From NCBI RefSeq assembly GCF_000429725.1, contig NZ_AUCK01000024.1, positions 1-64,000 of the forward strand: a stretch of DNA of 64,000 bases, in the 5' to 3' direction. This DNA is from Alkalicoccus chagannorensis DSM 18086. Its GTDB lineage: Bacteria > Bacillota > Bacilli > Bacillales > Salisediminibacteriaceae. A program made the translations under genes and the position numbers. The notes beneath the pieces were generated by a model. That model was not told the origin of the DNA, searched no databases, and worked only from the letters and a program-made list of their open reading frames with translations. Positions 1 to 64,000 of the stretch are shown here, piece by piece; the stretch's first letter is position 1; each line of letters opens with the position of its first letter.

Positions 1-47
1 AAATCCATCGGCAAAATGATCTGATTCATGTTATAATCTTTAAACAT
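1..47 (-). CDS. IS1182-family transposase, N-terminal 15 residues only
   Basis: The visible peptide is MFKDYNMNQIILPMD, which agrees with the conserved start of IS1182-family DDE transposases as I recall it. A strong GGAGG lies seven bases before the ATG, so the start is well supported. The rest of the gene is outside the window, so I cannot tell whether the transposase is intact. Decayed versions of the same N-terminus are found on the minus strand at 6955-7010 and 55681-55916. Confidence 0.7.
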   Translation of the reverse strand, partial: MFKDYNMNQIILPMD

Positions 48-106
48 AAGGATACCTCCGGTTTTGTTATGACTTGGTCGTTCTAGCTTAACCTGAAGGT
101 ATCCTT
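48..106 (-). promoter_or_regulatory. Hairpin sequestering the transposase ribosome binding site
   Basis: Arms 48-63 and 90-106 pair in the transcript over a perfect 10-bp stem, a three-base interruption and four more pairs. The 3' arm contains the GGAGG of the transposase. A transcript entering from outside would therefore hide the ribosome binding site, an arrangement known from other insertion sequences such as IS10 and IS200. The same fold is kept at 7012-7070 with compensating changes in both arms. Confidence 0.6.
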
Positions 107-282
107 TTTTTATCGAGAAATCAAGACCGTACGGTCTTTATCATGGGTTGATCGTGAAAAGACAAGAGACGCCTGCGGGAAAAGCAAGGGCTGAAGATCC
201 ACCGCCGCTGTTTTTGCGGCGGTTAGCTGAAGCCTTGCCCGCGGCAAGCGATTGGCATTGGAAGGATCAATCCCCCTCGTAC

Positions 283-318
283 AGAAAGCCCTTACCAAAA
301 AATGGTAAGGGCTTCTTT
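283..318 (-). terminator. Terminator-like hairpin inside the IS end
   Basis: AGCCCTTACCA (287-297) pairs perfectly with 303-313, with T-rich sequence on both sides. It lies between the IS terminus and the transposase leader, so it could block read-through from flanking DNA. Related hairpins sit at 7198-7227, 56147-56172 and 60595-60622. Confidence 0.5.
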
Positions 319-343
319 TGATTATGGTTTTGTCCCAGCCTCC

Positions 344-661
344 TTCCGTCGCGGGGAGATGAATGGAGGAGACCATCGTCTTCCGCGGCGACAGCCTGCT
401 GCCGTCCTTCCATGACGACCGGGGTCATCGTACTGCATTTCTTCACCTGCCTGTGCCTCGAAAAATTGTCTCGGCTTCCGTTTTTGCTGGTTCGAATGCC
501 GGTTTCTGAAACAGATACATTGTCTTTTTTCCCAGGAGACATAGGAAAACACAGCCGGCGGACGACGGAGCAAGCAGTAGACATCCTCCACGGCAGGTCT
601 GCTGTGCTGCAGTGGCGGTTCTCTGCAGGACATGAACCTGGAAACGAGGGTAACAAGGAAA
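344..661. repeat. Intergenic island with a diverged family C repeat (about 452-615)
   Basis: No credible gene lies here. The segment 452-615 shares scattered blocks, such as CCGGCGGACG and CCTCCACGGCA, with the second half of the family C repeats at 16698-16925 and 41909-42180. The copy is diverged and its ends are uncertain. Open frames here lack ribosome binding sites and protein-like composition. Confidence 0.4.
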
Positions 662-702
662 ACGCTCCTGACCCCAGGTTCAGCCTGGATCATCAGGAGC
701 GT
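662..702. repeat. Isolated 10-bp-stem hairpin
   Basis: ACGCTCCTGA (662-671) pairs perfectly with TCAGGAGCGT (693-702), and an inner CCAGG/CCTGG stem continues the fold. It stands just before repeat copy A1. It has no clear T-run, so a terminator role is uncertain. Confidence 0.45.
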
Positions 703-721
703 CTGCTGTGCTGTTATAGAA

Positions 722-861
722 CAAAAGCGCAGAGCGCCTTTTGGTCGGAACGGCGTGTGGAAGCGCTGCAAGCTTTTTGAGGGAAGAAAACGTTCTTTGT
801 TTCTTCCCGAGCAGCGCATGGAGCCGCCGTTACACTGTATGAAAACTTATACATTCTTATA
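722..861 (+). repeat. Family A structured repeat, copy A1
   Basis: This is the reference copy of a repeat of about 140 bp. In order it holds a 5' hairpin (CAAAAG ... CTTTTG), the box GGTCGGAACGGCG, nested stems ACGGCG/CGCCGT, GCGCTGC/GCAGCGC and GGGAAGAAA/TTTCTTCCC, and a tail reading TGTATGAAAACTTATACA then TTCTTATA. Copy A2 follows six bases later in the same orientation. It has no coding content. Confidence 0.8.
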
Positions 862-867
862 CTGGAA

Positions 868-998
868 CAAAAGCGCAGAGCGCCTTTTGGTCGGAACGGC
901 GTGTACCGCAGGTTCTTTGAGGGAAGCATAGGTTCTTCATGCTTCCCGCGCACCGGGCTTCGCCGTCGTCCTACATGAAAACTTATCCATTTCTATCA
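868..998 (+). repeat. Family A structured repeat, copy A2
   Basis: This lies in tandem with A1. The innermost stem changed on both sides to GGGAAGCAT/ATGCTTCCC, keeping the pairing, and the outer ACGGCG/CGCCGT stem is kept. The 3' tail is diverged. It ends 30 bp from the ecsB stop codon. Confidence 0.75.
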
Positions 999-1028
999 TC
1001 TAAAAGAAATGTGGTGCCTTCCCCGCCA

Positions 1029-2246
1029 CTAGCTTTTCTTGTTCCTTTTCATTACTTCGGGGAGCCGCTTCTGTATTCCATACAGATAGATGATTCCTGC
1101 TCCTGCCGCAGCGGCTGTCATGTTCTCCCAGGAAGGCAGGGCGGCTGCCAGAAAGAACAGCGTCTGCACGATACCGGCCCGGAGCATCCAGTACTGCATG
1201 CCGGCGTCCTTCCCTTCCGGAGGCACCGGATACAGCGACACCATATCCATCGTATCGAAGTGCCTGTGCAGCGTTTCCAGCTGCAGCAGCGTCATAAAGG
1301 CGAACAATGCGGCAGCCACCGCACTTCCCCACCACGGTTCCACTGCTGTCACAAAAAGAATCCCGATGAAGGTCAGCCTCGCATAAATACCGAGATAGTC
1401 CCCTGCACGAAGAAAAGCTCTGCCGAACAAGTAACGGTACACCGATCCCGGCCGGAACGGAGGACGACGGAGCACAAACTGAAGCCAGTTCCGACGCTTC
1501 ACGTGCTGCTTCAAATGCGGCACGTCGGTGAAATTGTTCGCAATTCGGAAAAACATCCTGACTGTGTTCATTTCAACGGCAATCAGGCGTCCCCATGCGA
1601 GCGGGTACCGGATGGGACGGAACCAGGCGAACCAGGCTGCTGCAAAGACAGCCGCTGCTGCTGCAGACAGAACGAGGGACTGACTGAAAACGGCCCAGGC
1701 AGCAGCCCCGTTGAGCAGCAGTCTGCCTGCTTTGTGCAGCGTCACCTGCCGATCATCAGGCAGCCGCATCTCCTGAAACCCTGCTGCGAGATTCCACAGC
1801 TTGAGAAGAGAAAGAGACCCGAGCACAAGCATAAACGTACCAAAGTCCCCGGCGATCCTGTCCAGGAACAGAGGCAGAAGAACAAACATTGCTAAAAACA
1901 ACCAGAATGTCTCCATCATCCAGCTGTAGCGGAAGGAAGCCCGAAAGTACGATTTCATCCTGCTTTCCATCGGCAGGAGAAAGACGAGATCTGCTTCCTT
2001 CAAAAATGTACGTACTCTTCCCCTCGTCAACAAGAGCGTAAAAAGCAGCGTAAAGAACAGGACAGCAGGAAATGCCTCCGGAAGCCACTCCAAAAATTCG
2101 CCGTAATAAATACTCCCGAATAAAAAAAGGAGATACAGCGTAAAAACAAAGCCGCTGTTGGCAATCAGGCGGAGGTATTTTACAGCAAGGGTCCAGTATT
2201 CCCGCACCCGGCTGGACCAGAGAGATGCAGCATCACGCATCGTCAT
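1029..2246 (-). CDS. ecsB: EcsB, membrane subunit of the Ecs ABC transporter
   Basis: This 405-residue polytopic membrane protein is the permease partner of EcsA. In B. subtilis the Ecs transporter affects protein secretion, regulated intramembrane proteolysis (RasP-dependent steps) and competence; its substrate is unsettled. Many hydrophobic segments run from about residue 30 to the C-terminus, interrupted by basic loops, as in the EcsB family (about 408 residues in B. subtilis). The ATG at 2246 lies inside the end of ecsA, a 14-bp overlap that implies translational coupling. No ecsC homologue follows; family A repeats lie downstream. Confidence 0.9.
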   Translation of the reverse strand: MTMRDAASLWSSRVREYWTLAVKYLRLIANSGFVFTLYLLFLFGSIYYGEFLEWLPEAFPAVLFFTLLFTLLLTRGRVRTFLKEADLVFLLPMESRMKSYFRASFRYSWMMETFWLFLAMFVLLPLFLDRIAGDFGTFMLVLGSLSLLKLWNLAAGFQEMRLPDDRQVTLHKAGRLLLNGAAAWAVFSQSLVLSAAAAAVFAAAWFAWFRPIRYPLAWGRLIAVEMNTVRMFFRIANNFTDVPHLKQHVKRRNWLQFVLRRPPFRPGSVYRYLFGRAFLRAGDYLGIYARLTFIGILFVTAVEPWWGSAVAAALFAFMTLLQLETLHRHFDTMDMVSLYPVPPEGKDAGMQYWMLRAGIVQTLFFLAAALPSWENMTAAAAGAGIIYLYGIQKRLPEVMKRNKKS

Positions 2247-2976
2247 GTTCCTCCGTTACTGCAACATAAATATCATCAAGATCGGCCCCCGGCATCCCAG
2301 CCTGCTCCTGCAGCTCGCGGAGGGTTCCCTGCATCCGTACCCGTCCATGATCCAGAAAGACGAAGCGGTCGCAGTACTTTTCCGCAGTAGCGAGAATGTG
2401 GGTGGACATCAGCACCCCGCACCCCTGATCCCGCATTTCCTGCATTCGTTTCAAAAAGCTCTGAATCCCCACTGGATCGAGACCGACAAAAGGTTCATCC
2501 GCGATGTAGAGATCCGGTTCAAGCAGGAAAGCACTCATGATCATCACCTTCTGCCGCATGCCTTTGGAAAAGTGATCAGGAAACCAGTGTTTCATTTTCG
2601 TCATTCTGAATTCCTTCAGCAGTGCTTCAGCCCGTTCATGGAACGTGTCTTCCGGTACTTGATACGCCATGGCGGTCACTTCCAGATGCTCCCACAGCGT
2701 CAGTTCTTCATAAAGAATCGGCGTCTCCGGTATATAGGCGATCTGCCTCCGATACGCATCAGGGTCCTCCAGAATCGTTCTGCCGCCGACCGACACATCT
2801 CCCTGGACAGGCTGCATCAGCCCGAGAATATGTTTAATGGTTGTACTTTTACCGGCGCCGTTCAAGCCGATCAACCCTGTAATTTCTCCTCTTTCGACAG
2901 TAAAGGAGACATCATGAAGTACCGGTCTGGTACGCTGATAGCCTCCGTCCACGCCGTTTAGTTCAAGCAGTGCCAT
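2233..2976 (-). CDS. ecsA: EcsA, ATP-binding subunit of the Ecs ABC transporter
   Basis: This 247-residue ABC ATPase has Walker A at residues 37-45 (GLNGAGKST), a signature-like SKGMRQK and Walker B ending in ADEPF. Length and partner match B. subtilis EcsA (247 residues). The frame extends further upstream, but the ATG at 2976 is preceded by GAGGAGG at proper distance, so I chose it. It drives the EcsB membrane subunit and is transcribed divergently from hit, as in B. subtilis. Confidence 0.93.
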   Translation of the reverse strand: MALLELNGVDGGYQRTRPVLHDVSFTVERGEITGLIGLNGAGKSTTIKHILGLMQPVQGDVSVGGRTILEDPDAYRRQIAYIPETPILYEELTLWEHLEVTAMAYQVPEDTFHERAEALLKEFRMTKMKHWFPDHFSKGMRQKVMIMSAFLLEPDLYIADEPFVGLDPVGIQSFLKRMQEMRDQGCGVLMSTHILATAEKYCDRFVFLDHGRVRMQGTLRELQEQAGMPGADLDDIYVAVTEEHDDA

Positions 2977-3003
2977 GGTCTTCCTCCTCTCGTCACTGCT
3001 TTT

Positions 3004-3032
3004 ACTATAACGGAAAAACATCCTTATTGAAA
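3004..3032 (-). promoter_or_regulatory. Putative SigA promoter of ecsAB
   Basis: On the minus strand TTTCAA (3027-3032) and TATAGT (3004-3009) are separated by 17 bp, 28 bp upstream of the ecsA start. The -35 box is weak. The divergent hit promoter probably uses GATAAT near 3073-3078. Confidence 0.45.
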
Positions 3033-3118
3033 AGAGATAGCAGGCTGTCGCAGCCGCCGGTGGTTTATGATATGATAATCGTTAACGTTTCAAAATTTTT
3101 CGACTCCGGGGTGATCGT

Positions 3119-3544
3119 ATGTCTGAACAATCCTGTATATTCTGCAGCATTATTAAGGGGGATATCCCTTCCGCGAAAGTGTATGAAGATGAGCACGTTT
3201 ATGCGTTTCTCGATCTCAGTCAGGTAACAAAGGGGCACACCCTGCTCATTCCAAAAAAACATGAACAGGACATTTTTCATCTAGAACCAGAAACAGCGTC
3301 CCGCCTGTTTCAAGCAGCTCCTGTTGTAGCCAAGGCACTCGATCGTGCGTTTGTTCCTGCCGGCCTCAATGTGCTGAACAACAACAAAGAGGCTGCAGGG
3401 CAGTCGGTGTTCCATTATCACCTGCACCTCATCCCGCGCTATGATCAGAGCGACGGGTTTCAACCAACTTGGGTGGAACATGGCGGAGACTATTCCCAGG
3501 AAGAGCTGCAGCAGCTGGCAGCCGAAGCGGCTTCTTACATTTAG
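3119..3544 (+). CDS. hit: Hit, histidine-triad (HIT) nucleotide-binding protein
   Basis: This cytoplasmic 141-residue HIT protein is of the HinT-like purine nucleoside phosphoramidase class. The triad H99-Y-H101-L-H103 sits near the C-terminus in the family's usual context, and the N-terminal CxxC (C6, C9) fits zinc-binding HIT proteins. Length is typical. It is divergent from ecsAB, the order found in B. subtilis. The physiological substrate is unknown. Confidence 0.93.
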   Translation: MSEQSCIFCSIIKGDIPSAKVYEDEHVYAFLDLSQVTKGHTLLIPKKHEQDIFHLEPETASRLFQAAPVVAKALDRAFVPAGLNVLNNNKEAAGQSVFHYHLHLIPRYDQSDGFQPTWVEHGGDYSQEELQQLAAEAASYI

Positions 3545-3759
3545 AACGGAAACAACGTCCGCCGGATGACCCAGCGCCTGGACGAGGTGACGCTCGAATC
3601 CGTTTTTAGAAATGAACAGATTCATGCGTATAGTCAACAGCGGCAGGGGGACCGCCGCATGCTTCATGAAAGCGTCGGCCCTCCGTGATTTTCCTTGCTC
3701 TACTGCACCAATTCGATGCACACTATCTTTGTACATGACTACTTGAGGAGGCCGACCAG

Positions 3760-4845
3760 ATGACGACCGTGTATAATTTCAATGCCGGACCGGGCCCGAT
3801 CCCCGACCCGGTTTTAAAACAGGCACAAACCGAAATGTTCAGTTTTGAACAAACGGGAGCAGCAGTGATGGAACTGAGCCACCGCAGCGCTCCTTACGAA
3901 AAAATCCATTTTCAGGCGATGAAGCAGATCCGAACGATTCTCGACGTACCCGACGACTTTGACATTCTTTTTTTACAGGGAGGGGCTACGCTCCAGTTCT
4001 CCATGACCGCACAGAACTTCCTTCGACCAGAACAGCGGGCTGCCTTCGTGCTGAGCGGTTCATGGTCGGAAAAAGCAGAGAAAGAAGCTTCCGCGTTCGG
4101 CAGCACGACCATTCTCGCATCGACAAAAGAATCTCAGTACCGCTCCGTCCCGGAGATCGACCTTTCCTCGGCACCGGAGGACACTGCCTACGTACACCTC
4201 ACATCCAATAACACCATTTTCGGCACCCAGCTGCAGCAGTTTCCAAAGAAAGCAGCAGCGCCGGTCATTGTGGACATGTCCAGCGACATATTGAGCCGAC
4301 GCGTTCCGTGGAGCGATGTCGATTTCGCCTATGCAGGTGCCCAGAAAAACGCCGGCATGGCTGGAGTAACGATTGTGATTGCCAGAAAATCACTCCTCGC
4401 TTCTGGAAGTGACGCTCTGCCACCTTCCATTTCCTATAAACAGCACGCTGATAAAGACTCTCTGTATCACACGCCTCCGACCGGGGCCGTCTACATGACA
4501 AAACTCGTGACAGACTGGATTCTGGCTGAAGGAGGAATCGATGCGATTGCAGAGGCCGCTTCTAAGAAAGCGGAAGCGCTCTATGCCGCCATCGATCAAT
4601 CCGATGGGTTTTATCGTGGACATGCTGACGCGGGCTCCCGCTCATCCATGAATGTCACGTTCCGCCTCCCGGATGAAGACCTGGAAAAGCAGTTTCTGCA
4701 GGAAGCAGCTGACGCAGGATTTCTCGGCCTGAACGGGCACCGGAGTGTCGGTGGATGCCGTGCCTCTCTGTACAATGCCGTACCGTTCCATCATGTAGAA
4801 GTACTCATCGATTTTATGGAGAAATTCCGCCATCGGCACAGCTGA
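3760..4845 (+). CDS. serC: SerC, phosphoserine aminotransferase
   Basis: SerC converts 3-phosphohydroxypyruvate and glutamate to phosphoserine in serine synthesis. The family's diagnostic N-terminus (YNFNAGPGP) is present, and the PLP-binding lysine is K196 in AGAQKNAG. The 361 residues match the family. GAGGAGG lies nine bases before the ATG. No other serine-pathway gene is adjacent. A strong hairpin terminator follows 26 bp after the stop. Confidence 0.96.
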   Translation: MTTVYNFNAGPGPIPDPVLKQAQTEMFSFEQTGAAVMELSHRSAPYEKIHFQAMKQIRTILDVPDDFDILFLQGGATLQFSMTAQNFLRPEQRAAFVLSGSWSEKAEKEASAFGSTTILASTKESQYRSVPEIDLSSAPEDTAYVHLTSNNTIFGTQLQQFPKKAAAPVIVDMSSDILSRRVPWSDVDFAYAGAQKNAGMAGVTIVIARKSLLASGSDALPPSISYKQHADKDSLYHTPPTGAVYMTKLVTDWILAEGGIDAIAEAASKKAEALYAAIDQSDGFYRGHADAGSRSSMNVTFRLPDEDLEKQFLQEAADAGFLGLNGHRSVGGCRASLYNAVPFHHVEVLIDFMEKFRHRHS

Positions 4846-4870
4846 TCCCTCTTGGATTGCCTGTCCAATG

Positions 4871-4912
4871 GAAAGAGCCGCCTCATTCCGATGAGAGGCG
4901 GCTCTTTCTGGT
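4871..4912 (+). terminator. serC terminator
   Basis: GAAAGAGCCGCCTC (4871-4884) pairs perfectly with 4895-4908, followed by a T-rich run. It is a rho-independent terminator for serC. Confidence 0.85.
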
Positions 4913-5053
4913 TCTTTCGATTCCATCAGATTCTGCAAGACGTACATACGAATCGCAGCGTTCCGGTAATCCGCCTCAACCGGGTGGGACCGGCCATCGT
5001 CGGGCAGCAGCACCTTCGCTCTTTCCGAACAGCAGATGTAGAGACTTCCACCT

Positions 5054-5187
5054 TTTGATCGGAACGGCGTGCGGAGTCACCGTCTCCCTCGATGAGAACG
5101 TATATTCTCTCCTTCTATGAAAAACGTTGATTTTCTTCATCGACTAGAAAAACCAGGGCGCAGCAGGCGTCGTCTCCTGCTGCTTTT
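5054..5187 (+). repeat. Decayed family A copy followed by a terminator-like hairpin
   Basis: At 5054-5118 a worn family A copy keeps CTTTTGATCGGAACGGCGTG and a TATGAAAA tail but has lost the central hairpin. At 5160-5187 GCAGCAGG pairs with CCTGCTGC before four T residues. No gene lies in 4913-5362; the rest is unremarkable AT-richer sequence. Confidence 0.45.
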
Positions 5188-5362
5188 CTCCACGTCTGCT
5201 TCCCGGCCTCTCATTGTCGAATCCCCACAGCCGCGATACCTGCGCCGAATAAGCTTGTACAATAATATTCAAAGAAAATAAATAAACGCTCACCTATTTC
5301 CCCGCCTTCCTTCCCGATATTCGACATAATCCGAGAGCAGGACTACAGAGAGGGAACCGTGT

Positions 5363-5377
5363 ATTTTTCAGAAAATA
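5363..5377 (+). promoter_or_regulatory. CodY-box candidate upstream of hpr
   Basis: ATTTTTCAGAAAATA matches the CodY consensus AATTTTCWGAAAATT at 13 of 15 positions. It ends 11 bp before the hpr -35 box. In B. subtilis CodY represses scoC (hpr), so the site is functionally plausible. Confidence 0.55.
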
Positions 5378-5388
5378 CTGAAATGATA

Positions 5389-5418
5389 TTGTGGCGTGCT
5401 TCTCTACTGTGTTATTAT
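5389..5418 (+). promoter_or_regulatory. Putative SigA promoter of hpr
   Basis: TTGTGG (5389-5394) and TATTAT (5413-5418) are 18 bp apart, 56 bp before the hpr ATG. Confidence 0.5.
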
Positions 5419-5473
5419 ATGCTTATCATTTTCTTAATAAAGCTTTGAATGGGAAGAACGGAGGCGACGGCAA

Positions 5474-6055
5474 ATGGATAAAGAATCACCGCATTCCATG
5501 AAGGAATCGATCATGTTTAGTCACAAGCTTGCCCAGCTGAGCAAAGCGCTCTGGAAATCCATCGAAAAAGACTGGCAGGCATGGATCAAACCATACAACC
5601 TGAATATCAACGAGCACCATATTTTGTGGATCGCCTACCATCTGGAAGGAGCTTCTATTTCCGACATTGCCAAGTTCGGCGTTATGCATGTTTCCACGGC
5701 GTTTAACTTCTCAAAGAAACTCGAAGAACGGGGCCTCCTCACGTTTTCTAAACAGGCAGACGATAAACGGAATACGTATGTCTACTTAACGAAAAAGGGA
5801 GAATCCCTTCTGCTCGAAACTTTTTCCTCCTATAATCCTGATACGTACAGCGTGTACACAGGCTCTCTGCCGATCAAGGAACTGTACGGGAAGTTTCCAG
5901 AGTTCTCCGAATTAATGAGTATCGTCAAGCATGTGTACGGTCCCGAGTTTATCGAGTTGTTTGAAACGTCTATGGAGAAATTTGAAGAAGATTTCTCCGA
6001 GAAAGAAGGAGAGCTGCATCCTGCTCCGAAACAGAGTGAGCCGACGAACGGCTGA
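5474..6055 (+). CDS. hpr: Hpr/ScoC, MarR-type transition-state regulator
   Basis: This 193-residue winged-helix MarR-family protein (B. subtilis Hpr/ScoC is 203 residues) represses extracellular protease, oligopeptide-permease and sporulation-related genes in B. subtilis. The DNA-binding region lies at about residues 45-115, with the typical [20 protein letters not shown] recognition region. The C-terminal tail is acidic and variable. The ATG at 5474 follows GGAGG. It sits between serC and a DUF3267-like gene, close to the B. subtilis order. A CodY-like box upstream suggests nutritional repression. Confidence 0.93.
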
Positions 6056-6100
6056 TTTCGTCAGCTGGCAACCTCTTTTACGGATACCGTCCCCTGCCGT

Positions 6101-6136
6101 CCCGTCAGAAGAAAAACTTCTGACGGGATTTTTTAG
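6101..6136 (+). terminator. hpr terminator
   Basis: CCCGTCAGAAG (6101-6111) pairs perfectly with CTTCTGACGGG (6117-6127), followed by ATTTTTTAG. Confidence 0.85.
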
Positions 6137-6289
6137 TCCTCCCCCTCACGAGAGGGACCTCCTGCTGGAATCTCGGTTCCCGGAAGAGATTTCATATGAT
6201 TTTTGGAAAAAGGATTGATTTTTTTATCCTCAGGGAGTACATTGTCTAAGTATTGATGTTATATAACTTGCCAGCAAGGGAGGTTGTTC

Positions 6290-6868
6290 ATGATGAACTG
6301 CCTGAAAACAGTCTCTATCGCGAAAGAAATCGGCCAGGGGCGTATGTGGAGTTTATCGCTTTTGGTGATGCTCCTGTACTTCCTGCTTTTCTATACACTT
6401 TTTCAAACGTTCGGCGCACAGACGGCACTTGTCGATTACGGCTTCTTGACTTTCACAGCCGGATTCGTTCTCATCATGCCTGTCCACCTGCTGCTGCACT
6501 GCCTGCCTCTCTGGTTAACCGGAAGACGCGCGTCTATCGGCGTCCGCAGGTCCCAGTGGCCTTACTTCTACTATTCTGTGAAAAGACCGACAGCAAGGAT
6601 TCCTGGACTGACAGCAACACTCTGCCCAGCCGTTGTTATTACTGCTGCAGCCGTGCTGCTTGCCTTCCTATTCCCGGCGCACACGCACTTTATTGCGATC
6701 ATTTCAGCTGTTAACTTTGGTCTGAGCACGTATGATTTCTTTGTTGCACGACAGATGTTCGCTGCACCGAAAGAAGCGTTGATTGAGGAAAACCCAACTG
6801 GATTCCACGTCATTCAGCAGACGGCAGAAGCGAAAGCGAAAGCCGAAGCGAAGACACTAAGCATCTGA
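6290..6868 (+). CDS. DUF3267-like membrane protein (degenerate zinc-motif type)
   Basis: This protein of about 192 residues has four hydrophobic segments, at roughly residues 20-40, 50-75, 105-130 and 135-155. It resembles DUF3267-type membrane proteins found beside hpr. Those often carry an HExxH-like motif; here it reads HLLLH near residue 65, so the glutamate is missing and peptidase activity is unlikely. The C-terminus is a short Lys/Ala/Glu tract. GGGAGG six bases before ATG 6290 sets the start; ATG 6293 is an alternative. Function unknown. Confidence 0.7.
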   Translation: MMNCLKTVSIAKEIGQGRMWSLSLLVMLLYFLLFYTLFQTFGAQTALVDYGFLTFTAGFVLIMPVHLLLHCLPLWLTGRRASIGVRRSQWPYFYYSVKRPTARIPGLTATLCPAVVITAAAVLLAFLFPAHTHFIAIISAVNFGLSTYDFFVARQMFAAPKEALIEENPTGFHVIQQTAEAKAKAEAKTLSI

Positions 6869-6954
6869 AATCCCAGCTGAGTTCTCCGCATACGCAGAGC
6901 TTGGACAAAAAAGCTAGAACGAAGGTCGAAGACGCCGCATCCTTCTCGGTCAGT

Positions 6955-7255
6955 GGAAGAGAGCGATGCCGTCGGCAGAACCATCTGCCGCATGGTATGC
7001 TCTTCAAACGTAAAGATACCTCCGGTTCTGTAACGACTCGGTCGTTCCCGCAGAACTTGGAGGTATCTTTTTTATTTGATTTCCCTGTCTGCGTTCTTCT
7101 GCACGGAGACGGGGCGTCTGCTCGTCCAACGGTCAGCGGAAGTCCTGTCCGCAGCAGGCGGCTGCCCCGCGGGACAGTCAACCTTCCTGATACGCAGGGC
7201 CCTCACCAAAACACGGTGAGGGCCCCTTCCATACTGTTTTTCTTCCCGGTATCGA
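6955..7255 (-). mobile_element. Decayed IS1182-type end
   Basis: The order of parts matches 1-343: remnant N-terminal codons (minus strand 7010 leftward, TFEEHTMRQMVLP with the ATG changed to ACG), the paired RBS hairpin (arms 7012-7030 and 7051-7070), leader, terminator-like hairpin (7198-7227) and a worn terminus near 7245. No intact reading frame remains. Both hairpins are well kept although the coding part is dead. Confidence 0.6.
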
Positions 7256-7300
7256 CGGGATATACAGGCGAGCATCTTACCGTGGGACGGCAGCACCGGT

Positions 7301-7867
7301 TCAGGAAGCGGTAATGCTGAGCTCGATACCTTCTCCACGCAGGTCAATATCCTCTGCCTGAATGATATAATTATCAGTATCAAATTCACGAAGATCGATA
7401 TAAAGAGAAGCTTCAGCTGCGTCAAGCGTCATAAAATCAGGGAGATCGATGTTGTCCCCAATCAACTGAAATACTTGATCTGCAGGGAGCTCAATAAATC
7501 CAAGTCGAAATCCGTCTTCCCTCAGCCATAAGTTTCCTCCGTCCGCCATTTCCGGTTCGAAGTCTATTTCAATCGGCACGTCTATACCGAATGCAGCCAC
7601 CGAGGTTTGAAAGTGGACCTGTTCATCCAGATACAAATCAAAATCTTCTCCGTTTTCTTCTTCCAGCTCCCGCTGAAGCCAGGCATTCGCGTCTTCTGTA
7701 GAAGCCTGTACAAGAAAAGAAGGTCCTTCCACCGTTTCCGGTTCAGGAGCCTCGAAAGTTGCTGCCTCTTCGTCCGGCATCTGTGCCTGCAGCCAGAGCC
7801 ATCCGCCTGCAACTGTCAGGACGATCAATCCGAGCAGCGAGAAAAAAGCTATTTTCCATACGTTCAC
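7301..7867 (-). CDS. YpmS-like (DUF2140) membrane-anchored extracytoplasmic protein
   Basis: This protein of 188 residues has one N-terminal transmembrane segment (residues 6-28) and an acidic extracytoplasmic domain. It resembles the YpmS/DUF2140 family, whose role is unknown; the fold is thought to resemble lipid-binding tubular domains. Two GTG codons compete as start. GTG 7867 lies seven bases after AGAGG and is preferred over GTG 7873, which is too close. It is convergent with an IS remnant and divergent from a small membrane-protein gene. Confidence 0.7.
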   Translation of the reverse strand: MNVWKIAFFSLLGLIVLTVAGGWLWLQAQMPDEEAATFEAPEPETVEGPSFLVQASTEDANAWLQRELEEENGEDFDLYLDEQVHFQTSVAAFGIDVPIEIDFEPEMADGGNLWLREDGFRLGFIELPADQVFQLIGDNIDLPDFMTLDAAEASLYIDLREFDTDNYIIQAEDIDLRGEGIELSITAS

Positions 7868-8008
7868 AGCCACACCTCTTTTCTATTTGATTCATTTCCA
7901 TTTTACATGGATTTTGGTACACTGAACATATGCAGTTATCATACCCGCAAATCCACCCTGTCAATCTTACATGAACGGATTATTCTTACTGCATGCAGGA
8001 GGCACATT

Positions 8009-8188
8009 ATGTACATTCCATTTATATTATTTGCTTTGTTCTATTTGTTTGTGATTAACACAATGACGAATAACTTCTGCGTTTCGAAAGAGATTCCTGA
8101 AGAGAAACAGACCAAGATTTTTCGAACAGTGAACATTTTAATCACGATCCTGATTACCTCTTCTTTCTTTCGCATCTACTACACGTAA
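8009..8188 (+). CDS. Small two-helix membrane protein
   Basis: This 59-residue protein has two hydrophobic helices (residues 3-18 and 40-56) joined by a charged loop. CAGGAGG lies six bases before the ATG, which supports real translation. I do not recognise the family. It directly precedes prsA, and B. subtilis also has a small membrane protein (YhaL) near prsA, but I cannot confirm homology. Confidence 0.6.
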   Translation: MYIPFILFALFYLFVINTMTNNFCVSKEIPEEKQTKIFRTVNILITILITSSFFRIYYT

Positions 8189-8278
8189 AAGTCCAGAAGC
8201 TGAAGTCCGGTGTCTCGTTCAAGCAGGGGCACCTTTTTTGTATCTTAATCTACGGGTTCAGGGAAGGGAGGCAGCGCT

Positions 8279-9292
8279 GTGCGGATTCCTCTGATCATGC
8301 TGTCAGCGGTTATGCTCCTGCTGACCGCTGCATGCACCAACGTTAATCAGACAGACAATAGTCAGGAGGAGCAGCCCCCTGACGTCAATGAAAACAATCC
8401 CGGTGAAGAAGAGAACGCAGAATACGAAGAAAACGAGCAGCACGAAAACGAACCGGCTGACAGCCGCGAGGAAGAGGAAGAGGAAGAAGCCGAACTCACT
8501 GCGGAGACAGAGGCTGGGGAGATATTCCGGGATGACTTTCTCGATACCCTCGAGGCAATGTATGGAGAGGAAGTGCTCCGCTTGATGATTACCCTCCACA
8601 TGCTGGAACAGGAAGCGGAAGCGGCAGGAATCACAGAAGCCGATTATGAAGCAGAAATAGAGAGAATGCTCACCTCGATGGGACTGGAAGGGGGAGCAGG
8701 CACAGAAGCAGCAGTCGCTGCGGCTGGAGTGCATCATGAGAAAGAACTGCGCGCTGATATTCTGAAGCGCCTCGTTATTGAGGAGCGTCTCGATATCGAG
8801 ACTGACATCGCCGAAACGGACCTGCAGGAAGCTTACGAAAAGGGAAGCGAAGCCAATGTCCGCCATATCCTCGTTTCCGAGGAAGAGCGGGCAGAAGAGC
8901 TTCTCGAGGAGCTGGAAGCGGGCGCTGACTTTTCAGAATTGGCTTCTTCGTACTCCCAGGACCCGGCTACCGCTGCAGAAGGTGGAGAAACCGGCTACTT
9001 CCGGCGCGGCACAATGACACCGATGTTCGAGCGGGCCGCCTTTTCGCTCGAGGAAGGAACGTTCTCTGATCCAGTGCCGAGCACATTCGGGTATCATATT
9101 ATCGAAGTGATCGACAGACTGCCGTTTGAAGACTCGTACGAAGAAGTCAGTGACCAGCTCTATGCCTCGCTTCAGGAGCAGGTCATGTATGAAATGAGCG
9201 TGGAGGAAACCATCATGATGGATGAATTCGATGTATCCATCTATGATGAAGCCTACGACCATGTATTGGACGATGACGGCACGCAGCCATAG
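8279..9292 (+). CDS. prsA: PrsA, foldase lipoprotein (parvulin-type peptidyl-prolyl isomerase)
   Basis: PrsA helps secreted proteins fold outside the membrane. Here it is a lipoprotein: a short signal peptide ends in a lipobox with the lipidated Cys at residue 19. A roughly 60-residue linker almost purely of Glu, Asp, Asn and Gln follows, then the SurA-like N-domain, the parvulin domain (about residues 195-290, starting VRHILV) and a C-terminal helical part. The length of 337 exceeds B. subtilis PrsA (292), mainly because of the acidic linker. The start is GTG at 8279 after GGGAGG. The linker suggests adaptation to salt or alkali. Confidence 0.92.
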   Translation: MRIPLIMLSAVMLLLTAACTNVNQTDNSQEEQPPDVNENNPGEEENAEYEENEQHENEPADSREEEEEEEAELTAETEAGEIFRDDFLDTLEAMYGEEVLRLMITLHMLEQEAEAAGITEADYEAEIERMLTSMGLEGGAGTEAAVAAAGVHHEKELRADILKRLVIEERLDIETDIAETDLQEAYEKGSEANVRHILVSEEERAEELLEELEAGADFSELASSYSQDPATAAEGGETGYFRRGTMTPMFERAAFSLEEGTFSDPVPSTFGYHIIEVIDRLPFEDSYEEVSDQLYASLQEQVMYEMSVEETIMMDEFDVSIYDEAYDHVLDDDGTQP

Positions 9293-9404
9293 CGGCCCCT
9301 CCTTTCCTGCGCTTATGATGATGCGCCTCTTCGTTTTTTCCGCTGATGTTTGAATTTCCAGACGAAGGGAATAAGACCAGTACTAAACAATGGAGGGATC
9401 ATCC

Positions 9405-9701
9405 ATGCATACCACACCTTTGAAATCCTTGTCGTACGGTGAGTTTCAGCAGTTTCTTGTAGAAGAAGTGATGAACAAAATGACGACGGAATCTGTTGAA
9501 AGCCCGCTCGTTCATTTTCCTGCAGCCCATGACCATGTTGAAGGATTTCTCCTCGTACACTGGAAAGAAGTCTTTGAACACTGCCGGGACATGACTATTG
9601 AAGAATGGAAGCAGTCGCCGTGTTACGAGGTTTTTGAAAATGAGGTGCTGGAAGCCTTCAACAGCGGATATACGGCCTACTCTGTCCCACAGGAACAGTA
9701 A
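9405..9701 (+). CDS. Conserved small protein of unknown function
   Basis: This 98-residue soluble protein is rich in aromatic and acidic residues and has no transmembrane segment or known motif that I can name. An earlier in-frame ATG at 9390 overlaps the ribosome binding site GGAGGGA, so ATG 9405 is the better start. It is monocistronic, with a shared bidirectional terminator separating it from convergent cssS. Confidence 0.6.
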   Translation: MHTTPLKSLSYGEFQQFLVEEVMNKMTTESVESPLVHFPAAHDHVEGFLLVHWKEVFEHCRDMTIEEWKQSPCYEVFENEVLEAFNSGYTAYSVPQEQ

Positions 9702-9744
9702 GCGTGGCTGTACGACATGGATCTGCAGCCACTAAAAATACGTT

Positions 9745-9800
9745 AAAACAGCCGGAGAAAGCTGCTGCACGTCATGCAGTGTTTTCTCCGGCTGTTTTTT
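9745..9800. terminator. Bidirectional terminator between 9405-9701 and cssS
   Basis: AAAACAGCCGGAGAAA (9745-9760) pairs perfectly with 9783-9798, with T-runs on each strand. It serves both convergent genes. Confidence 0.85.
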
Positions 9801-11190
9801 ATTTGCTGTCCGTGCTGCTCGATGGATCTTCCGGCTCTGACTGTTCCAGCGTCTTGGATAAGTACATGGTAAACGACACCCCGTCCTCCTCGTTCTCCAC
9901 AACGGGATAGCCTTCATGCAGTTCACAAATCCGCTTGACGATCGCAAGTCCCAGTCCAAACTGTCCTTTGTTCCCCTTTCGGAACGGAGTGAACAGATGA
10001 TCGATTTCATCATCCGGAATATTTTCTCCATTATTGCGTACACGAATAAACAAAGCATCTTCTGTTTCTCCAGCATCCATTTCAATCCAGTCGTCTGCAT
10101 AGCGTAATGCATTCTCGGCAAGATTTTCGACGAGTACATAAATCTGATCTTTATCGCCGTATATCTCGGTTTCAGCCCCGTGAATGGTAAAACGGACGTT
10201 TTCTTTCGCCAGGCGGAAACGCTGTTCCACCTTATAAGCAATCGATCCGAAGGGGAACGTCGTCATCTCCATCGGCGTTTCTTTCAGCGAATCGAGCTTG
10301 GTATAGTAAAGCATGTCCCTCACTCGTTTCTCCATTCTATCGGCTTCGTCAATGATCACATCCATCGTCTCGTCCATGTTCTCTTTCGTCGTCACACCAT
10401 CTTTAACAGCCTGCGCATAGCTTTTCACGACCATCAGCGGCGTTTTCAATTCATGGGACGCGTGCTGCATGAATGTTTTCTGGGCGGAATCGTAGCGGAT
10501 CAGGTTCTGCCTCATTTTTTCGAACTGATTCGAGAGCTTCTCAAAATCTTCATCGCCACGCCAATGAAAAGGCTCTTTCCAGTTACGCTCGGCGATCTGT
10601 TCGAAATGGTTCCCCAGCGAGATGAGCGGCTGACGCAGATAATGCTTCAGCCAGAAAGCCGGCAGCAGACTCATCAATCCGGCGAACAGCATGATGTAGC
10701 TGAGTCTTCCCCACAGCCGGTCCACCATCTGGTCGCGGTACGTATCCCACATGTAGGAAATGTGGTACGCTTCCCCACTCGTCGTATAGACTTTATAGAC
10801 AACGTAAAAAAGCGTTGCTTCGTTATATGTTAATTCGTAGCGGCCGCGCCGGGTCATCTGGTCCTGTGCACTCTGGGCCATTTCCTGAAGCACTTCATTC
10901 GGTACCGGATCCCCTTCCAGCGTCGCCATTTGGTTCATCAGAAAAAAATGAAACACGGAACGTTCCTGTTCTCTTCTTTCTATGAATTCAAGCTCGGATT
11001 CGGGCGGAATGATGTGTTCTCCCTGAGGGTCCGCAAAACGCATCTGTTCCTGCTCGATGATCCGATACGTCTCTTCTGTTAATGCTCCCTGCAGCGACAC
11101 CGGATAAATAATGCCAATCAGAAGCGCAACCAGAAGAAGGATCGAAATAAAAGAAAACCAGATGCGCTGCGTCAGATTGAGCCGGATCAT
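9799..11190 (-). CDS. cssS: CssS-like sensor histidine kinase (secretion stress)
   Basis: This 463-residue membrane kinase has TM1 at about residues 12-32, an extracytoplasmic sensor of about 130 residues, TM2 at about 163-182, a HAMP region, phospho-acceptor H246 in SHELKTP, an N-box (ENLAENALRY) and G-box (FGLGLAIV). Domain layout and the partner regulator match B. subtilis CssS, which senses misfolded protein at the membrane-wall interface and induces htrA/htrB. The ATG overlaps the cssR stop as ATGA. Assignment is by recall of sequence similarity. Confidence 0.85.
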   Translation of the reverse strand: MIRLNLTQRIWFSFISILLLVALLIGIIYPVSLQGALTEETYRIIEQEQMRFADPQGEHIIPPESELEFIERREQERSVFHFFLMNQMATLEGDPVPNEVLQEMAQSAQDQMTRRGRYELTYNEATLFYVVYKVYTTSGEAYHISYMWDTYRDQMVDRLWGRLSYIMLFAGLMSLLPAFWLKHYLRQPLISLGNHFEQIAERNWKEPFHWRGDEDFEKLSNQFEKMRQNLIRYDSAQKTFMQHASHELKTPLMVVKSYAQAVKDGVTTKENMDETMDVIIDEADRMEKRVRDMLYYTKLDSLKETPMEMTTFPFGSIAYKVEQRFRLAKENVRFTIHGAETEIYGDKDQIYVLVENLAENALRYADDWIEMDAGETEDALFIRVRNNGENIPDDEIDHLFTPFRKGNKGQFGLGLAIVKRICELHEGYPVVENEEDGVSFTMYLSKTLEQSEPEDPSSSTDSK

Positions 11191-11858
11191 GAAGAGAGGA
11201 CCCGGTACCCATAGCCGTACAATGTTTCCAGGTGTATGCGTGGAAGTTTCTTACGCACCCGGCGGACGACATCGTCAACGGCCCGCTCAGAGCCGAAGTA
11301 ATCTGTGCCCCACACATATTCAATAATCGTTTCACGGGAGAGGGCATCGCCGATATGCGATGTCAGCAGGATGACCAGATCCATTTCCTTCGTCGTTAGT
11401 TCAATGTGCTCTTCCCCATCATGGACCGTTCTCGACGTGGGGTCGATCGTATAGCCGTTCAGCGTAATATCTTCCTTCTGCTGCTCTTCCGGAGGATAGA
11501 AACGCGCCAGCATTTTTTTTGCACGGATCACCAGCTCTTCCGGCAGGAACGGCTTGGCCAGGTAATCATCGCTGCCAAGCTCCAGTCCGAGAACCCTGTC
11601 CAGGTCCTTGTCCCGTGCTGAGATGAAGATGACAGGGGTGTCTGCCTCTGCCTTGATCGACTTGAGCAGCTGATACCCGTCCATGCCCGGAAGCATGATG
11701 TCGAGAACCCAGAGATGCGGCTGATCATCGATATGTTCGGAGGCTTCCCTTCCGTCTGTAAACAGCGAAACGGACCACCCCTCTTTTTCCATGTATGCTT
11801 TGATGACTTTTCCGAGGTTTTCTTCATCCTCAACTAGATTTACCTGAAAGTTTGCCAT
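11187..11858 (-). CDS. cssR: CssR-like response regulator (OmpR family)
   Basis: This 223-residue regulator has a receiver domain with phospho-acceptor D53 (WVLDIMLPG) and acidic pocket near E10-D11, and a C-terminal winged helix ending in ETLYGYGYRV. It is very close to B. subtilis CssR over the stretches I remember (HLWVLDIMLP, VIFISARD, RVLGLELGSDDY). With CssS it would switch on quality-control proteases. GGAGG precedes the ATG. A 153-bp gap separates it from yhaN upstream. Confidence 0.88.
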   Translation of the reverse strand: MANFQVNLVEDEENLGKVIKAYMEKEGWSVSLFTDGREASEHIDDQPHLWVLDIMLPGMDGYQLLKSIKAEADTPVIFISARDKDLDRVLGLELGSDDYLAKPFLPEELVIRAKKMLARFYPPEEQQKEDITLNGYTIDPTSRTVHDGEEHIELTTKEMDLVILLTSHIGDALSRETIIEYVWGTDYFGSERAVDDVVRRVRKKLPRIHLETLYGYGYRVLSS

Positions 11859-12011
11859 CGTACCCCTCCTATAGCCTATCTTTTTCTATATTTTAATACA
11901 CTTTTAAGGCTTTTTGAAAACATCCATCTTGTTTTACATGATATTCGAGACTTTTCGACAGCTGGTGCCTGCTTCTCTTCCATCCGCATCCCTGCTGTCA
12001 GCTGTGTGCTG

Positions 12012-14486
12012 TCATAGAAGGTATTCTCTTCCAGAAGCGGCTTCTCTCCATTCCTCCTGCAGGTGCTCGTGGCAGGTGAAGAACAGCATCTGCACAGGAA
12101 GATCAGCAAGTTCCTTCCAGAGTGCCGCTCTGCGCGGCGCATCCATATTGACTAGAGCTTCATCCATGAAAAGCGGAAGCACCGGATTTTCTTCGACAAG
12201 CGCCAGCCGCAGGCTGAGATAAAGCAGCTCTTTCGTTCCCCGGCTGAGCTCTTCCGGCTGGAACGACACTCCGTCGCTGCGGTGGACAGTAAACTGTCCG
12301 TCGTCCGGACCCGCCGTGATTTGTTTGTATTCCGTCATGCGGGCAAACCGGTCCGCTGCTCTCTGCAGGACGGCAGGCTGCTTCTCTTCTTCATACCGCT
12401 TTCTCAGCGTTGTCGTTAAAGCCTGCGCTGCTTCGATCACCATCCACCGCTCCAGCAGGTCATCCAGCAGTCGTTTCTCTGTTGTGTACTGCTGTCGTAT
12501 TTTTTCGTACGTTCCTTCTTCTTCCATTTCTTTCAAGGAGAGAGAAATGCTCGTTTCCTCTTTAACCAGTTTCTCGCGTTCCGCTGCAAGTGCGGTCTGC
12601 TGTTCATGAATGTTCTCCGGGGAGGGCATCTGATCTTCATCAATGAGCTGCAGCACCCTCGTCCGCTGTGATTCTACAGGAATCAGCGTGCAAATGCGGG
12701 TCCAGATATCTCTTACTTCTGCCTGGCGCTCCCGAAGTGCTTCTGCTTCTTCCACTACTGCCCAGAAATGATCTTCATCGGTCCCGGCTTTCTCCAGCCA
12801 ATCCTGCTTCTGCGCTTCGCGGAAGGCGATCTTCGTTTCAATTTCATGCTGGCGCTCCTGCAGCCAGTCCCTTCGCTCCACGAGCTGTGTAAAGGTTTTT
12901 TCCTCCTGCTTCGAATCCTCCCACCGCTGCTTGACGTAGGCAGGAACATCTGCAGAAGAAGTTCCAGGCGGCAGGAAGGCATCCGCCTGCTGCCGGTATT
13001 CGTCCATCCATGCCGAAGCCGTCTGGCGCTTTCTTTCGTGGTACCGCCGCTGGTCGAGAATGCCTGAGGCCGTCTCCAGCATGGACACTGCTTCCCGGTA
13101 CTCGGTCAAATCCCACCCAGGTGGTAACCCGCTTTTGCGGCACCACTCATCCACTTCTTCATAAAATTGATCCCAGGACCGTTTTAATCCAGCCATCTCC
13201 GAATCATGGAACGTGAAGAGCGAGCGGCGCAGCAGCGTAATCGTTCCCGCCAGCGCGGCAAGGAACAAGGCCCCCGTCCAGTCTCCGAACAATAGGGCTG
13301 CAGCGAGCAGTACATACGGCAGAATCAGGACCGTTCTCGCTGCATTCGATACTGGTAATGTTTTCGGTCTCTTTTCCATTTCCTGTTCCTGCTTTTTCAG
13401 CTGGTCCTTCTGGTCAAAAAGGCGCTGCAGCTGTTCTCTCGCAGCGCTGCCCGCAGTGGAAACAGTTAAATCGATTTTTTCCGGCAGGGGCTTCTGCAGG
13501 TCTTCTTCTTTGTCCTGCAGTAGTTCCAGCTCGCTGCCTGCTTCATCATACTGCTGAAGACACATATGAAAATGGGAGGCATCCTCATGCAGTCTCTCCA
13601 GCTGGGCTGCCTCCTCTTTCGTTAAGGAGGGAGCACTGATGTCAGGAAACTGCTCCTTCACGACAGCTTTTTCTTCACTCAGTTCCTGAATGATTTCTTC
13701 GATGGTCTCCATTTCTCTTCTAGCATGCGAGGGCAGCCGCGGTTCTTTTTCCAGCAGCTCCTTTTCTTCTTTCCATCTCGTATACAGAGCAGCGGTCCGC
13801 ACCGCTGTTTCCGCCTCTTCCTGCTTCGTCCGGAGAGAAGCTGCTTCCTCATCAATTTGAGCCATTCTTGTTGAAATAGTATCTTTCCGCTGGTTCAGCA
13901 GTTTGTATTCGTCAAGTTTGTCCTCCCAGCGGCTGATGGACGCAGCAAGCTCATCGAGCGAGACAGCCGTCCGATTCGCTTCTGCTTTCTGTCCTCTCGG
14001 CTTAAATAATTTTTCTCCTTCTTTCCGCAATGCTTCCGAGCGCTGCAGTACCGGGGCTATCCCTGCAAGCGACGTGTCCAGCAGCATCCGGTTCATGTCA
14101 TCCGGACTGAGGTCATCCATCCGCTGAAGCTGATCGAGATCAACCCTGCACGTTAATTGGAACGATTTCCGCGTCATGCCCTGAAAAAATTCTTCCTCTT
14201 TTACTGTTTGTCCATCCTTCGTGATGCGGAGATCCCCCGACTTCGTGCGGCCCTGACGCCGCTCCAGCAGCCAGATGCTCCCATCCTTCCCGACAAACTG
14301 CAGGGAGCCGGCTGAACGGGCTTCTGTGGAAACAGTGAAGCCGAAAAAAACACTCTCAATAAACGAGAGAATGGTGGACTTCCCCGCTTCATTCCAGCCA
14401 AAGAACAGCGTCGATTTTTCGTCGGCTTCCCACGTCTGATGCTTCCACCTTCCAAAGGATTCAATATGAATTCGATACAGCCTCAT
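12012..14486 (-). CDS. yhaN: YhaN (SbcE), SMC/Rad50-like ATPase
   Basis: This 824-residue protein has Walker A at residues 30-37 (GWNEAGKS), long coiled coils, a central hydrophobic hairpin (two adjacent segments, about residues 385-425), and a C-terminal signature (ELSRGTKELLYLSLRLAL) with Walker B ending FMDEAL. B. subtilis YhaN is longer (about 960 residues), the difference being in coiled coil. With YhaO it forms a putative DNA-end processing complex of the Rad50-Mre11 type. The ATG overlaps the yhaO stop as ATGA. Confidence 0.88.
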   Translation of the reverse strand: MRLYRIHIESFGRWKHQTWEADEKSTLFFGWNEAGKSTILSFIESVFFGFTVSTEARSAGSLQFVGKDGSIWLLERRQGRTKSGDLRITKDGQTVKEEEFFQGMTRKSFQLTCRVDLDQLQRMDDLSPDDMNRMLLDTSLAGIAPVLQRSEALRKEGEKLFKPRGQKAEANRTAVSLDELAASISRWEDKLDEYKLLNQRKDTISTRMAQIDEEAASLRTKQEEAETAVRTAALYTRWKEEKELLEKEPRLPSHARREMETIEEIIQELSEEKAVVKEQFPDISAPSLTKEEAAQLERLHEDASHFHMCLQQYDEAGSELELLQDKEEDLQKPLPEKIDLTVSTAGSAAREQLQRLFDQKDQLKKQEQEMEKRPKTLPVSNAARTVLILPYVLLAAALLFGDWTGALFLAALAGTITLLRRSLFTFHDSEMAGLKRSWDQFYEEVDEWCRKSGLPPGWDLTEYREAVSMLETASGILDQRRYHERKRQTASAWMDEYRQQADAFLPPGTSSADVPAYVKQRWEDSKQEEKTFTQLVERRDWLQERQHEIETKIAFREAQKQDWLEKAGTDEDHFWAVVEEAEALRERQAEVRDIWTRICTLIPVESQRTRVLQLIDEDQMPSPENIHEQQTALAAEREKLVKEETSISLSLKEMEEEGTYEKIRQQYTTEKRLLDDLLERWMVIEAAQALTTTLRKRYEEEKQPAVLQRAADRFARMTEYKQITAGPDDGQFTVHRSDGVSFQPEELSRGTKELLYLSLRLALVEENPVLPLFMDEALVNMDAPRRAALWKELADLPVQMLFFTCHEHLQEEWREAASGREYLL

Positions 14487-15682
14487 TCTACCTCCTCCTC
14501 CAGTGTGAGAAGCAGTTCGTCGGCTGCCTGCTTCAGCAGTTCTTCTTTCGTTTGTTCATCCGGAAAGGCCGCGTGGCGGCGGATGCTGCCATGCATATGA
14601 AGCCCCTCCAGGCGCTGGTCCAGCTCTTTTCGCGTCTCTTCCCTGCCGCTCAAGTCCAGAATATCCTGAACAACGGGAGAATTCGTGTCTCTCGTCGATG
14701 AAGCGGTCTGGACATCCAGCCGCATCAATGTGCAGGAGAAGGAATGCAGCTCCGATTCGAGCACAGCAGCCGTTTCTTCCCGCTGCTGACGGAACAGCTG
14801 GTGCAGTCTCCCGCTGCCTTTCACCTGCACCGTGAGTAGGATATGAGCTTCGGTCTCCGGCAATGCCCGTTTGACGGATTGAATCCATTCGTCCATGTGA
14901 TAGAGGTGCTGGATGCTGGTGACAACAGTGTGCTGAAGGACATCCGCGCATGGCAGGAAGTACAGATCCGGCCGACCGGACGATGGCATCCTGACTTCAT
15001 AAACCCCTTTTTCTCCTGTTTCTTTCCTCGTCAATCCGGTCAAAGACCCTGGATACACGATCGGTGGGTCTTCCATCAGCAGCTGACGTTGATGAATGTG
15101 CCCGAGTGCCCAGTAATCCATCTGCAGCTGCCGGAGTTCAGACGGCTGAAACGGAGCGTAGGGAGCGTGGCTCGTATCCGAACCCGCCTGTCCATGGAGC
15201 AGGGCAATATGGAAGTCTCCGCCGTGCTGCTTTATGTAATGGTGATACGGCGTCTCTGTATAGGCCGGCTCAGGATAGCTGAAGCCGTAGATCCATCCGC
15301 CCCCCGTCTTTGTCCAGTGCCAGACAGCCTCCCCTTCTGGAGGGAATACATGCACATTGGCGGGGAGTTTGAAATAGTTTGTCCCTGCTGATACCGGGTC
15401 GTGGTTACCGTGTATCATGTAGACGGGAATGGCAGCATCCGACAGGCGTACCATCTGGTTTCGGAATGCCCAGAATGCGTGAACCGACCGATCGGCTTTA
15501 TGGTAGATATCCCCGCTGATCAGCACGAAATCAACCTGTTTTTTCACCGCTGCCGTCACCGCTTTTTCCAGTGCGCGCAGAGGCGCTTTCCTCAGCCAGT
15601 CCTGCTTGTCGTCATCAAGGCCCGGAGGCAGTGGCAGCGGGCGGTCCAGATGCAGGTCTGCCATGTGAAGAAAATGTACCAA
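14483..15682 (-). CDS. yhaO: YhaO, Mre11/SbcD-type metallophosphoesterase
   Basis: This 399-residue calcineurin-like nuclease has the phosphodiesterase metal motifs in order: ADLHLD (D9, H11), SGDIYHKAD, HGNHD, LLHG and GHIHQ. It is the nuclease partner of YhaN, involved in DNA repair or end processing. yhaO is first in a two-gene operon, coupled to yhaN by a four-base overlap. In B. subtilis yhaM (an exoribonuclease) sits with these genes; it is absent here. Confidence 0.9.
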   Translation of the reverse strand: MVHFLHMADLHLDRPLPLPPGLDDDKQDWLRKAPLRALEKAVTAAVKKQVDFVLISGDIYHKADRSVHAFWAFRNQMVRLSDAAIPVYMIHGNHDPVSAGTNYFKLPANVHVFPPEGEAVWHWTKTGGGWIYGFSYPEPAYTETPYHHYIKQHGGDFHIALLHGQAGSDTSHAPYAPFQPSELRQLQMDYWALGHIHQRQLLMEDPPIVYPGSLTGLTRKETGEKGVYEVRMPSSGRPDLYFLPCADVLQHTVVTSIQHLYHMDEWIQSVKRALPETEAHILLTVQVKGSGRLHQLFRQQREETAAVLESELHSFSCTLMRLDVQTASSTRDTNSPVVQDILDLSGREETRKELDQRLEGLHMHGSIRRHAAFPDEQTKEELLKQAADELLLTLEEEVE

Positions 15683-15795
15683 AAGATCACCAGCTTTCTT
15701 TTAATAAGTCAAAAAAATATCAGGCACAAAATGAATGGTCGTTCATTTTGTGGTACACTCATATGTACAGAGAAGAGGAAGGAGATGATCTGCAA

Positions 15796-15981
15796 GTGTC
15801 CATTTACTACTTAACTGCCTACAGTAAAAAAGGGGAGCACCTGCTCAACGAGACGCTGGAAGCCTCCAGCGACAGCGAAGCAAAAAGCGCAGCCGTTCAG
15901 CGGCTGGAAGAAGAATCACTGTCGGACATGCCGAGCCGGCTCGTCCGTTCTGAAGCCGGCCTCGTCCATTTTCACCCTTGA
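15796..15981 (+). CDS. YhzC-like small protein
   Basis: This 61-residue protein begins VSIYYLTAYSKKGEHLLNE, like small YhzC-type proteins of B. subtilis as I recall them. The start is GTG at 15796 with AAGGAG upstream at slightly long spacing. Its last ten bases overlap the 3' end of the convergent thioesterase gene. Function unknown. Confidence 0.6.
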   Translation: MSIYYLTAYSKKGEHLLNETLEASSDSEAKSAAVQRLEEESLSDMPSRLVRSEAGLVHFHP

Positions 15982-16406
15982 TCAAGGGCGTAAAAAGTTC
16001 CAGTGATCACACTCATCAAGTTGTCTTCTTCATCGTAGATGCTGCACTCCGTAAACTGAATGTTCTTCCCCTTCTTTAAAAAAGAAGCCTCCGCGCGGAG
16101 AGTGCCTGATTTCTTGGAACGCAGAAACTGCGTTTTCAGTTCAAGCGAAACAGATGGAGTCTCTGTAAAGGCCGCACAAAGATGTCCGAGTGCAGAGTCT
16201 GCGATATAGGCGATCAGGCCGCCGTGGATAAAACCGATCGGATTGAGCATCATTTCCGTCACCGGCACGTGCAGGTGGACTCGTTCCTGCTCGGTGTCGT
16301 AATCAAAGGCAAAGTCAAACAAGGAATATAGGAATACATCCGGCCCGCCGTCTCTATGAGCTTCCAGAGCGGCGGCTGTCTTTTTCTGCAGTTCTTCTTC
16401 TGTCAT
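15972..16406 (-). CDS. Hotdog-fold acyl-CoA thioesterase (PaaI family)
   Basis: This 144-residue protein has the PaaI-type active-site signature NPIGFIHGGLIAYIADSA, in which the HGG turn precedes the long hotdog helix. It probably hydrolyses acyl-CoA; the substrate is not predictable from sequence. ATG 16406 is eight bases after AGAGG and is preferred over GTG 16415. No pathway neighbour. Confidence 0.82.
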   Translation of the reverse strand: MTEEELQKKTAAALEAHRDGGPDVFLYSLFDFAFDYDTEQERVHLHVPVTEMMLNPIGFIHGGLIAYIADSALGHLCAAFTETPSVSLELKTQFLRSKKSGTLRAEASFLKKGKNIQFTECSIYDEEDNLMSVITGTFYALDQG

Positions 16407-16518
16407 CGTTGTCACCTCTTTCCTTCTATTTTATCACGAAAATGTGTTCCCGCGCGACGGCTCCTGCCAAACAAAAGCCACCTTTTCCTGCGGGAACACT
16501 TGAAGATGCAGAGATAGA

Positions 16519-16659
16519 CCAAAAAGAGCGAAGCTCCTTTTGGTCGGAACGGTGCGCGGAATCGCTGCAAGCTTTTCGAGGGAAGAAAAAGGTTCTGTTT
16601 CTTCCCGTGCAGCGCATGGAGTCTCCGGCACCTTGTATGAAAACTTATACATTCTTATA
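16519..16659 (+). repeat. Family A structured repeat, copy A3
   Basis: The 5' hairpin changed to CCAAAAAGAGC/GCTCCTTTTGG, keeping pairing. The middle stem CGCTGCA/TGCAGCG, the inner GGGAAGAAA/TTTCTTCCC, and an outer GGTGC/GCACC are all intact. The tail is full. It lies in a 780-bp gene-free stretch next to families C and B. Confidence 0.78.
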
Positions 16660-16697
16660 CTTTAAGCTCTGTTAAAGGCTGGTGTTGATATAAAAAG

Positions 16698-16925
16698 GAC
16701 GCCTGCAGCTCCTTTTTCTTCGCTTGCCGCGGAGAAATCCTTCCGCTGTCCCTTCCTTTCGTCCGGGATGATCGTCACGCTTTCTTTTTCCGCAGGCGTC
16801 TCGAAACATCGCCCTGCCTGGCTTTTTTGATAGAAAATGGGAGAAAGAGATCACCTCTGTCTTTCTATTGCAAAGCAAGAACGAAGCGGAAACCGGCGGA
16901 GCTCATCCACGGCAGGCATGCCGAG
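16698..16925 (+). repeat. Family C repeat, copy C2
   Basis: The first part is bounded by GACGCCTGC and GCAGGCGTC, about 100 bp apart and inverted, enclosing TTCTTCGCTTGCC and TCACGCTTTCTTT blocks. The second part ends CCACGGCAGGC. It matches the complement of 41909-42180. Confidence 0.6.
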
Positions 16926-17054
16926 TGGAAGGGAAGGATCCTTGTATCAACAAGGAACAGGAACAGCGCCTTTTATTTAAAGCTGCCTTGAAAATAGAAC
17001 ATAGCAGTCTATGTTCATCTATCATGGTGCAACGAGGTTGCATGAGTGTCTCTG

Positions 17055-17155
17055 TGCAAGCTTGTTGTTGTTATTTGATGAAAGCAGCAATAGGCGGCGA
17101 CGCTCAATGGATAAGCGCCGAAAGCGGATGAAATCAACAAAGCACGATAACATAG
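17055..17155 (+). repeat. Family B repeat, copy B1
   Basis: It shares with 36966-37081 the blocks TTTGATGAAAGCAGC, ATAGGCGGCGACGCTCAA, AGCGGATGAAATCAACAA and CGATAACATAG. B1 is about 15 bp shorter in the middle. Each copy lies directly beyond the terminator of a minus-strand gene. Confidence 0.7.
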
Positions 17156-17162
17156 CCATTCT

Positions 17163-17202
17163 TTAAAAAAACCGCGTGCAGCACTTGTGCCGCACGCGGT
17201 TT
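17163..17202 (-). terminator. yheA terminator
   Basis: AAACCGCGTGC (17169-17179) pairs perfectly with 17192-17202; a T-run follows on the minus strand. Confidence 0.8.
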
Positions 17203-17214
17203 ATCTTTACTTGA

Positions 17215-17574
17215 CTACTCGTTCTCGCTTCCTTCGACGCCGTAAAGCTCTTCCAGCGGCTCTGTAACAATTTTGTTGAGTTCGCCGACGAACTGGCTCA
17301 TGCGCTGCTCTTCTTCCATCAGCTTCATGATCTGTTCGTGCTGCTGCACTACTTCAAACTGCTTTTGAGCCTGCTGTACTTCATCTTCGGAGATTTCTTC
17401 TCCGTTCATCTGCTTCTGCTGCAGGGACATCTGCAGTTCGCGGAAGTTATCGAGCATTTTCTTAGCAACTTCATCGTTGTTTACTTCGTCATGAAGATTT
17501 TTCAGTGTTGTGAACTGTTCACTTGCTTTCAGCTCTTCTTTCAGTTCCTGGGCCTTATCAAATGGGTTTGCCAT
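17215..17574 (-). CDS. yheA: YheA, YlbF/YmcA-family protein
   Basis: This 119-residue all-helical protein matches the YlbF/YmcA (Com_YlbF) family in length (B. subtilis YheA is 117) and in its Glu/Gln-rich amphipathic helices. Family members YlbF, YmcA and YaaT influence biofilm, competence and RNase Y activity; the role of YheA itself is not known. ATG 17574 follows AAGGAGG. It lies downstream of yheB, same strand, 68 bp apart. Confidence 0.88.
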   Translation of the reverse strand: MANPFDKAQELKEELKASEQFTTLKNLHDEVNNDEVAKKMLDNFRELQMSLQQKQMNGEEISEDEVQQAQKQFEVVQQHEQIMKLMEEEQRMSQFVGELNKIVTEPLEELYGVEGSENE

Positions 17575-17642
17575 GAATAGTTCCTCCTTGGTTTTGAGCA
17601 ATACCGTTCGACTTTAACATAGTTGAGAAAAGAATGCATCCA

Positions 17643-18782
17643 TTAGAAGATAAACAGCAGAAGAAATCCTTGTATCAACCCGACAAACGAGCCAATCAGC
17701 GCACCGAGGATGGCAATCATCTTCAGCTCCCGTTTCGCGATGAGAAGGAGCATCTCCTCCAGCCTGGACAATGGAAAGGTGTTTACTTCTTTCGTGACAA
17801 GCTCACGGATCCCGATACGCTGCATGATGGATTTCATATAGCGGGAAAGGATCATCGAAGCGGAAGCCATGACTGATGGGACAACCGTTTTATTCAGCAG
17901 CTCTTCATACCGGCCGCTCCAGGCGGATAAGGGTTCACTCCACTCCCCGATCACCGGCGTTCGTCCAACCACCGTCATCGTCATCCGTTCTACCTGTTCA
18001 TTGAGTTTTTCTTCTGTGATGTACTCAGACGGCGTAGACTGGAGCATGCCGCGCCATTCTTCCATGAGCAGCTCTTCCATGAGTTCTTTCGTTTCCTTCT
18101 CCAAAAGAAGCCGTTTCAACTCGCGTGAAATCATTTCCGCGATATGCAGACGCTGGGCCATTCTGCTGAACATCGAGGTCATGTTCCCTTTAGAATGAAG
18201 GTAATTCGTCAGCATGCGGTCGATCTCCCTCTGACCGCTCTCCGAACCAATCCATTCGGCCCCTTTACGTGCAGTTTCATCGATGACTTTCGGGATTTTC
18301 CGCTCCACTGCTCCGATGAGATTTTCCGGAACCCACTCTTCAAAGGAGCGGTGTTTATAATCATTGAACAAACTGCGCAGCTTGTCCTGGAGCCCCGTCT
18401 CGATCGTCTCGCGGAAATGCAGAAGCTGATCTTTTCTGCCGAGGTGCTCTTCCATCCACTCATCGAGGGTTCGATCTTCCTCCAGCAGTTCTTTGATACC
18501 GTCTTTCAGCCGCTGCTCCACCTCCTCAAACAGGACGCCTTCACTGATCTTCTCCTGCATGCCTTCTGGTGTTACGAGGTGGGTTTCTACGAGCCTGCCG
18601 AGATTCTCTGCAATCTCCTCCCGCCTTTTCGGAATCAGCCCCGGGGTGAAGGGGACATGGAAATTCCCGATAAACCAGGCTTTGTATGGTCTGAACAGCA
18701 TTCTAATTGCTATAATGTTGGTGCCCCCGCCGATGACAGCACCAAGGAGTATGATAATAACAAGCAGGATCCATTCGTTCAT
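17643..18782 (-). CDS. yheB: YheB, DUF445 membrane protein
   Basis: This 379-residue protein has a transmembrane helix at each end (about residues 3-25 and 355-378) around a long helical, charged middle, the DUF445 layout. The N-terminal GGGTNIIAIRMLFRPYKAW segment is the family hallmark as I recall it. ATG 18782 lies six bases after AGGAGG; the TTG codon at 18788 is too close. Function unknown; B. subtilis also pairs yheB with yheA. Confidence 0.88.
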   Translation of the reverse strand: MNEWILLVIIILLGAVIGGGTNIIAIRMLFRPYKAWFIGNFHVPFTPGLIPKRREEIAENLGRLVETHLVTPEGMQEKISEGVLFEEVEQRLKDGIKELLEEDRTLDEWMEEHLGRKDQLLHFRETIETGLQDKLRSLFNDYKHRSFEEWVPENLIGAVERKIPKVIDETARKGAEWIGSESGQREIDRMLTNYLHSKGNMTSMFSRMAQRLHIAEMISRELKRLLLEKETKELMEELLMEEWRGMLQSTPSEYITEEKLNEQVERMTMTVVGRTPVIGEWSEPLSAWSGRYEELLNKTVVPSVMASASMILSRYMKSIMQRIGIRELVTKEVNTFPLSRLEEMLLLIAKRELKMIAILGALIGSFVGLIQGFLLLFIF

Positions 18783-18987
18783 AAACAACCTCCTCCAGAC
18801 ATCCGCGCGTTACGTTTTCTTCCCTTAGTATAGCGCAGAGCGTTCTTCTGCACCAAACGGGGATGATTTGCACCTGCTTCCATCCATGATAGGATATGGT
18901 AGGCAGCGTTTCACGACCTGGATTTTATTACTTACATTTTCCGTTCAGTCCGCGTGGCTGCTCGGGTCCAAGAAAGGAAGATGCAGC

Positions 18988-19185
18988 ATGATCGAGCATT
19001 TTCAATGCCGGCGGCGCCCTCCGTACGGCTGGCAGTTCACTTTTTATTACAAGCAGACGAGACACCGGGGCATCTACCATCAGGACGGCCGTATAGAATG
19101 GCGGCAGCCGGAAGAACCGGAGAAAGAGTCGCTCGAACACGCCGTGCATGACCTGATGCTCTACCATGTGTACGAAGACCACTAG
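18988..19185 (+). CDS. YheE-like small protein (DUF5342)
   Basis: This 65-residue soluble protein starts MIEHFQCRR and ends LMLYHVYEDH, with a GIYHQDGRIEW core. It resembles YheE/DUF5342 proteins, and the yheA-yheB-yheE neighbourhood agrees with B. subtilis. GGAAG lies upstream of the ATG. Fourteen bases separate it from the PucR-type regulator. Function unknown. Confidence 0.7.
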   Translation: MIEHFQCRRRPPYGWQFTFYYKQTRHRGIYHQDGRIEWRQPEEPEKESLEHAVHDLMLYHVYEDH

Positions 19186-19198
19186 GAGGTGGGACACG

Positions 19199-20032
19199 AT
19201 GATTACGCTCACATACGGACGTGTCACGAAACAGCTGGATGAAGCCGAGCTCACAACGGAAGAGCAGGCACTTCTGAAACGCCTCGTGCACGAGGATGAT
19301 ATGCCGGCGCTGCATCCTGCTGACGAGAACCTCCGGGACTACCTGATTGATGAAAAAGAGGTGCCCCAGTCCCTGTGGGCTGCTTCCCTTACCTTTCCCC
19401 TGCGGATTATATCTGTCAAACTTACTTCTCCAATCGACGATGAAGATGGTTTTGCCGAAGCTGTGCAGTCGTTCTTTCCGGGAGGAAGCACGTTCCTCTG
19501 GCGTTCCCGAAGAGAAGGCTTTCTTCTGCAGTCTCATAATGAAGACGTGGATCAGGACGATTCTCCAGGGGCTATCATCGATACCCTCGCTGCTGACTTC
19601 TACCAGCGGCCATCCATCGCCGTCGGTACCTTTGTGACGAAGCCCGCCAACGTAAAAAAACAGCTGGACTGGGAAACCCATGTATTCCGGGAGGCCGCTG
19701 CAGCCTTTCCTGAAAAACATGTATACACCGAACAGGAGCTCACGCTCTACTTTATGCTCAGCACTTTGTCAGAGCAGACGTTGAAGGATATCCGCGTCCT
19801 GCTGGAATCAGTCATGGATGATACCACGCTCCTGGAGTCAATCAGAATGTACCTTGAATGCAACATGAATGTTTCCATGGCGGCAAAGAAATTGTTCATG
19901 CACCGGAACACAATGCAGTACCGGGTCGATAAATTTATTGAGAAAACGTCGATTGATATTAAGAAATTCGCCAATGCAACCGCTGTGTACCTGCTCCTTC
20001 TTGCGGTGCCTGTGCTCTACCGCGAAGACTGA
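19199..20032 (+). CDS. PucR/CdaR-type transcriptional regulator
   Basis: This 277-residue protein has a C-terminal PucR-type helix-turn-helix (about residues 215-275: SMAAKKLFMHRNTMQYRVDK). The N-terminal two thirds have no domain I can name. AGGAGG precedes ATG 19199. It lies upstream of msmX, and the same pairing occurs in other Bacillaceae to my recollection. It could therefore control msmX, perhaps through the large palindrome at 20255-20296. That link is inference. Confidence 0.75.
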   Translation: MITLTYGRVTKQLDEAELTTEEQALLKRLVHEDDMPALHPADENLRDYLIDEKEVPQSLWAASLTFPLRIISVKLTSPIDDEDGFAEAVQSFFPGGSTFLWRSRREGFLLQSHNEDVDQDDSPGAIIDTLAADFYQRPSIAVGTFVTKPANVKKQLDWETHVFREAAAAFPEKHVYTEQELTLYFMLSTLSEQTLKDIRVLLESVMDDTTLLESIRMYLECNMNVSMAAKKLFMHRNTMQYRVDKFIEKTSIDIKKFANATAVYLLLLAVPVLYRED

Positions 20033-20147
20033 GCCGCGTGACGCAGACTTTCAGAGAAAAAGAGTTCTCCTTTTTCCCGCGAAGCGCGCGAATCTGCCGT
20101 CTTTCCGCTATGACATCTTTCACTTCTTACGCACTTTAACCAAACGG

Positions 20148-20176
20148 TCACGCCGGTAGACCGGCGTGATTTTTTC
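20148..20176 (+). terminator. Terminator after the PucR-type gene
   Basis: TCACGCCGGT (20148-20157) pairs with ACCGGCGTGA (20160-20169), then TTTTTTC. The loop is only two bases. Confidence 0.8.
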
Positions 20177-20254
20177 TGTACCCGGTCCAAGCCTCCAACG
20201 CTGGCTGAAGTGTCGATACGAAGACCGTGACAGATGCGGTCTCTCCCCTATTCC

Positions 20255-20296
20255 GCACAGTGCACAAAGTTGTAAGCGTTTTTTTGTGCACTGTGC
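20255..20296 (+). promoter_or_regulatory. 14-bp perfect inverted repeat enclosing a cre-like site upstream of msmX
   Basis: GCACAGTGCACAAA (20255-20268) is repeated inverted at 20283-20296. The 14-bp spacer contains most of TGTAAGCGTTTTTT (20271-20284), which fits the CcpA cre consensus with one or two mismatches. It ends 79 bp before the msmX ATG. It may be an operator for the neighbouring PucR-type regulator and for CcpA. Confidence 0.5.
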
Positions 20297-20375
20297 CAAT
20301 AGATATGAAACCCTTTTCACGTTACACTGACATCAGTTCAGAAAAACAGAGAATGAGTTTGGGAGGAGTTTTAAC

Positions 20376-21467
20376 ATGGCAGATATTACGTTCAGTAACC
20401 TTTATAAAATTTACGATGGAGAAGTTCAGGCAGTAACGGATTTCAACCTCAACATTGAAGACAAGGAATTTATCGTCTTCGTAGGGCCGTCCGGTTGCGG
20501 AAAGTCCACTACTCTCCGGATGGTAGCCGGCCTGGAGGATATCTCTAAAGGGGACCTCTACATCGGCGAAGACCGGGTGAACGATGTGGCCCCGAAAGAC
20601 CGCGACATTGCGATGGTATTCCAGAACTACGCGCTGTATCCGCACATGAACGTCTACGAAAACATGGCATTCGGCCTGAAGCTGCGTAAGTTCCCTAAAA
20701 ACGAAATTGATGAGCGCGTCCAGAACGCGGCCAAAATTCTCGGCCTTACAGAAATGCTCGACCGTAAACCGAAAGCAATGTCCGGTGGTCAGCGCCAGCG
20801 TGTTGCCCTCGGACGAGCGATCGTACGAAATCCGAAAGTATTTCTCATGGATGAGCCGCTGTCCAACCTGGATGCTAAACTCCGTGTTCAAATGCGTGCA
20901 GAGATCATCAAGCTCCACCATCGACTGCAGACGACGACCATCTATGTTACGCACGACCAGACTGAGGCAATGACAATGGCGTCCCGGATTGTTGTCATGA
21001 AGGACGGGCTGGTCCAGCAGGTCGGCGCTCCGAAGGATATTTATGATTATCCGGAAAACATTTTCGTCGGCGGCTTCATCGGCTCTCCTGCGATGAACTT
21101 CCTGCACGGAAAGCTTACCGGCAACACGTTCGAAATGAACGGCCATAAAGTACAGGTGCCTGCCGGCAAAATGAAAATGCTTGAAGGGTATGATCAAAAG
21201 GATCTCATCCTCGGCATTCGTCCAGAGGATATCCATGATGAGCCGGTCTTCCTCGATGCTTCGGAAAACACGAAATTTGAAGCAACGATCGAAGTATCTG
21301 AGCTGATGGGTGCTGAATCCTACCTTTACTCCCGAGTAGGTGACCAGGAATTCGTAGCACGTGTCGATTCCCGTACAGATGTCTACAGTGGTTCGGCTAT
21401 GGAACTTGCGTTTGATATGAACAAAGCGCATTTCTTTGATCCAGACGACGAACAGCGCATCCGCTAA
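20376..21467 (+). CDS. msmX: MsmX/UgpC-type multi-sugar ABC transporter ATPase
   Basis: This 363-residue ABC ATPase has Walker A at residues 37-45 (GPSGCGKST), signature MSGGQRQR, Walker B FLMDEP and the C-terminal TOBE-type regulatory domain of CUT1 sugar importers. No permease or binding protein lies nearby. That fits MsmX, which energises several sugar importers encoded elsewhere in Bacillus. The ATG follows GGGAGG. Catabolite control is suggested by the cre-like site upstream. Confidence 0.93.
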   Translation: MADITFSNLYKIYDGEVQAVTDFNLNIEDKEFIVFVGPSGCGKSTTLRMVAGLEDISKGDLYIGEDRVNDVAPKDRDIAMVFQNYALYPHMNVYENMAFGLKLRKFPKNEIDERVQNAAKILGLTEMLDRKPKAMSGGQRQRVALGRAIVRNPKVFLMDEPLSNLDAKLRVQMRAEIIKLHHRLQTTTIYVTHDQTEAMTMASRIVVMKDGLVQQVGAPKDIYDYPENIFVGGFIGSPAMNFLHGKLTGNTFEMNGHKVQVPAGKMKMLEGYDQKDLILGIRPEDIHDEPVFLDASENTKFEATIEVSELMGAESYLYSRVGDQEFVARVDSRTDVYSGSAMELAFDMNKAHFFDPDDEQRIR

Positions 21468-21505
21468 TACCCTATTATTTGGTAATATAGATTCATTCCC
21501 CCTTT

Positions 21506-21543
21506 GCAGAAAGCCGGCCTTCCCGCCGGTTTTCTGCTTTTTT
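21506..21543 (+). terminator. msmX terminator
   Basis: GCAGAAAGCCGGC (21506-21518) pairs with 21525-21537 apart from one G-T pair, followed by TTTTTTA. Confidence 0.8.
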
Positions 21544-21826
21544 ATCTACATTTTTATGAAGGAAGACGTCAGTAGGGGCCGCTCCCCGTCAAGAGTGAAT
21601 GCCTTTGTTTTTTCGGCACGCCGTTCCAATCAAAACGGGGATCCATGCCTTTGATCTGCTGCGCCTGATTCTAGTTCAGAACCCCCAGGAAGCAGCAAAT
21701 GTCGTCCGTTCCATGTTGTCTCTTCTCACTGCACAACAAGCTGCATGCAAAAACAGGAGGACTCGTCCTTTTCCAGCGGGCGGTCATCTGCTACAATGAT
21801 AGGAAACATACGTTTGGAGGATCACG
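21544..21826. other. Intergenic DNA with a family A fragment (21610-21637, minus strand)
   Basis: No gene is seen. A short minus-strand piece reads TTTTGATTGGAACGGCGTGC, the conserved box of family A, without the hairpins. A TACAAT -10-like hexamer near 21793 may serve the exonuclease gene. Confidence 0.35.
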
Positions 21827-22459
21827 ATGAATTTTACCGCGATTGATTTTGAAACGGCATCCAGAGAGGCGGGAAGTGCCTGCGCTATCGGCTTTGTCCA
21901 CATACGGAACAGCGAGATATACGAAACCGGCTACTCTCTGATCCGTCCGTACACGTCTTACTTTGACCCTGCCTGCGTGCGCGTGCACGGCTTGACATGG
22001 GACGATGTCAAAGATGCACCGACTTTCGATGAGCTGATGCCGGACCTGTCCCCTTATCTGGAAGGCCAGCTGCTCGTTGCACATAATGCGTCTTTTGATA
22101 TGCGTGTCCTTCGCTCCGCTCTGGATGTTCATCAGCTGAAGTATCCTCGCGCATCCTATAATTGTACGGTTCAGATCGCCAAAAAGACGTGGCCGGAGTT
22201 TTACAATTTCAAGCTCTCCACTGTCGCCCATGAGCTGGGGGTATCTTTTCAGCACCACCACGCACTGGAGGATGCACAAGTATGTGCAGAAATTATGCTG
22301 CGCGCCGAGGAGATTCATCAAGCTTTTGATGAGGAAACGTTTCTTCAGCGGCTGCAGCTCTCCAACGGTACGCTGGCACCAGGTGCGCACATCACACCCG
22401 GCAGGAATAAGAAAATGCGGAAAAGTGGTGCTTCTCCTGCTTTTCTCGAAGGAAGGTAA
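21827..22459 (+). CDS. DnaQ-like 3'-5' exonuclease
   Basis: This 210-residue DEDDh exonuclease has motif ExoI IDFET (D7, E9), ExoII HNASFDMRVL and ExoIII HHALEDA. It resembles stand-alone DNA polymerase III epsilon-like proteins; the cellular role (proofreading or nucleic-acid turnover) is not evident. GGAGG precedes the ATG. The C-terminal 40 residues are basic and low in predicted structure. It is a single gene, followed by an IS fragment. Confidence 0.85.
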   Translation: MNFTAIDFETASREAGSACAIGFVHIRNSEIYETGYSLIRPYTSYFDPACVRVHGLTWDDVKDAPTFDELMPDLSPYLEGQLLVAHNASFDMRVLRSALDVHQLKYPRASYNCTVQIAKKTWPEFYNFKLSTVAHELGVSFQHHHALEDAQVCAEIMLRAEEIHQAFDEETFLQRLQLSNGTLAPGAHITPGRNKKMRKSGASPAFLEGR

Positions 22460-22507
22460 CGGCATCCTGCTCTGCGAGTAGCTCCCCCTCTGAATGGAAC
22501 TCTGAGC

Positions 22508-22750
22508 GAGGCTGGGACAACATCGTTTTCCTGCACGTAAAAAACGCTTTCGATGACCCAAGTGGGATCGTCGAAAGCGTTTTGTTTTTACATAACGTTC
22601 ACTGCCAGGAGTGCAAACCCGAGTTCCTGTTTTACCTTCGCTTTGCCTCTCACCGACATGCTGGTGACTTCAGAAATCCAACAACGGCTTCCACGTCGGT
22701 TTTACGCCGATGGTAGATGGTTCCCGGTTTCTCTTCCGAAAGCACCGGTA
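22508..22750 (-). mobile_element. IS1182-type element fragment, transposase 3' end
   Basis: It starts with the terminal repeat GAGGCTGGGACAA (22508-22520), followed by sequence nearly identical to 55581-55660, including a hairpin around GAAAGCG. Transposase codons follow. The other end is lost. It lies between the exonuclease gene and the 3' end of the leucine operon. Confidence 0.7.
22588..22750 (-). pseudogene. C-terminal remnant of IS1182-family transposase
   Basis: Reading leftward the peptide is IYHRRKTDVEAVVGFLK, then a frameshift with lost residues, then SVRGKAKVKQELGFALLAVN and a stop at 22588-22590. These blocks match the C-terminus of IS1182 transposases as I remember it. The gene is clearly dead. 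Confidence 0.7.
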
Positions 22751-22837
22751 TCGATGCAACATGGCCGACTTCTACGGATCGCTGACGCTCCAGTCGTCCT
22801 ATCGCAAACACGCGCAGCAACCGATTCAACCTTCCTC

Positions 22838-23473
22838 TCAGGACAGCAGCGGCGGTCCTGTCACTGCCTGAATCTCTTCAAAGCTCGACCCGTCGAGAAT
22901 TTCTTTTAATTTCAACCCCTGCGGCGTCACATCGATGACAGCCCGGTCGGTGATGATGCGGTCTACTACGCCTTTCCCGGTTAAAGGCAGACTGCATTCC
23001 TGTACGATTTTCGGAGTCCCATCTTTGCTCACATGATCCATGATGATGATCACCCGCTTTGCTCCGTGGACCAGATCCATGGCACCGCCCATCCCTTTGA
23101 TCATTTTACCCGGGATCATCCAGTTGGCGAGGTCCCCGCCGGCTGCCACTTCCATTGCTCCGAGAATCGCAACGTCAATATGGCCGCCCCGGATCATCGC
23201 AAAAGATTCTGCGCTGCTGAAAAAGGCGGCTCCCTTCGCTGTAGTCACCGTCTCTTTTCCGGCGTTAATCAGATCGGCATCCAGTTCTTCTTCCGTCGGA
23301 TAAGGTCCAATACCGAGCAGGCCGTTTTCGGACTGCAGCATCACCTCTTTTTGTGGATCGAGATAGTTCGCCACCATCGTCGGCATCCCGATGCCGAGAT
23401 TGACATAATCTCCACTCTGGATTTCTTTTTCTGCTCTCCTCGCAATGGTTGCCCTTTTTTCCTGTTTGTCCAT
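22838..23473 (-). CDS. scoB: ScoB-like CoA-transferase beta subunit
   Basis: This 211-residue beta subunit of a 3-oxoacid CoA-transferase carries the catalytic glutamate E49 in SENGLLG. With ScoA it moves CoA from succinyl-CoA to acetoacetate. Here it is last of eight genes for leucine breakdown, where acetoacetate is an end product of HMG-CoA lyase, so the function is well motivated. AGGAGG precedes the ATG; scoA ends 12 bp upstream. Confidence 0.92.
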
Positions 23474-23485
23474 CGGAATCCCTCC

Positions 23486-24178
23486 TTATCCTTCTTTTAC
23501 CGTCCGGCGCTCGATTCGATTCTCCTGCTCTGCCTGCAGCATGCGGTCAACGTAAATCCCCGGAGTGTGGATGTGATGCGGATCAATCGTGCCCGGCTCC
23601 ACAAGATGCTCCACTTCGGCAATCGTCAGCCTGCCGGCTGCTGCAATCATGGGATTGAAGTTTTGAGCAGTTTTTCGGTAGACGAGGTTGCCGAAGGTGT
23701 CTCCCGTATGGGCTCGGACGATACTCACATCCCCCGTAATCGCCTCCTCGAGCAGATACGGCCTGCCGTGAAATTCACGCACTTCTTTCCCTTCTGCAAT
23801 CTTCGTTCCGACGCCGGCAGGAGTATAAAAAGCAGGGATTCCTGCTCCGCCTGCCCTCAGCTTTTCCGCGAGCGTCCCCTGCGGTACGAGCTCTACTTCC
23901 AGCTCCCCGTTAATCACCTGACGTTCAAATTCTTTGTTCTCCCCTACGTAGGACGCATAAATTTTATCAATCTGCTTTTTTTCGAGCAGCAGCCCGAGAC
24001 CCCAGTCATCCACACCGCAGTTGTTTGATACAATCGTCAAGTTTTTCAAGTTTTTATCGGCTATCGCCTGAATGACATGTTCTGGAATGCCGCAGAGGCC
24101 GAATCCCCCTGCAAGAATCACCGCACCATCTTCCAGGCCGTTAATAACCTCTTCCGCTGATTGAAATAGTGGTTTCAT
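23486..24178 (-). CDS. scoA: ScoA-like CoA-transferase alpha subunit
   Basis: This 230-residue alpha subunit has the family's glycine-rich GGFGLCGIPE segment near residue 25, which forms part of the CoA site. It pairs with ScoB. Twelve bases separate it from mccB upstream, whose stop is at 24191. GAGGAGG precedes the ATG. Confidence 0.92.
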   Translation of the reverse strand: MKPLFQSAEEVINGLEDGAVILAGGFGLCGIPEHVIQAIADKNLKNLTIVSNNCGVDDWGLGLLLEKKQIDKIYASYVGENKEFERQVINGELEVELVPQGTLAEKLRAGGAGIPAFYTPAGVGTKIAEGKEVREFHGRPYLLEEAITGDVSIVRAHTGDTFGNLVYRKTAQNFNPMIAAAGRLTIAEVEHLVEPGTIDPHHIHTPGIYVDRMLQAEQENRIERRTVKEG

Positions 24179-24190
24179 GAAGATCCTCCT

Positions 24191-25720
24191 CTACACTGGA
24201 TAGACTGGATGTTTCCGCTCTGAGAAAACAACCTCTTTGTTCTCATAGAGATGATACCGTTCTGTCAAGACGTCCCGAAGCTGATCGGGCGGAACAACGT
24301 CATCTACGATCAGCTCCGAGGCGAGGCGGTAAATATCGATGTTCTCCTGGTATTCTTTTCTCTTTTCAGCCGTAAAAGCCGGACGCTCCTCTTCTGGGAG
24401 AGAGGCGATTTTATTGGCATACACCGCATTGACGGCCGCTTCAGGACCCATAACGGCAATCTGAGCAGAAGGCAGGGCAATACAGGCATCCGGTTCAAAT
24501 GCGGGCCCTGCCATCGCATATAGACCTGCTCCGTATGCTTTCCGCACGATGACGGAGATTTTCGGCACAACAGCCTCGGACATGGCTGCTACCATTTTCG
24601 CCCCGTGCCGTATGATGCCCGCCTGTTCAACCCTTGTCCCGATCATGAATCCCGGAACGTCTACAAGGAAAAGAAGCGGGATCTGAAACGCATCACAGAG
24701 AGTGATGAAGCGTGCGGCTTTATCGGCTGAATCATGGAAGAGCACGCCCCCCTTCTGCTTCGGCTGATTGGCAACGATACCAACAGCCCGGCCGTCGATC
24801 CGTGCAAACCCAGTAATCAGTTCTTTGGCGAAGAGAGCTTTTATTTCATAGAAACTGCCTTCATCAATAATACCGTCAATAAAGTCATGCATGTTAAACG
24901 GCGCATTTTGATTTGCAGGGATCATGCCTTCCAGGTCTGTTTCGACAGCGGGAACCGATGGAGCCTCAGGAGGGCGGCTGCTGTAGCGTTCCGGCATGTA
25001 GGTGAAATACGTCCTGGCTGAAGCAATCGCCGATGTTTCATCCTCGGCCAGGACGTCGCCACAGCCGGAAACAGAACAGTGCATCGATGCCCCGCCCATC
25101 TCTTCCAGCGACACTTTCTCTCCGATAACCATCTCCGCCATCCGGGGAGAACCGAGGTACATCGATGCATTGCCTTTCACCATAATCACGACGTCACAAA
25201 AAGAAGGGATGTAGGCACCTCCTGCTGCTGAGGGTCCAAACAGCACACAAATCTGTGGAACCATGCCGGACATCTTCACTTGATTATGAAACAGACGGCC
25301 GGCTCCTCGCCGGTTGGGGAACATCTCAATCTGATCGGTAATCCGTGCGCCGGCGCTGTCCACTAAGTAAAACATCGGCGCTTTCAGCTTCATCGCCGTT
25401 TCCTGAATACGGATCATCTTTTCCACCGTGCGCGATCCCCAGGAGCCGGCTTTCACAGTGGAGTCATTTGCCAGAACGCACACGGTTCGGCCGTCTACTT
25501 TTCCGACAGCTGTGATTACCCCGTCTGCCGGCAGCCCTTCCGTTTCGGCATTGGCAAACCTGCCGTCTTCTTTCCAGGCTGCATCATCAAACAGCAGCGC
25601 GAGCCGTTCACGCACAAACATTTTTCCTTTGGCTTCATTTGCCTCGTGATACTTCGCAGCGCCGCCTTTTTCAATTTCTTCCACTCGTTCCTTCCAGGAG
25701 CGGTCCAGCTTCATCGTCAT
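24191..25720 (-). CDS. mccB: Methylcrotonyl-CoA carboxylase, carboxyltransferase subunit
   Basis: This 509-residue carboxyltransferase of the acyl-CoA carboxylase family has two crotonase-like halves with oxyanion-hole glycines (SAAGGAY near residue 165, RKAYGAGLYAM near residue 405). In this operon its substrate is most likely 3-methylcrotonyl-CoA, carboxylated to methylglutaconyl-CoA. GGGAGGA six bases before ATG 25720 sets the start; the frame extends to 25741. Its closest B. subtilis counterpart is YngE. Confidence 0.88.
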   Translation of the reverse strand: MTMKLDRSWKERVEEIEKGGAAKYHEANEAKGKMFVRERLALLFDDAAWKEDGRFANAETEGLPADGVITAVGKVDGRTVCVLANDSTVKAGSWGSRTVEKMIRIQETAMKLKAPMFYLVDSAGARITDQIEMFPNRRGAGRLFHNQVKMSGMVPQICVLFGPSAAGGAYIPSFCDVVIMVKGNASMYLGSPRMAEMVIGEKVSLEEMGGASMHCSVSGCGDVLAEDETSAIASARTYFTYMPERYSSRPPEAPSVPAVETDLEGMIPANQNAPFNMHDFIDGIIDEGSFYEIKALFAKELITGFARIDGRAVGIVANQPKQKGGVLFHDSADKAARFITLCDAFQIPLLFLVDVPGFMIGTRVEQAGIIRHGAKMVAAMSEAVVPKISVIVRKAYGAGLYAMAGPAFEPDACIALPSAQIAVMGPEAAVNAVYANKIASLPEEERPAFTAEKRKEYQENIDIYRLASELIVDDVVPPDQLRDVLTERYHLYENKEVVFSERKHPVYPV

Positions 25721-25737
25721 ATACAGTCCTCCCGTTC

Positions 25738-26502
25738 TCACTTTCCTTCATAATGGGGCTTTCGCTTTTCCTTGAATGCGTTCAACCCTTCCCGCCGGTC
25801 TTCTGTGCCGATGGTTTTTTTGTATTCGCGTTCTTCTATCTTCATGCCCTCATCCAATGGAACCTGCAAGCCGCTGTTGACCGCTTGTTTGGCATACTGA
25901 ACAGCCAGTGGAGCACGAGCAGCAATGTCCTGGGCAAGTTCCTGAGCGGCTGCGTATGGATTGTCCGAAGTACAGAGAAACAGGCCGGTCGACACTGCTT
26001 CCTCCCCATTCAGGCTGCGGCCGGCGAGGATCATGGCCTTGGCGTTCTGTTCGCCGATCAATCTCGGCAGCCGCTGCGTTCCGCCCCCGCCGGGGATAAT
26101 GCCCAGGCCGGTTTCCGACATTGTGAACGTGCTGTCTGCCCGGCCGATTCTGAAATCACAGGCGGCAGCCAGTTCCAGTCCTCCTCCGAAAGCAGCGCCG
26201 TTCAAGGCAGCAATGACTGGTTTCGGCATCGCATACACCTGCTCAATCAGGCTTCTGATGGATGACACTGCTGTCCATACTTCAGATTCCGGCACTTGAG
26301 CGCGCTCCTTTAAATCGGCGCCGGCCGAAAACACTTTCGCACCGCTGCCGGTAAGGATGACACATCGAATGTCTTCCCTTCCAGCCCAGGATGCAAGAAC
26401 GGAGGAGAGTTCTTCCAGCACTTGTTTGGAGAGTGCATTGGCTGCCTCCGGGCGGTCGATGACAGCCGTGGCAGTATATCCTTCGATCATCGTCTTGATC
26501 AT
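25738..26502 (-). CDS. Enoyl-CoA hydratase, probable methylglutaconyl-CoA hydratase
   Basis: This 254-residue crotonase-fold protein has the oxyanion-hole segments AGADLKE and NGAAFGGGLELA, and the catalytic-region glutamate in ETGLGIIPGGGGTQRL. It hydrates methylglutaconyl-CoA to HMG-CoA by context (YngF in B. subtilis). The ATG overlaps the HMG-CoA lyase stop as ATGA, so the genes are translationally coupled. Confidence 0.88.
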   Translation of the reverse strand: MIKTMIEGYTATAVIDRPEAANALSKQVLEELSSVLASWAGREDIRCVILTGSGAKVFSAGADLKERAQVPESEVWTAVSSIRSLIEQVYAMPKPVIAALNGAAFGGGLELAAACDFRIGRADSTFTMSETGLGIIPGGGGTQRLPRLIGEQNAKAMILAGRSLNGEEAVSTGLFLCTSDNPYAAAQELAQDIAARAPLAVQYAKQAVNSGLQVPLDEGMKIEEREYKKTIGTEDRREGLNAFKEKRKPHYEGK

Positions 26503-27410
26503 GCGCCGTCCTCCCCTCTTGGTACGAGCGCTGCCTGGTAACTGGCCAGTCCACGCGCGGTATGCGGCTCGATAAAAGCCGCCGCCTCTATCAATCTGTT
26601 CAGGTCCGCCCCGGTGGCAATACCCATGGATTCCATTAAATACTGGACATCTTCTGTAGCAATGTTGCCCGAAGCCCCGTCCGCATAAGGACAGCCGCCG
26701 AGACCGCCGGAAGCGCTGTCAAAAATCTGAATGTTCTGCTCCAGTCCGGCTACGATGTTCGCTGCAGCAAGGCCTCTCGTATTGTGGAGGTGAAGCGCCA
26801 TTCTCCCTGTTGGAATGGTTGTTTTCAGCTGCCGCAGAACGTGCGTGACCTGCTTTGGATTTGCTGTTCCGATCGTGTCGCCGAGAGACAGCTCGTCGAT
26901 TCCGCTTTCCAGCAGAGCATGGCTGACTTTCTCTACCTGCGGGGTGCTGATCTGCCCTTCATACGGACAGCCGAAGACCATCGAGACGTAGCCGCGCACT
27001 GTTTTTCCTGCCTTCTTTGCCTCCCTGGTCACCTCTTGGAGAACAGGCAGCGTGTCTTCTATGGATTTATTGACGTTCCGGCGGTTATGGGTATCTGAAG
27101 CCGAGATAAATACACTCACTTCATCCACCTCCGCCCGCAGTGCACGCTCCAGTCCTTTCGGGTTCGGCACGAGCGCGGCGAGGGTGACTTCCTCCCGCCG
27201 GGTCAGGTAGCGGAACACATCGTCAGCATCGGCCAGAGCAGGAATCCATTTAGGCGAAACAAAAGAAGACACTTCAATGTAGCGCAGTCCTGCATCCATC
27301 AATTTTTCGATCCAGGCTACTTTCTTCTCTGTTGGAATAATCGCTTGTTCGTTCTGAAGACCATCTCTCGGCCCTACTTCACGGAGCATTACTTCCGCAG
27401 GCATTGGCAT
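26499..27410 (-). CDS. Hydroxymethylglutaryl-CoA lyase
   Basis: This 303-residue DRE-TIM metallolyase cleaves HMG-CoA to acetoacetate and acetyl-CoA. It starts with the family motif EVGPRDGLQNE and carries the C-terminal GGLGGCPYADGASGN loop with the active-site cysteine. The ATG at 27410 follows GGAGG. It corresponds to YngG of B. subtilis. Confidence 0.93.
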   Translation of the reverse strand: MPMPAEVMLREVGPRDGLQNEQAIIPTEKKVAWIEKLMDAGLRYIEVSSFVSPKWIPALADADDVFRYLTRREEVTLAALVPNPKGLERALRAEVDEVSVFISASDTHNRRNVNKSIEDTLPVLQEVTREAKKAGKTVRGYVSMVFGCPYEGQISTPQVEKVSHALLESGIDELSLGDTIGTANPKQVTHVLRQLKTTIPTGRMALHLHNTRGLAAANIVAGLEQNIQIFDSASGGLGGCPYADGASGNIATEDVQYLMESMGIATGADLNRLIEAAAFIEPHTARGLASYQAALVPRGEDGA

Positions 27411-27421
27411 CGAGGCACCTC

Positions 27422-27637
27422 CTAAGACTGGATTTTTACAAGTACATCGCCTTCGTTAATAAAGCTTCCTTCCTCTACGACGATCGATTCCACCGTACCT
27501 GCTGATTCAGCAGCTATCGGGATCTCCATTTTCATCGACTCCAGAATCACAACTTCATCCCCCGGCTTCACTTCATCTCCGGTATTCACCGTGATTTTCC
27601 ATACGTTCCCTGCCATTGATGCTTTTATTTCTTCCAT
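27422..27637 (-). CDS. Biotin carboxyl carrier protein of the acyl-CoA carboxylase
   Basis: This stand-alone 71-residue biotinyl domain has the biotin-accepting lysine K36 in ESMKMEIP. The usual motif is EAMKM; Ser in place of Ala is a tolerated change in such BCCPs. It carries biotin between the carboxylase and carboxyltransferase subunits. It overlaps the biotin carboxylase 3' end by 13 bp and is coupled to it. It corresponds to YngHB of B. subtilis. Confidence 0.93.
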   Translation of the reverse strand: MEEIKASMAGNVWKITVNTGDEVKPGDEVVILESMKMEIPIAAESAGTVESIVVEEGSFINEGDVLVKIQS

Positions 27638-28980
27638 GCCGCTTCCTCCTCTTTTTTATCGGTTAAAAAATGCGTGGTCACTTTCCCCTGTTGAAACGCA
27701 GAATCCTGCAGGATATCGAGCAGCAGCGGGACATTCGTTTTAATACCGGAAATGGATGTCCTCTCCAGCACTTGTATCATCCGGCTGATCCCCTGCTCTC
27801 TGGATTCGGCGTGCACAATCAATTTTCCTGCCATCGGATCATAAAAAGGGGTGATCGTATCTCCGTTCGTAAATCCGACATCGCACCGGAGAAACGGAAA
27901 GTCAGGAATCTCCCATTCGGTGATCGTTCCCGGAGAAGGGAAGAACGTCTTCGGATCCTCGGCGTACAGGCGGACTTCCAGGGCATAGGCGTGTGCTGGC
28001 TGCGTATACTGAAGCTCATCCAGTCGTTTCCCCTCCGCCACTGCCAGCTGCCATGCAACCAGATCGGCTCCCGTCGTTTCTTCCGTCACAGGATGTTCGA
28101 CCTGCAGGCGCGTATTCATCTCGAGAAAATAGATGTTCTCTTCTTTATCCACGAGAAACTCTACCGTACCGGCGTTTTTATACTGCAGGTGAGAAGCGGC
28201 ACGGACCGCGGCGGTCTGCAAGGCCTCTTCGGTCTGTTTACTCAGTCCAGGAGGCGGCGCTTCTTCGATCACTTTCTGATGACGCCGCTGAACAGAACAA
28301 TCCCGAAGCCCGATGCAGGACATACTGCCACGGTCGTCCCCGAAGATTTGTGCCTCAATGTGACGGGGTTCTTCCACGTATTTCTCCAGATATAACAGGG
28401 AGGAGGCAAAGAAGGTTTCTGCCTTTTTGGCGACCGATGCAGCTGCTTTCAAGAGTTCCGTTTCATTATCGACCCGCTGCATACCAATGCCCCCTCCTCC
28501 GGCTGCTGCTTTCAGCATGAGCGGAAAGGAAACAGCTGCTGCTGCCTCGTTCAGGTCTGCTTCCTCGATCGACGCCAGCTCTCGGCCGGGAACTACCGGC
28601 ACTCCGGCTTCTTTCATCACATTTCTCGCCTGAATCTTATCCCCCATCTGCGCAATCACGTCTGGCTGCGGTCCGATGAATAGAAGCCCTTCCGCCTCTA
28701 CTCGTTCGGCGAAGGCTGCGTTCTCTGAAAGCAGGCCGTACCCGGGATGAACGGCCTGGGCCCCGCTGTCTTTCGCGGCCTGCAGAATATGTTCTATGTT
28801 CAGGTAGCTTTCGTGCACTCTTGAACCACCAATATGGCAGGCGCGGTCAGCCAGTTTCACGTGCTGACTCTGTTCATCAGCATCCGAGTAGACGGCGACA
28901 CTCGTAATACCCAGCTCTCGGCACGTTCGGATAATCCGGCATGCGATTTCTCCTCTGTTGGCAATCAGCAGTGTATGCAT
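27625..28980 (-). CDS. Biotin carboxylase subunit of the acyl-CoA carboxylase
   Basis: This 451-residue ATP-grasp enzyme carboxylates BCCP-bound biotin. It has the N-terminal IANRGEIACRIIRTC, the glycine-rich ATP loop KAAAGGGGIGM, and the catalytic EMNTRLQVEHPVTE segment. ATG 28980 follows AAAGGAG; the open frame extends upstream without a better site. It is a paralogue of AccC dedicated by context to methylcrotonyl-CoA. Confidence 0.92.
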   Translation of the reverse strand: MHTLLIANRGEIACRIIRTCRELGITSVAVYSDADEQSQHVKLADRACHIGGSRVHESYLNIEHILQAAKDSGAQAVHPGYGLLSENAAFAERVEAEGLLFIGPQPDVIAQMGDKIQARNVMKEAGVPVVPGRELASIEEADLNEAAAAVSFPLMLKAAAGGGGIGMQRVDNETELLKAAASVAKKAETFFASSLLYLEKYVEEPRHIEAQIFGDDRGSMSCIGLRDCSVQRRHQKVIEEAPPPGLSKQTEEALQTAAVRAASHLQYKNAGTVEFLVDKEENIYFLEMNTRLQVEHPVTEETTGADLVAWQLAVAEGKRLDELQYTQPAHAYALEVRLYAEDPKTFFPSPGTITEWEIPDFPFLRCDVGFTNGDTITPFYDPMAGKLIVHAESREQGISRMIQVLERTSISGIKTNVPLLLDILQDSAFQQGKVTTHFLTDKKEEEAAWKK

Positions 28981-28993
28981 TCTATCGCTCCTT

Positions 28994-30145
28994 TCATTCT
29001 GATGGGCATCCAATCTCACGGGCGATCACGAGCCGTTGAATTTCCGAAGTCCCTTCGCCGATCTCCATCAATTTCGCATCACGCAGGAAGCGTTCAATTT
29101 TATATTCACGCATATACCCGTAGCCGCCGTGGATCTGGAGAGATTCATTACAGGCTCTTGTTGCCGCTTCCGATGCGTACAATTTAGCCATCGCCGCTTC
29201 TCTTTTGAACGGTTTCCCGTGATCTTTCAGCCAGGCCGCTTTACGGACCATGTTTTCAGCGAGCTCCAGTTCCATTGCCATGTCGGCGAGTTTAAACTGA
29301 ATCGCCTGGAAGCTTCCGATGTGGCGGCCGAACTGTTTTCTTTCCCGGCTGTAGGCGAGCGCTGCTTCATACGCTGCCTTGCCAATGCCGAGTGCCAGCG
29401 CAGCTATCGAAATCCTGCCCCCGTCCAGCGTGTGCAGAAACTGACCGAACCCCTTCTCGGGACTGCCGAGAATATTTGCTTCCGGTACCCGAACATCGTT
29501 CAGGAGAATTTCGGTCGTATTGGAACCGCGTACCCCCATCTTTTCGTATTCTGCCCGGATCGACATGCCGGGAGTATCGGTCGGAACGATGAAGGCGGAG
29601 ATGTTTTTCCGGCCGTCCGGACGTTCCCCGGTAACAGCCGTCACGATGACGGTGGACGCATACGTGGCGTTCGTAATCCAGCATTTCTCTCCATTAAGCA
29701 CATACTCCGCCCCGTCTTTAACGGCCTTCGTTCTCGTACCACCTGCATCCGATCCGGCATTCGGTTCCGTCAGACCGAAAGACCCGAGCGATGCGCCGGA
29801 AGCCAGCGGAACGAGGAAGCGCTCCTTCTGCTCTTCGGTGCCAAAATGATAAATAGGTGATGCTCCGAGGGACACTGCTGCTGCGTAGCTGAGACCGGTG
29901 GATCCGCAGGCTTTCCCGATTTCTTCCACTGCCAGGATATAAGACATCGTATCCCCGCCCGATCCCCCGTAGGCTTCTGGAAAGGGAATACCGAGAAATC
30001 CCAGCTCCCCCATCTGTTGAAACAATTCCTCCGGGAAACGTTCCTCTTTGTCAATCGCTTCCGCTTTTGGTGCTACTTCCTTCTCTGCAAAATCTTTGGC
30101 CATCTGCTGAATCATCTGCTGTTCTTTCGTCAGATCAAAGTTCAT
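28994..30145 (-). CDS. Acyl-CoA dehydrogenase, probable isovaleryl-CoA dehydrogenase by context
   Basis: This 383-residue FAD enzyme has FGLTEPNAGSDAGG, WITNATYA and the C-terminal QIHGGYGYMREYKIERFLRD. By position as first gene of the leucine operon it should oxidise isovaleryl-CoA. The catalytic base looks to be E364 in EIGEGTSE, the position used by short-chain enzymes; isovaleryl-CoA dehydrogenases usually have Ala or Gly there and use a different glutamate. Substrate specificity is therefore less certain than the pathway suggests. ATG 30145 follows GAGAGGAG. Confidence 0.85.
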   Translation of the reverse strand: MNFDLTKEQQMIQQMAKDFAEKEVAPKAEAIDKEERFPEELFQQMGELGFLGIPFPEAYGGSGGDTMSYILAVEEIGKACGSTGLSYAAAVSLGASPIYHFGTEEQKERFLVPLASGASLGSFGLTEPNAGSDAGGTRTKAVKDGAEYVLNGEKCWITNATYASTVIVTAVTGERPDGRKNISAFIVPTDTPGMSIRAEYEKMGVRGSNTTEILLNDVRVPEANILGSPEKGFGQFLHTLDGGRISIAALALGIGKAAYEAALAYSRERKQFGRHIGSFQAIQFKLADMAMELELAENMVRKAAWLKDHGKPFKREAAMAKLYASEAATRACNESLQIHGGYGYMREYKIERFLRDAKLMEIGEGTSEIQRLVIAREIGCPSE

Positions 30146-30204
30146 TACAGCCGCTCCTCTCATGATTATGTAAGGGCTTACAAAACATCCGGAAAAAGAA
30201 CGAC

Positions 30205-30222
30205 TGACTGAACACTCGCTCA
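30205..30222 (-). promoter_or_regulatory. FadR-like operator candidate in the leucine-operon leader
   Basis: TGACTGAACACTCGCTCA is an imperfect 18-bp palindrome. It fits the half-site spacing of the B. subtilis FadR box (TGAATGAMTARTCATTCA) with several mismatches. It lies just downstream of the predicted transcription start, a repressor position. Confidence 0.35.
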
Positions 30223-30242
30223 GAAAGCCGCCGCTTTTTTTC

Positions 30243-30279
30243 ATTATATAGTAAACGACCTGCCGTGTAAACGCTTTCT
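30243..30279 (-). promoter_or_regulatory. Leucine-operon promoter overlapped by a cre-like site
   Basis: On the minus strand TTTACA (30266-30271) and TATAAT (30243-30248) are 17 bp apart. AGAAAGCGTTTACA (30266-30279) matches the CcpA cre consensus with one mismatch and covers the -35 box. This arrangement predicts catabolite repression. Confidence 0.65.
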
Positions 30280-30301
30280 CCTAGAGGTTCTGTTGATGCG
30301 T

Positions 30302-31027
30302 TCAGATCGTCCAGAAGGTCATGATATCCAGTATACCGTATAAAATCATGAAGGCGCCTGCCGCTTTCTGAACAGCTTCTCCTATTTTTCTGCTTTTGCG
30401 GACCGCACTTCCGCCAAGGTCAAGAAACCAGATGATGCCCATCATAAGCAGAAAGGGCAGGGCTGTCCCCACAGCGAAAAGAGCAGGAAGAAAGACGCCG
30501 CCGGTTGACTGAACAGCTGCCGGCATGAGCAGCAGGAAGAAAAGCAGAAACATCGTCGGACAGAACCCGAGAGAGAAACTGAATCCGAGCAGGAAAGGAC
30601 CTGTTTTTTTTCCGCGGAATATCGACGGCATGGTCCGGAACCGGAACGTCAGCTGCAGAATTCCCAGCATGTAAAGTCCGACGAAAATCAGCACCGGTCC
30701 GAGCAGCTGGCGCATCGGTTCAAAAAAGATAGGCAGCTGGCGCTGAAATTCCTGACCGAGCAGAAAAACAATCAGTCCGAGCATAGAAAAAGCCGTCACT
30801 TTCCCCATCAGGTACCAGAGCGTATCGCTCCAAGATATTTTATCTTTCATCGACTTTGTTCCATACAGCGTCATGGCACTGACGTTCCCGGAAATCTGAC
30901 ACGGGGCCAGTGCACCAACGATACCTAGTAAAAATGCAAACAGAATAGGCAGGGATTCCGCCTGTCTCGCTGCATTCATGAAGGGATCACGGATCACCTG
31001 CGTCACTGCATCCACTGTTTCAAACAC
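30302..31027 (-). CDS. CcdA/DsbD-type thiol-redox membrane protein
   Basis: This polytopic protein of about 241 residues has six or more transmembrane segments. It has the paired cysteines typical of the CcdA/DsbD transmembrane domain, one in APCQISGN in the first helix and one in GFCPTM near the middle. Such proteins pass electrons across the membrane to extracytoplasmic thioredoxin-like proteins, for example in cytochrome c maturation. The start is unclear: ATG 31033 touches the ribosome binding site GGGGGAGGG, so GTG 31027 fits spacing better, and ATG 31063 has none. No thioredoxin partner is adjacent. Confidence 0.72.
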   Translation of the reverse strand: MFETVDAVTQVIRDPFMNAARQAESLPILFAFLLGIVGALAPCQISGNVSAMTLYGTKSMKDKISWSDTLWYLMGKVTAFSMLGLIVFLLGQEFQRQLPIFFEPMRQLLGPVLIFVGLYMLGILQLTFRFRTMPSIFRGKKTGPFLLGFSFSLGFCPTMFLLFFLLLMPAAVQSTGGVFLPALFAVGTALPFLLMMGIIWFLDLGGSAVRKSRKIGEAVQKAAGAFMILYGILDIMTFWTI

Positions 31028-31138
31028 GATCATCCCTCCCCCTTTTTCATAATTCGGGTTCATTATAGCAGAGAAGAACCGTGTGGACGACGATTAACAA
31101 CCCGCTCAGAAGGGAATTGCCGGAGCAGGAGGGATTAC

Positions 31139-31795
31139 ATGAAATTTGCCATTTTCGGAAGTACCGGTAGAGTAGGGAAAGATATTCTGACACGGGCTGT
31201 TCAGGACGGCCATACGTGCACGGTGCTCGTCCGTTCGCCTAAGCGGCTGCCTTCAGAACTGCAGGAGCACCCGAATGTCCAGATCATCGAAGGAGATGCC
31301 AAAGATGCCGGTATCGTCCGGCGGATGTTTGAACAAGACACGTTTGATGCTGTAGTGAGTGCTCTGTCTACAGATAAAAGCGATACGCTCACTGCCGCTG
31401 TTCCGCTGATCATCAGCGGCATGAAAGACCAGGGCGTCAGTCGAATTGTAACCATCGGCACTGCAGGAATTCTCGATGCCCGGGATGAACCGGATGTGTA
31501 CCGTTTCCAGTCCAAAGAGTCACGCAGAACGACCACACGCGCGGCAGAGGAGCATGCTGCCGCTTATGAATCACTGCGGGATGCTGGACTCGATTTTACG
31601 GTCATCTGTCCGACGTACCTCCCGGACGGCCCGGCAGACGAGAATGTAGCCTGGGATATCCAGGTGCTTCCTGAGGACGGATCCCAGGTGACCACCGGCA
31701 ACACCGGATGGTTTGCTTATACGCATCTTTGGAACGAAGACTTCTACCGAAAAAGAATCGGTATCGTTGAGCCGGGAACGGCGCGTTCACACTAA
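31139..31795 (+). CDS. NAD(P)-binding atypical short-chain dehydrogenase
   Basis: This 218-residue Rossmann-fold protein has the nucleotide loop GSTGRVG at residues 7-13 and belongs to the NmrA-like or atypical SDR group. It lacks a clear YxxxK catalytic pair, so it may be a redox sensor or an isomerase-type enzyme. AGGAGGG precedes the ATG. Its last four bases overlap the 3' end of the convergent regulator gene. Confidence 0.8.
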   Translation: MKFAIFGSTGRVGKDILTRAVQDGHTCTVLVRSPKRLPSELQEHPNVQIIEGDAKDAGIVRRMFEQDTFDAVVSALSTDKSDTLTAAVPLIISGMKDQGVSRIVTIGTAGILDARDEPDVYRFQSKESRRTTTRAAEEHAAAYESLRDAGLDFTVICPTYLPDGPADENVAWDIQVLPEDGSQVTTGNTGWFAYTHLWNEDFYRKRIGIVEPGTARSH

Positions 31796-32361
31796 GGCAG
31801 CCAGCCCAGCGCGGCTGCCTCTTTGATCCAGTCCTGATTGTTTTTCAACTGTCGCTTTTTAGCGATATTCCTCCGGTGATTCTCCACCGTTTTCGAGGTG
31901 ATGCCTAACAGCTGAGCACTGTCCCGGACGGAATAGCCGTTCACTTTCAATCGAAAGACTTCCTCTTCACGCCTCGTCATCTCCCCTTCCTGCGGGCCAG
32001 CTGCTGCAATCTCCGTCGAAGCAGCGGTCCTTTTCATCGACCTCCAGTTTTTCTCCCACCCCTCTATTCGTGTGTCTGCCGCCATTCGATAATGAAAATA
32101 CATACTGTCCACACCCGGCTGCTTCTCATAAAGCAGGATAAACAGCGCACGTCCGGCCTGTTTCCGGAGACTGACGATCGGAAGAACGCCGCTCAGCCCA
32201 TCGTGCAGCACCACCCGGTCAAACGGGAACTGCTGCAGCTTTTTCAATGCGTCTTCTTTTGTTTCTACGGTCACCATGTACTCAATACTCTCCAGATCCC
32301 GGAGCAGCTGCTCCAGTCCGTACCGGATCAACGGATGGGTAATTCCGAGCAGTATACGCAT
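31792..32361 (-). CDS. LuxR-type regulator with degenerate receiver
   Basis: This 189-residue protein has a C-terminal LuxR/NarL helix-turn-helix (about residues 125-185; ITSKTVENHRRNIAKK is the recognition region). The N-terminal half has the length of a receiver domain. It lacks the usual acidic pair near the start (ILLGITH instead of an IxxVDDH pattern), so phosphorylation is doubtful. No histidine kinase is adjacent. It is divergent from cydA and probably regulates it. ATG 32361 follows GGAGG. Confidence 0.75.
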   Translation of the reverse strand: MRILLGITHPLIRYGLEQLLRDLESIEYMVTVETKEDALKKLQQFPFDRVVLHDGLSGVLPIVSLRKQAGRALFILLYEKQPGVDSMYFHYRMAADTRIEGWEKNWRSMKRTAASTEIAAAGPQEGEMTRREEEVFRLKVNGYSVRDSAQLLGITSKTVENHRRNIAKKRQLKNNQDWIKEAAALGWLP

Positions 32362-32426
32362 GTATATTCCTCCGTTCACAAATTTGTATCCTGTCGTTCA
32401 ACAATTGCTCACAAATTCACATTAAG

Positions 32427-32472
32427 TAGGGGTTATCCCCTATGACGTCTTTTTCACATTATCTACTATGAT
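32427..32472 (+). promoter_or_regulatory. Palindromic operator and promoter of cydAB
   Basis: TAGGGGTTATCCCCTA (32427-32442) has 6-bp perfect inverted arms. A -10 TATGAT (32467-32472) lies 18 bp after TGACGT (32443-32448), so the palindrome abuts the -35 box from upstream, the position of an activator. Its form recalls the GC-rich palindromes bound by NreC-type LuxR regulators. Confidence 0.5.
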
Positions 32473-32518
32473 TAATCTGCACGCAAGAAATGACATTGAC
32501 ATTCCGGGGGGAGACACC

Positions 32519-33868
32519 ATGTTTTTTGAAAATGATCCCGTCCTCTTAAGTCGTATATTAACGTATTTGACACTTGGCTTTCATGCTATCTTTGCTACGA
32601 TCGGGGTCGGCATTCCGATGATGATCGCTATCGCAGAGTGGATGGGAATCAAGCGTAACGACCCTCACTACACGCTTCTGGCCAGGCGGTGGGCCCGCGG
32701 CTTCGTGATTACGGTAGCCGTCGGTGTCGTGACAGGAACCGCCATGGGACTGCAGCTGAGCCTGCTTTGGCCGAACTTTATGCAGGCGGCCGGCCACACC
32801 ATCGGCCTTCCGATGTTCATGGAAACGTTCGCCTTCTTCTTCGAAGCGATCTTTCTCGGTATTTACCTGTACACGTTCGACCGGTTCAAATCTAAGATGA
32901 AGCACTTCCTGCTTGTTATTCCGATTGTGATCGGAGCCACTGCAAGTGCTTTCTTCATTACTACGGTGAATGCGTTCATGAACGCGCCGCAGGGATTTGA
33001 AATGGTGAACGGTGTTGTCACAAACGTCAGCCCAATCGAAGCCATGTTCAATCCGGCAACACCGACGAAAGTGTCTCATGTGATTATCACCTGTTATCTG
33101 ACCGCTGCGTTCGTGCTCGGTGCGATTGCAGCAGTGAAGATCATCCGTGGCAATAAATCTGTTTATCACCGGAAGGCGCTGCATCTTACGATGATCGCTG
33201 GTGCTGTTTTTGCGCTCGGGACCGCGGCAATCGGGGATTTCTCCGGCAAGTACCTGCACGAATACCAGCCGGAAAAGCTCGCCGCTGCCGAGTGGCACTT
33301 CGAAACAGAAACCGAAGCACCCTTAATTCTCGGAGGTATCTTAACTGACGAAGGGGAAGTCGAATACGCGCTGGAAATTCCTTATGCGTTAAGCATCCTT
33401 GCTGGCTTTTCTCCGGATACGGAAGTGACCGGTCTGAACGATTTTGATGAAGATGAACTTCCACCCCTTTTCGTACATTACTTCTTTGACTTGATGGTGG
33501 GTATCGGTATGTACCTGGCCTTTGTCAGCATGCTGTTCGTCTTCATGAACTGGAAAAAGGGCTGGAACGCGTTTAACAAACCTCTGCTGATGATGATTGC
33601 TGCCGGCGGTCCGCTGTCGATTGTAGCGATGGAATCCGGCTGGATTTTTGCCGAAGTCGGCAGACAGCCATGGATCCTGAACGGCATCATGAGAACATCA
33701 GAAGGAGCTACCACGTCGGACCACGTCGGTCTTATGCTGATTCTCTTCGCCCTTCTCTACACCGTACTCGGCGTGACCTGTATTACGGTACTGAAGAAGA
33801 TGTTCCAGCGTAATCCTGTGGAAAAAGAAATGCATAAACGCGGCATCGACAACTACGACATCCGCTAG
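32519..33868 (+). CDS. cydA: Cytochrome bd ubiquinol/menaquinol oxidase subunit I
   Basis: This 449-residue membrane oxidase subunit has about nine transmembrane helices and the short-Q-loop form found in Bacilli. The GRQPW motif near residue 370 belongs to the quinol-binding loop, and the N-terminal histidine in TLGFHAIFA and the glutamate in FFFEAIFLG are heme-ligand and proton-path residues of the family. It oxidises menaquinol and reduces oxygen. ATG 32519 follows GGGGGGAG. cydB follows after 14 bp. Confidence 0.95.
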   Translation: MFFENDPVLLSRILTYLTLGFHAIFATIGVGIPMMIAIAEWMGIKRNDPHYTLLARRWARGFVITVAVGVVTGTAMGLQLSLLWPNFMQAAGHTIGLPMFMETFAFFFEAIFLGIYLYTFDRFKSKMKHFLLVIPIVIGATASAFFITTVNAFMNAPQGFEMVNGVVTNVSPIEAMFNPATPTKVSHVIITCYLTAAFVLGAIAAVKIIRGNKSVYHRKALHLTMIAGAVFALGTAAIGDFSGKYLHEYQPEKLAAAEWHFETETEAPLILGGILTDEGEVEYALEIPYALSILAGFSPDTEVTGLNDFDEDELPPLFVHYFFDLMVGIGMYLAFVSMLFVFMNWKKGWNAFNKPLLMMIAAGGPLSIVAMESGWIFAEVGRQPWILNGIMRTSEGATTSDHVGLMLILFALLYTVLGVTCITVLKKMFQRNPVEKEMHKRGIDNYDIR

Positions 33869-33882
33869 AGAGGAGGAGGCAC

Positions 33883-34896
33883 ATGTCCTATGAAATCATT
33901 GGTATTACCGTACTCTGGCTGTTCCTGTACGGATACCTGATCGTCGCATCCGTGGATTTCGGTGCTGGCTTTTTCAGCTACTACACGAAGCGGACGAAAA
34001 AAGATCATAAAATCCATTCTATTATTCAGCGTTACCTTTCTCCTGTCTGGGAAGTCACGAACGTCTTTCTCGTATTTTTCTTTATCGGCATCGTCGGATT
34101 CTTTCCGGATACCGCCTACTATTACGGAACGGCGCTCTTGATACCGGGAAGCGTGGCGATTATCCTGCTCGCCATCCGCGGCTCGTATTACGCATTCGCA
34201 ACCTACGGGGCGAAGGAAAGCAGCTTCTATAATTTTCTCTACGGTGCTACGGGACTGCTGATTCCTGCCTCCTTGACGACGGTACTGACCGTGTCTGAAG
34301 GCGGTTATATTCAGGTGCAGGGAGACAATGTCCAGCTTCTCTATGGGGAACTCTTTACCAGTCTTTATTCCTGGGGAGTCGTCATTCTTGCAGTCGTCAG
34401 CGTGCTGTTTATCTCGGCTGCGTTCCTCACTTATTATGCTGCAAGAGCGAAAGACCAGACGGCACTGGAGCTGCTCCGTAAGTACGCGCTGATCTGGGCG
34501 GGACCAGCCATCGGTATGGGTATCATTGTCTTCTTCCTTCTAGGCAGAAGAAATCCGACCCATTTCGAAGGCATGCTCGATCTCTGGTGGATGTTTGCCG
34601 TCTCCTTTGCTGCTTTCGCCGGTGCTCTCTATTTCATCTGGAAACGAAAAAAGTACGGTACAGCATTCATTCTCGTCATGGTGCAGTACTTCGCGGCTTT
34701 CTTTGCTTACGGAGCTGCCCATCTGCCGTACCTGCTTTATCCGTATTTGACGATTTATGATGGCTTTACAAACGATGCGATGGCGCTGGCACTTGTCATT
34801 GCTTTCATCGCAGGACTGCTTCTGCTAATCCCTTCTCTCTATCTGCTGATGCGTCTCTTCTTGTTTGATGCAGAGTACGTAGAAGGCCGCAGGTAA
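33883..34896 (+). CDS. cydB: Cytochrome bd oxidase subunit II
   Basis: This 337-residue protein has about eight transmembrane helices and pairs with CydA. It starts MSYEIIGITVLWLFLYGYL and carries the conserved DFGAG segment near residue 27. AGGAGGAGG precedes the ATG. Two tiny single-helix genes follow at once, and there is no cydCD. Confidence 0.94.
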   Translation: MSYEIIGITVLWLFLYGYLIVASVDFGAGFFSYYTKRTKKDHKIHSIIQRYLSPVWEVTNVFLVFFFIGIVGFFPDTAYYYGTALLIPGSVAIILLAIRGSYYAFATYGAKESSFYNFLYGATGLLIPASLTTVLTVSEGGYIQVQGDNVQLLYGELFTSLYSWGVVILAVVSVLFISAAFLTYYAARAKDQTALELLRKYALIWAGPAIGMGIIVFFLLGRRNPTHFEGMLDLWWMFAVSFAAFAGALYFIWKRKKYGTAFILVMVQYFAAFFAYGAAHLPYLLYPYLTIYDGFTNDAMALALVIAFIAGLLLLIPSLYLLMRLFLFDAEYVEGRR

Positions 34897-34908
34897 AGGA
34901 GGATTCTG

Positions 34909-35019
34909 ATGACTGACATTGCCCCGCCGCTCGTACTGATTGGCTGCCTGCTCCTCTTATTCTTCTGGGGAGCAAAACGGAAGAAAAATAACACGAACAG
35001 AAAGGAAGATCGTCCATGA
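34909..35019 (+). CDS. CydS-like 36-residue single-helix protein (first of two)
   Basis: This 36-residue peptide consists of one hydrophobic helix (residues 5-21, containing APPLVLIGC and ending FFWGAK) and a basic tail. It begins 12 bp after cydB with AAAGGAGG, and its stop overlaps the next start as ATGA. The A-P at the helix entry and W-K at its exit resemble the CydS accessory subunit of Geobacillus bd oxidase. It is probably an oxidase subunit or assembly peptide. Confidence 0.65.
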   Translation: MTDIAPPLVLIGCLLLLFFWGAKRKKNNTNRKEDRP

Positions 35020-35195
35020 CCTTAAATGATTTTCTCATTCTTGTTGCACCGCAGCTGACGCTGTTTGCTTGTGTTGCTCTCGTCTTCGTCTGGGCCACAA
35101 AAGCAAAAGCTCCTGCGTTTCTCGATAACCAAGTTCCTGCTCCTTATGAAGAAGAAGTGCTGCACGAAAGCGAAAAAACGCATACTGCATCATAA
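35016..35195 (+). CDS. cydS: CydS-like 59-residue single-helix protein (second of two)
   Basis: This 59-residue protein has one helix (FLILVAPQLTLFACVALVFV) that aligns well with Geobacillus CydS (FLIMYAPMVVVALSVVAAFW, from memory). It carries an extra acidic C-terminal tail of about 25 residues. It is translationally coupled to the preceding mini-gene. It most likely occupies the peripheral site near heme b in CydA. It is last in the cydAB operon, and repeats follow. Confidence 0.72.
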   Translation: MTLNDFLILVAPQLTLFACVALVFVWATKAKAPAFLDNQVPAPYEEEVLHESEKTHTAS

Positions 35196-35306
35196 ATAAA
35201 ACAACGCAGGAAAGTGATCACTTCCTCCAGGGCATATTCCCGCTTCCAAGGTATGCTGGTCAATGCAGATCTATTCTTATTTCAGCAGCCAGATCTCTCT
35301 CTTGGA

Positions 35307-35425
35307 TCAAAATCGCGGAACGGGTCGTGCTGCAGGTTTTTAAAGGGAAAAACGGGTGATTGCCCTTCCCGGGCGGTGCACGAAGCCGCCGTCACCCTAT
35401 ATGAAAACTTCTACATTCCTATCAT
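35307..35425 (+). repeat. Family A repeat, copy A4 (5'-truncated)
   Basis: It lacks the 5' hairpin and has a weakened inner stem (GGGAA ... TTCCC). It keeps GCCGCCGTCACC and the TATGAAAACTTCTACATTCCTAT tail. It is in tandem with A5, spaced five bases. Confidence 0.65.
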
Positions 35426-35429
35426 GGAA

Positions 35430-35568
35430 CAAAAGCGCAGAGCGCCTTTTGGTCGGAACGGTGTGCGGAAGCGCTGCAAGCTTTCCGAGGGAAGAAAAAG
35501 GTTCTGTTTCTTCCCGTGCAGCGCATGGAGCCGCCGTCACCTTGTATGAAAACTTATACATTCTTATA
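35430..35568 (+). repeat. Family A structured repeat, copy A5
   Basis: This is a full copy with GCGCTGCA/TGCAGCGC and GGGAAGAAA/TTTCTTCCC stems intact; the outer stem shifted to GGTG/CACC. It is nearly identical to A1 in the 5' hairpin. A bidirectional terminator follows ten bases later. Confidence 0.78.
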
Positions 35569-35577
35569 ATGCAAGAA

Positions 35578-35625
35578 AACGCCGCCCCCTTCACCAGCGC
35601 CAGGTGAGGGGGGCGGCGTTTTTAA
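35578..35625. terminator. Bidirectional terminator between the cyd operon and chrA
   Basis: AACGCCGCCCCCTTCACC (35578-35595) pairs with 35603-35620 with one mismatch, then TTTTT. On the minus strand it is preceded by A-rich sequence, so it can serve both directions. Confidence 0.8.
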
Positions 35626-35680
35626 CGCTTCTTACGTGAACGGATAGCCATCCGGCTGCATGGCGCATCCTTTTCTTGTG

Positions 35681-36856
35681 TCATAAAAGAGCGAGAAGGA
35701 GCCCCCCAAGGACACCGACAAGGACAATCCGCCAAGCCGGCTGCTTCCAGTGATAGAGCAGCGTGAACATCAATACGGCAAACGCGAGATCCACCGGTGT
35801 TTCTACTGCTGTCGTAAAAATCGGATCATAGAAAGCAGCGAGCAGCACACCGATCACCGCCGCGTTCACGCCCATCAGCGCAGCACGCATCGGGGCATAC
35901 TGCCGAAGCAGCATCCAGAACGGGAGGGCTCCGATAATAAGGAGAAAGGCCGGCAGGAAAATAGCTGCTGTGGCGGTTACTGCACCTGGAATCCCATCCG
36001 CCGCCATCCCGAGATAGCTTGCGAACGTAAAAAGCGGTCCTGGTACAGCCTGGGCAGCTCCGTAGCCGGCTAAAAATGTATCTTCTGTCACCAGTCCGGC
36101 AGGAACTACTTCCCGCTCGAGCATCGGAAGCACGACGTGCCCGCCGCCGAAAACGAGTGCGCCTGCTCGATAAAAGCTGTCGAAGATCTGCACATGCAGG
36201 CTGTCCGCAAACGCCCGCAGCAGCGGAAGTGCGCCTAGGAGAAGGAAGAATATCGTGAGGCTGCCGGCACCGATTTTCTTCGATAATGCTGCCGGCATCC
36301 CGCTTCCGGTCTCCGGCTTTTCATGCCGATACAGCAGCCATCCGGCTGCACCACCGGCGAGAATGACAACGACCTGCATCCACGCGGACGGAAGCAGCAG
36401 CAGCAGGATCAGTGCGGCAGCGGCGATCGTGACACGCGGGCGGTCCGGAGCGAGTGATTTCCCCATACCGAGAACAGCATGGGCTACTACGGCTACGGCT
36501 ACAAGTTTGAGGCCGTCGATGATACCAGCTTCGATCCAGCCCTGCTGCTGGAAAAAAACAGCGGCGGCCATCAAAAGCAGGACGGAAGGCATCGTAAAGC
36601 CGAGAAAGGAAATAAAGCCTCCGACAAGCCCTCCGCGGGTAATGCCAATGCCGATGCCGACCTGACTGGAAGCCGGACCGGGAAGGAACTGACAGAGAGC
36701 CACTAAATCTGCATACTGCCTGTCGCTGACCCACTGCCTTCGTTCAACGTACTCATGCCGGAAGTAGCCGAGGTGCGCTACTGGGCCACCGAACGATGTC
36801 AGACCGAGCCGCAGGGAAATCAAAAATATTTCTGTTAAACGCTGTATGTAGGACAC
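35681..36856 (-). CDS. chrA: ChrA-type chromate/anion transporter
   Basis: This 391-residue membrane protein is a long-chain CHR protein made of two homologous halves. Each half begins with an FGGP-like motif (SFGGPVAHLGYF near residue 25, VFGGGHVVLPMLE near residue 235) and contains a QxxPGP motif (QFLPGPASSQ and QAVPGPLFTF). Members export chromate or related anions. Start GTG 36856 follows AAGGAGGT at proper spacing; the frame continues to 36880. Confidence 0.9.
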   Translation of the reverse strand: MSYIQRLTEIFLISLRLGLTSFGGPVAHLGYFRHEYVERRQWVSDRQYADLVALCQFLPGPASSQVGIGIGITRGGLVGGFISFLGFTMPSVLLLMAAAVFFQQQGWIEAGIIDGLKLVAVAVVAHAVLGMGKSLAPDRPRVTIAAAALILLLLLPSAWMQVVVILAGGAAGWLLYRHEKPETGSGMPAALSKKIGAGSLTIFFLLLGALPLLRAFADSLHVQIFDSFYRAGALVFGGGHVVLPMLEREVVPAGLVTEDTFLAGYGAAQAVPGPLFTFASYLGMAADGIPGAVTATAAIFLPAFLLIIGALPFWMLLRQYAPMRAALMGVNAAVIGVLLAAFYDPIFTTAVETPVDLAFAVLMFTLLYHWKQPAWRIVLVGVLGGLLLALL

Positions 36857-36965
36857 AAAGTTGACCTCCTTCTTGTTCACTGGGGATCCATTCTGGATGA
36901 AGCTGCGTCCTTATTTGTTATTTACTGTCTGCCTTCGCCATTCGTTTGTAAAACGAAAGCGCTGT

Positions 36966-37081
36966 TCAAGCTTGATGTAGTTCTTTGATGAAAGCAGCGA
37001 TAGGCGGCGACGCTCAAGGGACTAGCCCCGGAGCAAGCGTCCGGCGCAAGCGGATGAAATCAACAACGAACGATAACATAG
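36966..37081 (+). repeat. Family B repeat, copy B2
   Basis: It matches B1 (17055-17155) over both ends, with an extra GGAGCAAGCGTCCGG-type stretch in the middle that is itself partly self-complementary. It lies between chrA and the malL terminator. Confidence 0.7.
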
Positions 37082-37095
37082 ACAAAACGAAACAA

Positions 37096-37126
37096 AAACA
37101 GCGGAGGTGGTTCCTCTCCGCTGTTT
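37096..37126 (-). terminator. malL terminator
   Basis: AAACAGCGGAG (37096-37106) pairs perfectly with CTCCGCTGTTT (37116-37126). A T-run follows on the minus strand. Confidence 0.8.
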
Positions 37127-37161
37127 ATTATACATAACACCGCCTTTATATGCATAGAGGT

Positions 37162-38856
37162 TTATGCAAGTTTGTAAACAAGTGCTTCGTACGGCCGCAT
37201 TGTTCTTCCGTGGAGAGAGGCCCCTGTCTGATCATAATTGCTGAGAAGCAGGTGAGCGGCTGCTTCGTTCAAACCATCAGGAAGATGGAAGACCGGTGTA
37301 CCGGCGAAGAAATTCAACACAACCAGCACCTGCTCCTTGCCGAGCGTTCTCGTGAATACATACAACTCTTCATGATCCGGATCATAAAGCTCATAATCCC
37401 CGTATACGAGGACGTCCTCCTGCCTGCGCAGCCGGATCAGCTTTTTGTAATACGACAAGATCGATGCCGGATCGTTCATCTGGGCTGCCGCATTGATCGA
37501 CGTATAATTCGGATTCACTTCGATCCACGGGGTTCCCGCAGTAAAACCAGCATGAGCAGACGCATCCCACTGCACCGGGGTGCGTGCATTGTCGCGGCCG
37601 GTAGTCCAGATCCGCTGCATCACGTCCTCATGGCTGTGCCCCCGTTCCTGCGTAAATTCTTTGTACATATTGAGGATCTCAACATCACGATAATAGGAGA
37701 TATCCGGAAACTCAACGTTCGTCATGCCCAGCTCTTCCCCCTGATAAATGTAGGGAGTGCCTTTCATCGTATGAAGGAACGTTCCCAGCAGTTTAGCCGA
37801 AGTCTGATGATACTGCTGATCATCTCCGAAACGGGATACTTGACGGGGCTGATCATGGTTGTTGAAGTAGAGACTGTTCCATCCCCTCCCCTGCATTTCT
37901 TTATCCCATTTTGTCATAATCTGCTTGAGCTCAGGCAGCTTCCATGGTCGTGTTTCCCACTTTCCCGCATGCGTGCCTGGTTCAGCATCTACAGCCATAT
38001 GTTCAAACTGAAAGACCATATTTAAATAGCCGCTCTCTTCGTCCACCATGTCGGCCGCTGAGGATAAAGGCAGAAAAGCAGTTTCCCCGACAGTAATGGT
38101 GTCATAGTGACGAAGCACTTTGTCCCTCATTTCCTCCAAGTATTCGAACAGCCGCGGCCCGTCTGCAAAATGTTCAGCAGCAAACTGGTAACGAGAGGCC
38201 GGATCTTTGATGGACGCGTCCGGGAGCCCCGGCGTCTTGGAAATATTATTGATTACGTCCATTCGGAAGCCATCTACTCCCCGGTCCAGCCACCACGTCA
38301 TCATGTCATATACCTGCTGTCGTACTTCTTCCCTCTCCCAGTTCAAATCCGGCTGTTTTTTGGTGAACAAATGCAGATAGTACTGCCCGGTTGTCTCATC
38401 CCATTCCCAGGCGGAGCCGCTGAAAAAAGAAACCCAGTTGTTCGGCTCGGATCCGTCCGGAGCTGGATCGCGCCAGATGTAATAATCGCGGTACGGATTA
38501 TCCCGCGAACTGCGCGATTCGATAAACCAAGGGTGTTCATCCGACGTATGGTTGACAACGAGGTCCATCATCAGTCGAATCCCCCGGTCATGCAGAGCAT
38601 CAAGCAGCTCATCCCAGTCCTCCATCGTGCCGAATTCCTTCATGATTCGCTGATAGTGGGAAATATCATACCCATTGTCATCATTCGGGGATTCATACAC
38701 TGGGGACAGCCAGACCACATCGATCCCGAGTTCCGCCAGATAGTCTACTTTTTCAATGATTCCTTGAATGTCGCCAATACCATCTCCGTTCGAATCTCGA
38801 AAGCTTCTTGGATAAATTTGATAAACGACCGCTTCTTTCCACCATTGCCGCTTCAT
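37162..38856 (-). CDS. malL: Oligo-1,6-glucosidase-type alpha-glucosidase (GH13_31)
   Basis: This 564-residue cytoplasmic glycoside hydrolase has nucleophile D200 (DGFRMDV), acid/base E258 (VGET) and third carboxylate D335 (NNHDQPR). Val at 201, right after the nucleophile, is the residue linked to alpha-1,6 specificity in this subfamily. It likely cleaves isomaltose, isomaltulose or short oligosaccharides. It is not the trehalose-6-phosphate hydrolase type, which has FRLDVINLIS there. AAAGGAGG precedes the ATG. No transporter is adjacent. Confidence 0.88.
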   Translation of the reverse strand: MKRQWWKEAVVYQIYPRSFRDSNGDGIGDIQGIIEKVDYLAELGIDVVWLSPVYESPNDDNGYDISHYQRIMKEFGTMEDWDELLDALHDRGIRLMMDLVVNHTSDEHPWFIESRSSRDNPYRDYYIWRDPAPDGSEPNNWVSFFSGSAWEWDETTGQYYLHLFTKKQPDLNWEREEVRQQVYDMMTWWLDRGVDGFRMDVINNISKTPGLPDASIKDPASRYQFAAEHFADGPRLFEYLEEMRDKVLRHYDTITVGETAFLPLSSAADMVDEESGYLNMVFQFEHMAVDAEPGTHAGKWETRPWKLPELKQIMTKWDKEMQGRGWNSLYFNNHDQPRQVSRFGDDQQYHQTSAKLLGTFLHTMKGTPYIYQGEELGMTNVEFPDISYYRDVEILNMYKEFTQERGHSHEDVMQRIWTTGRDNARTPVQWDASAHAGFTAGTPWIEVNPNYTSINAAAQMNDPASILSYYKKLIRLRRQEDVLVYGDYELYDPDHEELYVFTRTLGKEQVLVVLNFFAGTPVFHLPDGLNEAAAHLLLSNYDQTGASLHGRTMRPYEALVYKLA

Positions 38857-39189
38857 TGGCTCCTCCTTTATGCGTGTTTTCGCCTATGCTCACGATCCTT
38901 CGTGATGATGATCCTTCACCTGCAGCTCCGTTTCGTTCTTCAAGCACTGAAGATTTGGCGCTCTCCGTGTGGATCCCTTCAAACGATCGTGAACAGCACG
39001 ATGAGAACCTCCCAGGCACCATCATCGGAAAAGCTCCTCGTGTGCATGTACAACTATTGTATCTTTCCCTTCTCGATTTGCAAGCACTGCGTCAGGCATC
39101 ATCCATTCGAGTGGATCCGATACCCGGAAACGTCGCACGCTGGGTCCGATCGAATCTTTCCAGTACCTTGATTCTCCCAGGAATCCGTA
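38857..39189. other. Divergent intergenic region malL / YtrA-type operon
   Basis: I see no gene in these 333 bases and no repeat of families A-C. Open frames here have no ribosome binding site. The malL promoter must lie here on the minus strand, but I could not pick it out. Confidence 0.4.
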
Positions 39190-39220
39190 TTGACACGGAG
39201 CAAGGACAGGTGTGATAAAA
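39190..39220 (+). promoter_or_regulatory. Putative SigA promoter of the YtrA-type operon
   Basis: TTGACA (39190-39195) is followed after 17 bp by TGATAA (39213-39218), 43 bp before the GntR start codon. Confidence 0.55.
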
Positions 39221-39261
39221 TATAGAAAAATCAGGATACATACTATCGAAAGGGGTGCGCT

Positions 39262-39648
39262 ATGTACTTCCGCATTGATACTTCAAGCGGCGTCCCGGTG
39301 TACGAACAGATCGTGCATCAAGTGATATCGATGAGACGTGCCGGTCTGCTCCAGCAGGGGGAAACACTGCCCTCCGTACGGGAACTTTCCTCCCATATGG
39401 TCATCAATCCTAACACTGCTGCAAAAGCCTACAGGGCCCTTGAAGATTCCGGGATGGTCCAGATGCAGGGCCGCAGTGTAATTATCACCGACCAGCTGCC
39501 ACCGGAAGCAGCCGAGCAGGAAAAAGAAACGATGAAAAGAAAGTTGAAACGGCAGCTGTTCGAAGCACGTGCAGCGGGAATGAGTGAAGAAGAACTGCTC
39601 TCCTTCACCCGCAGCTGCATGGAGGAATGGGGGGAATCCGCTCCATGA
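39262..39648 (+). CDS. GntR-family regulator, YtrA subfamily
   Basis: This 128-residue protein has an N-terminal GntR winged helix (residues 10-75; LPSVRELSSHMVINPNTAAKAYRAL is interrupted here only by description) and the short helical tail of the YtrA subfamily, which has no ligand domain. Such regulators usually repress the ABC transporter encoded next to them and respond to cell-wall antibiotics. Its TGA overlaps the ABC ATG as ATGA. Confidence 0.88.
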   Translation: MYFRIDTSSGVPVYEQIVHQVISMRRAGLLQQGETLPSVRELSSHMVINPNTAAKAYRALEDSGMVQMQGRSVIITDQLPPEAAEQEKETMKRKLKRQLFEARAAGMSEEELLSFTRSCMEEWGESAP

Positions 39649-40520
39649 AAGTGAAGCACCTTTCTAAAAAAATTCACCGCAATTATATTCTCGAAGACAT
39701 CAATTTCCATGTCGAACCGGGAAGCATTACCGGCGTTGTCGGCCGGAATGGCGCCGGCAAAACTACGCTGCTGCGGACGATGGCGGGGATCCTCATTCCC
39801 TCCAGGGGGGATGTCTCCATTGACGGGCGCTCCATTTTTCAGCATCCGGAGATGAAAGCCGCCACTGCCTTTGTACCGGACTCTTCAGAAGCGTTGAAAA
39901 ATTTCAGCACTGATGAGATCAAACGGCTCTATCAAAGTCTGTATCCACGTTTCGATCCATCCTACTTTGACCGGCTGATGGATCGGTTCGGCCTGGAAAA
40001 GCGTAAAAAAATCGGACACTATTCCAAAGGGATGAAGGCGTTATTCGGCTTGATTACCGCCTTTTCTACAAACGCCTCCTACATCCTCCTTGACGAGCCG
40101 ACGGATGGTCTCGATGTGATCGTAAAAAAACAAGTCATGCAGCTGCTGATCGAAGAAGCTTCTGAATCGAATGTCTCTATCATCCTTTCCTCTCATCGGC
40201 TGGACGAGCTGGAAATGATGGCAAACGATATCATTCTTTTACGACATGGACGAGTGGAAAGCCATTATGAGCTCGACAAACTGAAAGAACGATATAAAAA
40301 GCTCCAGGTTGTTTTTGAAGAAACGATGCCTGCGGCCCTGGAAGCGTCCGTCCACATTCTCGACCAGACAGGGCGAGTCTATACGATCCTCGTCCCTGAA
40401 AGTGATCCTGCTGTCATCGAACAAATTCATAACAGCGGACCGCTCCTTTATGAGGAACTTGCTATGACGCTGGAAGACTACTTCGTTGCCAGGCTGGGGG
40501 GCGATACGTATGATGCATAA
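39645..40520 (+). CDS. ABC transporter ATPase (YtrB-like)
   Basis: This 291-residue ABC ATPase has Walker A VGRNGAGKT near residue 32, signature-like YSKGMKALFG, Walker B ILLDEPTDGLD, and a C-terminal accessory domain of about 80 residues. The translated frame extends upstream, but ATG 39645, overlapping the regulator stop, has GGGGGAA at good distance. It is an exporter-type ATPase paired with the permease downstream; substrate unknown. Confidence 0.88.
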   Translation: MKVKHLSKKIHRNYILEDINFHVEPGSITGVVGRNGAGKTTLLRTMAGILIPSRGDVSIDGRSIFQHPEMKAATAFVPDSSEALKNFSTDEIKRLYQSLYPRFDPSYFDRLMDRFGLEKRKKIGHYSKGMKALFGLITAFSTNASYILLDEPTDGLDVIVKKQVMQLLIEEASESNVSIILSSHRLDELEMMANDIILLRHGRVESHYELDKLKERYKKLQVVFEETMPAALEASVHILDQTGRVYTILVPESDPAVIEQIHNSGPLLYEELAMTLEDYFVARLGGDTYDA

Positions 40521-41532
40521 AGGACTTCTGCAGCAGAACTGGAAGCAGATCAAACTCGTCGTCTGGATTCTGCTGGTTATTTTCGTCCTGCACATGCCGC
40601 TGCAGGCGGCGCTGTCGATCGAGACCTGGAACGAACGAGTCGAACAGGCTGAACAATCGGAGGAATATGTATATGAAGTGCAGGCGTGGGAAGTGCAGCA
40701 GATTTTCTCGGAAGGCCTTTTTTCCTTTTTTGCCGCCTTCACCATCGCGTTTCTGGCCGCGGTCCTGATCGGCCTTGAGCGGAATACGCGAAGAAACGAT
40801 TTCACCTTTTCGCTGCCCTTCTCAAGAAAACAGCTGTTTTTATCAAAATGGCTGCTCGGCTCCGGGACCATCGCTTTGTTTTTTCTTATTAATTTCTTTC
40901 CCGCCTACTGGATTATCAGCCAGTCTGAATTCAGCTATGCGCTGACTACCGTGACCTGGATTGAGATTTTCTGGGGACCGCTTTTCGGGTATGTTTTCTT
41001 CTTTACTTTCTGTCTGTTTGTCGGAACGATGACCGGTGAGATGATCTCACAGATGATCCTGAGCTTCATTTTGGCGTTTCTGCCTCAGATCATGCTTATC
41101 CTGATTCAGGAACTGATGCGGGTCCATGATCTGCTTTACTATCTGGTCAGTTCGCATCCACGCTGGGTCGACTACCTCACCCCTTTCTACTACGCCATTG
41201 GAGAACTGGGGGAGATTGCCGGCCTGCTGCTTTCTATTTTATTTACTGCGGCGGCTCTTTTTGGCGGCATTGTCCTTTACGAGCATAACAAACTGGAATA
41301 TAACGGGGAGTTTCTCATTTTCAAATCTTTGACGGTGCCTTTTCTCGTCATGATTACCGTTATTATTTCGTTGTTCGGTGGTCTCGTCGTCTCCTCCCTG
41401 GCACCATGGGGCGCGGATGCACTTCGCATCATCTCCTATTGGATCGGCTTCTGCACGTTCCTTCTCTTTGCCGTGCTTATCTTGAAACGTATCACTGCAA
41501 TGAACGTCAAATTCAGCGGCAAAGCCATTTGA
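40510..41532 (+). CDS. ABC-2-type membrane permease of the YtrA-regulated operon
   Basis: This protein of about 340 residues has six or more transmembrane helices and a large extracytoplasmic segment after the first helix (residues 35-70), the ABC-2 exporter layout. ATG 40510 (or 40513) lies after GGGGGG inside the end of the ATPase gene, an 11-bp overlap. It is the membrane partner of the preceding ATPase. A family A repeat begins six bases after its stop. Confidence 0.82.
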   Translation: MMHKGLLQQNWKQIKLVVWILLVIFVLHMPLQAALSIETWNERVEQAEQSEEYVYEVQAWEVQQIFSEGLFSFFAAFTIAFLAAVLIGLERNTRRNDFTFSLPFSRKQLFLSKWLLGSGTIALFFLINFFPAYWIISQSEFSYALTTVTWIEIFWGPLFGYVFFFTFCLFVGTMTGEMISQMILSFILAFLPQIMLILIQELMRVHDLLYYLVSSHPRWVDYLTPFYYAIGELGEIAGLLLSILFTAAALFGGIVLYEHNKLEYNGEFLIFKSLTVPFLVMITVIISLFGGLVVSSLAPWGADALRIISYWIGFCTFLLFAVLILKRITAMNVKFSGKAI

Positions 41533-41538
41533 CGTAGA

Positions 41539-41664
41539 CAAAAGCTTAGAGTCTCTTTTGGCCGGAAAGCGTGTGCTGCTGGTTTTTAAAGGGAAGAACA
41601 CGTTTTTCGTTCTTCCCTTGGAGTGTAAAACTGCCTCCATCCTGCTGTAACACCTTATCCGTCC
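41539..41664 (+). repeat. Family A repeat, copy A6 (diverged)
   Basis: The inner stem changed to GGGAAGAAC/GTTCTTCCC, keeping pairing. The 5' hairpin keeps CAAAAG/CTTTTG. The outer stem and tail are decayed. Confidence 0.6.
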
Positions 41665-41908
41665 CTACGAAGTAAAAAGGCAGCTCGATGCCAGCCGTTG
41701 GAATCGGCGCCGGAACTTTCAGGCGCCGCTCCAGCTGCTGGCTTTTTTTCATCATTCCTTTTGTACCGGAGCCGTCCGCCTCCACGCCTCGACCCGGGAC
41801 ACCTTTTCATGTTGAAAACACACTGCTGTAAGAGGAAGGGGTATGGACGTTTACAGTCGTTTTTATAGGAAGCTCTGTGATTGTTTATTGTTGATAATGA
41901 CAGAAAAC
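41665..41908. other. Gene-free segment between repeats A6 and C3
   Basis: I see no supported gene. A stretch around 41752-41790 containing CGGAGCCGTC has a weak echo at 51484-51520, which may be another old repeat. Confidence 0.3.
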
Positions 41909-42180
41909 GCCGCTGCAACTCGGCAGGCTTGCCGTGGAGGAAATCTCCAGCTTCCTCGGTCTTACGACCTGCGGGAACTTCCGATCTCCTTCTTCCACAG
42001 ACGTCCGCCGGTCTTCGCTGCGTCCTTCTGAAAGAAAAGAAACGTTTATGAAACGGAGCAGGCCCAGGCTCTTTTTCGAGACGCCTGCGGATAAAGAAAG
42101 CGTGAGATCCTCCCGGACGTAAGGGAGGGAAAGCGGAAGGATGTCCCCGGGGCAAGCGAAGAAAAAAAGCCGCAGGCGTA
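41909..42180 (-). repeat. Family C repeat, copy C3
   Basis: This minus-strand copy matches 16698-16925. The part 42078-42180 is bounded by inverted GACGCCTGCGG and CCGCAGGCG. The remainder carries CCGGCGGACG and CCTCCACGGCAAGCCTGCC. It ends about 230 bp before treP. Confidence 0.6.
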
Positions 42181-42314
42181 CTTTTGTTATAACAACACTA
42201 GGCTTTAATAAAGCCTTATAGAAAAGGACTACGTTTGGAGAATCAGGGTATCTCTCTCTATAGAACATGACCTGCAGCATTTCTCCTGGAGGTTGGGAAA
42301 ACATAATAAAACGG

Positions 42315-42398
42315 TTGCAAAACTTGTATATACAAATTATAATATACGTGCAGTCGATTTTTGTATATACAAGTCACATTTTCTTGAAAACGTTTTAG
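42315..42398 (+). promoter_or_regulatory. treP promoter with two TreR-type operators and a cre-like site
   Basis: TTGCAA (42315-42320) and TATAAT (42338-42343) are 17 bp apart. TTGTATATACAA, the B. subtilis TreR operator sequence, occupies the spacer (42324-42335) and recurs at 42361-42372. TGAAAACGTTTTAG (42385-42398) resembles a CcpA cre with two mismatches at one end. Expected control: repression by TreR relieved by trehalose-6-phosphate, plus catabolite repression. Confidence 0.8.
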
Positions 42399-42410
42399 GA
42401 GGGTTTTCCA

Positions 42411-43831
42411 TGGCAAAGTACGAACAGGAAGTTCGTGATATTCTGGAAGCCATCGGCGGCGAGGAAAACATAGAAAAAGCAACACACTGTGTGACGCGCC
42501 TCCGGCTTGCGCTGAAAGATGAAGACGTAGTGGATGTCGAAAAACTCGAGGAACTGCCAATCGTCAAGGGGTCGTTCTCTACGAACGGTCAGTTCCAAAT
42601 CATCATCGGACAGGGAACCGTAGATCAAGTATACAAAGACTTGATCGAAATGACATCGATTGGAGAAGCGAGCAAAGCAGATGTCAAAGATGCTTCGGCC
42701 CAGAAGATGAATCCATTCCAGCGGGCGATTAAAACGCTGGCCGATATTTTCATCCCGATCCTTCCAGCGATTGTAACGGCGGGTCTGCTTCTCGGTCTTC
42801 ATAACATTCTTACGGCAGATAATATTTTCTTTGATGAAGCATCGCTCGTCGACGTTTACCCGCAGTGGGCCGATCTCGCTGAAATGATCTTCATCATTGC
42901 CCACGCCGCCTTCCAGTTCCTCCCTGCATTAATAGGGTGGTCGGCCGTCCGTCGTTTCGGCGGCAGTGATTTATTCGGGATAGTCCTCGGGCTGATCCTG
43001 GTCCATCCGAACCTGCTCAGTGCCTGGGAGTACGCGGATGCTCAGACTGCAGGAGAAGTGCCGGTATGGAACCTTTTCGGTCTTAACATCGAAGCCACGG
43101 GGTACCAGGGGCAAGTGCTGCCAGTGCTGGCGGCATCGTTTATTCTCGCTAAAATGGAAGTGTGGCTGCGCAGCAAAGTGCCTGATGCCATTCAGCTGCT
43201 TGTCGTAGCTCCAGTTGCCCTGCTTGTCACTGGTCTGGTAACCTTTATCGCCATCGGGCCAATCACGTTCACGCTCGGTAACAACATCACCGACGTTTTT
43301 GTCTGGCTCTTTGATGTAGCGCCTGCTCTCGGCGGCCTGGCATACGGTATTCTTTATGCACCGATGGTCGTTACAGGCATGCACCATGCTTTCCTTGCTG
43401 TAGACCTGCAGCTGACAGGGGCTGGAGACGGAACGTTCCTCTGGCCGATCCTGGCGCTGTCTAATATTGCTCAAGGTTCTGCCGCCTTTGCGATGTTCTT
43501 CGTATCGCGCAACGAGAACATCCGCGGACTCGCAGGAACATCCGGTCTCTCCGCATGGCTCGGTGTGACAGAACCGGCGATGTTCGGGGTGAATATCCGC
43601 TTTAAGTTCCCATTCATCTGTGCCATTGCCGGTTCCGCGGTCGCTGCGGTGTATATCTCCATCAACCATGTTCTTGCCAATGCCATAGGTGTCGGCGGCG
43701 TACCCGGAATCTTCTCGATTCAGGCAGGTGACTGGCTCAATTTCTTCATCGGTATGCTGATTGTGATCATTGTTCCGTTCGCACTCACGATCGCCTACGG
43801 AAAAACCGTTGCGAAAGCACAATTCAAGTAA
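42411..43831 (+). CDS. treP: Trehalose-specific PTS enzyme IIBC
   Basis: This 473-residue PTS permease has an N-terminal IIB domain with phosphorylated C27 (ATHCVTRLR) and a IIC domain of about ten membrane segments from residue 105. No IIA domain is present, as in B. subtilis TreP (470 residues), which borrows IIA from the glucose system. It imports trehalose as trehalose-6-phosphate. TreR-type operators upstream support the substrate. treA and treR, which normally follow, are not in the window. AGGAGG precedes the ATG. Confidence 0.9.
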
Positions 43832-43910
43832 GATCCCGGATGGAACGGTCATCCTGCTTACTGATCGCGATCCTACGGCTTTCAATGCTGGTCTATCGTA
43901 TTGAAAGACA

Positions 43911-43957
43911 AAACACTTCCGGTTGTCCAAGATGGACATCCGGAAGTGTTTTTTTCT
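43911..43957 (+). terminator. treP terminator
   Basis: AAACACTTCCGG pairs with CCGGAAGTGTTT, with an inner GTCC/GGAC stem, then TTTTTTC. It may also serve convergent psuG. Confidence 0.8.
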
Positions 43958-43998
43958 TGAGAGCCTGATTCAAAGAGTTGGTTATACGCTTTTTTTCA

Positions 43999-44925
43999 TT
44001 ATGCGAGTCCATGACGCTGACGCGCATAGGCTTTCGCGACAGCAGCTCCCGTCGCGGCATTATGTTTGACGAGAGCAATGTTCGTCTCGAGCGTTGCGCC
44101 TCCGCTTTTTTCGTACAGGCTGGAAAGCAGAAACGGCGTTGTTTCTTTACCAGAAATATGCTGCGTCTCCGCTGCTTTCAATGCCTCCTGTATCCACCTG
44201 TCCACCTTCGATTGGTCGAGTGCTGCCTGTTCTGGGACCGGGTTGCCGATGACAATCCCGCCCTTCAGGTTCAGATCCCACTTCGTCTTCATCATCGCAG
44301 CCGCTTCCTCCGGCTCATCTATTCTCAATGGGGCTGCAAATCCGCTGTCCGGCGTATAGAATGCAGGAAAAGCAGACGTTTGATAACCGAGCACAGGGAC
44401 GCCTTTCGTTTCCAGATACTCCAGCGTTTTCTCGATGTCGAGTATTGATTTAGCGCCGGCGCAGACAACGGCAACGTCGGTTGATGCAAGCTCCTCCAAA
44501 TCGGCGGAGATATCCATTGTACTCTCTGCAAACCGGTGCACCCCTCCAATACCGCCTGTTACAAAGACACGTATGCCTGCCAGTTCCGCGCAGATCATAG
44601 TTGCGGCGACGGTCGTTGCCCCTTCTTTTTTGGACGCAATTACATGAGCCAGGTCTCTTCTGCTTACTTTTTCCACTTGATCCGAAACAGCAAGGCGTTC
44701 AATTTCTTCTTCTGTCAGCCCTACTTTGATTTTTCCATCCAGTACTGCGATCGTTGCAGGAACGACTCCTTCATCGCGGAGGATCTGTTCCACTTCTTTT
44801 GCCGTAGCCACATTTCTCGGGTACGGCATTCCGTGGCTGATAATCGTAGACTCGAGCGCCGCTACCGGTCGTCCTGCCAGCAGTGCTTCCTCTACCTCCT
44901 GTTTCAACTCAACATATGCCTGCAT
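43999..44925 (-). CDS. psuG: Pseudouridine-5'-phosphate glycosidase
   Basis: This 308-residue enzyme splits pseudouridine monophosphate into uracil and ribose 5-phosphate. Family motifs include [17 protein letters not shown] near residue 20, GGIGGVHR near residue 130 and [16 protein letters not shown] precedes ATG 44925; the frame extends upstream without a site. It follows psuK by 89 bp on the same strand, so the two form a pseudouridine salvage operon. Confidence 0.93.
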
Positions 44926-45014
44926 GCCTATCCCTCCCTTTCTTTTCGTTTGTTCGATGCTTCTGCTCGGTATGTCCAGCTTGCTTACATGGTAACCGTT
45001 CAGGACAATCACGC

Positions 45015-46034
45015 TTAGTCAGAATACACATCCCATTGACCGGATACCACTGCAGCCGAGGCCTCGGCTGCCTCTTTCATCGCCTCCTGCCATGTCCGGC
45101 CGTCCAGCAGTGCTTCCGTCATAACTGCTGCCGAAGTATCTCCCGCTCCGGTCACATCGGCTGTCTCCACAGGTACCGCCGGCTGTTCATAGACGTGTCC
45201 TTCTGCGGTAAAAAGTTCGGCTCCCCTGCTCCCTTTTGTCTTCATGACAGCAGCGGCTCCGGATGCGCGGATGGTGTCACTCAGCGTCGAACAGTGATGT
45301 TGTTCCATCCAGACCTCTGCTTCTTTCTCATTCAGAATGATCAGATTCAACCCATGCAGTTCAAGTGGAATACGCTCCATTTTCGCCGCAGATACTGGAA
45401 CGAGAACGGTCATCTGGGAATCCGCTGCCTGCGACAGCAGCCAGCGGATGGTTTCCTGAGGAAGATTGCTGTCCATCAATAGAGCCGAAGCCCCTTTGAT
45501 GGAAGGCTGGTGGCGGCTGAGTTTTTCCGGAAGCAGCTGATCATAGACCGCCATATCAGCAAAGGCTGCCTCCATTTCCCCCTCCTGAAACACAGCGGTA
45601 TACGTCCCTGTTGGTGCCGTGTCCGTTTTCAGGGAATAGCTCGTGTCAAAAGGGATCTGCTCCATCAGCTGCCTCCCTGCCGCATCCTCTCCCGTCATCG
45701 TTACAAGCGACACCGTCCGCTCCCGTCGATACAGCACGTACGCTGCGTTGAGTGCTGTGCCGCCTATACTCTGCGTGGACGAAGCTGGGTTGGAATCCCG
45801 CCAACGCAGAGCCTGTACATGAAGTTTCCGATCGATATTCGCCCCGCCGATGCAAAGAATCTGCTTCTCCGGTGGGAAGACATAAGCCTTGCCGAGAACA
45901 GCTCCCTCTTTCATCAAGCGGGAAATGTAGCCCGCAGCTGCCGAGCGCGACAACCCGACCCTTGCAGCAAGTTCATCCTGGCTGATCATCGGCTGCCTTT
46001 TGATAATGTAAAGAATCTCCTCCTTCTTTTCCAT
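45015..46034 (-). CDS. psuK: Pseudouridine kinase with N-terminal winged helix
   Basis: This 339-residue protein combines an N-terminal helix-turn-helix (residues 1-50, [20 protein letters not shown]) with a PfkB-type sugar kinase starting ICIGGANID. The C-terminal anion hole is [11 protein letters not shown] near residue 290. It phosphorylates pseudouridine for PsuG. The fused DNA-binding domain suggests it also regulates its own operon. GGAGGG precedes the ATG. Confidence 0.9.
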
Positions 46035-46044
46035 AGGCCCTCCT

Positions 46045-46075
46045 AAACAATTGTTTTATATTAAAACTAATGTTT
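46045..46075 (-). promoter_or_regulatory. Tandem palindromes upstream of psuK, candidate operators
   Basis: AAACAATTGTTT (46045-46056, perfect palindrome) and AAACTAATGTTT (46064-46075) are 19 bp apart, about two helical turns, and lie directly upstream of the psuK ribosome binding site. They would suit binding by the PsuK winged-helix domain or another repressor. Confidence 0.45.
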
Positions 46076-46163
46076 ATATAAGAATAACAGATTGGCGACA
46101 TATAAAGCAATACATTAGGGTAGAATATAGAGATAGGTAGTTTTGGAAGTCAGGAGGGGTGGA

Positions 46164-47810
46164 GTGAAAAACTTTTCTTTGTACCGCATTACCATTATCG
46201 TGGTCATGTTCGTAAAATTTGTACTGCAGCTCTATATATTTAACAAAAAAAATCCGGCATGGGACAGCTTCACCCAGGAAAAATGGGAGAATCTCGTCCA
46301 GAAACAAGCGAGAGAATATAGAGAAAAAGCCCTCCATCTGGAAGGGCTGATGATCAAAGTAGGTCAGTTCCTGAGCACAAGAGCAGACATTATGCCGGAA
46401 GTTTTCTTAAAAGAACTTGCCGACTTGATAGACCAGGTACCTCCGGTCGACCCGGAAGTATCAAAGGGAATTCTCGAAAATGAGTGGGGACAGCCTATTG
46501 AGAACCGCTTAGAGGACATCAGTGAACGACCGGTAGCCTCTGCCTCTATTGGAGAAGTTTTTAAAGCGACGCTTCATAACGGCCAGGAAGTCGCGGTAAA
46601 AATACAGCGCAGCAAAGTAGACCGGATTATTAAAACGGATTTTAAAGCGCTCCGAATCGTCCTCTGGATCACGAACAAATTCACGAAGTTCGGAAAAGAA
46701 ATTGATACCGCTGCGCTTTACAAAGAAGTTGTCCAGATCATCGGGGACGAACTGGACTACTACAAAGAAATGAAAAACGCACAGAATTTCCAACGACGTT
46801 TTTCCGAGTCAGATGCCTACTACATCCCCCAGATCTTTGAGGATTACTGCACCCGGCGCGTGCTTGTTATGGAATGGATGGAAGGCAGAAAAGTAACGGA
46901 TCTCAGCTTTATGCGGGAACATAATATCGACCGTAAGGAAACGGCTTCCCGCCTCTTTCAGTTTTTTGCCGATCAGTTGTTCGACCAGGGTCGTTTTCAC
47001 GCTGATCCGCACCAGGGCAACATCCTGCTGACCAAAGACGGGATGATTGTCATCCTCGATTTCGGCATGGTCGGCTATATTTCCGGAGAAGATTCCGCCA
47101 GCATACGACGGATGATCCAGGGCTTTGTTCTGGACGATTATCAGCTCGTTCTCGATGAACTGCAGGCTCTCGGCTTTTTACTGCCGCATGCAAACAAATC
47201 CCAGCTGGAATCGGTTTTACGCAATTATGTCAATATGTACTTATCTTCTGATATCTCTCAGCTCGACCAGGAAATTGTGGAAGAAATCTTTGAGGATCTG
47301 CAGAAGATTGTCAGAGACCAGCCGATTCAGCTGCCCGCAGAATTCGCGTTTCTCGGCCGGGCCGCTTCGATCGGACTCGGTGTGCTCACGATCATTGATC
47401 CGGAAATCGATTTTATTGAACTTGGTAAACCTGTTGTCACCGAATGGCTCGAAGAATCAGACGAAGGCGCTGGAAGCCTTCAGGCCCAGGTTTTGCGTGA
47501 TTCGTTGAAACCACTCTTGTCGCTGCCCCGTAATCTGACTGAATATCTGGAAGAACCCTCCTATGAGCGCCGCTCTAAAAACCGGAGGCAGTTTCAGCAG
47601 TTTCACCATCACCGTTATTTATGGGGCTTCTCGTTCACCAGTATTTTTACGTTCCTCAGCCTCCCGTTCGTTTTTGCGGCTGTCTGGATAGAACATCTGA
47701 TGCTGTTGTACACGGCAGGTGGAACTGCAGTTTTCGGAGCTTTGACTTCGTTACTGATATACAGAAAACATAAGCGGTGGATTCAATCTTTCCGCGAAGA
47801 GAATTCTTAA
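46164..47810 (+). CDS. UbiB/ABC1-family atypical kinase, membrane-anchored
   Basis: This 548-residue protein has an N-terminal hydrophobic segment, the KxGQ signature (LMIKVGQFLSTR near residue 66), the alanine-rich loop SASIGEV, the catalytic-loop equivalent FHADPHQGN and metal site ILDFGM, and two C-terminal transmembrane helices (about residues 490-535). UbiB proteins are ATPases acting on isoprenoid-quinone lipids; in a menaquinone organism the target is open. Start GTG 46164 follows AGGAGGGG. A phasin-like gene follows after 21 bp. Confidence 0.88.
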   Translation: MKNFSLYRITIIVVMFVKFVLQLYIFNKKNPAWDSFTQEKWENLVQKQAREYREKALHLEGLMIKVGQFLSTRADIMPEVFLKELADLIDQVPPVDPEVSKGILENEWGQPIENRLEDISERPVASASIGEVFKATLHNGQEVAVKIQRSKVDRIIKTDFKALRIVLWITNKFTKFGKEIDTAALYKEVVQIIGDELDYYKEMKNAQNFQRRFSESDAYYIPQIFEDYCTRRVLVMEWMEGRKVTDLSFMREHNIDRKETASRLFQFFADQLFDQGRFHADPHQGNILLTKDGMIVILDFGMVGYISGEDSASIRRMIQGFVLDDYQLVLDELQALGFLLPHANKSQLESVLRNYVNMYLSSDISQLDQEIVEEIFEDLQKIVRDQPIQLPAEFAFLGRAASIGLGVLTIIDPEIDFIELGKPVVTEWLEESDEGAGSLQAQVLRDSLKPLLSLPRNLTEYLEEPSYERRSKNRRQFQQFHHHRYLWGFSFTSIFTFLSLPFVFAAVWIEHLMLLYTAGGTAVFGALTSLLIYRKHKRWIQSFREENS

Positions 47811-47831
47811 TCTGAATCTGGAGGGATCGTC

Positions 47832-48158
47832 ATGAACAACCTAATCAAAACAGGATTTCTGCTTGGACTCGGTGCAGCCGTATCGAGCAAGGAAAAAGTG
47901 GACCGCTATATCGATGACCTGCTTGCTAAAGGAAAAGTCACCCCGGATGAAGCTGACGAACTGTATCATTCACTGCTGAAAAAGGGCGAAGAAACGGAGA
48001 CGGAGTGGAACAGCCGGATGAAGCGGCGCCTGCAGGAAATGCTGCAGCAGGAAGCCGATATGGTGACCAAAGAAGAACATGATGCACTGAAATCGCGGGT
48101 CGAAGCATTGGAAGCACGCCTTGACGATCAGCAGAAACGCCCGCCCGAAGATCAGTAA
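47832..48158 (+). CDS. Phasin-like coiled-coil protein partnered with UbiB kinase
   Basis: This 108-residue protein has a short hydrophobic N-terminus (LIKTGFLLGLGAAVSSKEK) followed by a helical, charged body and a C-terminal coiled coil. It resembles the phasin-like proteins often encoded beside UbiB kinases in Firmicutes. It may bind the membrane or lipid surface with the kinase. GGAGGG precedes the ATG; it is second in a two-gene operon ended by a strong terminator. Confidence 0.7.
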   Translation: MNNLIKTGFLLGLGAAVSSKEKVDRYIDDLLAKGKVTPDEADELYHSLLKKGEETETEWNSRMKRRLQEMLQQEADMVTKEEHDALKSRVEALEARLDDQQKRPPEDQ

Positions 48159-48212
48159 CCTGATCCTCAACCGCACAGCTTGAAGACCTGAGAATAAACA
48201 GAAATGAAACAC

Positions 48213-48258
48213 AAAACGCTTCCGGCCATCCAACGTGGATGAACGGAAGCGTTTTTTT
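48213..48258. terminator. Terminator after the phasin-like gene
   Basis: AAAACGCTTCCG (48213-48224) pairs perfectly with CGGAAGCGTTTT (48244-48255), then TTT. Its loop contains CATCCAACGTGGATG, a second small hairpin. It may also end the convergent GNAT gene. Confidence 0.8.
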
Positions 48259-48352
48259 ACTTATATGGCTGTGTTATCCACATCCTTGTTGCTTCATAGG
48301 AATCTATGCCTTCGCCTCCAGGAAGTAACAGCGTCGGAGGTTTGACTTCGCT

Positions 48353-49261
48353 TTAAGAAGAAAATCCGTCGACGCCGCCGTCTGATTTCCTTTCGGCAGG
48401 ATCAGGCTCCATCCCTTCAGCAGTAAAGGCAAATTCATAAGAGATACCCGCAGGTTCAAATCCTAGTTTTTCATAAAGGAATTTGGAAGGGAGGTGATCG
48501 TCATCGGTATTGACGCTGCAGAAACGGAATCCCTCGTTGATCAGCCTCTCGGCCAGCGCTTTGACACACGCTGTCGCATAGCCCTGCTTCTCATGCTGTT
48601 TCGGCGTATAGACGTAATTCATGACAACCCCGTTGGTCAAATCCCTTGCTCGTTTAGCCATTGATTTTGGCGTGTACGTATCGTCCCTCCACAGAAAAAC
48701 CTGATTGTTGCGGATTTCCCTGAGAACCGTCGCTTCCAGTTCCTGAACATCTTCTTTACGCAGGGAACCCATAGCAAATTTTTCTGTCCAGAACATAACA
48801 AGGGCCGCGTCATCTTCGTTGGCGAATGTTAATTTTCCCGGTGGTGTATCCACGTACCGAACGTCATCGAGACGATAGATGATCTGCCGTTTTTTCAGCT
48901 CTGCACCCTCGCCGGTCTCTGCTGTCCAGGCACGTACGAATGCATGTACGGCGGGCTCGCATCCAACGACGCCGGGTACGCTCCCTGTATGGGAGGCGAG
49001 CCACCCAGAAGCGGCTTCCATCGATGCTGCACTGCCGCATACAATCGCATTTCTGGGGGGCGTCTGCAGCAGCAGTCCCTGCGTGACGTGATCCTCTTCT
49101 ATGCTCACTAGAACAGCATCGGAAAAAATGCCCCGCTCCTCTTCCATGCTCAGCTGACGAAGAATTCCTAAAGGAAGGTTATGCTTCACTTCTTCTTGAA
49201 CAAGCATCGGCTCGACCCGGGCGAGCAGTTCCCCTGCACGCTTCCAGCGGACTGCTTTCAT
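48353..49261 (-). CDS. GNAT-family N-acetyltransferase
   Basis: This 302-residue protein has an N-terminal domain of about 130 residues without a known motif and a C-terminal GNAT domain. The domain includes the acetyl-CoA loop region VYTPKQHEKQGYATACVKA near residue 220 and the FLYEKLGFEPA strand-helix near residue 270. The substrate is unknown. ATG 49261 is six bases after GAGGAGGG and is preferred over GTG 49267. It lies 20 bp downstream of the STAS-protein gene on the same strand. Confidence 0.8.
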   Translation of the reverse strand: MKAVRWKRAGELLARVEPMLVQEEVKHNLPLGILRQLSMEEERGIFSDAVLVSIEEDHVTQGLLLQTPPRNAIVCGSAASMEAASGWLASHTGSVPGVVGCEPAVHAFVRAWTAETGEGAELKKRQIIYRLDDVRYVDTPPGKLTFANEDDAALVMFWTEKFAMGSLRKEDVQELEATVLREIRNNQVFLWRDDTYTPKSMAKRARDLTNGVVMNYVYTPKQHEKQGYATACVKALAERLINEGFRFCSVNTDDDHLPSKFLYEKLGFEPAGISYEFAFTAEGMEPDPAERKSDGGVDGFSS

Positions 49262-49281
49262 CTGCACTCCCTCCTCACTTC

Positions 49282-50130
49282 CTATTTTGTCTGCGTATCC
49301 ACCTGCAGGCCGATTTTCTTTAACGCCTGCGGCAGGCTGCTTACCACTGTTATCTGATCAAACGAAATACCGAGATGCACCATCGTTTGTGCCAGCTCTG
49401 GACGAAGACCGGAAAACATCACTTGAATACCGATAATTTTTAACGCGTCATTCAGCTGAAACAAATGCTGGGCAACATACGTATCGATCATGTGAACCCC
49501 GCTCAAGTCAAGGATCATGGTAGACAGTTCCCGCTCCCTGCTCTGCTCCAGCGCCTGTTCCAGAAGCTGGTGCGAACGCGAGGAATCCACACTTCCTACT
49601 ATTGGCAGGATTGCCACGTCCTGCGTGACCGGTACGACCGGTACAGACAGTTCAAGGATTTTATCCTGCGCTTCCTGAAATTTTTTGGCGTTATGTTCCA
49701 CATACGACTGAGTGAAAGCGTAAATCGCCCGGTCGATCATCGGATTCAATGTATCTGCGACGGCAAAGTAGGCTTCCATGGTGCCATGCTGCTGCAGAAA
49801 TTCTTCCCGGATATAGCCATAGATGGTCTGCCTGAGTGCCGGCAGGACCAGCATGGCTTTCTCTGCCGAAAGCTGCAGTTCCGCTGCTTCGGCCCCGAAT
49901 GCGGTGCCCCATTCCTCCGTCTCTTTCATTCCAGTATCTTCTTCACTCTGCATGCCTCTAGCAAAGCGCATGACAAGCGATTGAATATGATCCTGGATAC
50001 GGGAGCGCGACAGCTTCCGATAATGAATATGATGGTCTTCCTGGAAATTGGTTTCGATTTCTTCAGCAATTGCTGGCGCAGAAGCCTCCAGTTTCCTCCC
50101 GATTTGCCGGGTTATATCAAGTGTATGCAT
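49282..50130 (-). CDS. RsbR-type STAS-domain protein (stressosome-like)
   Basis: This 282-residue protein has an N-terminal helical RsbR-like domain (residues 1-155) and a C-terminal STAS domain (about 163-275). The STAS domain has VAILPIVGSVDSSRS and LDLSGVHMIDTYV, where RsbR proteins carry threonines phosphorylated by RsbT; Ser or Thr residues are present in both places. RsbR paralogues build the stressosome that controls SigB or other outputs. No rsbS or rsbT is adjacent. AGGAGG precedes ATG 50130. Confidence 0.83.
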   Translation of the reverse strand: MHTLDITRQIGRKLEASAPAIAEEIETNFQEDHHIHYRKLSRSRIQDHIQSLVMRFARGMQSEEDTGMKETEEWGTAFGAEAAELQLSAEKAMLVLPALRQTIYGYIREEFLQQHGTMEAYFAVADTLNPMIDRAIYAFTQSYVEHNAKKFQEAQDKILELSVPVVPVTQDVAILPIVGSVDSSRSHQLLEQALEQSRERELSTMILDLSGVHMIDTYVAQHLFQLNDALKIIGIQVMFSGLRPELAQTMVHLGISFDQITVVSSLPQALKKIGLQVDTQTK

Positions 50131-50190
50131 GAATGAGCCGCCTCCTTTGTAAATACGTGACGAGCATTGGTGTTCGTCCATCCGCTCTCT

Positions 50191-50961
50191 TTATAATGCA
50201 GGCAGGCCTTCCTGATCCTGGTCTGTCGTGATGATCGGCTTGCCTTTTTGAACCACAATGGTGTGTTCATACTGAGAGGACAGGGAGCCGTCTTTTGTAC
50301 GGGCGGTCCACCCATTGCTATCCATTTTTGACTGCCATCCCCCGGTATTAATCATCGGCTCAATGGTAATGACCATGCCTTCTTTTAACCGGGTTCCTTT
50401 CCCTGGAGCGCCGTAATGTGGAATATTTGGTTCCTCATGAATCGTCGGTCCAATGCCGTGCCCGGCAAAGTCACGGACAATACCATATCCGTGCGGCTCC
50501 ACGTACTCTTGAATGGCCGCACCGATATCACCAATTCTGTTCCCGTGCACCGCCTGCTCAATTCCCTTATACAGCGCTTCTTTCGTTACTTTATTGAGCG
50601 CAGCCGCTTCTTCACTGACGCTCCCCACTTCATATGTCCAGGCCGAATCGGCGAGTCCACCGTTCAAGTCCACGACGAAGTCCATCGTTACTATATCTCC
50701 TACTTCGAGCTTGTCACGGCGGGGAAAACCATGGCAGATTTCATCGTTAATCGACGCACAAGTAGCATACTCATACCCCTGATACCCTTTCTGAGCTGCC
50801 TTTGCCCCGTGTTGATCAAGGGTCTGTTCGACAAAATCATCGATATCTTTCGTCGTGATCCCTGGTTGAATCATGGCAGCTATGCTCCGGTGCAGAGAAG
50901 CCACAAGCTTCCCTGCTTCTTTCATTAATTCGATTTCTCTGGCTGATTTTCGTTGAATCAT
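50191..50961 (-). CDS. Methionine aminopeptidase type I, MapB/YflG-like paralogue
   Basis: This 256-residue enzyme removes N-terminal methionine. All five metal ligands of the pita-bread fold are visible: D94, D105, H168, E201 and E232, and the substrate histidine H77 is present. It is not in a ribosomal-protein or secY context, so it is probably the second, stand-alone Map of Bacilli (YflG in B. subtilis). AAGGATGTG serves as ribosome binding site. It is 60 bp upstream of the STAS gene, same strand. Confidence 0.9.
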   Translation of the reverse strand: MIQRKSAREIELMKEAGKLVASLHRSIAAMIQPGITTKDIDDFVEQTLDQHGAKAAQKGYQGYEYATCASINDEICHGFPRRDKLEVGDIVTMDFVVDLNGGLADSAWTYEVGSVSEEAAALNKVTKEALYKGIEQAVHGNRIGDIGAAIQEYVEPHGYGIVRDFAGHGIGPTIHEEPNIPHYGAPGKGTRLKEGMVITIEPMINTGGWQSKMDSNGWTARTKDGSLSSQYEHTIVVQKGKPIITTDQDQEGLPAL

Positions 50962-50997
50962 ATAGACACATCCTTTGCTTCATCTTTATCTATCATA

Positions 50998-51186
50998 TCA
51001 ATTCCGGCTATTGCGCTCAATATAGGTCATGATTCTCTTTTCCATCACGAGGAGCAGCAGTACTCCAGCAAGGCTGCAGACATAGAACCACACAGAAGGG
51101 AATCCTGCCACCCTCGCTGCCGGTCCTGCGGCTGCCATGAGTAGTGCTGCTGCATACAGGATGCCTCTTTTTTGTTCCATACTCAT
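50998..51186 (-). CDS. Small two-helix membrane protein
   Basis: This 62-residue protein has two hydrophobic helices (about residues 10-28 and 33-50) and charged ends. GGAGGC lies seven bases before ATG 51186. It is probably first in an operon with the methionine aminopeptidase gene 36 bp downstream. I do not recognise the family. Confidence 0.6.
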   Translation of the reverse strand: MSMEQKRGILYAAALLMAAAGPAARVAGFPSVWFYVCSLAGVLLLLVMEKRIMTYIERNSRN

Positions 51187-52192
51187 TTGCACAGCCTCCA
51201 TTGATTTCTTTCTCTCCGTATCGAACCTGCTTTTAGGAATCTCTTATCAATGATACAACAATGACATGCAGCTCGTACGCTCGTTGCTTGTTCCCTGACC
51301 CACGGTAGACAATCTGCGCTGCGAGCAGGCCGCTTTCTGCTTCAGCTGCAAATGAACGTCTGTAAAAGGAGCATCTCTATTGTACCGTATTCTTCCTTTT
51401 GAAGAGAGTCATTGGGACATGTTTCTCCTGCAGCATACAACCACGGACCTTCGGCTTGATCTATTCGGATTGGTTTGACATGCCCGGAGCCGTCGCTCTC
51501 TGATCGGCACGCCGAAAAATCGTATACCATCTTCTTTTTTCAAGAGTGGCATACGGCCGGTCACGCTTCTTCAGAGTTGAAGACATAGACTACCTGCATC
51601 GGCCCTGCCTAGGCAGGTCATGCTTCGGGATAGGTGGCTCCCTTAAAGGCACGTTGGCACGGCTTTCATCAAATACTGGAGGTGAGCATGCACATCCGGT
51701 CTGCTCGGTTGAACGCGTCCAAGACTCATGGGCAGTAGGTGCTTTTCGATGATACGTCCGGCTGCTGTGATCTTTCGTATTTATACAGTCTTTCGGGCTC
51801 CTCCCCCATACCAGATCAGGAGAAGCTTGCATGATTCTTCTTATCTCGCCGTTATTCTTCATATAGAAAAAGGGGCTTCGATAATCTAATGCTGACCACA
51901 GTTACGTCTATGAGCACAGACGATATGCAAGACCGTCTCCTTCTCGGAGCAGTATGTGGGCAGGAACGCATTTTTACGGGTTTTTACGGGCGCGCGGGCA
52001 ATATACCCGCAAAGAGTGGTCCTGCCGCATCTCTTCCCGTTTTACGTTCCTGTGGAGGGTGCTTTCGGGATATGATATTCGCACATAATACCTACTTGTA
52101 TATGGTATAAATGTTGATCACCTCCTATAGATTCGACACTCTCCGACAAAATGTGTGAGAATGTTGGCTTTTTAACAGGGAGATTTCACGCT
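51187..52192. other. Large gene-free region with structured segments
   Basis: No credible gene is seen in about 1 kb. The part 51546-51862 has one long minus-strand frame of odd composition, no good ribosome binding site, and a 14-bp perfect palindrome CCTGCCTAGGCAGG (51604-51617); it may be a dead mobile-element flank. The part 51961-52052 forms long alternative hairpins and is listed separately. A weak repeat echo lies at 51484-51520. Confidence 0.4.
51959..52052 (+). other. Structured segment with two mutually exclusive pairings
   Basis: CAGGAACG (51961-51968) can pair with CGTTCCTG (52045-52052), extended by ACGGG/CCCGT. Alternatively GGCAGGA (51959-51965) can pair with TCCTGCC (52020-52026). 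GCGGG/CCCGC (51994-51998 and 52006-52010) forms inside either. The layout resembles a switching RNA leader but matches no class I know. The next gene starts at 52314. Confidence 0.35.
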
Positions 52193-52216
52193 GTGACAAT
52201 CCGATTTCCTTATATT
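52193..52216 (+). promoter_or_regulatory. Weak promoter candidate for the 3D-domain gene
   Basis: GTGACA near 52193-52198 is followed after about 16-17 bp by TTAAAT/TAAATA. This gives a leader of roughly 95 nt before the ATG at 52314. Evidence is weak. Confidence 0.35.
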
Positions 52217-52313
52217 AAATAACCTGCAAAGCCCTTGCCCCTTCCTTGGCAGGCTGTTAAAGTCATCAGTGTTGGACGAAACGAAAGCAAGAAAAAAGGA
52301 GGTTCATGACATC

Positions 52314-53411
52314 ATGAACAAAGTATTTACACTAACATCCATTAAACAACTAGGTTTCACTGTTGCTGCCGCAGGTGCAGTTCTTTTCGCAGGTGGCACA
52401 GCAGCTGGGGCAGAAGAAAATAAAGATTTCGGTGAAAACCTACTCCACGAAGGCAAATCCCACGCTAACGTAGTAGAGCTGGAAGAGCTTCTCGGCGAAA
52501 AAGGTTACTTTGACGAAGCGCCTGACGCACAGTACACCGGAGCTACAGCACAGGCTGTCCAGGCATTCCAAGAAGATAACGGCCTGATTGTAGACGGTCT
52601 TGCCGGCGTTCAGACAACCGGCGCTCTTGCTGAACTGCAGAACGGCGATAACGGATTTCTCGTAGAAGAACTACAGCAGGATCTTGCATCCCTTGGACTT
52701 TATGACTTCGACATTGACGGCCTTTTCGGTCCAATCACTGAAGAAGCATTGACAACGTTCCAGAGCAACCACGGTCTTGAAGCTGACGGAGTAGCAGATG
52801 CTGCAACGTACGCTGCACTGCACGATGTTACCCGTTACGGTTCTTCTGAGTCTGTACAGGAAGAAGCACCAGCTGAAGAAGCACCAGCTGAAGAAGCACC
52901 AGCTGAAGAACAGGCTGCCGCTGAAGAGCAGGTTGCTGCTGAAGAACAGGCTGCTGCTGAAGAACAGGCTGCCGCTGAAGAGCAGGCTGCCGCTGAAGAG
53001 CAGGCTGCTGCTGAAGAACAGGCTGCTGCTGAAGAGCAGGCTGCTGCTGAAGAGCAGGCTGCTGCTGAAGAGCAGGCTGCTGCTGAAGAACAGACTTCAA
53101 GCGAACAGCCGGACGGTCAGACTATCACAATGGAAGCAACCGCTTATACAGCGAACTGCACGGGCTGCACCGGCGTTACTGCAACAGGCATCGACTTGAA
53201 TGCGAACCCGAACCAGAGCGTCGTAGCAGTTGACCCTAGCGTGATTCCACTCGGTTCTACAGTCTACGTTGAAGGCTATGGCGAAGCTGTTGCCGGCGAC
53301 ACAGGCGGTGCAATCAACGGAAACCGCATCGATCTTTACATGCAGTCTAACCAAGAAGCAGTAAACTTCGGTCGTCAGACAATTGACGTAACGGTTGTCG
53401 ACACACCGTAA
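52314..53411 (+). CDS. Secreted cell-wall protein: two peptidoglycan-binding domains, acidic repeats, 3D domain
   Basis: This 365-residue protein has a signal peptide (residues 1-34, ending AAGA), two PG-binding-1 domains (about 45-105 and 110-175), a low-complexity linker and a C-terminal 3D domain (about 280-365). The linker has three APAEE units and ten QAAAEE-type hexads. The 3D domain keeps the three aspartates in VDPSVIPLGS, GDTGGAI and RIDLYM. Such 3D domains are found in lytic transglycosylases of the YocH/Sps/Rpf type, so it probably cleaves peptidoglycan. AAAGGAGG precedes the ATG. The linker may span an acidic wall. Confidence 0.88.
   Translation: MNKVFTLTSIKQLGFTVAAAGAVLFAGGTAAGAEENKDFGENLLHEGKSHANVVELEELLGEKGYFDEAPDAQYTGATAQAVQAFQEDNGLIVDGLAGVQTTGALAELQNGDNGFLVEELQQDLASLGLYDFDIDGLFGPITEEALTTFQSNHGLEADGVADAATYAALHDVTRYGSSESVQEEAPAEEAPAEEAPAEEQAAAEEQVAAEEQAAAEEQAAAEEQAAAEEQAAAEEQAAAEEQAAAEEQAAAEEQAAAEEQTSSEQPDGQTITMEATAYTANCTGCTGVTATGIDLNANPNQSVVAVDPSVIPLGSTVYVEGYGEAVAGDTGGAINGNRIDLYMQSNQEAVNFGRQTIDVTVVDTP
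52861..53092 (+). repeat. In-frame tandem repeats (3 x 15 bp, then 10 x 18 bp)
   Basis: Three GAAGAAGCACCAGCT-type units are followed by ten near-identical 18-bp units encoding QAAAEE, one of them QVAAEE. Differences between units are almost all silent third-base changes. Copy number is likely to vary between strains. Confidence 0.9.
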
Positions 53412-53424
53412 CAGAAAAAAAGTC

Positions 53425-53462
53425 ATGGCTGTCCCAGCATCTGCTGGGGCAGCCATTTTTAA
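53425..53462 (+). terminator. Terminator of the 3D-domain gene
   Basis: ATGGCTGTCCCAGCA pairs with TGCTGGGGCAGCCAT (one G-T pair), followed by TTTTTAAA. Confidence 0.8.
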
Positions 53463-53667
53463 ATTTGGTCATAAGCTCATACTGCTCCGCGCAGGATAGA
53501 CGAGCACATCATCTTCTTTTGTCCCCTATTCGACGAGAAGCAAGCGTCATCTCCCCCGGCCGTGCTTAATTGCGCAAGAAACTAGCCTTCGTGCTTAAGG
53601 ATGTGTTGCCGGCCCAGATAGACAGCGCCTCCTTTTCCAGCTACACTGGTACAAAAGGGGGATCACG

Positions 53668-55356
53668 ATGACATTTTACCAGCAGGAAACAGATATACAT
53701 AATCTCGACGCCATGGAGGACATGTGCCGTCAGCTGCTCGAGCAGGACATCAGCACGACAGCTGAACTGGAAGCATGGATCGCCGACGTTTCGACGTTTC
53801 AGGAGAAAGTGGAAGAAATCCTCACCGGCCACTACATTGAATTTCAGTGCCGGAGTAATGACGAGTCAGCTAAAAAAGCAGTGGAGTTTGACCAGCAGTA
53901 CGTTGAACCGCTCCGGAAAACGTATACCGCAGCCTGGGACAAGAAACTGCTGCAGCACCCGCTCACTTCCTCTCTTCCGGAAAGCTATGCATTTTTAATG
54001 AAGAAAAAAATCAATGCACAGGAGCTCTACGATGAAGAAAACGTTCAATTAGAAATCAAAGAAGATGAGCTGGCCAATACTTATTTCGAATACACCGGCG
54101 GTCTGACGGTTTCCTGGGATGGCAGAGAAATGTCCCTCAGCGAACTAGCTCCTTTTTTTGAATCCAAAGACAGAAACATAAGAAAACAAGCATTCCTTCT
54201 TCAGAAGGAGGCTTTTATGGGCATCGCCGAAGAATTGCAGGCTATTATGAGCCGGCTGCTGACGCTTAGAAAAGAGAAAGCTGCGAATGCCGGTGTATCT
54301 GACTACCGATATTACATGTTCAAACAGTATGAGCGGTTTGACTATACTCCAGAAGACTGCCGGACGCTTGCTTATGCCATTCGTGATCATGTTCGTCCGT
54401 GGAAGGAAAAGCTGCAGGAACAGCATCAGTACAAACTCGGCGTCGACACCTACCGTCCATGGGACGTGCGGGCAACAACAGACGAGGAAGCTTCCCTCAA
54501 GCCTTTTCAGACAAGGGGAGAGCTGGTGTCACGAGCTTCTTCCGTTCTCGCAGAAATTCACCCACCTTTTGCCGATCTGCTTGAGACGATGGACAAGCAG
54601 GAGATGCTTGACTTGACCGGCAGACAGGGAAAGGCGCCCGGCGGCTTCTGTTCGTTCCTTCCAGTGTCAAAACTTTCGTTTATTTTTATGAATGCTTCGG
54701 GAGTACACGATGACATGATCACGCTGCTGCACGAGATGGGGCACTGCATTCACAACGACTACATGAAGTCGCTTGAGATACCAGAGTACAAAGATGTGCC
54801 GATGGAAGCAGCAGAGCTTGCCAGCATGTCCATGGAGCTGTTGACGATGGACTACTGGCACTACTACTACCCTGATAACAAAGAACTGCGTCAGGCTAAA
54901 CTGCATCATCTGAAAGACATCATTCACTTCCTCCCCTTCGGGATCGTCGTCGATCAATTCCAGCACTGGATGTATGAAAATCCAGAACACACCGAGCAGG
55001 AACGCGCGGAGAAGTTTCAGGAGCTGGAACAGTTCTTTGATGCCGGCGGTGTAGACTGGTCCGAAGTAGAAGAATGGCAGCAGCTCTCCTGGCTGCGCAT
55101 TCTGCACATATTTGAAGTCCCTCTCTATTTCATTGACTATGTCATTGCCCAGCTCGGCGCCCTTCAAGTGTACAAACGATACCGGCAGGAACCAGAGGCT
55201 GCTGTGGAAGATTTGACGGCCGCGCTTGCGCTCGGCTCGTCCGTCCCACTCCCCGAAATCTATGAACGAGCGGGCATCGCCTTTGATTTCAGTTCAGATA
55301 AGACCGAAGAACTGATGACCTTTCTGCAGGAAGAAATAAACCAGCTGGAACAATAG
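53668..55356 (+). CDS. M3-family oligoendopeptidase (PepF-like)
   Basis: This 562-residue zinc metallopeptidase of the M3 family has H355-E-M-G-H359 and third ligand E383. M3 oligoendopeptidases degrade oligopeptides in the cytoplasm. Length matches the M3 oligoendopeptidase F-like group (about 560-600). GGGGG precedes the ATG. It is a single gene, followed by a family A repeat and a decayed IS. Confidence 0.9.
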   Translation: MTFYQQETDIHNLDAMEDMCRQLLEQDISTTAELEAWIADVSTFQEKVEEILTGHYIEFQCRSNDESAKKAVEFDQQYVEPLRKTYTAAWDKKLLQHPLTSSLPESYAFLMKKKINAQELYDEENVQLEIKEDELANTYFEYTGGLTVSWDGREMSLSELAPFFESKDRNIRKQAFLLQKEAFMGIAEELQAIMSRLLTLRKEKAANAGVSDYRYYMFKQYERFDYTPEDCRTLAYAIRDHVRPWKEKLQEQHQYKLGVDTYRPWDVRATTDEEASLKPFQTRGELVSRASSVLAEIHPPFADLLETMDKQEMLDLTGRQGKAPGGFCSFLPVSKLSFIFMNASGVHDDMITLLHEMGHCIHNDYMKSLEIPEYKDVPMEAAELASMSMELLTMDYWHYYYPDNKELRQAKLHHLKDIIHFLPFGIVVDQFQHWMYENPEHTEQERAEKFQELEQFFDAGGVDWSEVEEWQQLSWLRILHIFEVPLYFIDYVIAQLGALQVYKRYRQEPEAAVEDLTAALALGSSVPLPEIYERAGIAFDFSSDKTEELMTFLQEEINQLEQ

Positions 55357-55442
55357 TATGAATCATAGAAGGGGCTCTGCGCCTCTTCCAGCAGGGTCCT
55401 GCCACAGCTGGCGCAGGCACCAACTGCTTCCTTATTCCAGAC

Positions 55443-55569
55443 CAAAAGCGCCTTTTTGTCGGAACGTCGTGTAACGCAAGCTTTACGAGGGAAGAAAGAG
55501 GTTTTCTTTCTTCCCGTGCAGTGCAAGAAGCCGACGTCTTCTTGTATGAGAACTTATACATTCCTATAT
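55443..55569 (+). repeat. Family A structured repeat, copy A7
   Basis: The outer stem changed on both sides to ACGTCG/CGACGT and the inner stem to GGGAAGAAAG/CTTTCTTCCC. Both remain fully paired. It ends about ten bases from the IS1182-type terminus at 55580. Confidence 0.75.
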
Positions 55570-55579
55570 TTTGAAAAGA

Positions 55580-56202
55580 GGAGGCTGGGACAACATCGTT
55601 CTCCAGTACGTAAAAAACGCTTTCGACGATCCAGATGGGGTCATCGAAAGCGTTCTGTTTGTCAGAAATGATAACGAATCTGTTCCATGACCGCTGTTTT
55701 TCATCATGAAAAAGCGAATTGCGTATAGGCGCAACAAAAATACTTCCATCATCATTTTCGGATGGTGGGGAGGCCGTCCACTGAAAGCATCAAAGGCTTC
55801 TTCCGGTATGAATGCCATGAGGTCGTTCACCGCAAATGGCCCATCATGTTTTTGCCATTGAAAGGACAATTCCACCGGCAGCACCAGTTGATTTCAGTTG
55901 TACTCTTCAAGCCTGAGGACACCTACAGTTTTGTTATGACTTGGTCGTTCTAACTGAACCTGAAGGTCTTTTTTTATGGAGAAATCAAGAACGTTAGGTC
56001 TCTATCAGGTACTGATCCTGAAAAGGCAAGCCCGCGGAAAAAGCAAGTGCTGAAGATGCCCCGTAGCCGTTTTTGCGTCGGTTAACTGAAGCATTGCCCG
56101 CGGCAAGCGATTGTCATTGGAAGGATTAACCCCCCTCATACAGAAAGCCCCCACCAAAAGTAGTAAGGGATTCCTTTTTATTTTCGTTTTGTCCCAGCCT
56201 CC
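55580..56202 (-). mobile_element. Internally deleted IS1182-type element with both termini
   Basis: The termini GGAGGCTGGGACAA (55580-55593) and its complement (56189-56202) enclose only 623 bp. Between them lie the 3' end (shared with 22508-22590), a fragment of transposase N-terminus and the leader with worn hairpins. An intact element would be about 1.6-1.9 kb, so most of the transposase is deleted. It could be mobilised only in trans. Confidence 0.7.
55681..55916 (-). pseudogene. IS1182-family transposase N-terminal fragment
   Basis: Reading leftward from 55916 the peptide is LEEYN, stop, NQLVLPVELSFQWQKHD, then FAVNDLMAFIPEEAFD and HHPKMMMEVFLL, matching the IS1182 N-terminus. The start codon is lost, an in-frame stop lies six codons in, and the frame breaks near 55740. 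Confidence 0.75.
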
Positions 56203-56377
56203 TTCCGTCTTCAGGAGGTTGATTGGTTCACGTAACAATCGTCTACCGCGGACAGGTCACATCCGTGGCCTTCCTTGATGAACGTGTATCGATGCCTATC
56301 TCCCGATCAAGAGGCCTGCTTTCTCGGCTTCGTGAAAGCTTGCTTCTCCAGCCCCTTTTCCCCGGAGCGGCAGCAGC

Positions 56378-57355
56378 CTAGTAAGCGCCGCGGATCAGCG
56401 GATGAACTTCTTCCTTATAAAAGCTTCGCAGCTTCGCCTTTTCTTCTGCAGTAAACGACGGTACATCGGGTGCTTCCAGCAGCTCTTTCACTTGATCCAC
56501 CCGTTTGAATCCGGGAATGACAGCGGAGACCGCCTCTTCATCGAGAATCCATCGAAGCGCTGCTTTGGTCATCGAACCACGATTTTCTGCTATCCATTCC
56601 AGCTCCCGGCTCAACGTAATACCCGCTTCGAACGGAATTCCGCCGAATGTTTCACCAACATTGAACGCTGCGCCATCCTGGTTGAATAATCGATGGTCAT
56701 CCTCTTCAAACTGATGATTGTGCTGGAATTTCCCGGTAAGGAGTCCGCTGGCAAGCGGAACGCGGGCAATAATGCCGATTTCTTTTTTCAATGCTTCAGG
56801 AAACAACGTATCCTGCGGTTTCTGACGGAAGAGGTTGAAAATCACCTGCAGCACGCTCACCCTGGATTGATCCATCGCGAGCAGTCCTTCCTCAACCGTT
56901 TCCACGCTTACGCCGTACTGACGAATCAGTCCTTCATCCTGCAGTTTATCAAGCACCCCGAATACCGATCCGTCCCGGATGATGTGTTCAGGAGGGCAGT
57001 GAATCTGATACAGGTCCAGCTGCTCGCGGCCGAGCCGTCTCAACGTGCCTTCCAGCCATCCTCGGACGGCACCTTCGCTGTAAGTCTCTGGATCATCAAT
57101 ATCTCCCGCTCTGCAGAATTTACTCGCGATATAGATGTCCTGGTCTGCTCCGCGGACCGCCCGTCCGATCAGCTCCTCTGCGTGACCATCACCGTAAACA
57201 TCCGCCGTATCAAAGAAATTAACTCCGGCGTTCATCGCTGTCTCCAACCCCTGAAGCGCTTCGGTGTCGTTCGTTTTCCCCCACGCTCCGCCGATCGCCC
57301 ACGTGCCAAAACTTAATTCACTGACCTTCATGTCTCCCAGTGTCCGATAATTCAT
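56378..57355 (-). CDS. Aldo/keto reductase
   Basis: This 325-residue TIM-barrel NADPH-dependent oxidoreductase has catalytic tetrad D49, Y54, K79 and H119. It resembles the YhdN/IolS-type general aldo/keto reductases of Bacillus, which reduce small aldehydes. The C-terminal IPGFKRVDQVKE binds the cofactor. The ATG overlaps the stop of the small upstream gene as ATGA. Confidence 0.9.
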   Translation of the reverse strand: MNYRTLGDMKVSELSFGTWAIGGAWGKTNDTEALQGLETAMNAGVNFFDTADVYGDGHAEELIGRAVRGADQDIYIASKFCRAGDIDDPETYSEGAVRGWLEGTLRRLGREQLDLYQIHCPPEHIIRDGSVFGVLDKLQDEGLIRQYGVSVETVEEGLLAMDQSRVSVLQVIFNLFRQKPQDTLFPEALKKEIGIIARVPLASGLLTGKFQHNHQFEEDDHRLFNQDGAAFNVGETFGGIPFEAGITLSRELEWIAENRGSMTKAALRWILDEEAVSAVIPGFKRVDQVKELLEAPDVPSFTAEEKAKLRSFYKEEVHPLIRGAY

Positions 57356-57681
57356 AGGCCCCTCCTCTGTTCATATTGTTCAGCCTGCTTTTTCAATATC
57401 CTCTTTTCCAATTCTTTAAACGCTTCAATAAAGTCCATTGGATCGTCCTTAATGGAGTAGGAGAAGACCCCCTTGCTCGTATGAACGTACAAAATCGAGT
57501 CCTCTCCGCTCATCCAGCGGTAGGACATGTCAAAGATATGTTCCGTATTGAATTCACGTCGATGCGTCACGAGCTTGTCTTCATAAAGGTACAACATCCG
57601 TTCATACTCTACGTTCTTCTGCTCCAGGCTGGTGATCTCCCGTTCTACTTTATAATATGGATGGGATGCCAGTAGTGTCAT
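57352..57681 (-). CDS. Small protein of unknown function, coupled to the aldo/keto reductase gene
   Basis: This 109-residue protein has an N-terminal helical part and a beta-rich centre (RREFNTEHIFDMSYRWM, ILYVHTSKGVFSYSI) reminiscent of a small PH-like fold, then a charged helix. I do not recognise a family. GGAGGTGAGG precedes the ATG. The four-base overlap suggests joint expression with the reductase. Confidence 0.65.
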   Translation of the reverse strand: MTLLASHPYYKVEREITSLEQKNVEYERMLYLYEDKLVTHRREFNTEHIFDMSYRWMSGEDSILYVHTSKGVFSYSIKDDPMDFIEAFKELEKRILKKQAEQYEQRRGL

Positions 57682-57803
57682 GGCTGCCTCACCTCCTTTT
57701 CCTCTATCCTACTTTGAACCAGCATGGACCGCAACATAGGGGACCGCTCTTGCACCTTCAAATGGAATCTGACATGATACATAGAGTAAAGGATGTGTCA
57801 TCC

Positions 57804-59045
57804 ATGAAGCAGCAGTCTTCTTTTTTCTATGGCTGGTATATTGTGATGCTCGGAGCACTCAGTCTGTTTTTCTCTGGACCCGGTCAAACGTATTCCAACT
57901 CGGTCTTCATCGATTTTTACATAATGGACTTCGGATGGGAGCGATCCCTCGTCTCCGGTATCTACTCCGGTGCGACGCTCTCGGCAGGATTGCTGCTGTT
58001 TATTGTAGGACGGAGTATCGACCGCTTCGGTCAGCGGAAGATGTCTCTCCTCGTGAGCATCCTCCTCGCCGCCGCCTGCATATGGAATAGTTACGTCGTG
58101 AGCCCCTGGATGCTGTTCATCGGATTTTTTCTGATCCGCCTGCTCGGACAGGGGTCCATGACACTCGTCCCTAATACACTCGTTCCCCAGTGGTTTATCG
58201 TTAAAAGAGGACGGGCTCTCAGTTTGATGATGCTCGGTGGATTTGCCAGCTCTACGCTCTATCCTCCGCTGAATGCCTGGCTGATCAGTGAATACGGCTG
58301 GGAGGTCACGTGGCGGATCCTCGGCATTACCATTCTCGTTATTTTCGTTCCGCTGGCTTATTTTTTCCTCAGAAATAAACCAGAAGACATCGGCCTGCTT
58401 CCAGACGGCGAGGAAGCTTCATCGGATACCGGCACCGAGCAGAAACGTGGGACGCCCGAAGTATCCTTCACCCTGCGGGAAGCAGCACACACACGACAAT
58501 TCTGGCTGCTCCTTCTTTGTGTTGGTATTCCGTCCATGCTCAACACCGGCCTGACCTTCCATCTCGTCTCGATCATGGAGGATACCGGACTCGGAATAGG
58601 AACGGCCGCCTTCGTGCTCAGCCTCATGGCTGCAGTCGGCTTCCCGGTAACGCTCGTATCAGGTTTTGTTCTGGAACGGGTCAAAGTCAATGTCGTCTTT
58701 GCCTTTGTCTTCGTCGGTCAGATTCTCTTTCTAATCATCCTCCTTTTTACGAATTCCTTTGCAGCTGCCGTGCTCTTCGGTGTGATATGGGGCATTGTAG
58801 GGGGATTGGAGCGGATCTGCATTTCCATCGTTTTCCCGGATTATTTCGGACGCGCCCATATCGGCAGCATTAAAAGTATCGCTACGACAGTGACCGTAGC
58901 TGGATCAGCGTTTGGCCCGCTTCCTTTCGGTTTTGCGTTCGATCTGTTTAACGGGTATACAGAAATTCTGCTGATCAGCTTTCTTTTCCCCGTTGCAGGA
59001 ATCGCTGCCTGTCTGCTTTCCCCGAAGCCGCGCCCTCCTGCATAG
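57804..59045 (+). CDS. MFS transporter, OFA (oxalate/formate antiporter-like) group
   Basis: This 413-residue transporter has about 12 transmembrane helices. The N-terminal FYGWYIVMLGALSLFFSGPGQT and the loop RSIDRFGQRK are typical of the OFA/monocarboxylate branch of the major facilitator superfamily. It probably carries a small organic anion; the substrate is unknown. ATG 57804 follows AAAGGATGTG. It is divergent from the reductase operon. Confidence 0.85.
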   Translation: MKQQSSFFYGWYIVMLGALSLFFSGPGQTYSNSVFIDFYIMDFGWERSLVSGIYSGATLSAGLLLFIVGRSIDRFGQRKMSLLVSILLAAACIWNSYVVSPWMLFIGFFLIRLLGQGSMTLVPNTLVPQWFIVKRGRALSLMMLGGFASSTLYPPLNAWLISEYGWEVTWRILGITILVIFVPLAYFFLRNKPEDIGLLPDGEEASSDTGTEQKRGTPEVSFTLREAAHTRQFWLLLLCVGIPSMLNTGLTFHLVSIMEDTGLGIGTAAFVLSLMAAVGFPVTLVSGFVLERVKVNVVFAFVFVGQILFLIILLFTNSFAAAVLFGVIWGIVGGLERICISIVFPDYFGRAHIGSIKSIATTVTVAGSAFGPLPFGFAFDLFNGYTEILLISFLFPVAGIAACLLSPKPRPPA

Positions 59046-59105
59046 CGGAACCGTCCGGTTACCTGTTATACTGATTCTATATACGCATAAGAAAGGGTGA
59101 CAACG

Positions 59106-59315
59106 ATGGATTTGTTTACTGTACCCGATCCGACGGCTCCAGAAATGGGGTATGCCTATCTGTTCATGGCACTCATGCTGATTGTGGCAGCCGCAGCGAT
59201 CTACCGTTTCAAAAAAAACAGCCGGCAGACAGAAGAGAAGCAGCCTCAAGAAGTATACGAAATGTTTGAAACAGAAGAAGAACATAAACAGAAAAAGCAG
59301 TCTGATCAAAACTGA
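59106..59315 (+). CDS. Small single-pass membrane protein
   Basis: This 69-residue protein has one transmembrane helix (about residues 17-37) and a highly charged cytoplasmic tail rich in Glu, Lys and Gln. AAAGGGTG precedes ATG 59106. It lies 60 bp after the MFS gene and 17 bp before pgeF, so it may be co-transcribed with both. Function unknown. Confidence 0.65.
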   Translation: MDLFTVPDPTAPEMGYAYLFMALMLIVAAAAIYRFKKNSRQTEEKQPQEVYEMFETEEEHKQKKQSDQN

Positions 59316-59332
59316 ACAAAGGAGCAGCCGTT

Positions 59333-60142
59333 ATGGAATCAGCTTTTGTACAGCAGCAGCATACCCTTCACCTGAATGAGTGGGAAAACAAACGTCCCGG
59401 TCTTACCGCCGGATTCACGCTCCGTACCGGCGGTGTCAGTCTTCCCCCTTATCACTCTGCCAATTACGGCCTGCACGTCCAGGACGATCCGGATCACGTT
59501 CGAAAAAACCGGCAGAGCCTGGCCGGCGCGATTGGATTTCCGATCTCCTCCTGGGTGGCTGCCGAACAGACACACGGAGACCAGATTGTAAAAGTAACCC
59601 AGCCTCTCGCCGGCAGCGGCTCCCTTTCCTACGAAGATACGATTAAGCGGACGGATGGCTTCTATACACAGGAGAAAAACATCCTGCTTACGCTTGGATT
59701 TGCAGACTGCATTCCGATGTATTTTTTCTCTCCGGAAAAAGAGATGATCGGTACAGCCCATGCCGGATGGAAAGGGACGGTGCAGAATATCACAGGGAAA
59801 ATGGTCCGCCTCTGGAATGAACTGGAAGACATCCATCCGGGTACAATCCTCGCTGCCGTCGGTCCGGGGATCGGACCCTGCTGCTACACCGTCGATGAAC
59901 ATGTAATCACACAGCTGCAGGAGGTCCTTCCCAACCATGAACCGTTCGAGAAAAACGAGGATGGTACGTATCAGCTCTCCCTGCGCGAAGCGAATTACCA
60001 TCTGCTTATTCAGGAGGGCGTTCCCCCGCAGAACATCCTGTATTCCACCGATTGTACCTCGTGCCGTGAGTCGCAGTACTTCTCCCACCGGCGCGATGAA
60101 GGCACGACCGGCCGGATGATCAGTTTCATTGGACTTAAGTAA
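59333..60142 (+). CDS. pgeF: PgeF/YlmD, laccase-domain peptidoglycan-editing factor
   Basis: This 269-residue protein has the zinc or copper site of the DUF152/YfiH family: the histidine of EQTHGD, the cysteine of FADCIPM and the histidine of GTAHAGWKG. Family members edit peptidoglycan precursors carrying wrong amino acids or act on purine nucleosides. In B. subtilis the gene (ylmD) sits in the division cluster with ylmE; here it is alone. AAAGGAG precedes the ATG. Confidence 0.9.
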   Translation: MESAFVQQQHTLHLNEWENKRPGLTAGFTLRTGGVSLPPYHSANYGLHVQDDPDHVRKNRQSLAGAIGFPISSWVAAEQTHGDQIVKVTQPLAGSGSLSYEDTIKRTDGFYTQEKNILLTLGFADCIPMYFFSPEKEMIGTAHAGWKGTVQNITGKMVRLWNELEDIHPGTILAAVGPGIGPCCYTVDEHVITQLQEVLPNHEPFEKNEDGTYQLSLREANYHLLIQEGVPPQNILYSTDCTSCRESQYFSHRRDEGTTGRMISFIGLK

Positions 60143-60744
60143 CACACATCGTCCAGCCTGATGGTTTAACGATTTCTACCTTTTTCGGCCCTAAGCTGCA
60201 GCCTTTTCCGCAGTCAGTCGATGATGTACTCGAACATCCAATACAGAAGCGCCTCCCGCTCACGGTGAGGGGCTTCATGATGCTCAAACAGCCTTTGCAT
60301 GTTTCCTCTTTTTCGGTTTGTTGCCTCTCCACTGTTGAAAAGACGAAACGTCTCGGCTGCATCTTCCTATCGAACCTTTCTACACACCGGCCGTTTGCTG
60401 CGTGCATCTGCCGCCGTATTCTTTCCGGTAGGGGGGACGGCTTTCTGTGCCCTTCCTTCTGCTGCGCCATCTTATACATTCCTACGAAGGAATAAAGCAT
60501 CCCTGTCTCTTCTCTTCTATCAACAACATGAAGAGCTGGGAAAATGGTTCTCCAGCAGGAACAACGAGGCTGAGACTAAACCAGTATAGAAAGAAGCCCT
60601 GACCATTTCGGTGAGGGCTTCTTTCGATTATGTTGTTGTCCCCGTCACAGGGTCTTAATGAAGAAGGCCGTGGGCGGTACACAGAAAGTCGCTGCATGCA
60701 GCCTGTTTTCGGGTGGTGAAACGGGCACGGCACTCTCTTCTGCC
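60143..60744. other. Gene-free region with worn repeat and IS pieces
   Basis: No credible gene is seen in 602 bases. At about 60400-60485 the tail of a decayed family A copy is visible (CTTATACATTCCTA). At 60595-60645 a terminator-like hairpin with TTCTTTCGATTATG and TTGTTGTCCC is a degraded IS1182-type terminus. A hairpin around 60262-60288 is of the same kind. Confidence 0.4.
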
Positions 60745-62169
60745 TTAACGGAACCAGCGCAAATAACGTTCGGTAATTGCCTTGAGTGCCGGTTTTTCCA
60801 GCACATTCTCTTTCCAGTACTGGTCGGAGGTCTGCTTGACGATCTCGGTTCTCGCAGGGTAAGGATGGGTTACGGACGAGAGGACTGAAATCTTATCCTT
60901 CTGCTTTTTCATGTAGACGAGTGTCTGCATCCAGTCGCTTGCTTGAGCACCTACGGCGTGCGCGCCAAGAATGTACCCGCTCTTATCGACAATCACTTTG
61001 ACAAAAGAATCTTCATCCATTTCTGCCGTCATCCGATCAGCTCCACTGCCGCGGAGAACTTGATAGCTGCCGCCTCTCTCTTCATAGACTTCTGCTTCTG
61101 TCATACCAAGATGATAAATTTCCGGCTGCGTGTAATAACTCCACGGCATCGCATCATAGTTGATGTTCTGCGGAAGTCCAAACAGCGCATTCGCGAGTGC
61201 TGTCTGCGCCTGTGCTCCAGCTCCATGAGTGAAAGGGAACTGACCGTTAATGTCACCTACTGCATAGATGTGTGGAACCGAACTCTGCATCCGGCTGTTC
61301 ACCTCGATATGACCCTTCTCTCCGAGTTTCACCCCTGCGCGTGACGCCTGCAGTTTATCCGAATTCGGTTTGCGGCCGACGGCAAGGAAAAGTGCGTCCG
61401 CCGGTAGTGTGACGTTGGTATCCCCTTCGATAACAACATGCGGGCTTGCGTCGCTCTGCTCCACCCTGCTGACAGAAGAACCGGTATAAATGGTCAGTTC
61501 ACGCCTCAGCGCCGATTCCGCCCGCGCAGCAATCTCCGCATCTTCTCTTCCGAGCAAGCGCCGGGAAGCTTCCACCACCGTCACGTCGACACCAAGCCGG
61601 CTCAGCGACTGTGCCATCTCCAGCCCGATCGGTCCACCGCCGGCCATCACCATGCGTTTTGGGAGCTTATCGAGATAAAAAATCTGTTCGTTTGTCAGCA
61701 CATCGATTTGATCCATATTCTCAATCCGGGGCACGACAGGACTGGAGCCTGCGGCGATGATGATTTTCTTTCCATATAGCTTCGTTCCATTGGAAAGACC
61801 GATCACATGTTCATCTTCAAACCAGGCTTCGGCATAGATGACGTCAACCCCCAGAGAAGAAAACCGTTCTGTGCTGTCATGCTCCTGGATCGTATCAACG
61901 GCATGCTGGATCTGACTTCTGACAGCCTGCCAGTCTGCCTCCCCTTCAAGCTGCCACCCGTGTTTTTGGGCAGCGCTCCGAGCTTGATGAACGTCTTTTG
62001 CTGCTGCAATCAGCGCCTTGGAAGGAACACAGCCGAAATGCAGACAGTCCCCGCCTAGGGCCGGCTGTTTTTCGATCAGAGCGGTTTCCGCACCGAACCT
62101 CGCGGCGCCGGCTGCGGCTGACAGTCCACCTGAACCGCCACCGACGACAATCAAATCATACGTTTTCAT
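60745..62169 (-). CDS. Class I pyridine nucleotide-disulfide oxidoreductase (Lpd/MerA-like)
   Basis: This 474-residue flavoprotein has an FAD loop GGGSGGLSAA near residue 10, redox-active disulfide GGDCLHFGCVPSK near residue 40, an NAD(P) loop GGGPIGLEMA near residue 175 and the C-terminal HPYPARTE dyad region. It lacks the C-terminal cysteine pair of true mercuric reductase. It is more likely a general disulfide reductase coupled to the TVP38 protein. Its ATG lies inside the TVP38 gene end, a 14-bp overlap. Confidence 0.87.
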   Translation of the reverse strand: MKTYDLIVVGGGSGGLSAAAGAARFGAETALIEKQPALGGDCLHFGCVPSKALIAAAKDVHQARSAAQKHGWQLEGEADWQAVRSQIQHAVDTIQEHDSTERFSSLGVDVIYAEAWFEDEHVIGLSNGTKLYGKKIIIAAGSSPVVPRIENMDQIDVLTNEQIFYLDKLPKRMVMAGGGPIGLEMAQSLSRLGVDVTVVEASRRLLGREDAEIAARAESALRRELTIYTGSSVSRVEQSDASPHVVIEGDTNVTLPADALFLAVGRKPNSDKLQASRAGVKLGEKGHIEVNSRMQSSVPHIYAVGDINGQFPFTHGAGAQAQTALANALFGLPQNINYDAMPWSYYTQPEIYHLGMTEAEVYEERGGSYQVLRGSGADRMTAEMDEDSFVKVIVDKSGYILGAHAVGAQASDWMQTLVYMKKQKDKISVLSSVTHPYPARTEIVKQTSDQYWKENVLEKPALKAITERYLRWFR

Positions 62170-62833
62170 GAGAAAGCTCCTCCTCTTCCGTTCCAGTTTT
62201 CTTTTTCAGTTTCTTTTTAAAGAAGACAGGGATCACACTTACCGCCACGAATACCGCAGCGGCTGCAAAAATAATACCGATATCTCCTTCTACAACACTT
62301 GCCCCGAGAAAGCTGTAGGCAAACGCGCCGGGAATGATACCGAACAAAGTTCCGAACAGAAAATCCTTCAACTTCACTTTTGATATGCCTGCAAGGTAAC
62401 TGATCATATCGAAATTAAAGACAGGGATGAGCCTTACAAGCAGGACATACAGCAGTCCATTCTCTTCCATCTGATGCTGCATCGTCCGGGCTTTCCCCTT
62501 CCATTCCCTGCCTGCGATGTTTTTCCCGAGACGCCTCGCAACTACAAAGGATAAAACGGCTCCTGCCGTTGCACCGATAACAATAAGCACCGTCCCCCAG
62601 AAAGCACCAAACAGCAGTCCCCCCGCCAGAGACAAAATGCTAGCGGGAAATAAGATCAGTGGCCGCAGCGTGTACAGGACAATATACAGCATTGGAGCAA
62701 AGACGCCGGCATCATCCATAAACGAACGGAGCATTTCCGGAGAAATATCGACCCAGCGCCAGTTCACAAATAGAAGAATTCCTATAACCGCTGCCGCTGC
62801 TCCTCCTTTTATCAGCATCTGCTTTGACATCAT
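62156..62833 (-). CDS. TVP38/TMEM64-family (VTT domain) membrane protein
   Basis: This 225-residue protein has about six membrane segments and the VTT/SNARE-associated domain: the re-entrant PASILSLAGGLLFGAFWGT and the conserved RLIPVFNFDMISYLAG. The family is related to DedA and may scramble or transport lipids. The C-terminus is strongly basic then acidic. Start ATG 62833 or 62830; the ribosome binding site is weak. It is translationally coupled to the flavoprotein downstream. Confidence 0.87.
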   Translation of the reverse strand: MMSKQMLIKGGAAAAVIGILLFVNWRWVDISPEMLRSFMDDAGVFAPMLYIVLYTLRPLILFPASILSLAGGLLFGAFWGTVLIVIGATAGAVLSFVVARRLGKNIAGREWKGKARTMQHQMEENGLLYVLLVRLIPVFNFDMISYLAGISKVKLKDFLFGTLFGIIPGAFAYSFLGASVVEGDIGIIFAAAAVFVAVSVIPVFFKKKLKKKTGTEEEELSHENV

Positions 62834-62879
62834 TCACCATCCTGTTCGTTATTTCCCTCAGTATACCCTTTTCCATGAA

Positions 62880-62902
62880 TGTAAGCTGTATTCCAGCTTA
62901 CA
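62880..62902. promoter_or_regulatory. 9-bp inverted repeat in the TVP38/ilvE divergent region
   Basis: TGTAAGCTG (62880-62888) is repeated inverted at 62894-62902 with a five-base spacer. It could be an operator or a hairpin in the TVP38 leader. Confidence 0.35.
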
Positions 62903-62911
62903 CACTCTTTT

Positions 62912-62990
62912 TGTAAGCGCTTTATAAATATTAACAAAAATTCTGTTTATTCAGTATTTCCCGGGCGCAGCAGGAGTGTAAGCGGTTACT
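62912..62990 (+). promoter_or_regulatory. Two cre-like CcpA sites upstream of ilvE
   Basis: TGTAAGCGCTTTAT (62912-62925) and TGTAAGCGGTTACT (62977-62990) each match the cre consensus with one or two mismatches. In B. subtilis CcpA activates the ilv-leu operon from an upstream site, so a similar role is possible. Confidence 0.45.
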
Positions 62991-63011
62991 TATTGACTGA
63001 TTGTTTTGAAA

Positions 63012-63028
63012 TGTGAGAATATTTCACA
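63012..63028 (+). promoter_or_regulatory. TnrA/GlnR box upstream of ilvE
   Basis: TGTGAGAATATTTCACA matches TGTNANAWWWTNTNACA at every defined position. Its centre is about 52 bp upstream of the predicted start site, close to the position used by TnrA-activated promoters. Confidence 0.65.
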
Positions 63029-63036
63029 CATACCCA

Positions 63037-63065
63037 TTGACGTTCCCGCGTAACGGGCGTAATAT
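63037..63065 (+). promoter_or_regulatory. SigA promoter of ilvE
   Basis: TTGACG (63037-63042) and TAATAT (63060-63065) are 17 bp apart, 65 bp before the ATG. Confidence 0.7.
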
Positions 63066-63129
63066 AAGGCTCAACATCAACTTTCGGCGGCGTTCCGCAG
63101 AAGGAATTTGAAGGAAAGGAGCGAACGGT

Positions 63130-64000
63130 ATGAGCAGCCAATGGATTTATCTCGACAGCGGTTTCGTCAAGAAGGAAGATGCTGTGATTTCTGTGTTTGA
63201 TCATGGCCTGCTGTACGGAGACGGTGTTTTTGAAGGCATCCGTGCATACAGCGGCAACATTTTCAAACTCGATGAGCACATCAGCCGGCTTTACGATTCC
63301 GCGCAGTCGATTATGCTGACTATCCCATATACAAAGGAGGAGATGCAGCAGATTATTGTCGAGACGATCCGGCGCAACAAACTGGACTCTGCTTATATCC
63401 GCGTCGTTGTTTCCCGCGGAGCGGGCAATCTTGGTCTGGACCCATCTAACTGCAGCCGCCCGAACGTCATTGTCATTGCAGAAAAACTTGCCCTCTTTCC
63501 TGCAGAGCTCTACGAGCGTGGCCTCAAAATGGGGTCCGTTGCCAGCCGGCGCAATAGACCGGACGTTCTCAGCCCTCAGGTGAAATCGTTGAACTACCTC
63601 AACAACGTGCTTGTCAAACTGGAGGCGAACCAGGCCGGTGTGGATGAAGCGCTGATGCTGAACGATCAGGGATATGTCACGGAAGGCTCCGCAGACAATA
63701 TTTTCATTGTTAAAAACGGACGCATCATCACTCCTCCCGTCTATCTCGGAGCGCTCGAAGGCATCACGCGAAATGCTATTATCGACATCGCCGACGGACT
63801 CGGCTACAGCGTGAGCGAAACACCGTTCACGAGGCACGATGTCTACACAGCTGATGAAGTCTTTCTCACTGGAACAGCCGTTGAAGTCATTGCTGTTGTC
63901 GATGTCGATGGAAGAACGGTCGCTGACGGACAGCCTGGAGCAGTAACGAATCATTTATTAAGAGAATTTAGAAAAGTCGTTGAAATTGACGGCATTTCTT
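63130..64000 (+). CDS. ilvE: IlvE, branched-chain amino acid aminotransferase (3' end outside window)
   Basis: The 290 visible codons encode a class IV PLP aminotransferase with a VFDHGLLYGDGVFEGIRAY N-terminus, PLP lysine K152 in VKSLNYLNN, and the phosphate-binding GSADNIF and GTAVEVIAV segments. It interconverts leucine, isoleucine and valine with their 2-oxo acids. The frame is open to the window edge; the single-domain family is about 295-305 residues, so only a few codons are missing. AAAGGAG precedes the ATG. The promoter carries TnrA-type and cre-like sites. Confidence 0.93.
   Translation, partial: MSSQWIYLDSGFVKKEDAVISVFDHGLLYGDGVFEGIRAYSGNIFKLDEHISRLYDSAQSIMLTIPYTKEEMQQIIVETIRRNKLDSAYIRVVVSRGAGNLGLDPSNCSRPNVIVIAEKLALFPAELYERGLKMGSVASRRNRPDVLSPQVKSLNYLNNVLVKLEANQAGVDEALMLNDQGYVTEGSADNIFIVKNGRIITPPVYLGALEGITRNAIIDIADGLGYSVSETPFTRHDVYTADEVFLTGTAVEVIAVVDVDGRTVADGQPGAVTNHLLREFRKVVEIDGIS

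Follow-up and report, generated by a model that had tools for sequence, protein, structure and literature searches.

A structured dispersed repeat beside terminator-like hairpins in Alkalicoccus chagannorensis, possibly a non-autonomous mobile DNA element

REP/BIME sequences with RAYT and the derivatives of IS200/IS605 carry hairpins, have no clear terminal inverted repeats and may move as single strands, while integron cassettes possess one hairpin site (attC) per unit and stand in head-to-tail arrays with one orientation. Group IIC introns insert at intrinsic terminators (PMC4424553) and also at attC sites. The DNA element IS1272 (TnSha1) targets hairpins irrespective of their sequence, and several of these targets have been shown to act as terminators; it cuts inside the stem and removes part of the hairpin, occurs in either orientation, is bounded by inverted repeats and carries a transposase (PMC4923244). 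In Bacillus cereus, bcr1 and bcr2-bcr18 are small multi-copy intergenic repeats, called MITE-like and mobile, and their mobility has been tied to a TTTAT motif (PMC6542083, PMC3446304). BOX, RUP, SPRITE and other stem-loop repeats are interspersed, structured and intergenic, and B. halodurans harbors the 74 bp repeat Bhal-1 (PMC2267715, PMC10969869).

The DNA analyzed here is a 64,000-nt window of Alkalicoccus chagannorensis DSM 18086 (genome G000), in which a dispersed repeat with nested hairpins, family A, had been proposed. Our tentative view is that family A, with units of ~130-175 nt, is a mobile but non-autonomous DNA element whose insertion sites lie next to terminator-like hairpins, and we describe its fold, its placement and orientation, its tandem spacing, the lack of a close match in sister species and the filled and empty orthologous sites, all of which were observed directly. 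Like group IIC introns, family A is placed at terminator-type hairpins and not at one fixed target sequence, and it shares with them the insertion beside such hairpins in a preferred orientation. Unlike those introns, which are ribozymes encoding a reverse transcriptase, it is ~130-175 nt long, gives no group II match and has a core without a strand-specific RNA signature. RF00029 matched only the intron of one locus (L122); since none of the elements scanned gave a group II match, a group II intron or its relic was rejected. Unlike IS1272, family A leaves the hairpin whole, lies ~8-9 nt beyond it and has mostly one orientation. The nearest named repeat, compared by description only, is bcr1, for which the descriptions consulted revealed no link to terminators. 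With REP/BIME and IS200/IS605 derivatives the family shares hairpins and the lack of clear terminal inverted repeats, but it is not associated with Y1 genes. It may work like integron cassettes, with one hairpin site per unit, head-to-tail order and one orientation, although no gene is seen in the unit. Finally, it resembles BOX, RUP and SPRITE, again compared by description only, in being interspersed, structured and intergenic.

The view that no described family has these features agrees with the lack of an Rfam match at gathering score and of any description among the top-listed open-licence papers. Rfam gave 0 matches at gathering score in the window. When 18 element-bearing loci were searched at E up to 1 or 5, no match overlapping an element attained that score; three weak sub-threshold matches lie beside or at the edges of elements (L077 1631-1704, L128 1422-1485, L131 1651-1724). 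A known RNA family was rejected for want of a gathering-score match in these sequences.

All seven copies claimed in the window were recovered by nhmmer and by a covariance model (CM), every one on the + strand (Table 1). Three weaker matches in the window may be worn copies or chance. The stems named for the family are present, namely the 5' hairpin CAAAAGCGC-AAA-GCGC-CTTTTG, the outer ACGGCG/CGCCGT, the inner GGGAAGAAA/TTTCTTCCC and the tail hairpin, and the paired changes quoted for them can be read in the sequences of the copies. Read on the other strand, P1 is a hairpin followed by TTTTGTTC, which is the left terminus of the element. Right ends resembling that of copy 1 occur in other genera (TTATACATTCTTATC / TTATACTTTCTTATC).

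Table 1. Family A copies, their parts and adjoining features in the 64-kb window
Feature	Position	Strand	Evidence or remark
Copy 1, full length, first in tandem pair	719-861	+	nhmmer 132.6 bits; CM 173.1 bits
Copy 1, P1 (5' hairpin)	722-743	+	fold prediction; 95.6% of cells paired in A2
Copy 1, P2 outer stem, 5' strand ACGGCG	750-755	+	pairs with 825-830
Copy 1, P3 middle stem, 5' strand	763-769	+	pairs with 811-817
Copy 1, P4 inner hairpin GGGAAGAAA/TTTCTTCCC	781-808	+	97.2% of cells paired in A2
Copy 1, P3 middle stem, 3' strand	811-817	+	
Copy 1, P2 outer stem, 3' strand CGCCGT	825-830	+	
Copy 1, right end: tail hairpin TGTATGAAAACTTATACA, terminal TTCTTATA	836-861	+	
Copy 2, tandem, shorter subtype, P4 GGGAAGCAT/ATGCTTCCC	865-999	+	nhmmer 66.3 bits; CM 118.6 bits
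Short weak hairpin between copy 2 and ecsB	1011-1029	.	under hairpin score cut
ecsB	1029-2246	-	EcsB by Pfam
Weak match	5030-5112		CM
Copy	16518-16658	+	CM 143.2 bits; right end without strong hairpin
Weak match	20039-20125		nhmmer
Weak match	21550-21655		nhmmer
Copy without P1 part (5' part lost), first in tandem pair	35302-35426	+	CM 62.7 bits
Copy, second in pair after 35302-35426	35427-35570	+	CM 169.6 bits
Strong hairpin (stem of 18 bp) between AAAA and TTTTT	35580-35618	.	
Chromate transporter gene	35681-36880	-	PF02417
Copy, diverged	41536-41672	+	CM 78.9 bits
Copy with ACGTCG/CGACGT outer stem	55440-55568	+	CM 113.2 bits

The plan of the element consists of the P1 hairpin, one long interrupted hairpin (P2, P3, P4) and a tail hairpin. 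The covariation claimed for it is strong across genomes and only modest within G000, where an alignment of 40 copies (39 distinct) gave 7/40 pairs and 12 cells changed on both sides, against 2.7 pairs and 3.0 cells in shuffles and up to 7 pairs and at most 10 cells in slid controls. RNAalifold, applied to the same 40 rows, returned a consensus with only 19 pairs, 3 of them changed on both sides, and missed the outer stem. The covariance model that had been suggested as a check was built and matched relatives, and across genomes the pair changes stood far above the slid controls. In A5 (54 copies, 30 from G000), 29/40 pairs and 271 cells changed on both sides, against at most 73 cells when slid, and 91.0% of cells were paired (slid 38.0-51.0%). 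In A6 (41 copies from relatives, including genera outside model building) the corresponding figures were 36/40 pairs, 358 cells against at most 64, and 88.7% paired (slid 39.1-45.1%). Both alignments lean toward the structure because they were made to the covariance model, and copies from one genome are not independent in them. The tail helix is weak outside G000, with 73.6% of its cells paired in A6. This cross-genome covariation in A5 and A6 backs the proposal of selection on the fold.

The fold is conserved beyond G000, in other genera and families of the order. The first CM, built from 40 copies, matched 5/60 other genomes (G032, G039, G011, G003, G001); G032 belongs to the same family as G000, G003 has a single diverged copy, and the two partial matches of G001 are possibly not the same element. 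A second CM, with no more than 8 candidates scored per genome, matched 13/397 genomes of the order including G000 (E up to 1e-4). These 13 genomes represent 9/135 genera in five families, and the relatives are diverged and mostly multi-copy. A class-wide sample of 398 genomes yielded a match in G000 only. Among named genomes, a pattern scan gave 12 stretches, of which 11 belong to Salipaludibacillus neizhouensis DSM 19794 and 1 to Alkalihalobacillus bogoriensis. No match was obtained in plasmids with three queries, in phages with one query or in viral contigs with one exact pattern. Shortened forms without the middle part (P3-P4) were seen at L159 12235-12344, L187 8155-8251 and L201 6939-7041, and perhaps stem from deletion between direct repeats GCGGAGCC. 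Another direct repeat (TTTATGAAGGACACTTTTGCTTCG...) lies in L188 of G039, between family A copies 4067-4234 and 4832-4974.

The fold had been proposed to act "as RNA or extruded DNA", and the present data narrow this choice, with caution, toward DNA. A fold kept as RNA on one strand is expected to show G-U above A-C pairs. In the core helices P2-P4 the G-U:A-C ratio is 24:22 of 1211 cells in A5, 14:19 of 942 in A6 (where 8/19 A-C cells belong to one seldom-formed pair) and 20:20 of 927 in A2. Outside the core the balance is different, which limits the argument: P1 gave 7:21 in A5 and 5:22 in A6, with 17 and 21 A-C cells, respectively, contributed by a single pair whose bulge occupies another register, and the tail gave 39:12 (27 G-U from one pair) and 15:12. 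As a control, small and biased, 7 tRNAs showed 9 G-U and 0 A-C. RNA folding energy has no strand preference, the + strand being lower in 15/28 representatives. Folded as DNA, the window copy reaches z -5.25 and -4.32 on its two strands, and two relatives are weaker (-2.2, -2.3 and -1.4, -1.3). Since G-U and A-C are about equal in the core and neither strand is preferred, the sequence comparison favors, with caution, a fold that acts at the DNA level.

The G000 assembly comprises 3.52 Mb in 38 contigs, the window being part of one of them (C19, NZ_AUCK01000024.1), and the unit measures ~143 nt in this genome. At a cut-off of E 0.01 the searched stretches hold at least 96 matches; at least 79 of these reach 75 bits, and they occupy 61 places. 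The counts are lower bounds for the stretches searched, since the number of candidates per search was limited. Near-identical copies occupy many places, and the 61 places are arranged as 44 singles, 16 doubles and 1 triple. The G000 consensus starts GAACAAAAGCGC and ends TTCCTATCAT, with no real terminal inverted repeat at its ends (GAACAAAAGC versus ATAGGAATGT). No pair of left and right ends enclosing a gene, as expected of an autonomous partner, was seen when single ends in the searched stretches were inspected by eye, and three scans of 501, 101 and 361 bases listed no promoter in the right end (candidate CTGTAT-17-TATCAT).

The original prediction did not mention placement, tandem spacing, gain and loss between species, or relatives. 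The right end of the element often meets an A-run and then a hairpin; seen from the opposite strand, this arrangement resembles an intrinsic terminator whose T-run is directed toward the element. Counted per place, a strong hairpin adjoins 36/61 right ends versus 12/60 left ends, and a hairpin with an A-run 29/61 versus 3/60 (p 7e-8); 25/61 right ends are without a strong hairpin by the score used. The stem starts 11, 12 or 13 nt past the conserved TTCYTAT in 25/36 right-end hairpins. Counted per copy, 25/79 copies have another copy at their right, and among the remaining 54 right flanks a strong hairpin was scored in 33/54, against 12/78 left flanks and 48/318 random places, and a hairpin with an A-run in 26/54, against 3/78 and 3/318 (Fisher 8e-22 and 1e-9 for the per-copy flank comparison). 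The left ends are the better control, because the random places came from anywhere in the searched stretches and are mostly coding. In tandem copies the next P1 stem starts at 12 nt in 14/17 measurable cases, so that tandem units stand behind the element's own P1 as elements stand behind host hairpins. With neighbor genes called by a simple ORF rule, the gene reads toward the element at 45/57 right-hand places (p 1e-5) and at 28/56 left-hand places; the right neighbor reads away at 12/57. On the reading preferred here, the host hairpins would be functional terminators.

The clearest example in the window is copy 35427-35570 with hairpin 35580-35618, a putative terminator that sits between this copy and the adjoining chromate transporter gene; 12 nt separate the base of its stem from the conserved end of the element. 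A consensus terminator scanner listed neither this hairpin nor P1; its tail rule may fail because both stems can extend into A and T runs. The same scanner listed the weak hairpin before ecsB as terminator-like on the + strand. A comparable arrangement is found in G039 and G150, which belong to another family than G000. Among their 40 distinct copies, 24 have an aligned right end, with an A-run in 20/24, a hairpin in 14/24 and both in 12/24, and the stem starts at 11-15 nt in 11/14 hairpins.

Further evidence comes from the comparison of related genomes. A blastn search with the G000 consensus found nothing in 7 sister genomes, among them two that are ~80% complete, and a stretch of G007 syntenic to the neighbors of copies 35302-35570 contains a hairpin and no copy (by eye). 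The aligned blocks of G039 and G150 are mostly 86-97% alike; the comparison leaves out sites 1, 7 and 8 as not cleanly readable, the pair L196/L197, which did not align, and the pairs L194/L195, L198/L199 and L200/L201. Site 5 holds a copy in G150 but not in G039, and site 6 shows the reverse. At site 3 a copy stands to the left of a hairpin in G039, and a reversed copy that lacks the core stands to the right of this hairpin in G150 (by eye). Both G039 copies of site 2, the second being a shortened form, are absent from G150, where the hairpin by the second is kept, and the copy of site 4 is common to both genomes. The adjoining hairpin is intact at the filled sites 3, 5 and 6; an insertion of the IS1182/IS1272 type was rejected on the undeleted hairpin beside these sites.

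These orthologous sites bear on the nature of the element. It could be that family A does not move at present and is a structured 3'-end RNA or an insulator working beside terminators, as its conserved fold, its position beside terminator-like hairpins and its terminator-like P1 would allow. We consider this the least probable explanation, given the patchy distribution (13/397 genomes), the near-identical copies in many places, the tandem arrays, the orthologous sites without the element and the core without strand asymmetry. A more serious, though still unlikely, alternative is an ordinary MITE, cut and pasted by a TA-targeting transposase and favored at terminators since T-runs often end in TA and insertion there does little harm. 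Family A does have MITE-like traits, being short, multi-copy and variable between species at orthologous sites. Moreover, TA is found at most G039/G150 junctions, as expected from such a transposase: it begins the element in 22/24 copies, and in 17/24 a TA occurs no more than 6 nt from the right end. Sites 3 and 6 carry a single TA when empty and TA at both junctions when filled, a pattern that fits both a 2-nt duplication and an element-borne TA, and the ends are weakly inverted in the G039 group (left TAAGAA, right TTCTTA, 6 nt only). In G000, however, there is neither a real terminal inverted repeat nor a constant dinucleotide at the right junctions; the right junction of site 5 is TG; and a MITE does not require conserved nested internal stems. 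To our knowledge, no TA-targeting transposase fixes orientation and distance to a hairpin, which also counts against this explanation.

The preferred orientation, together with the release of RNA by intrinsic termination near the insertion point, would also suit a retroelement that moves by reverse transcription of an RNA copy and its joining to the 3' ends left by transcript termination, for example by group IIC intron machinery. Truncation among the 96 matches affects the left end in 12 and the right end in 6, small counts that lean the same way, and G000 has one group II intron reverse transcriptase gene. Group IIC introns themselves insert at terminators (PMC4424553). Against this stand the core without a G-U excess, the fold without strand preference and the lack of a group II intron match over the elements scanned. 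Furthermore, reverse transcriptase does not track the element (17/28 genomes; absent from G039, G003 and G022), and G039, rich in copies, has no RVT_1 match. On balance a retroelement seems improbable.

Y1 transposases do not track the element either (22/28 genomes; 0 in G390 and G003). The sole Y1 match of G000 is at L031, where no family A copy was found in the 3357-base locus, and derivation from an IS605 element of G000 was rejected since no copy lies at this only Y1 locus. Around ~1500-2950, L031 contains an IS605-type element with a Y1 transposase match and a tnpB-like reading frame (by eye), which lies downstream of an apparent nifU-like gene with a terminator. In relatives, whether or not they have the element, frames of ~180-310 aa give weak matches to Y1 transposase; these frames resemble RAYT in size only.

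Returning to a non-autonomous mobile DNA element as the tentatively preferred reading, a typical insertion read on the other strand would consist of the host hairpin with its T-run, ~8-9 nt, the element and, at its far end, the element's own P1 hairpin followed by TTTTGTTC. An enzyme would recognize single-stranded DNA made up of a hairpin and ~8 nt, at the host site as well as at P1, and would join the element at the recognized site. P1 would then be the counterpart of an integron cassette's attachment site, and old copies would become targets for new ones. The enzyme would bind the P2-P3-P4 hairpin, which would be conserved as folded DNA. One type of site (hairpin plus ~8 nt) in both host and element is the simplest way to cover five observed traits: the set distance, the preferred orientation, the lack of clear terminal repeats, the head-to-tail tandems and the terminator-like P1. 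A bolder form of this scheme, which we find rather doubtful, would make the copies gene-less "terminator cassettes", recognized as folded single-stranded DNA and attached at a constant distance of ~8 nt past the hairpins of intrinsic terminators. Their own terminator mimic would be the attachment site, host terminators would provide attachment sites genome-wide, and the whole would constitute a new class of mobile DNA.

If the scheme is true, intrinsic terminators are attachment sites of a DNA element, its mobility is tied to DNA folding or to transcription ends, and terminators offer a natural, sequence-independent and gene-sparing landing site. Family A also provides a case in which selection on a fold at the DNA level can be tested against selection at the RNA level, as well as a set of insertions next to known genes in Bacillus relatives from alkaline and saline habitats.

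Other repeats were noticed in the course of this work. A second dispersed repeat of ~350 bp, with blocks 75-83% alike, occurs in the window at 1-350, 6965-7072 and 55868-56209, and on other contigs the family A copies C14:87305 and C21:54522 both abut the same point of this repeat (by eye). An 80-bp repeat (GAGGCTGGGACAAC...) at 22508-22587 and 55581-55660 contains a terminator-like hairpin, and one of its copies begins ~12 nt past a family A copy; the repeat next to copy 55440, examined as an internal empty site, was uninformative. A two-copy repeat with blocks 87-88% alike is found at 17052-17158 and 36962-37084, and an 18-bp tandem repeat at 52848-53130 lies inside the ORF 52269-53411.
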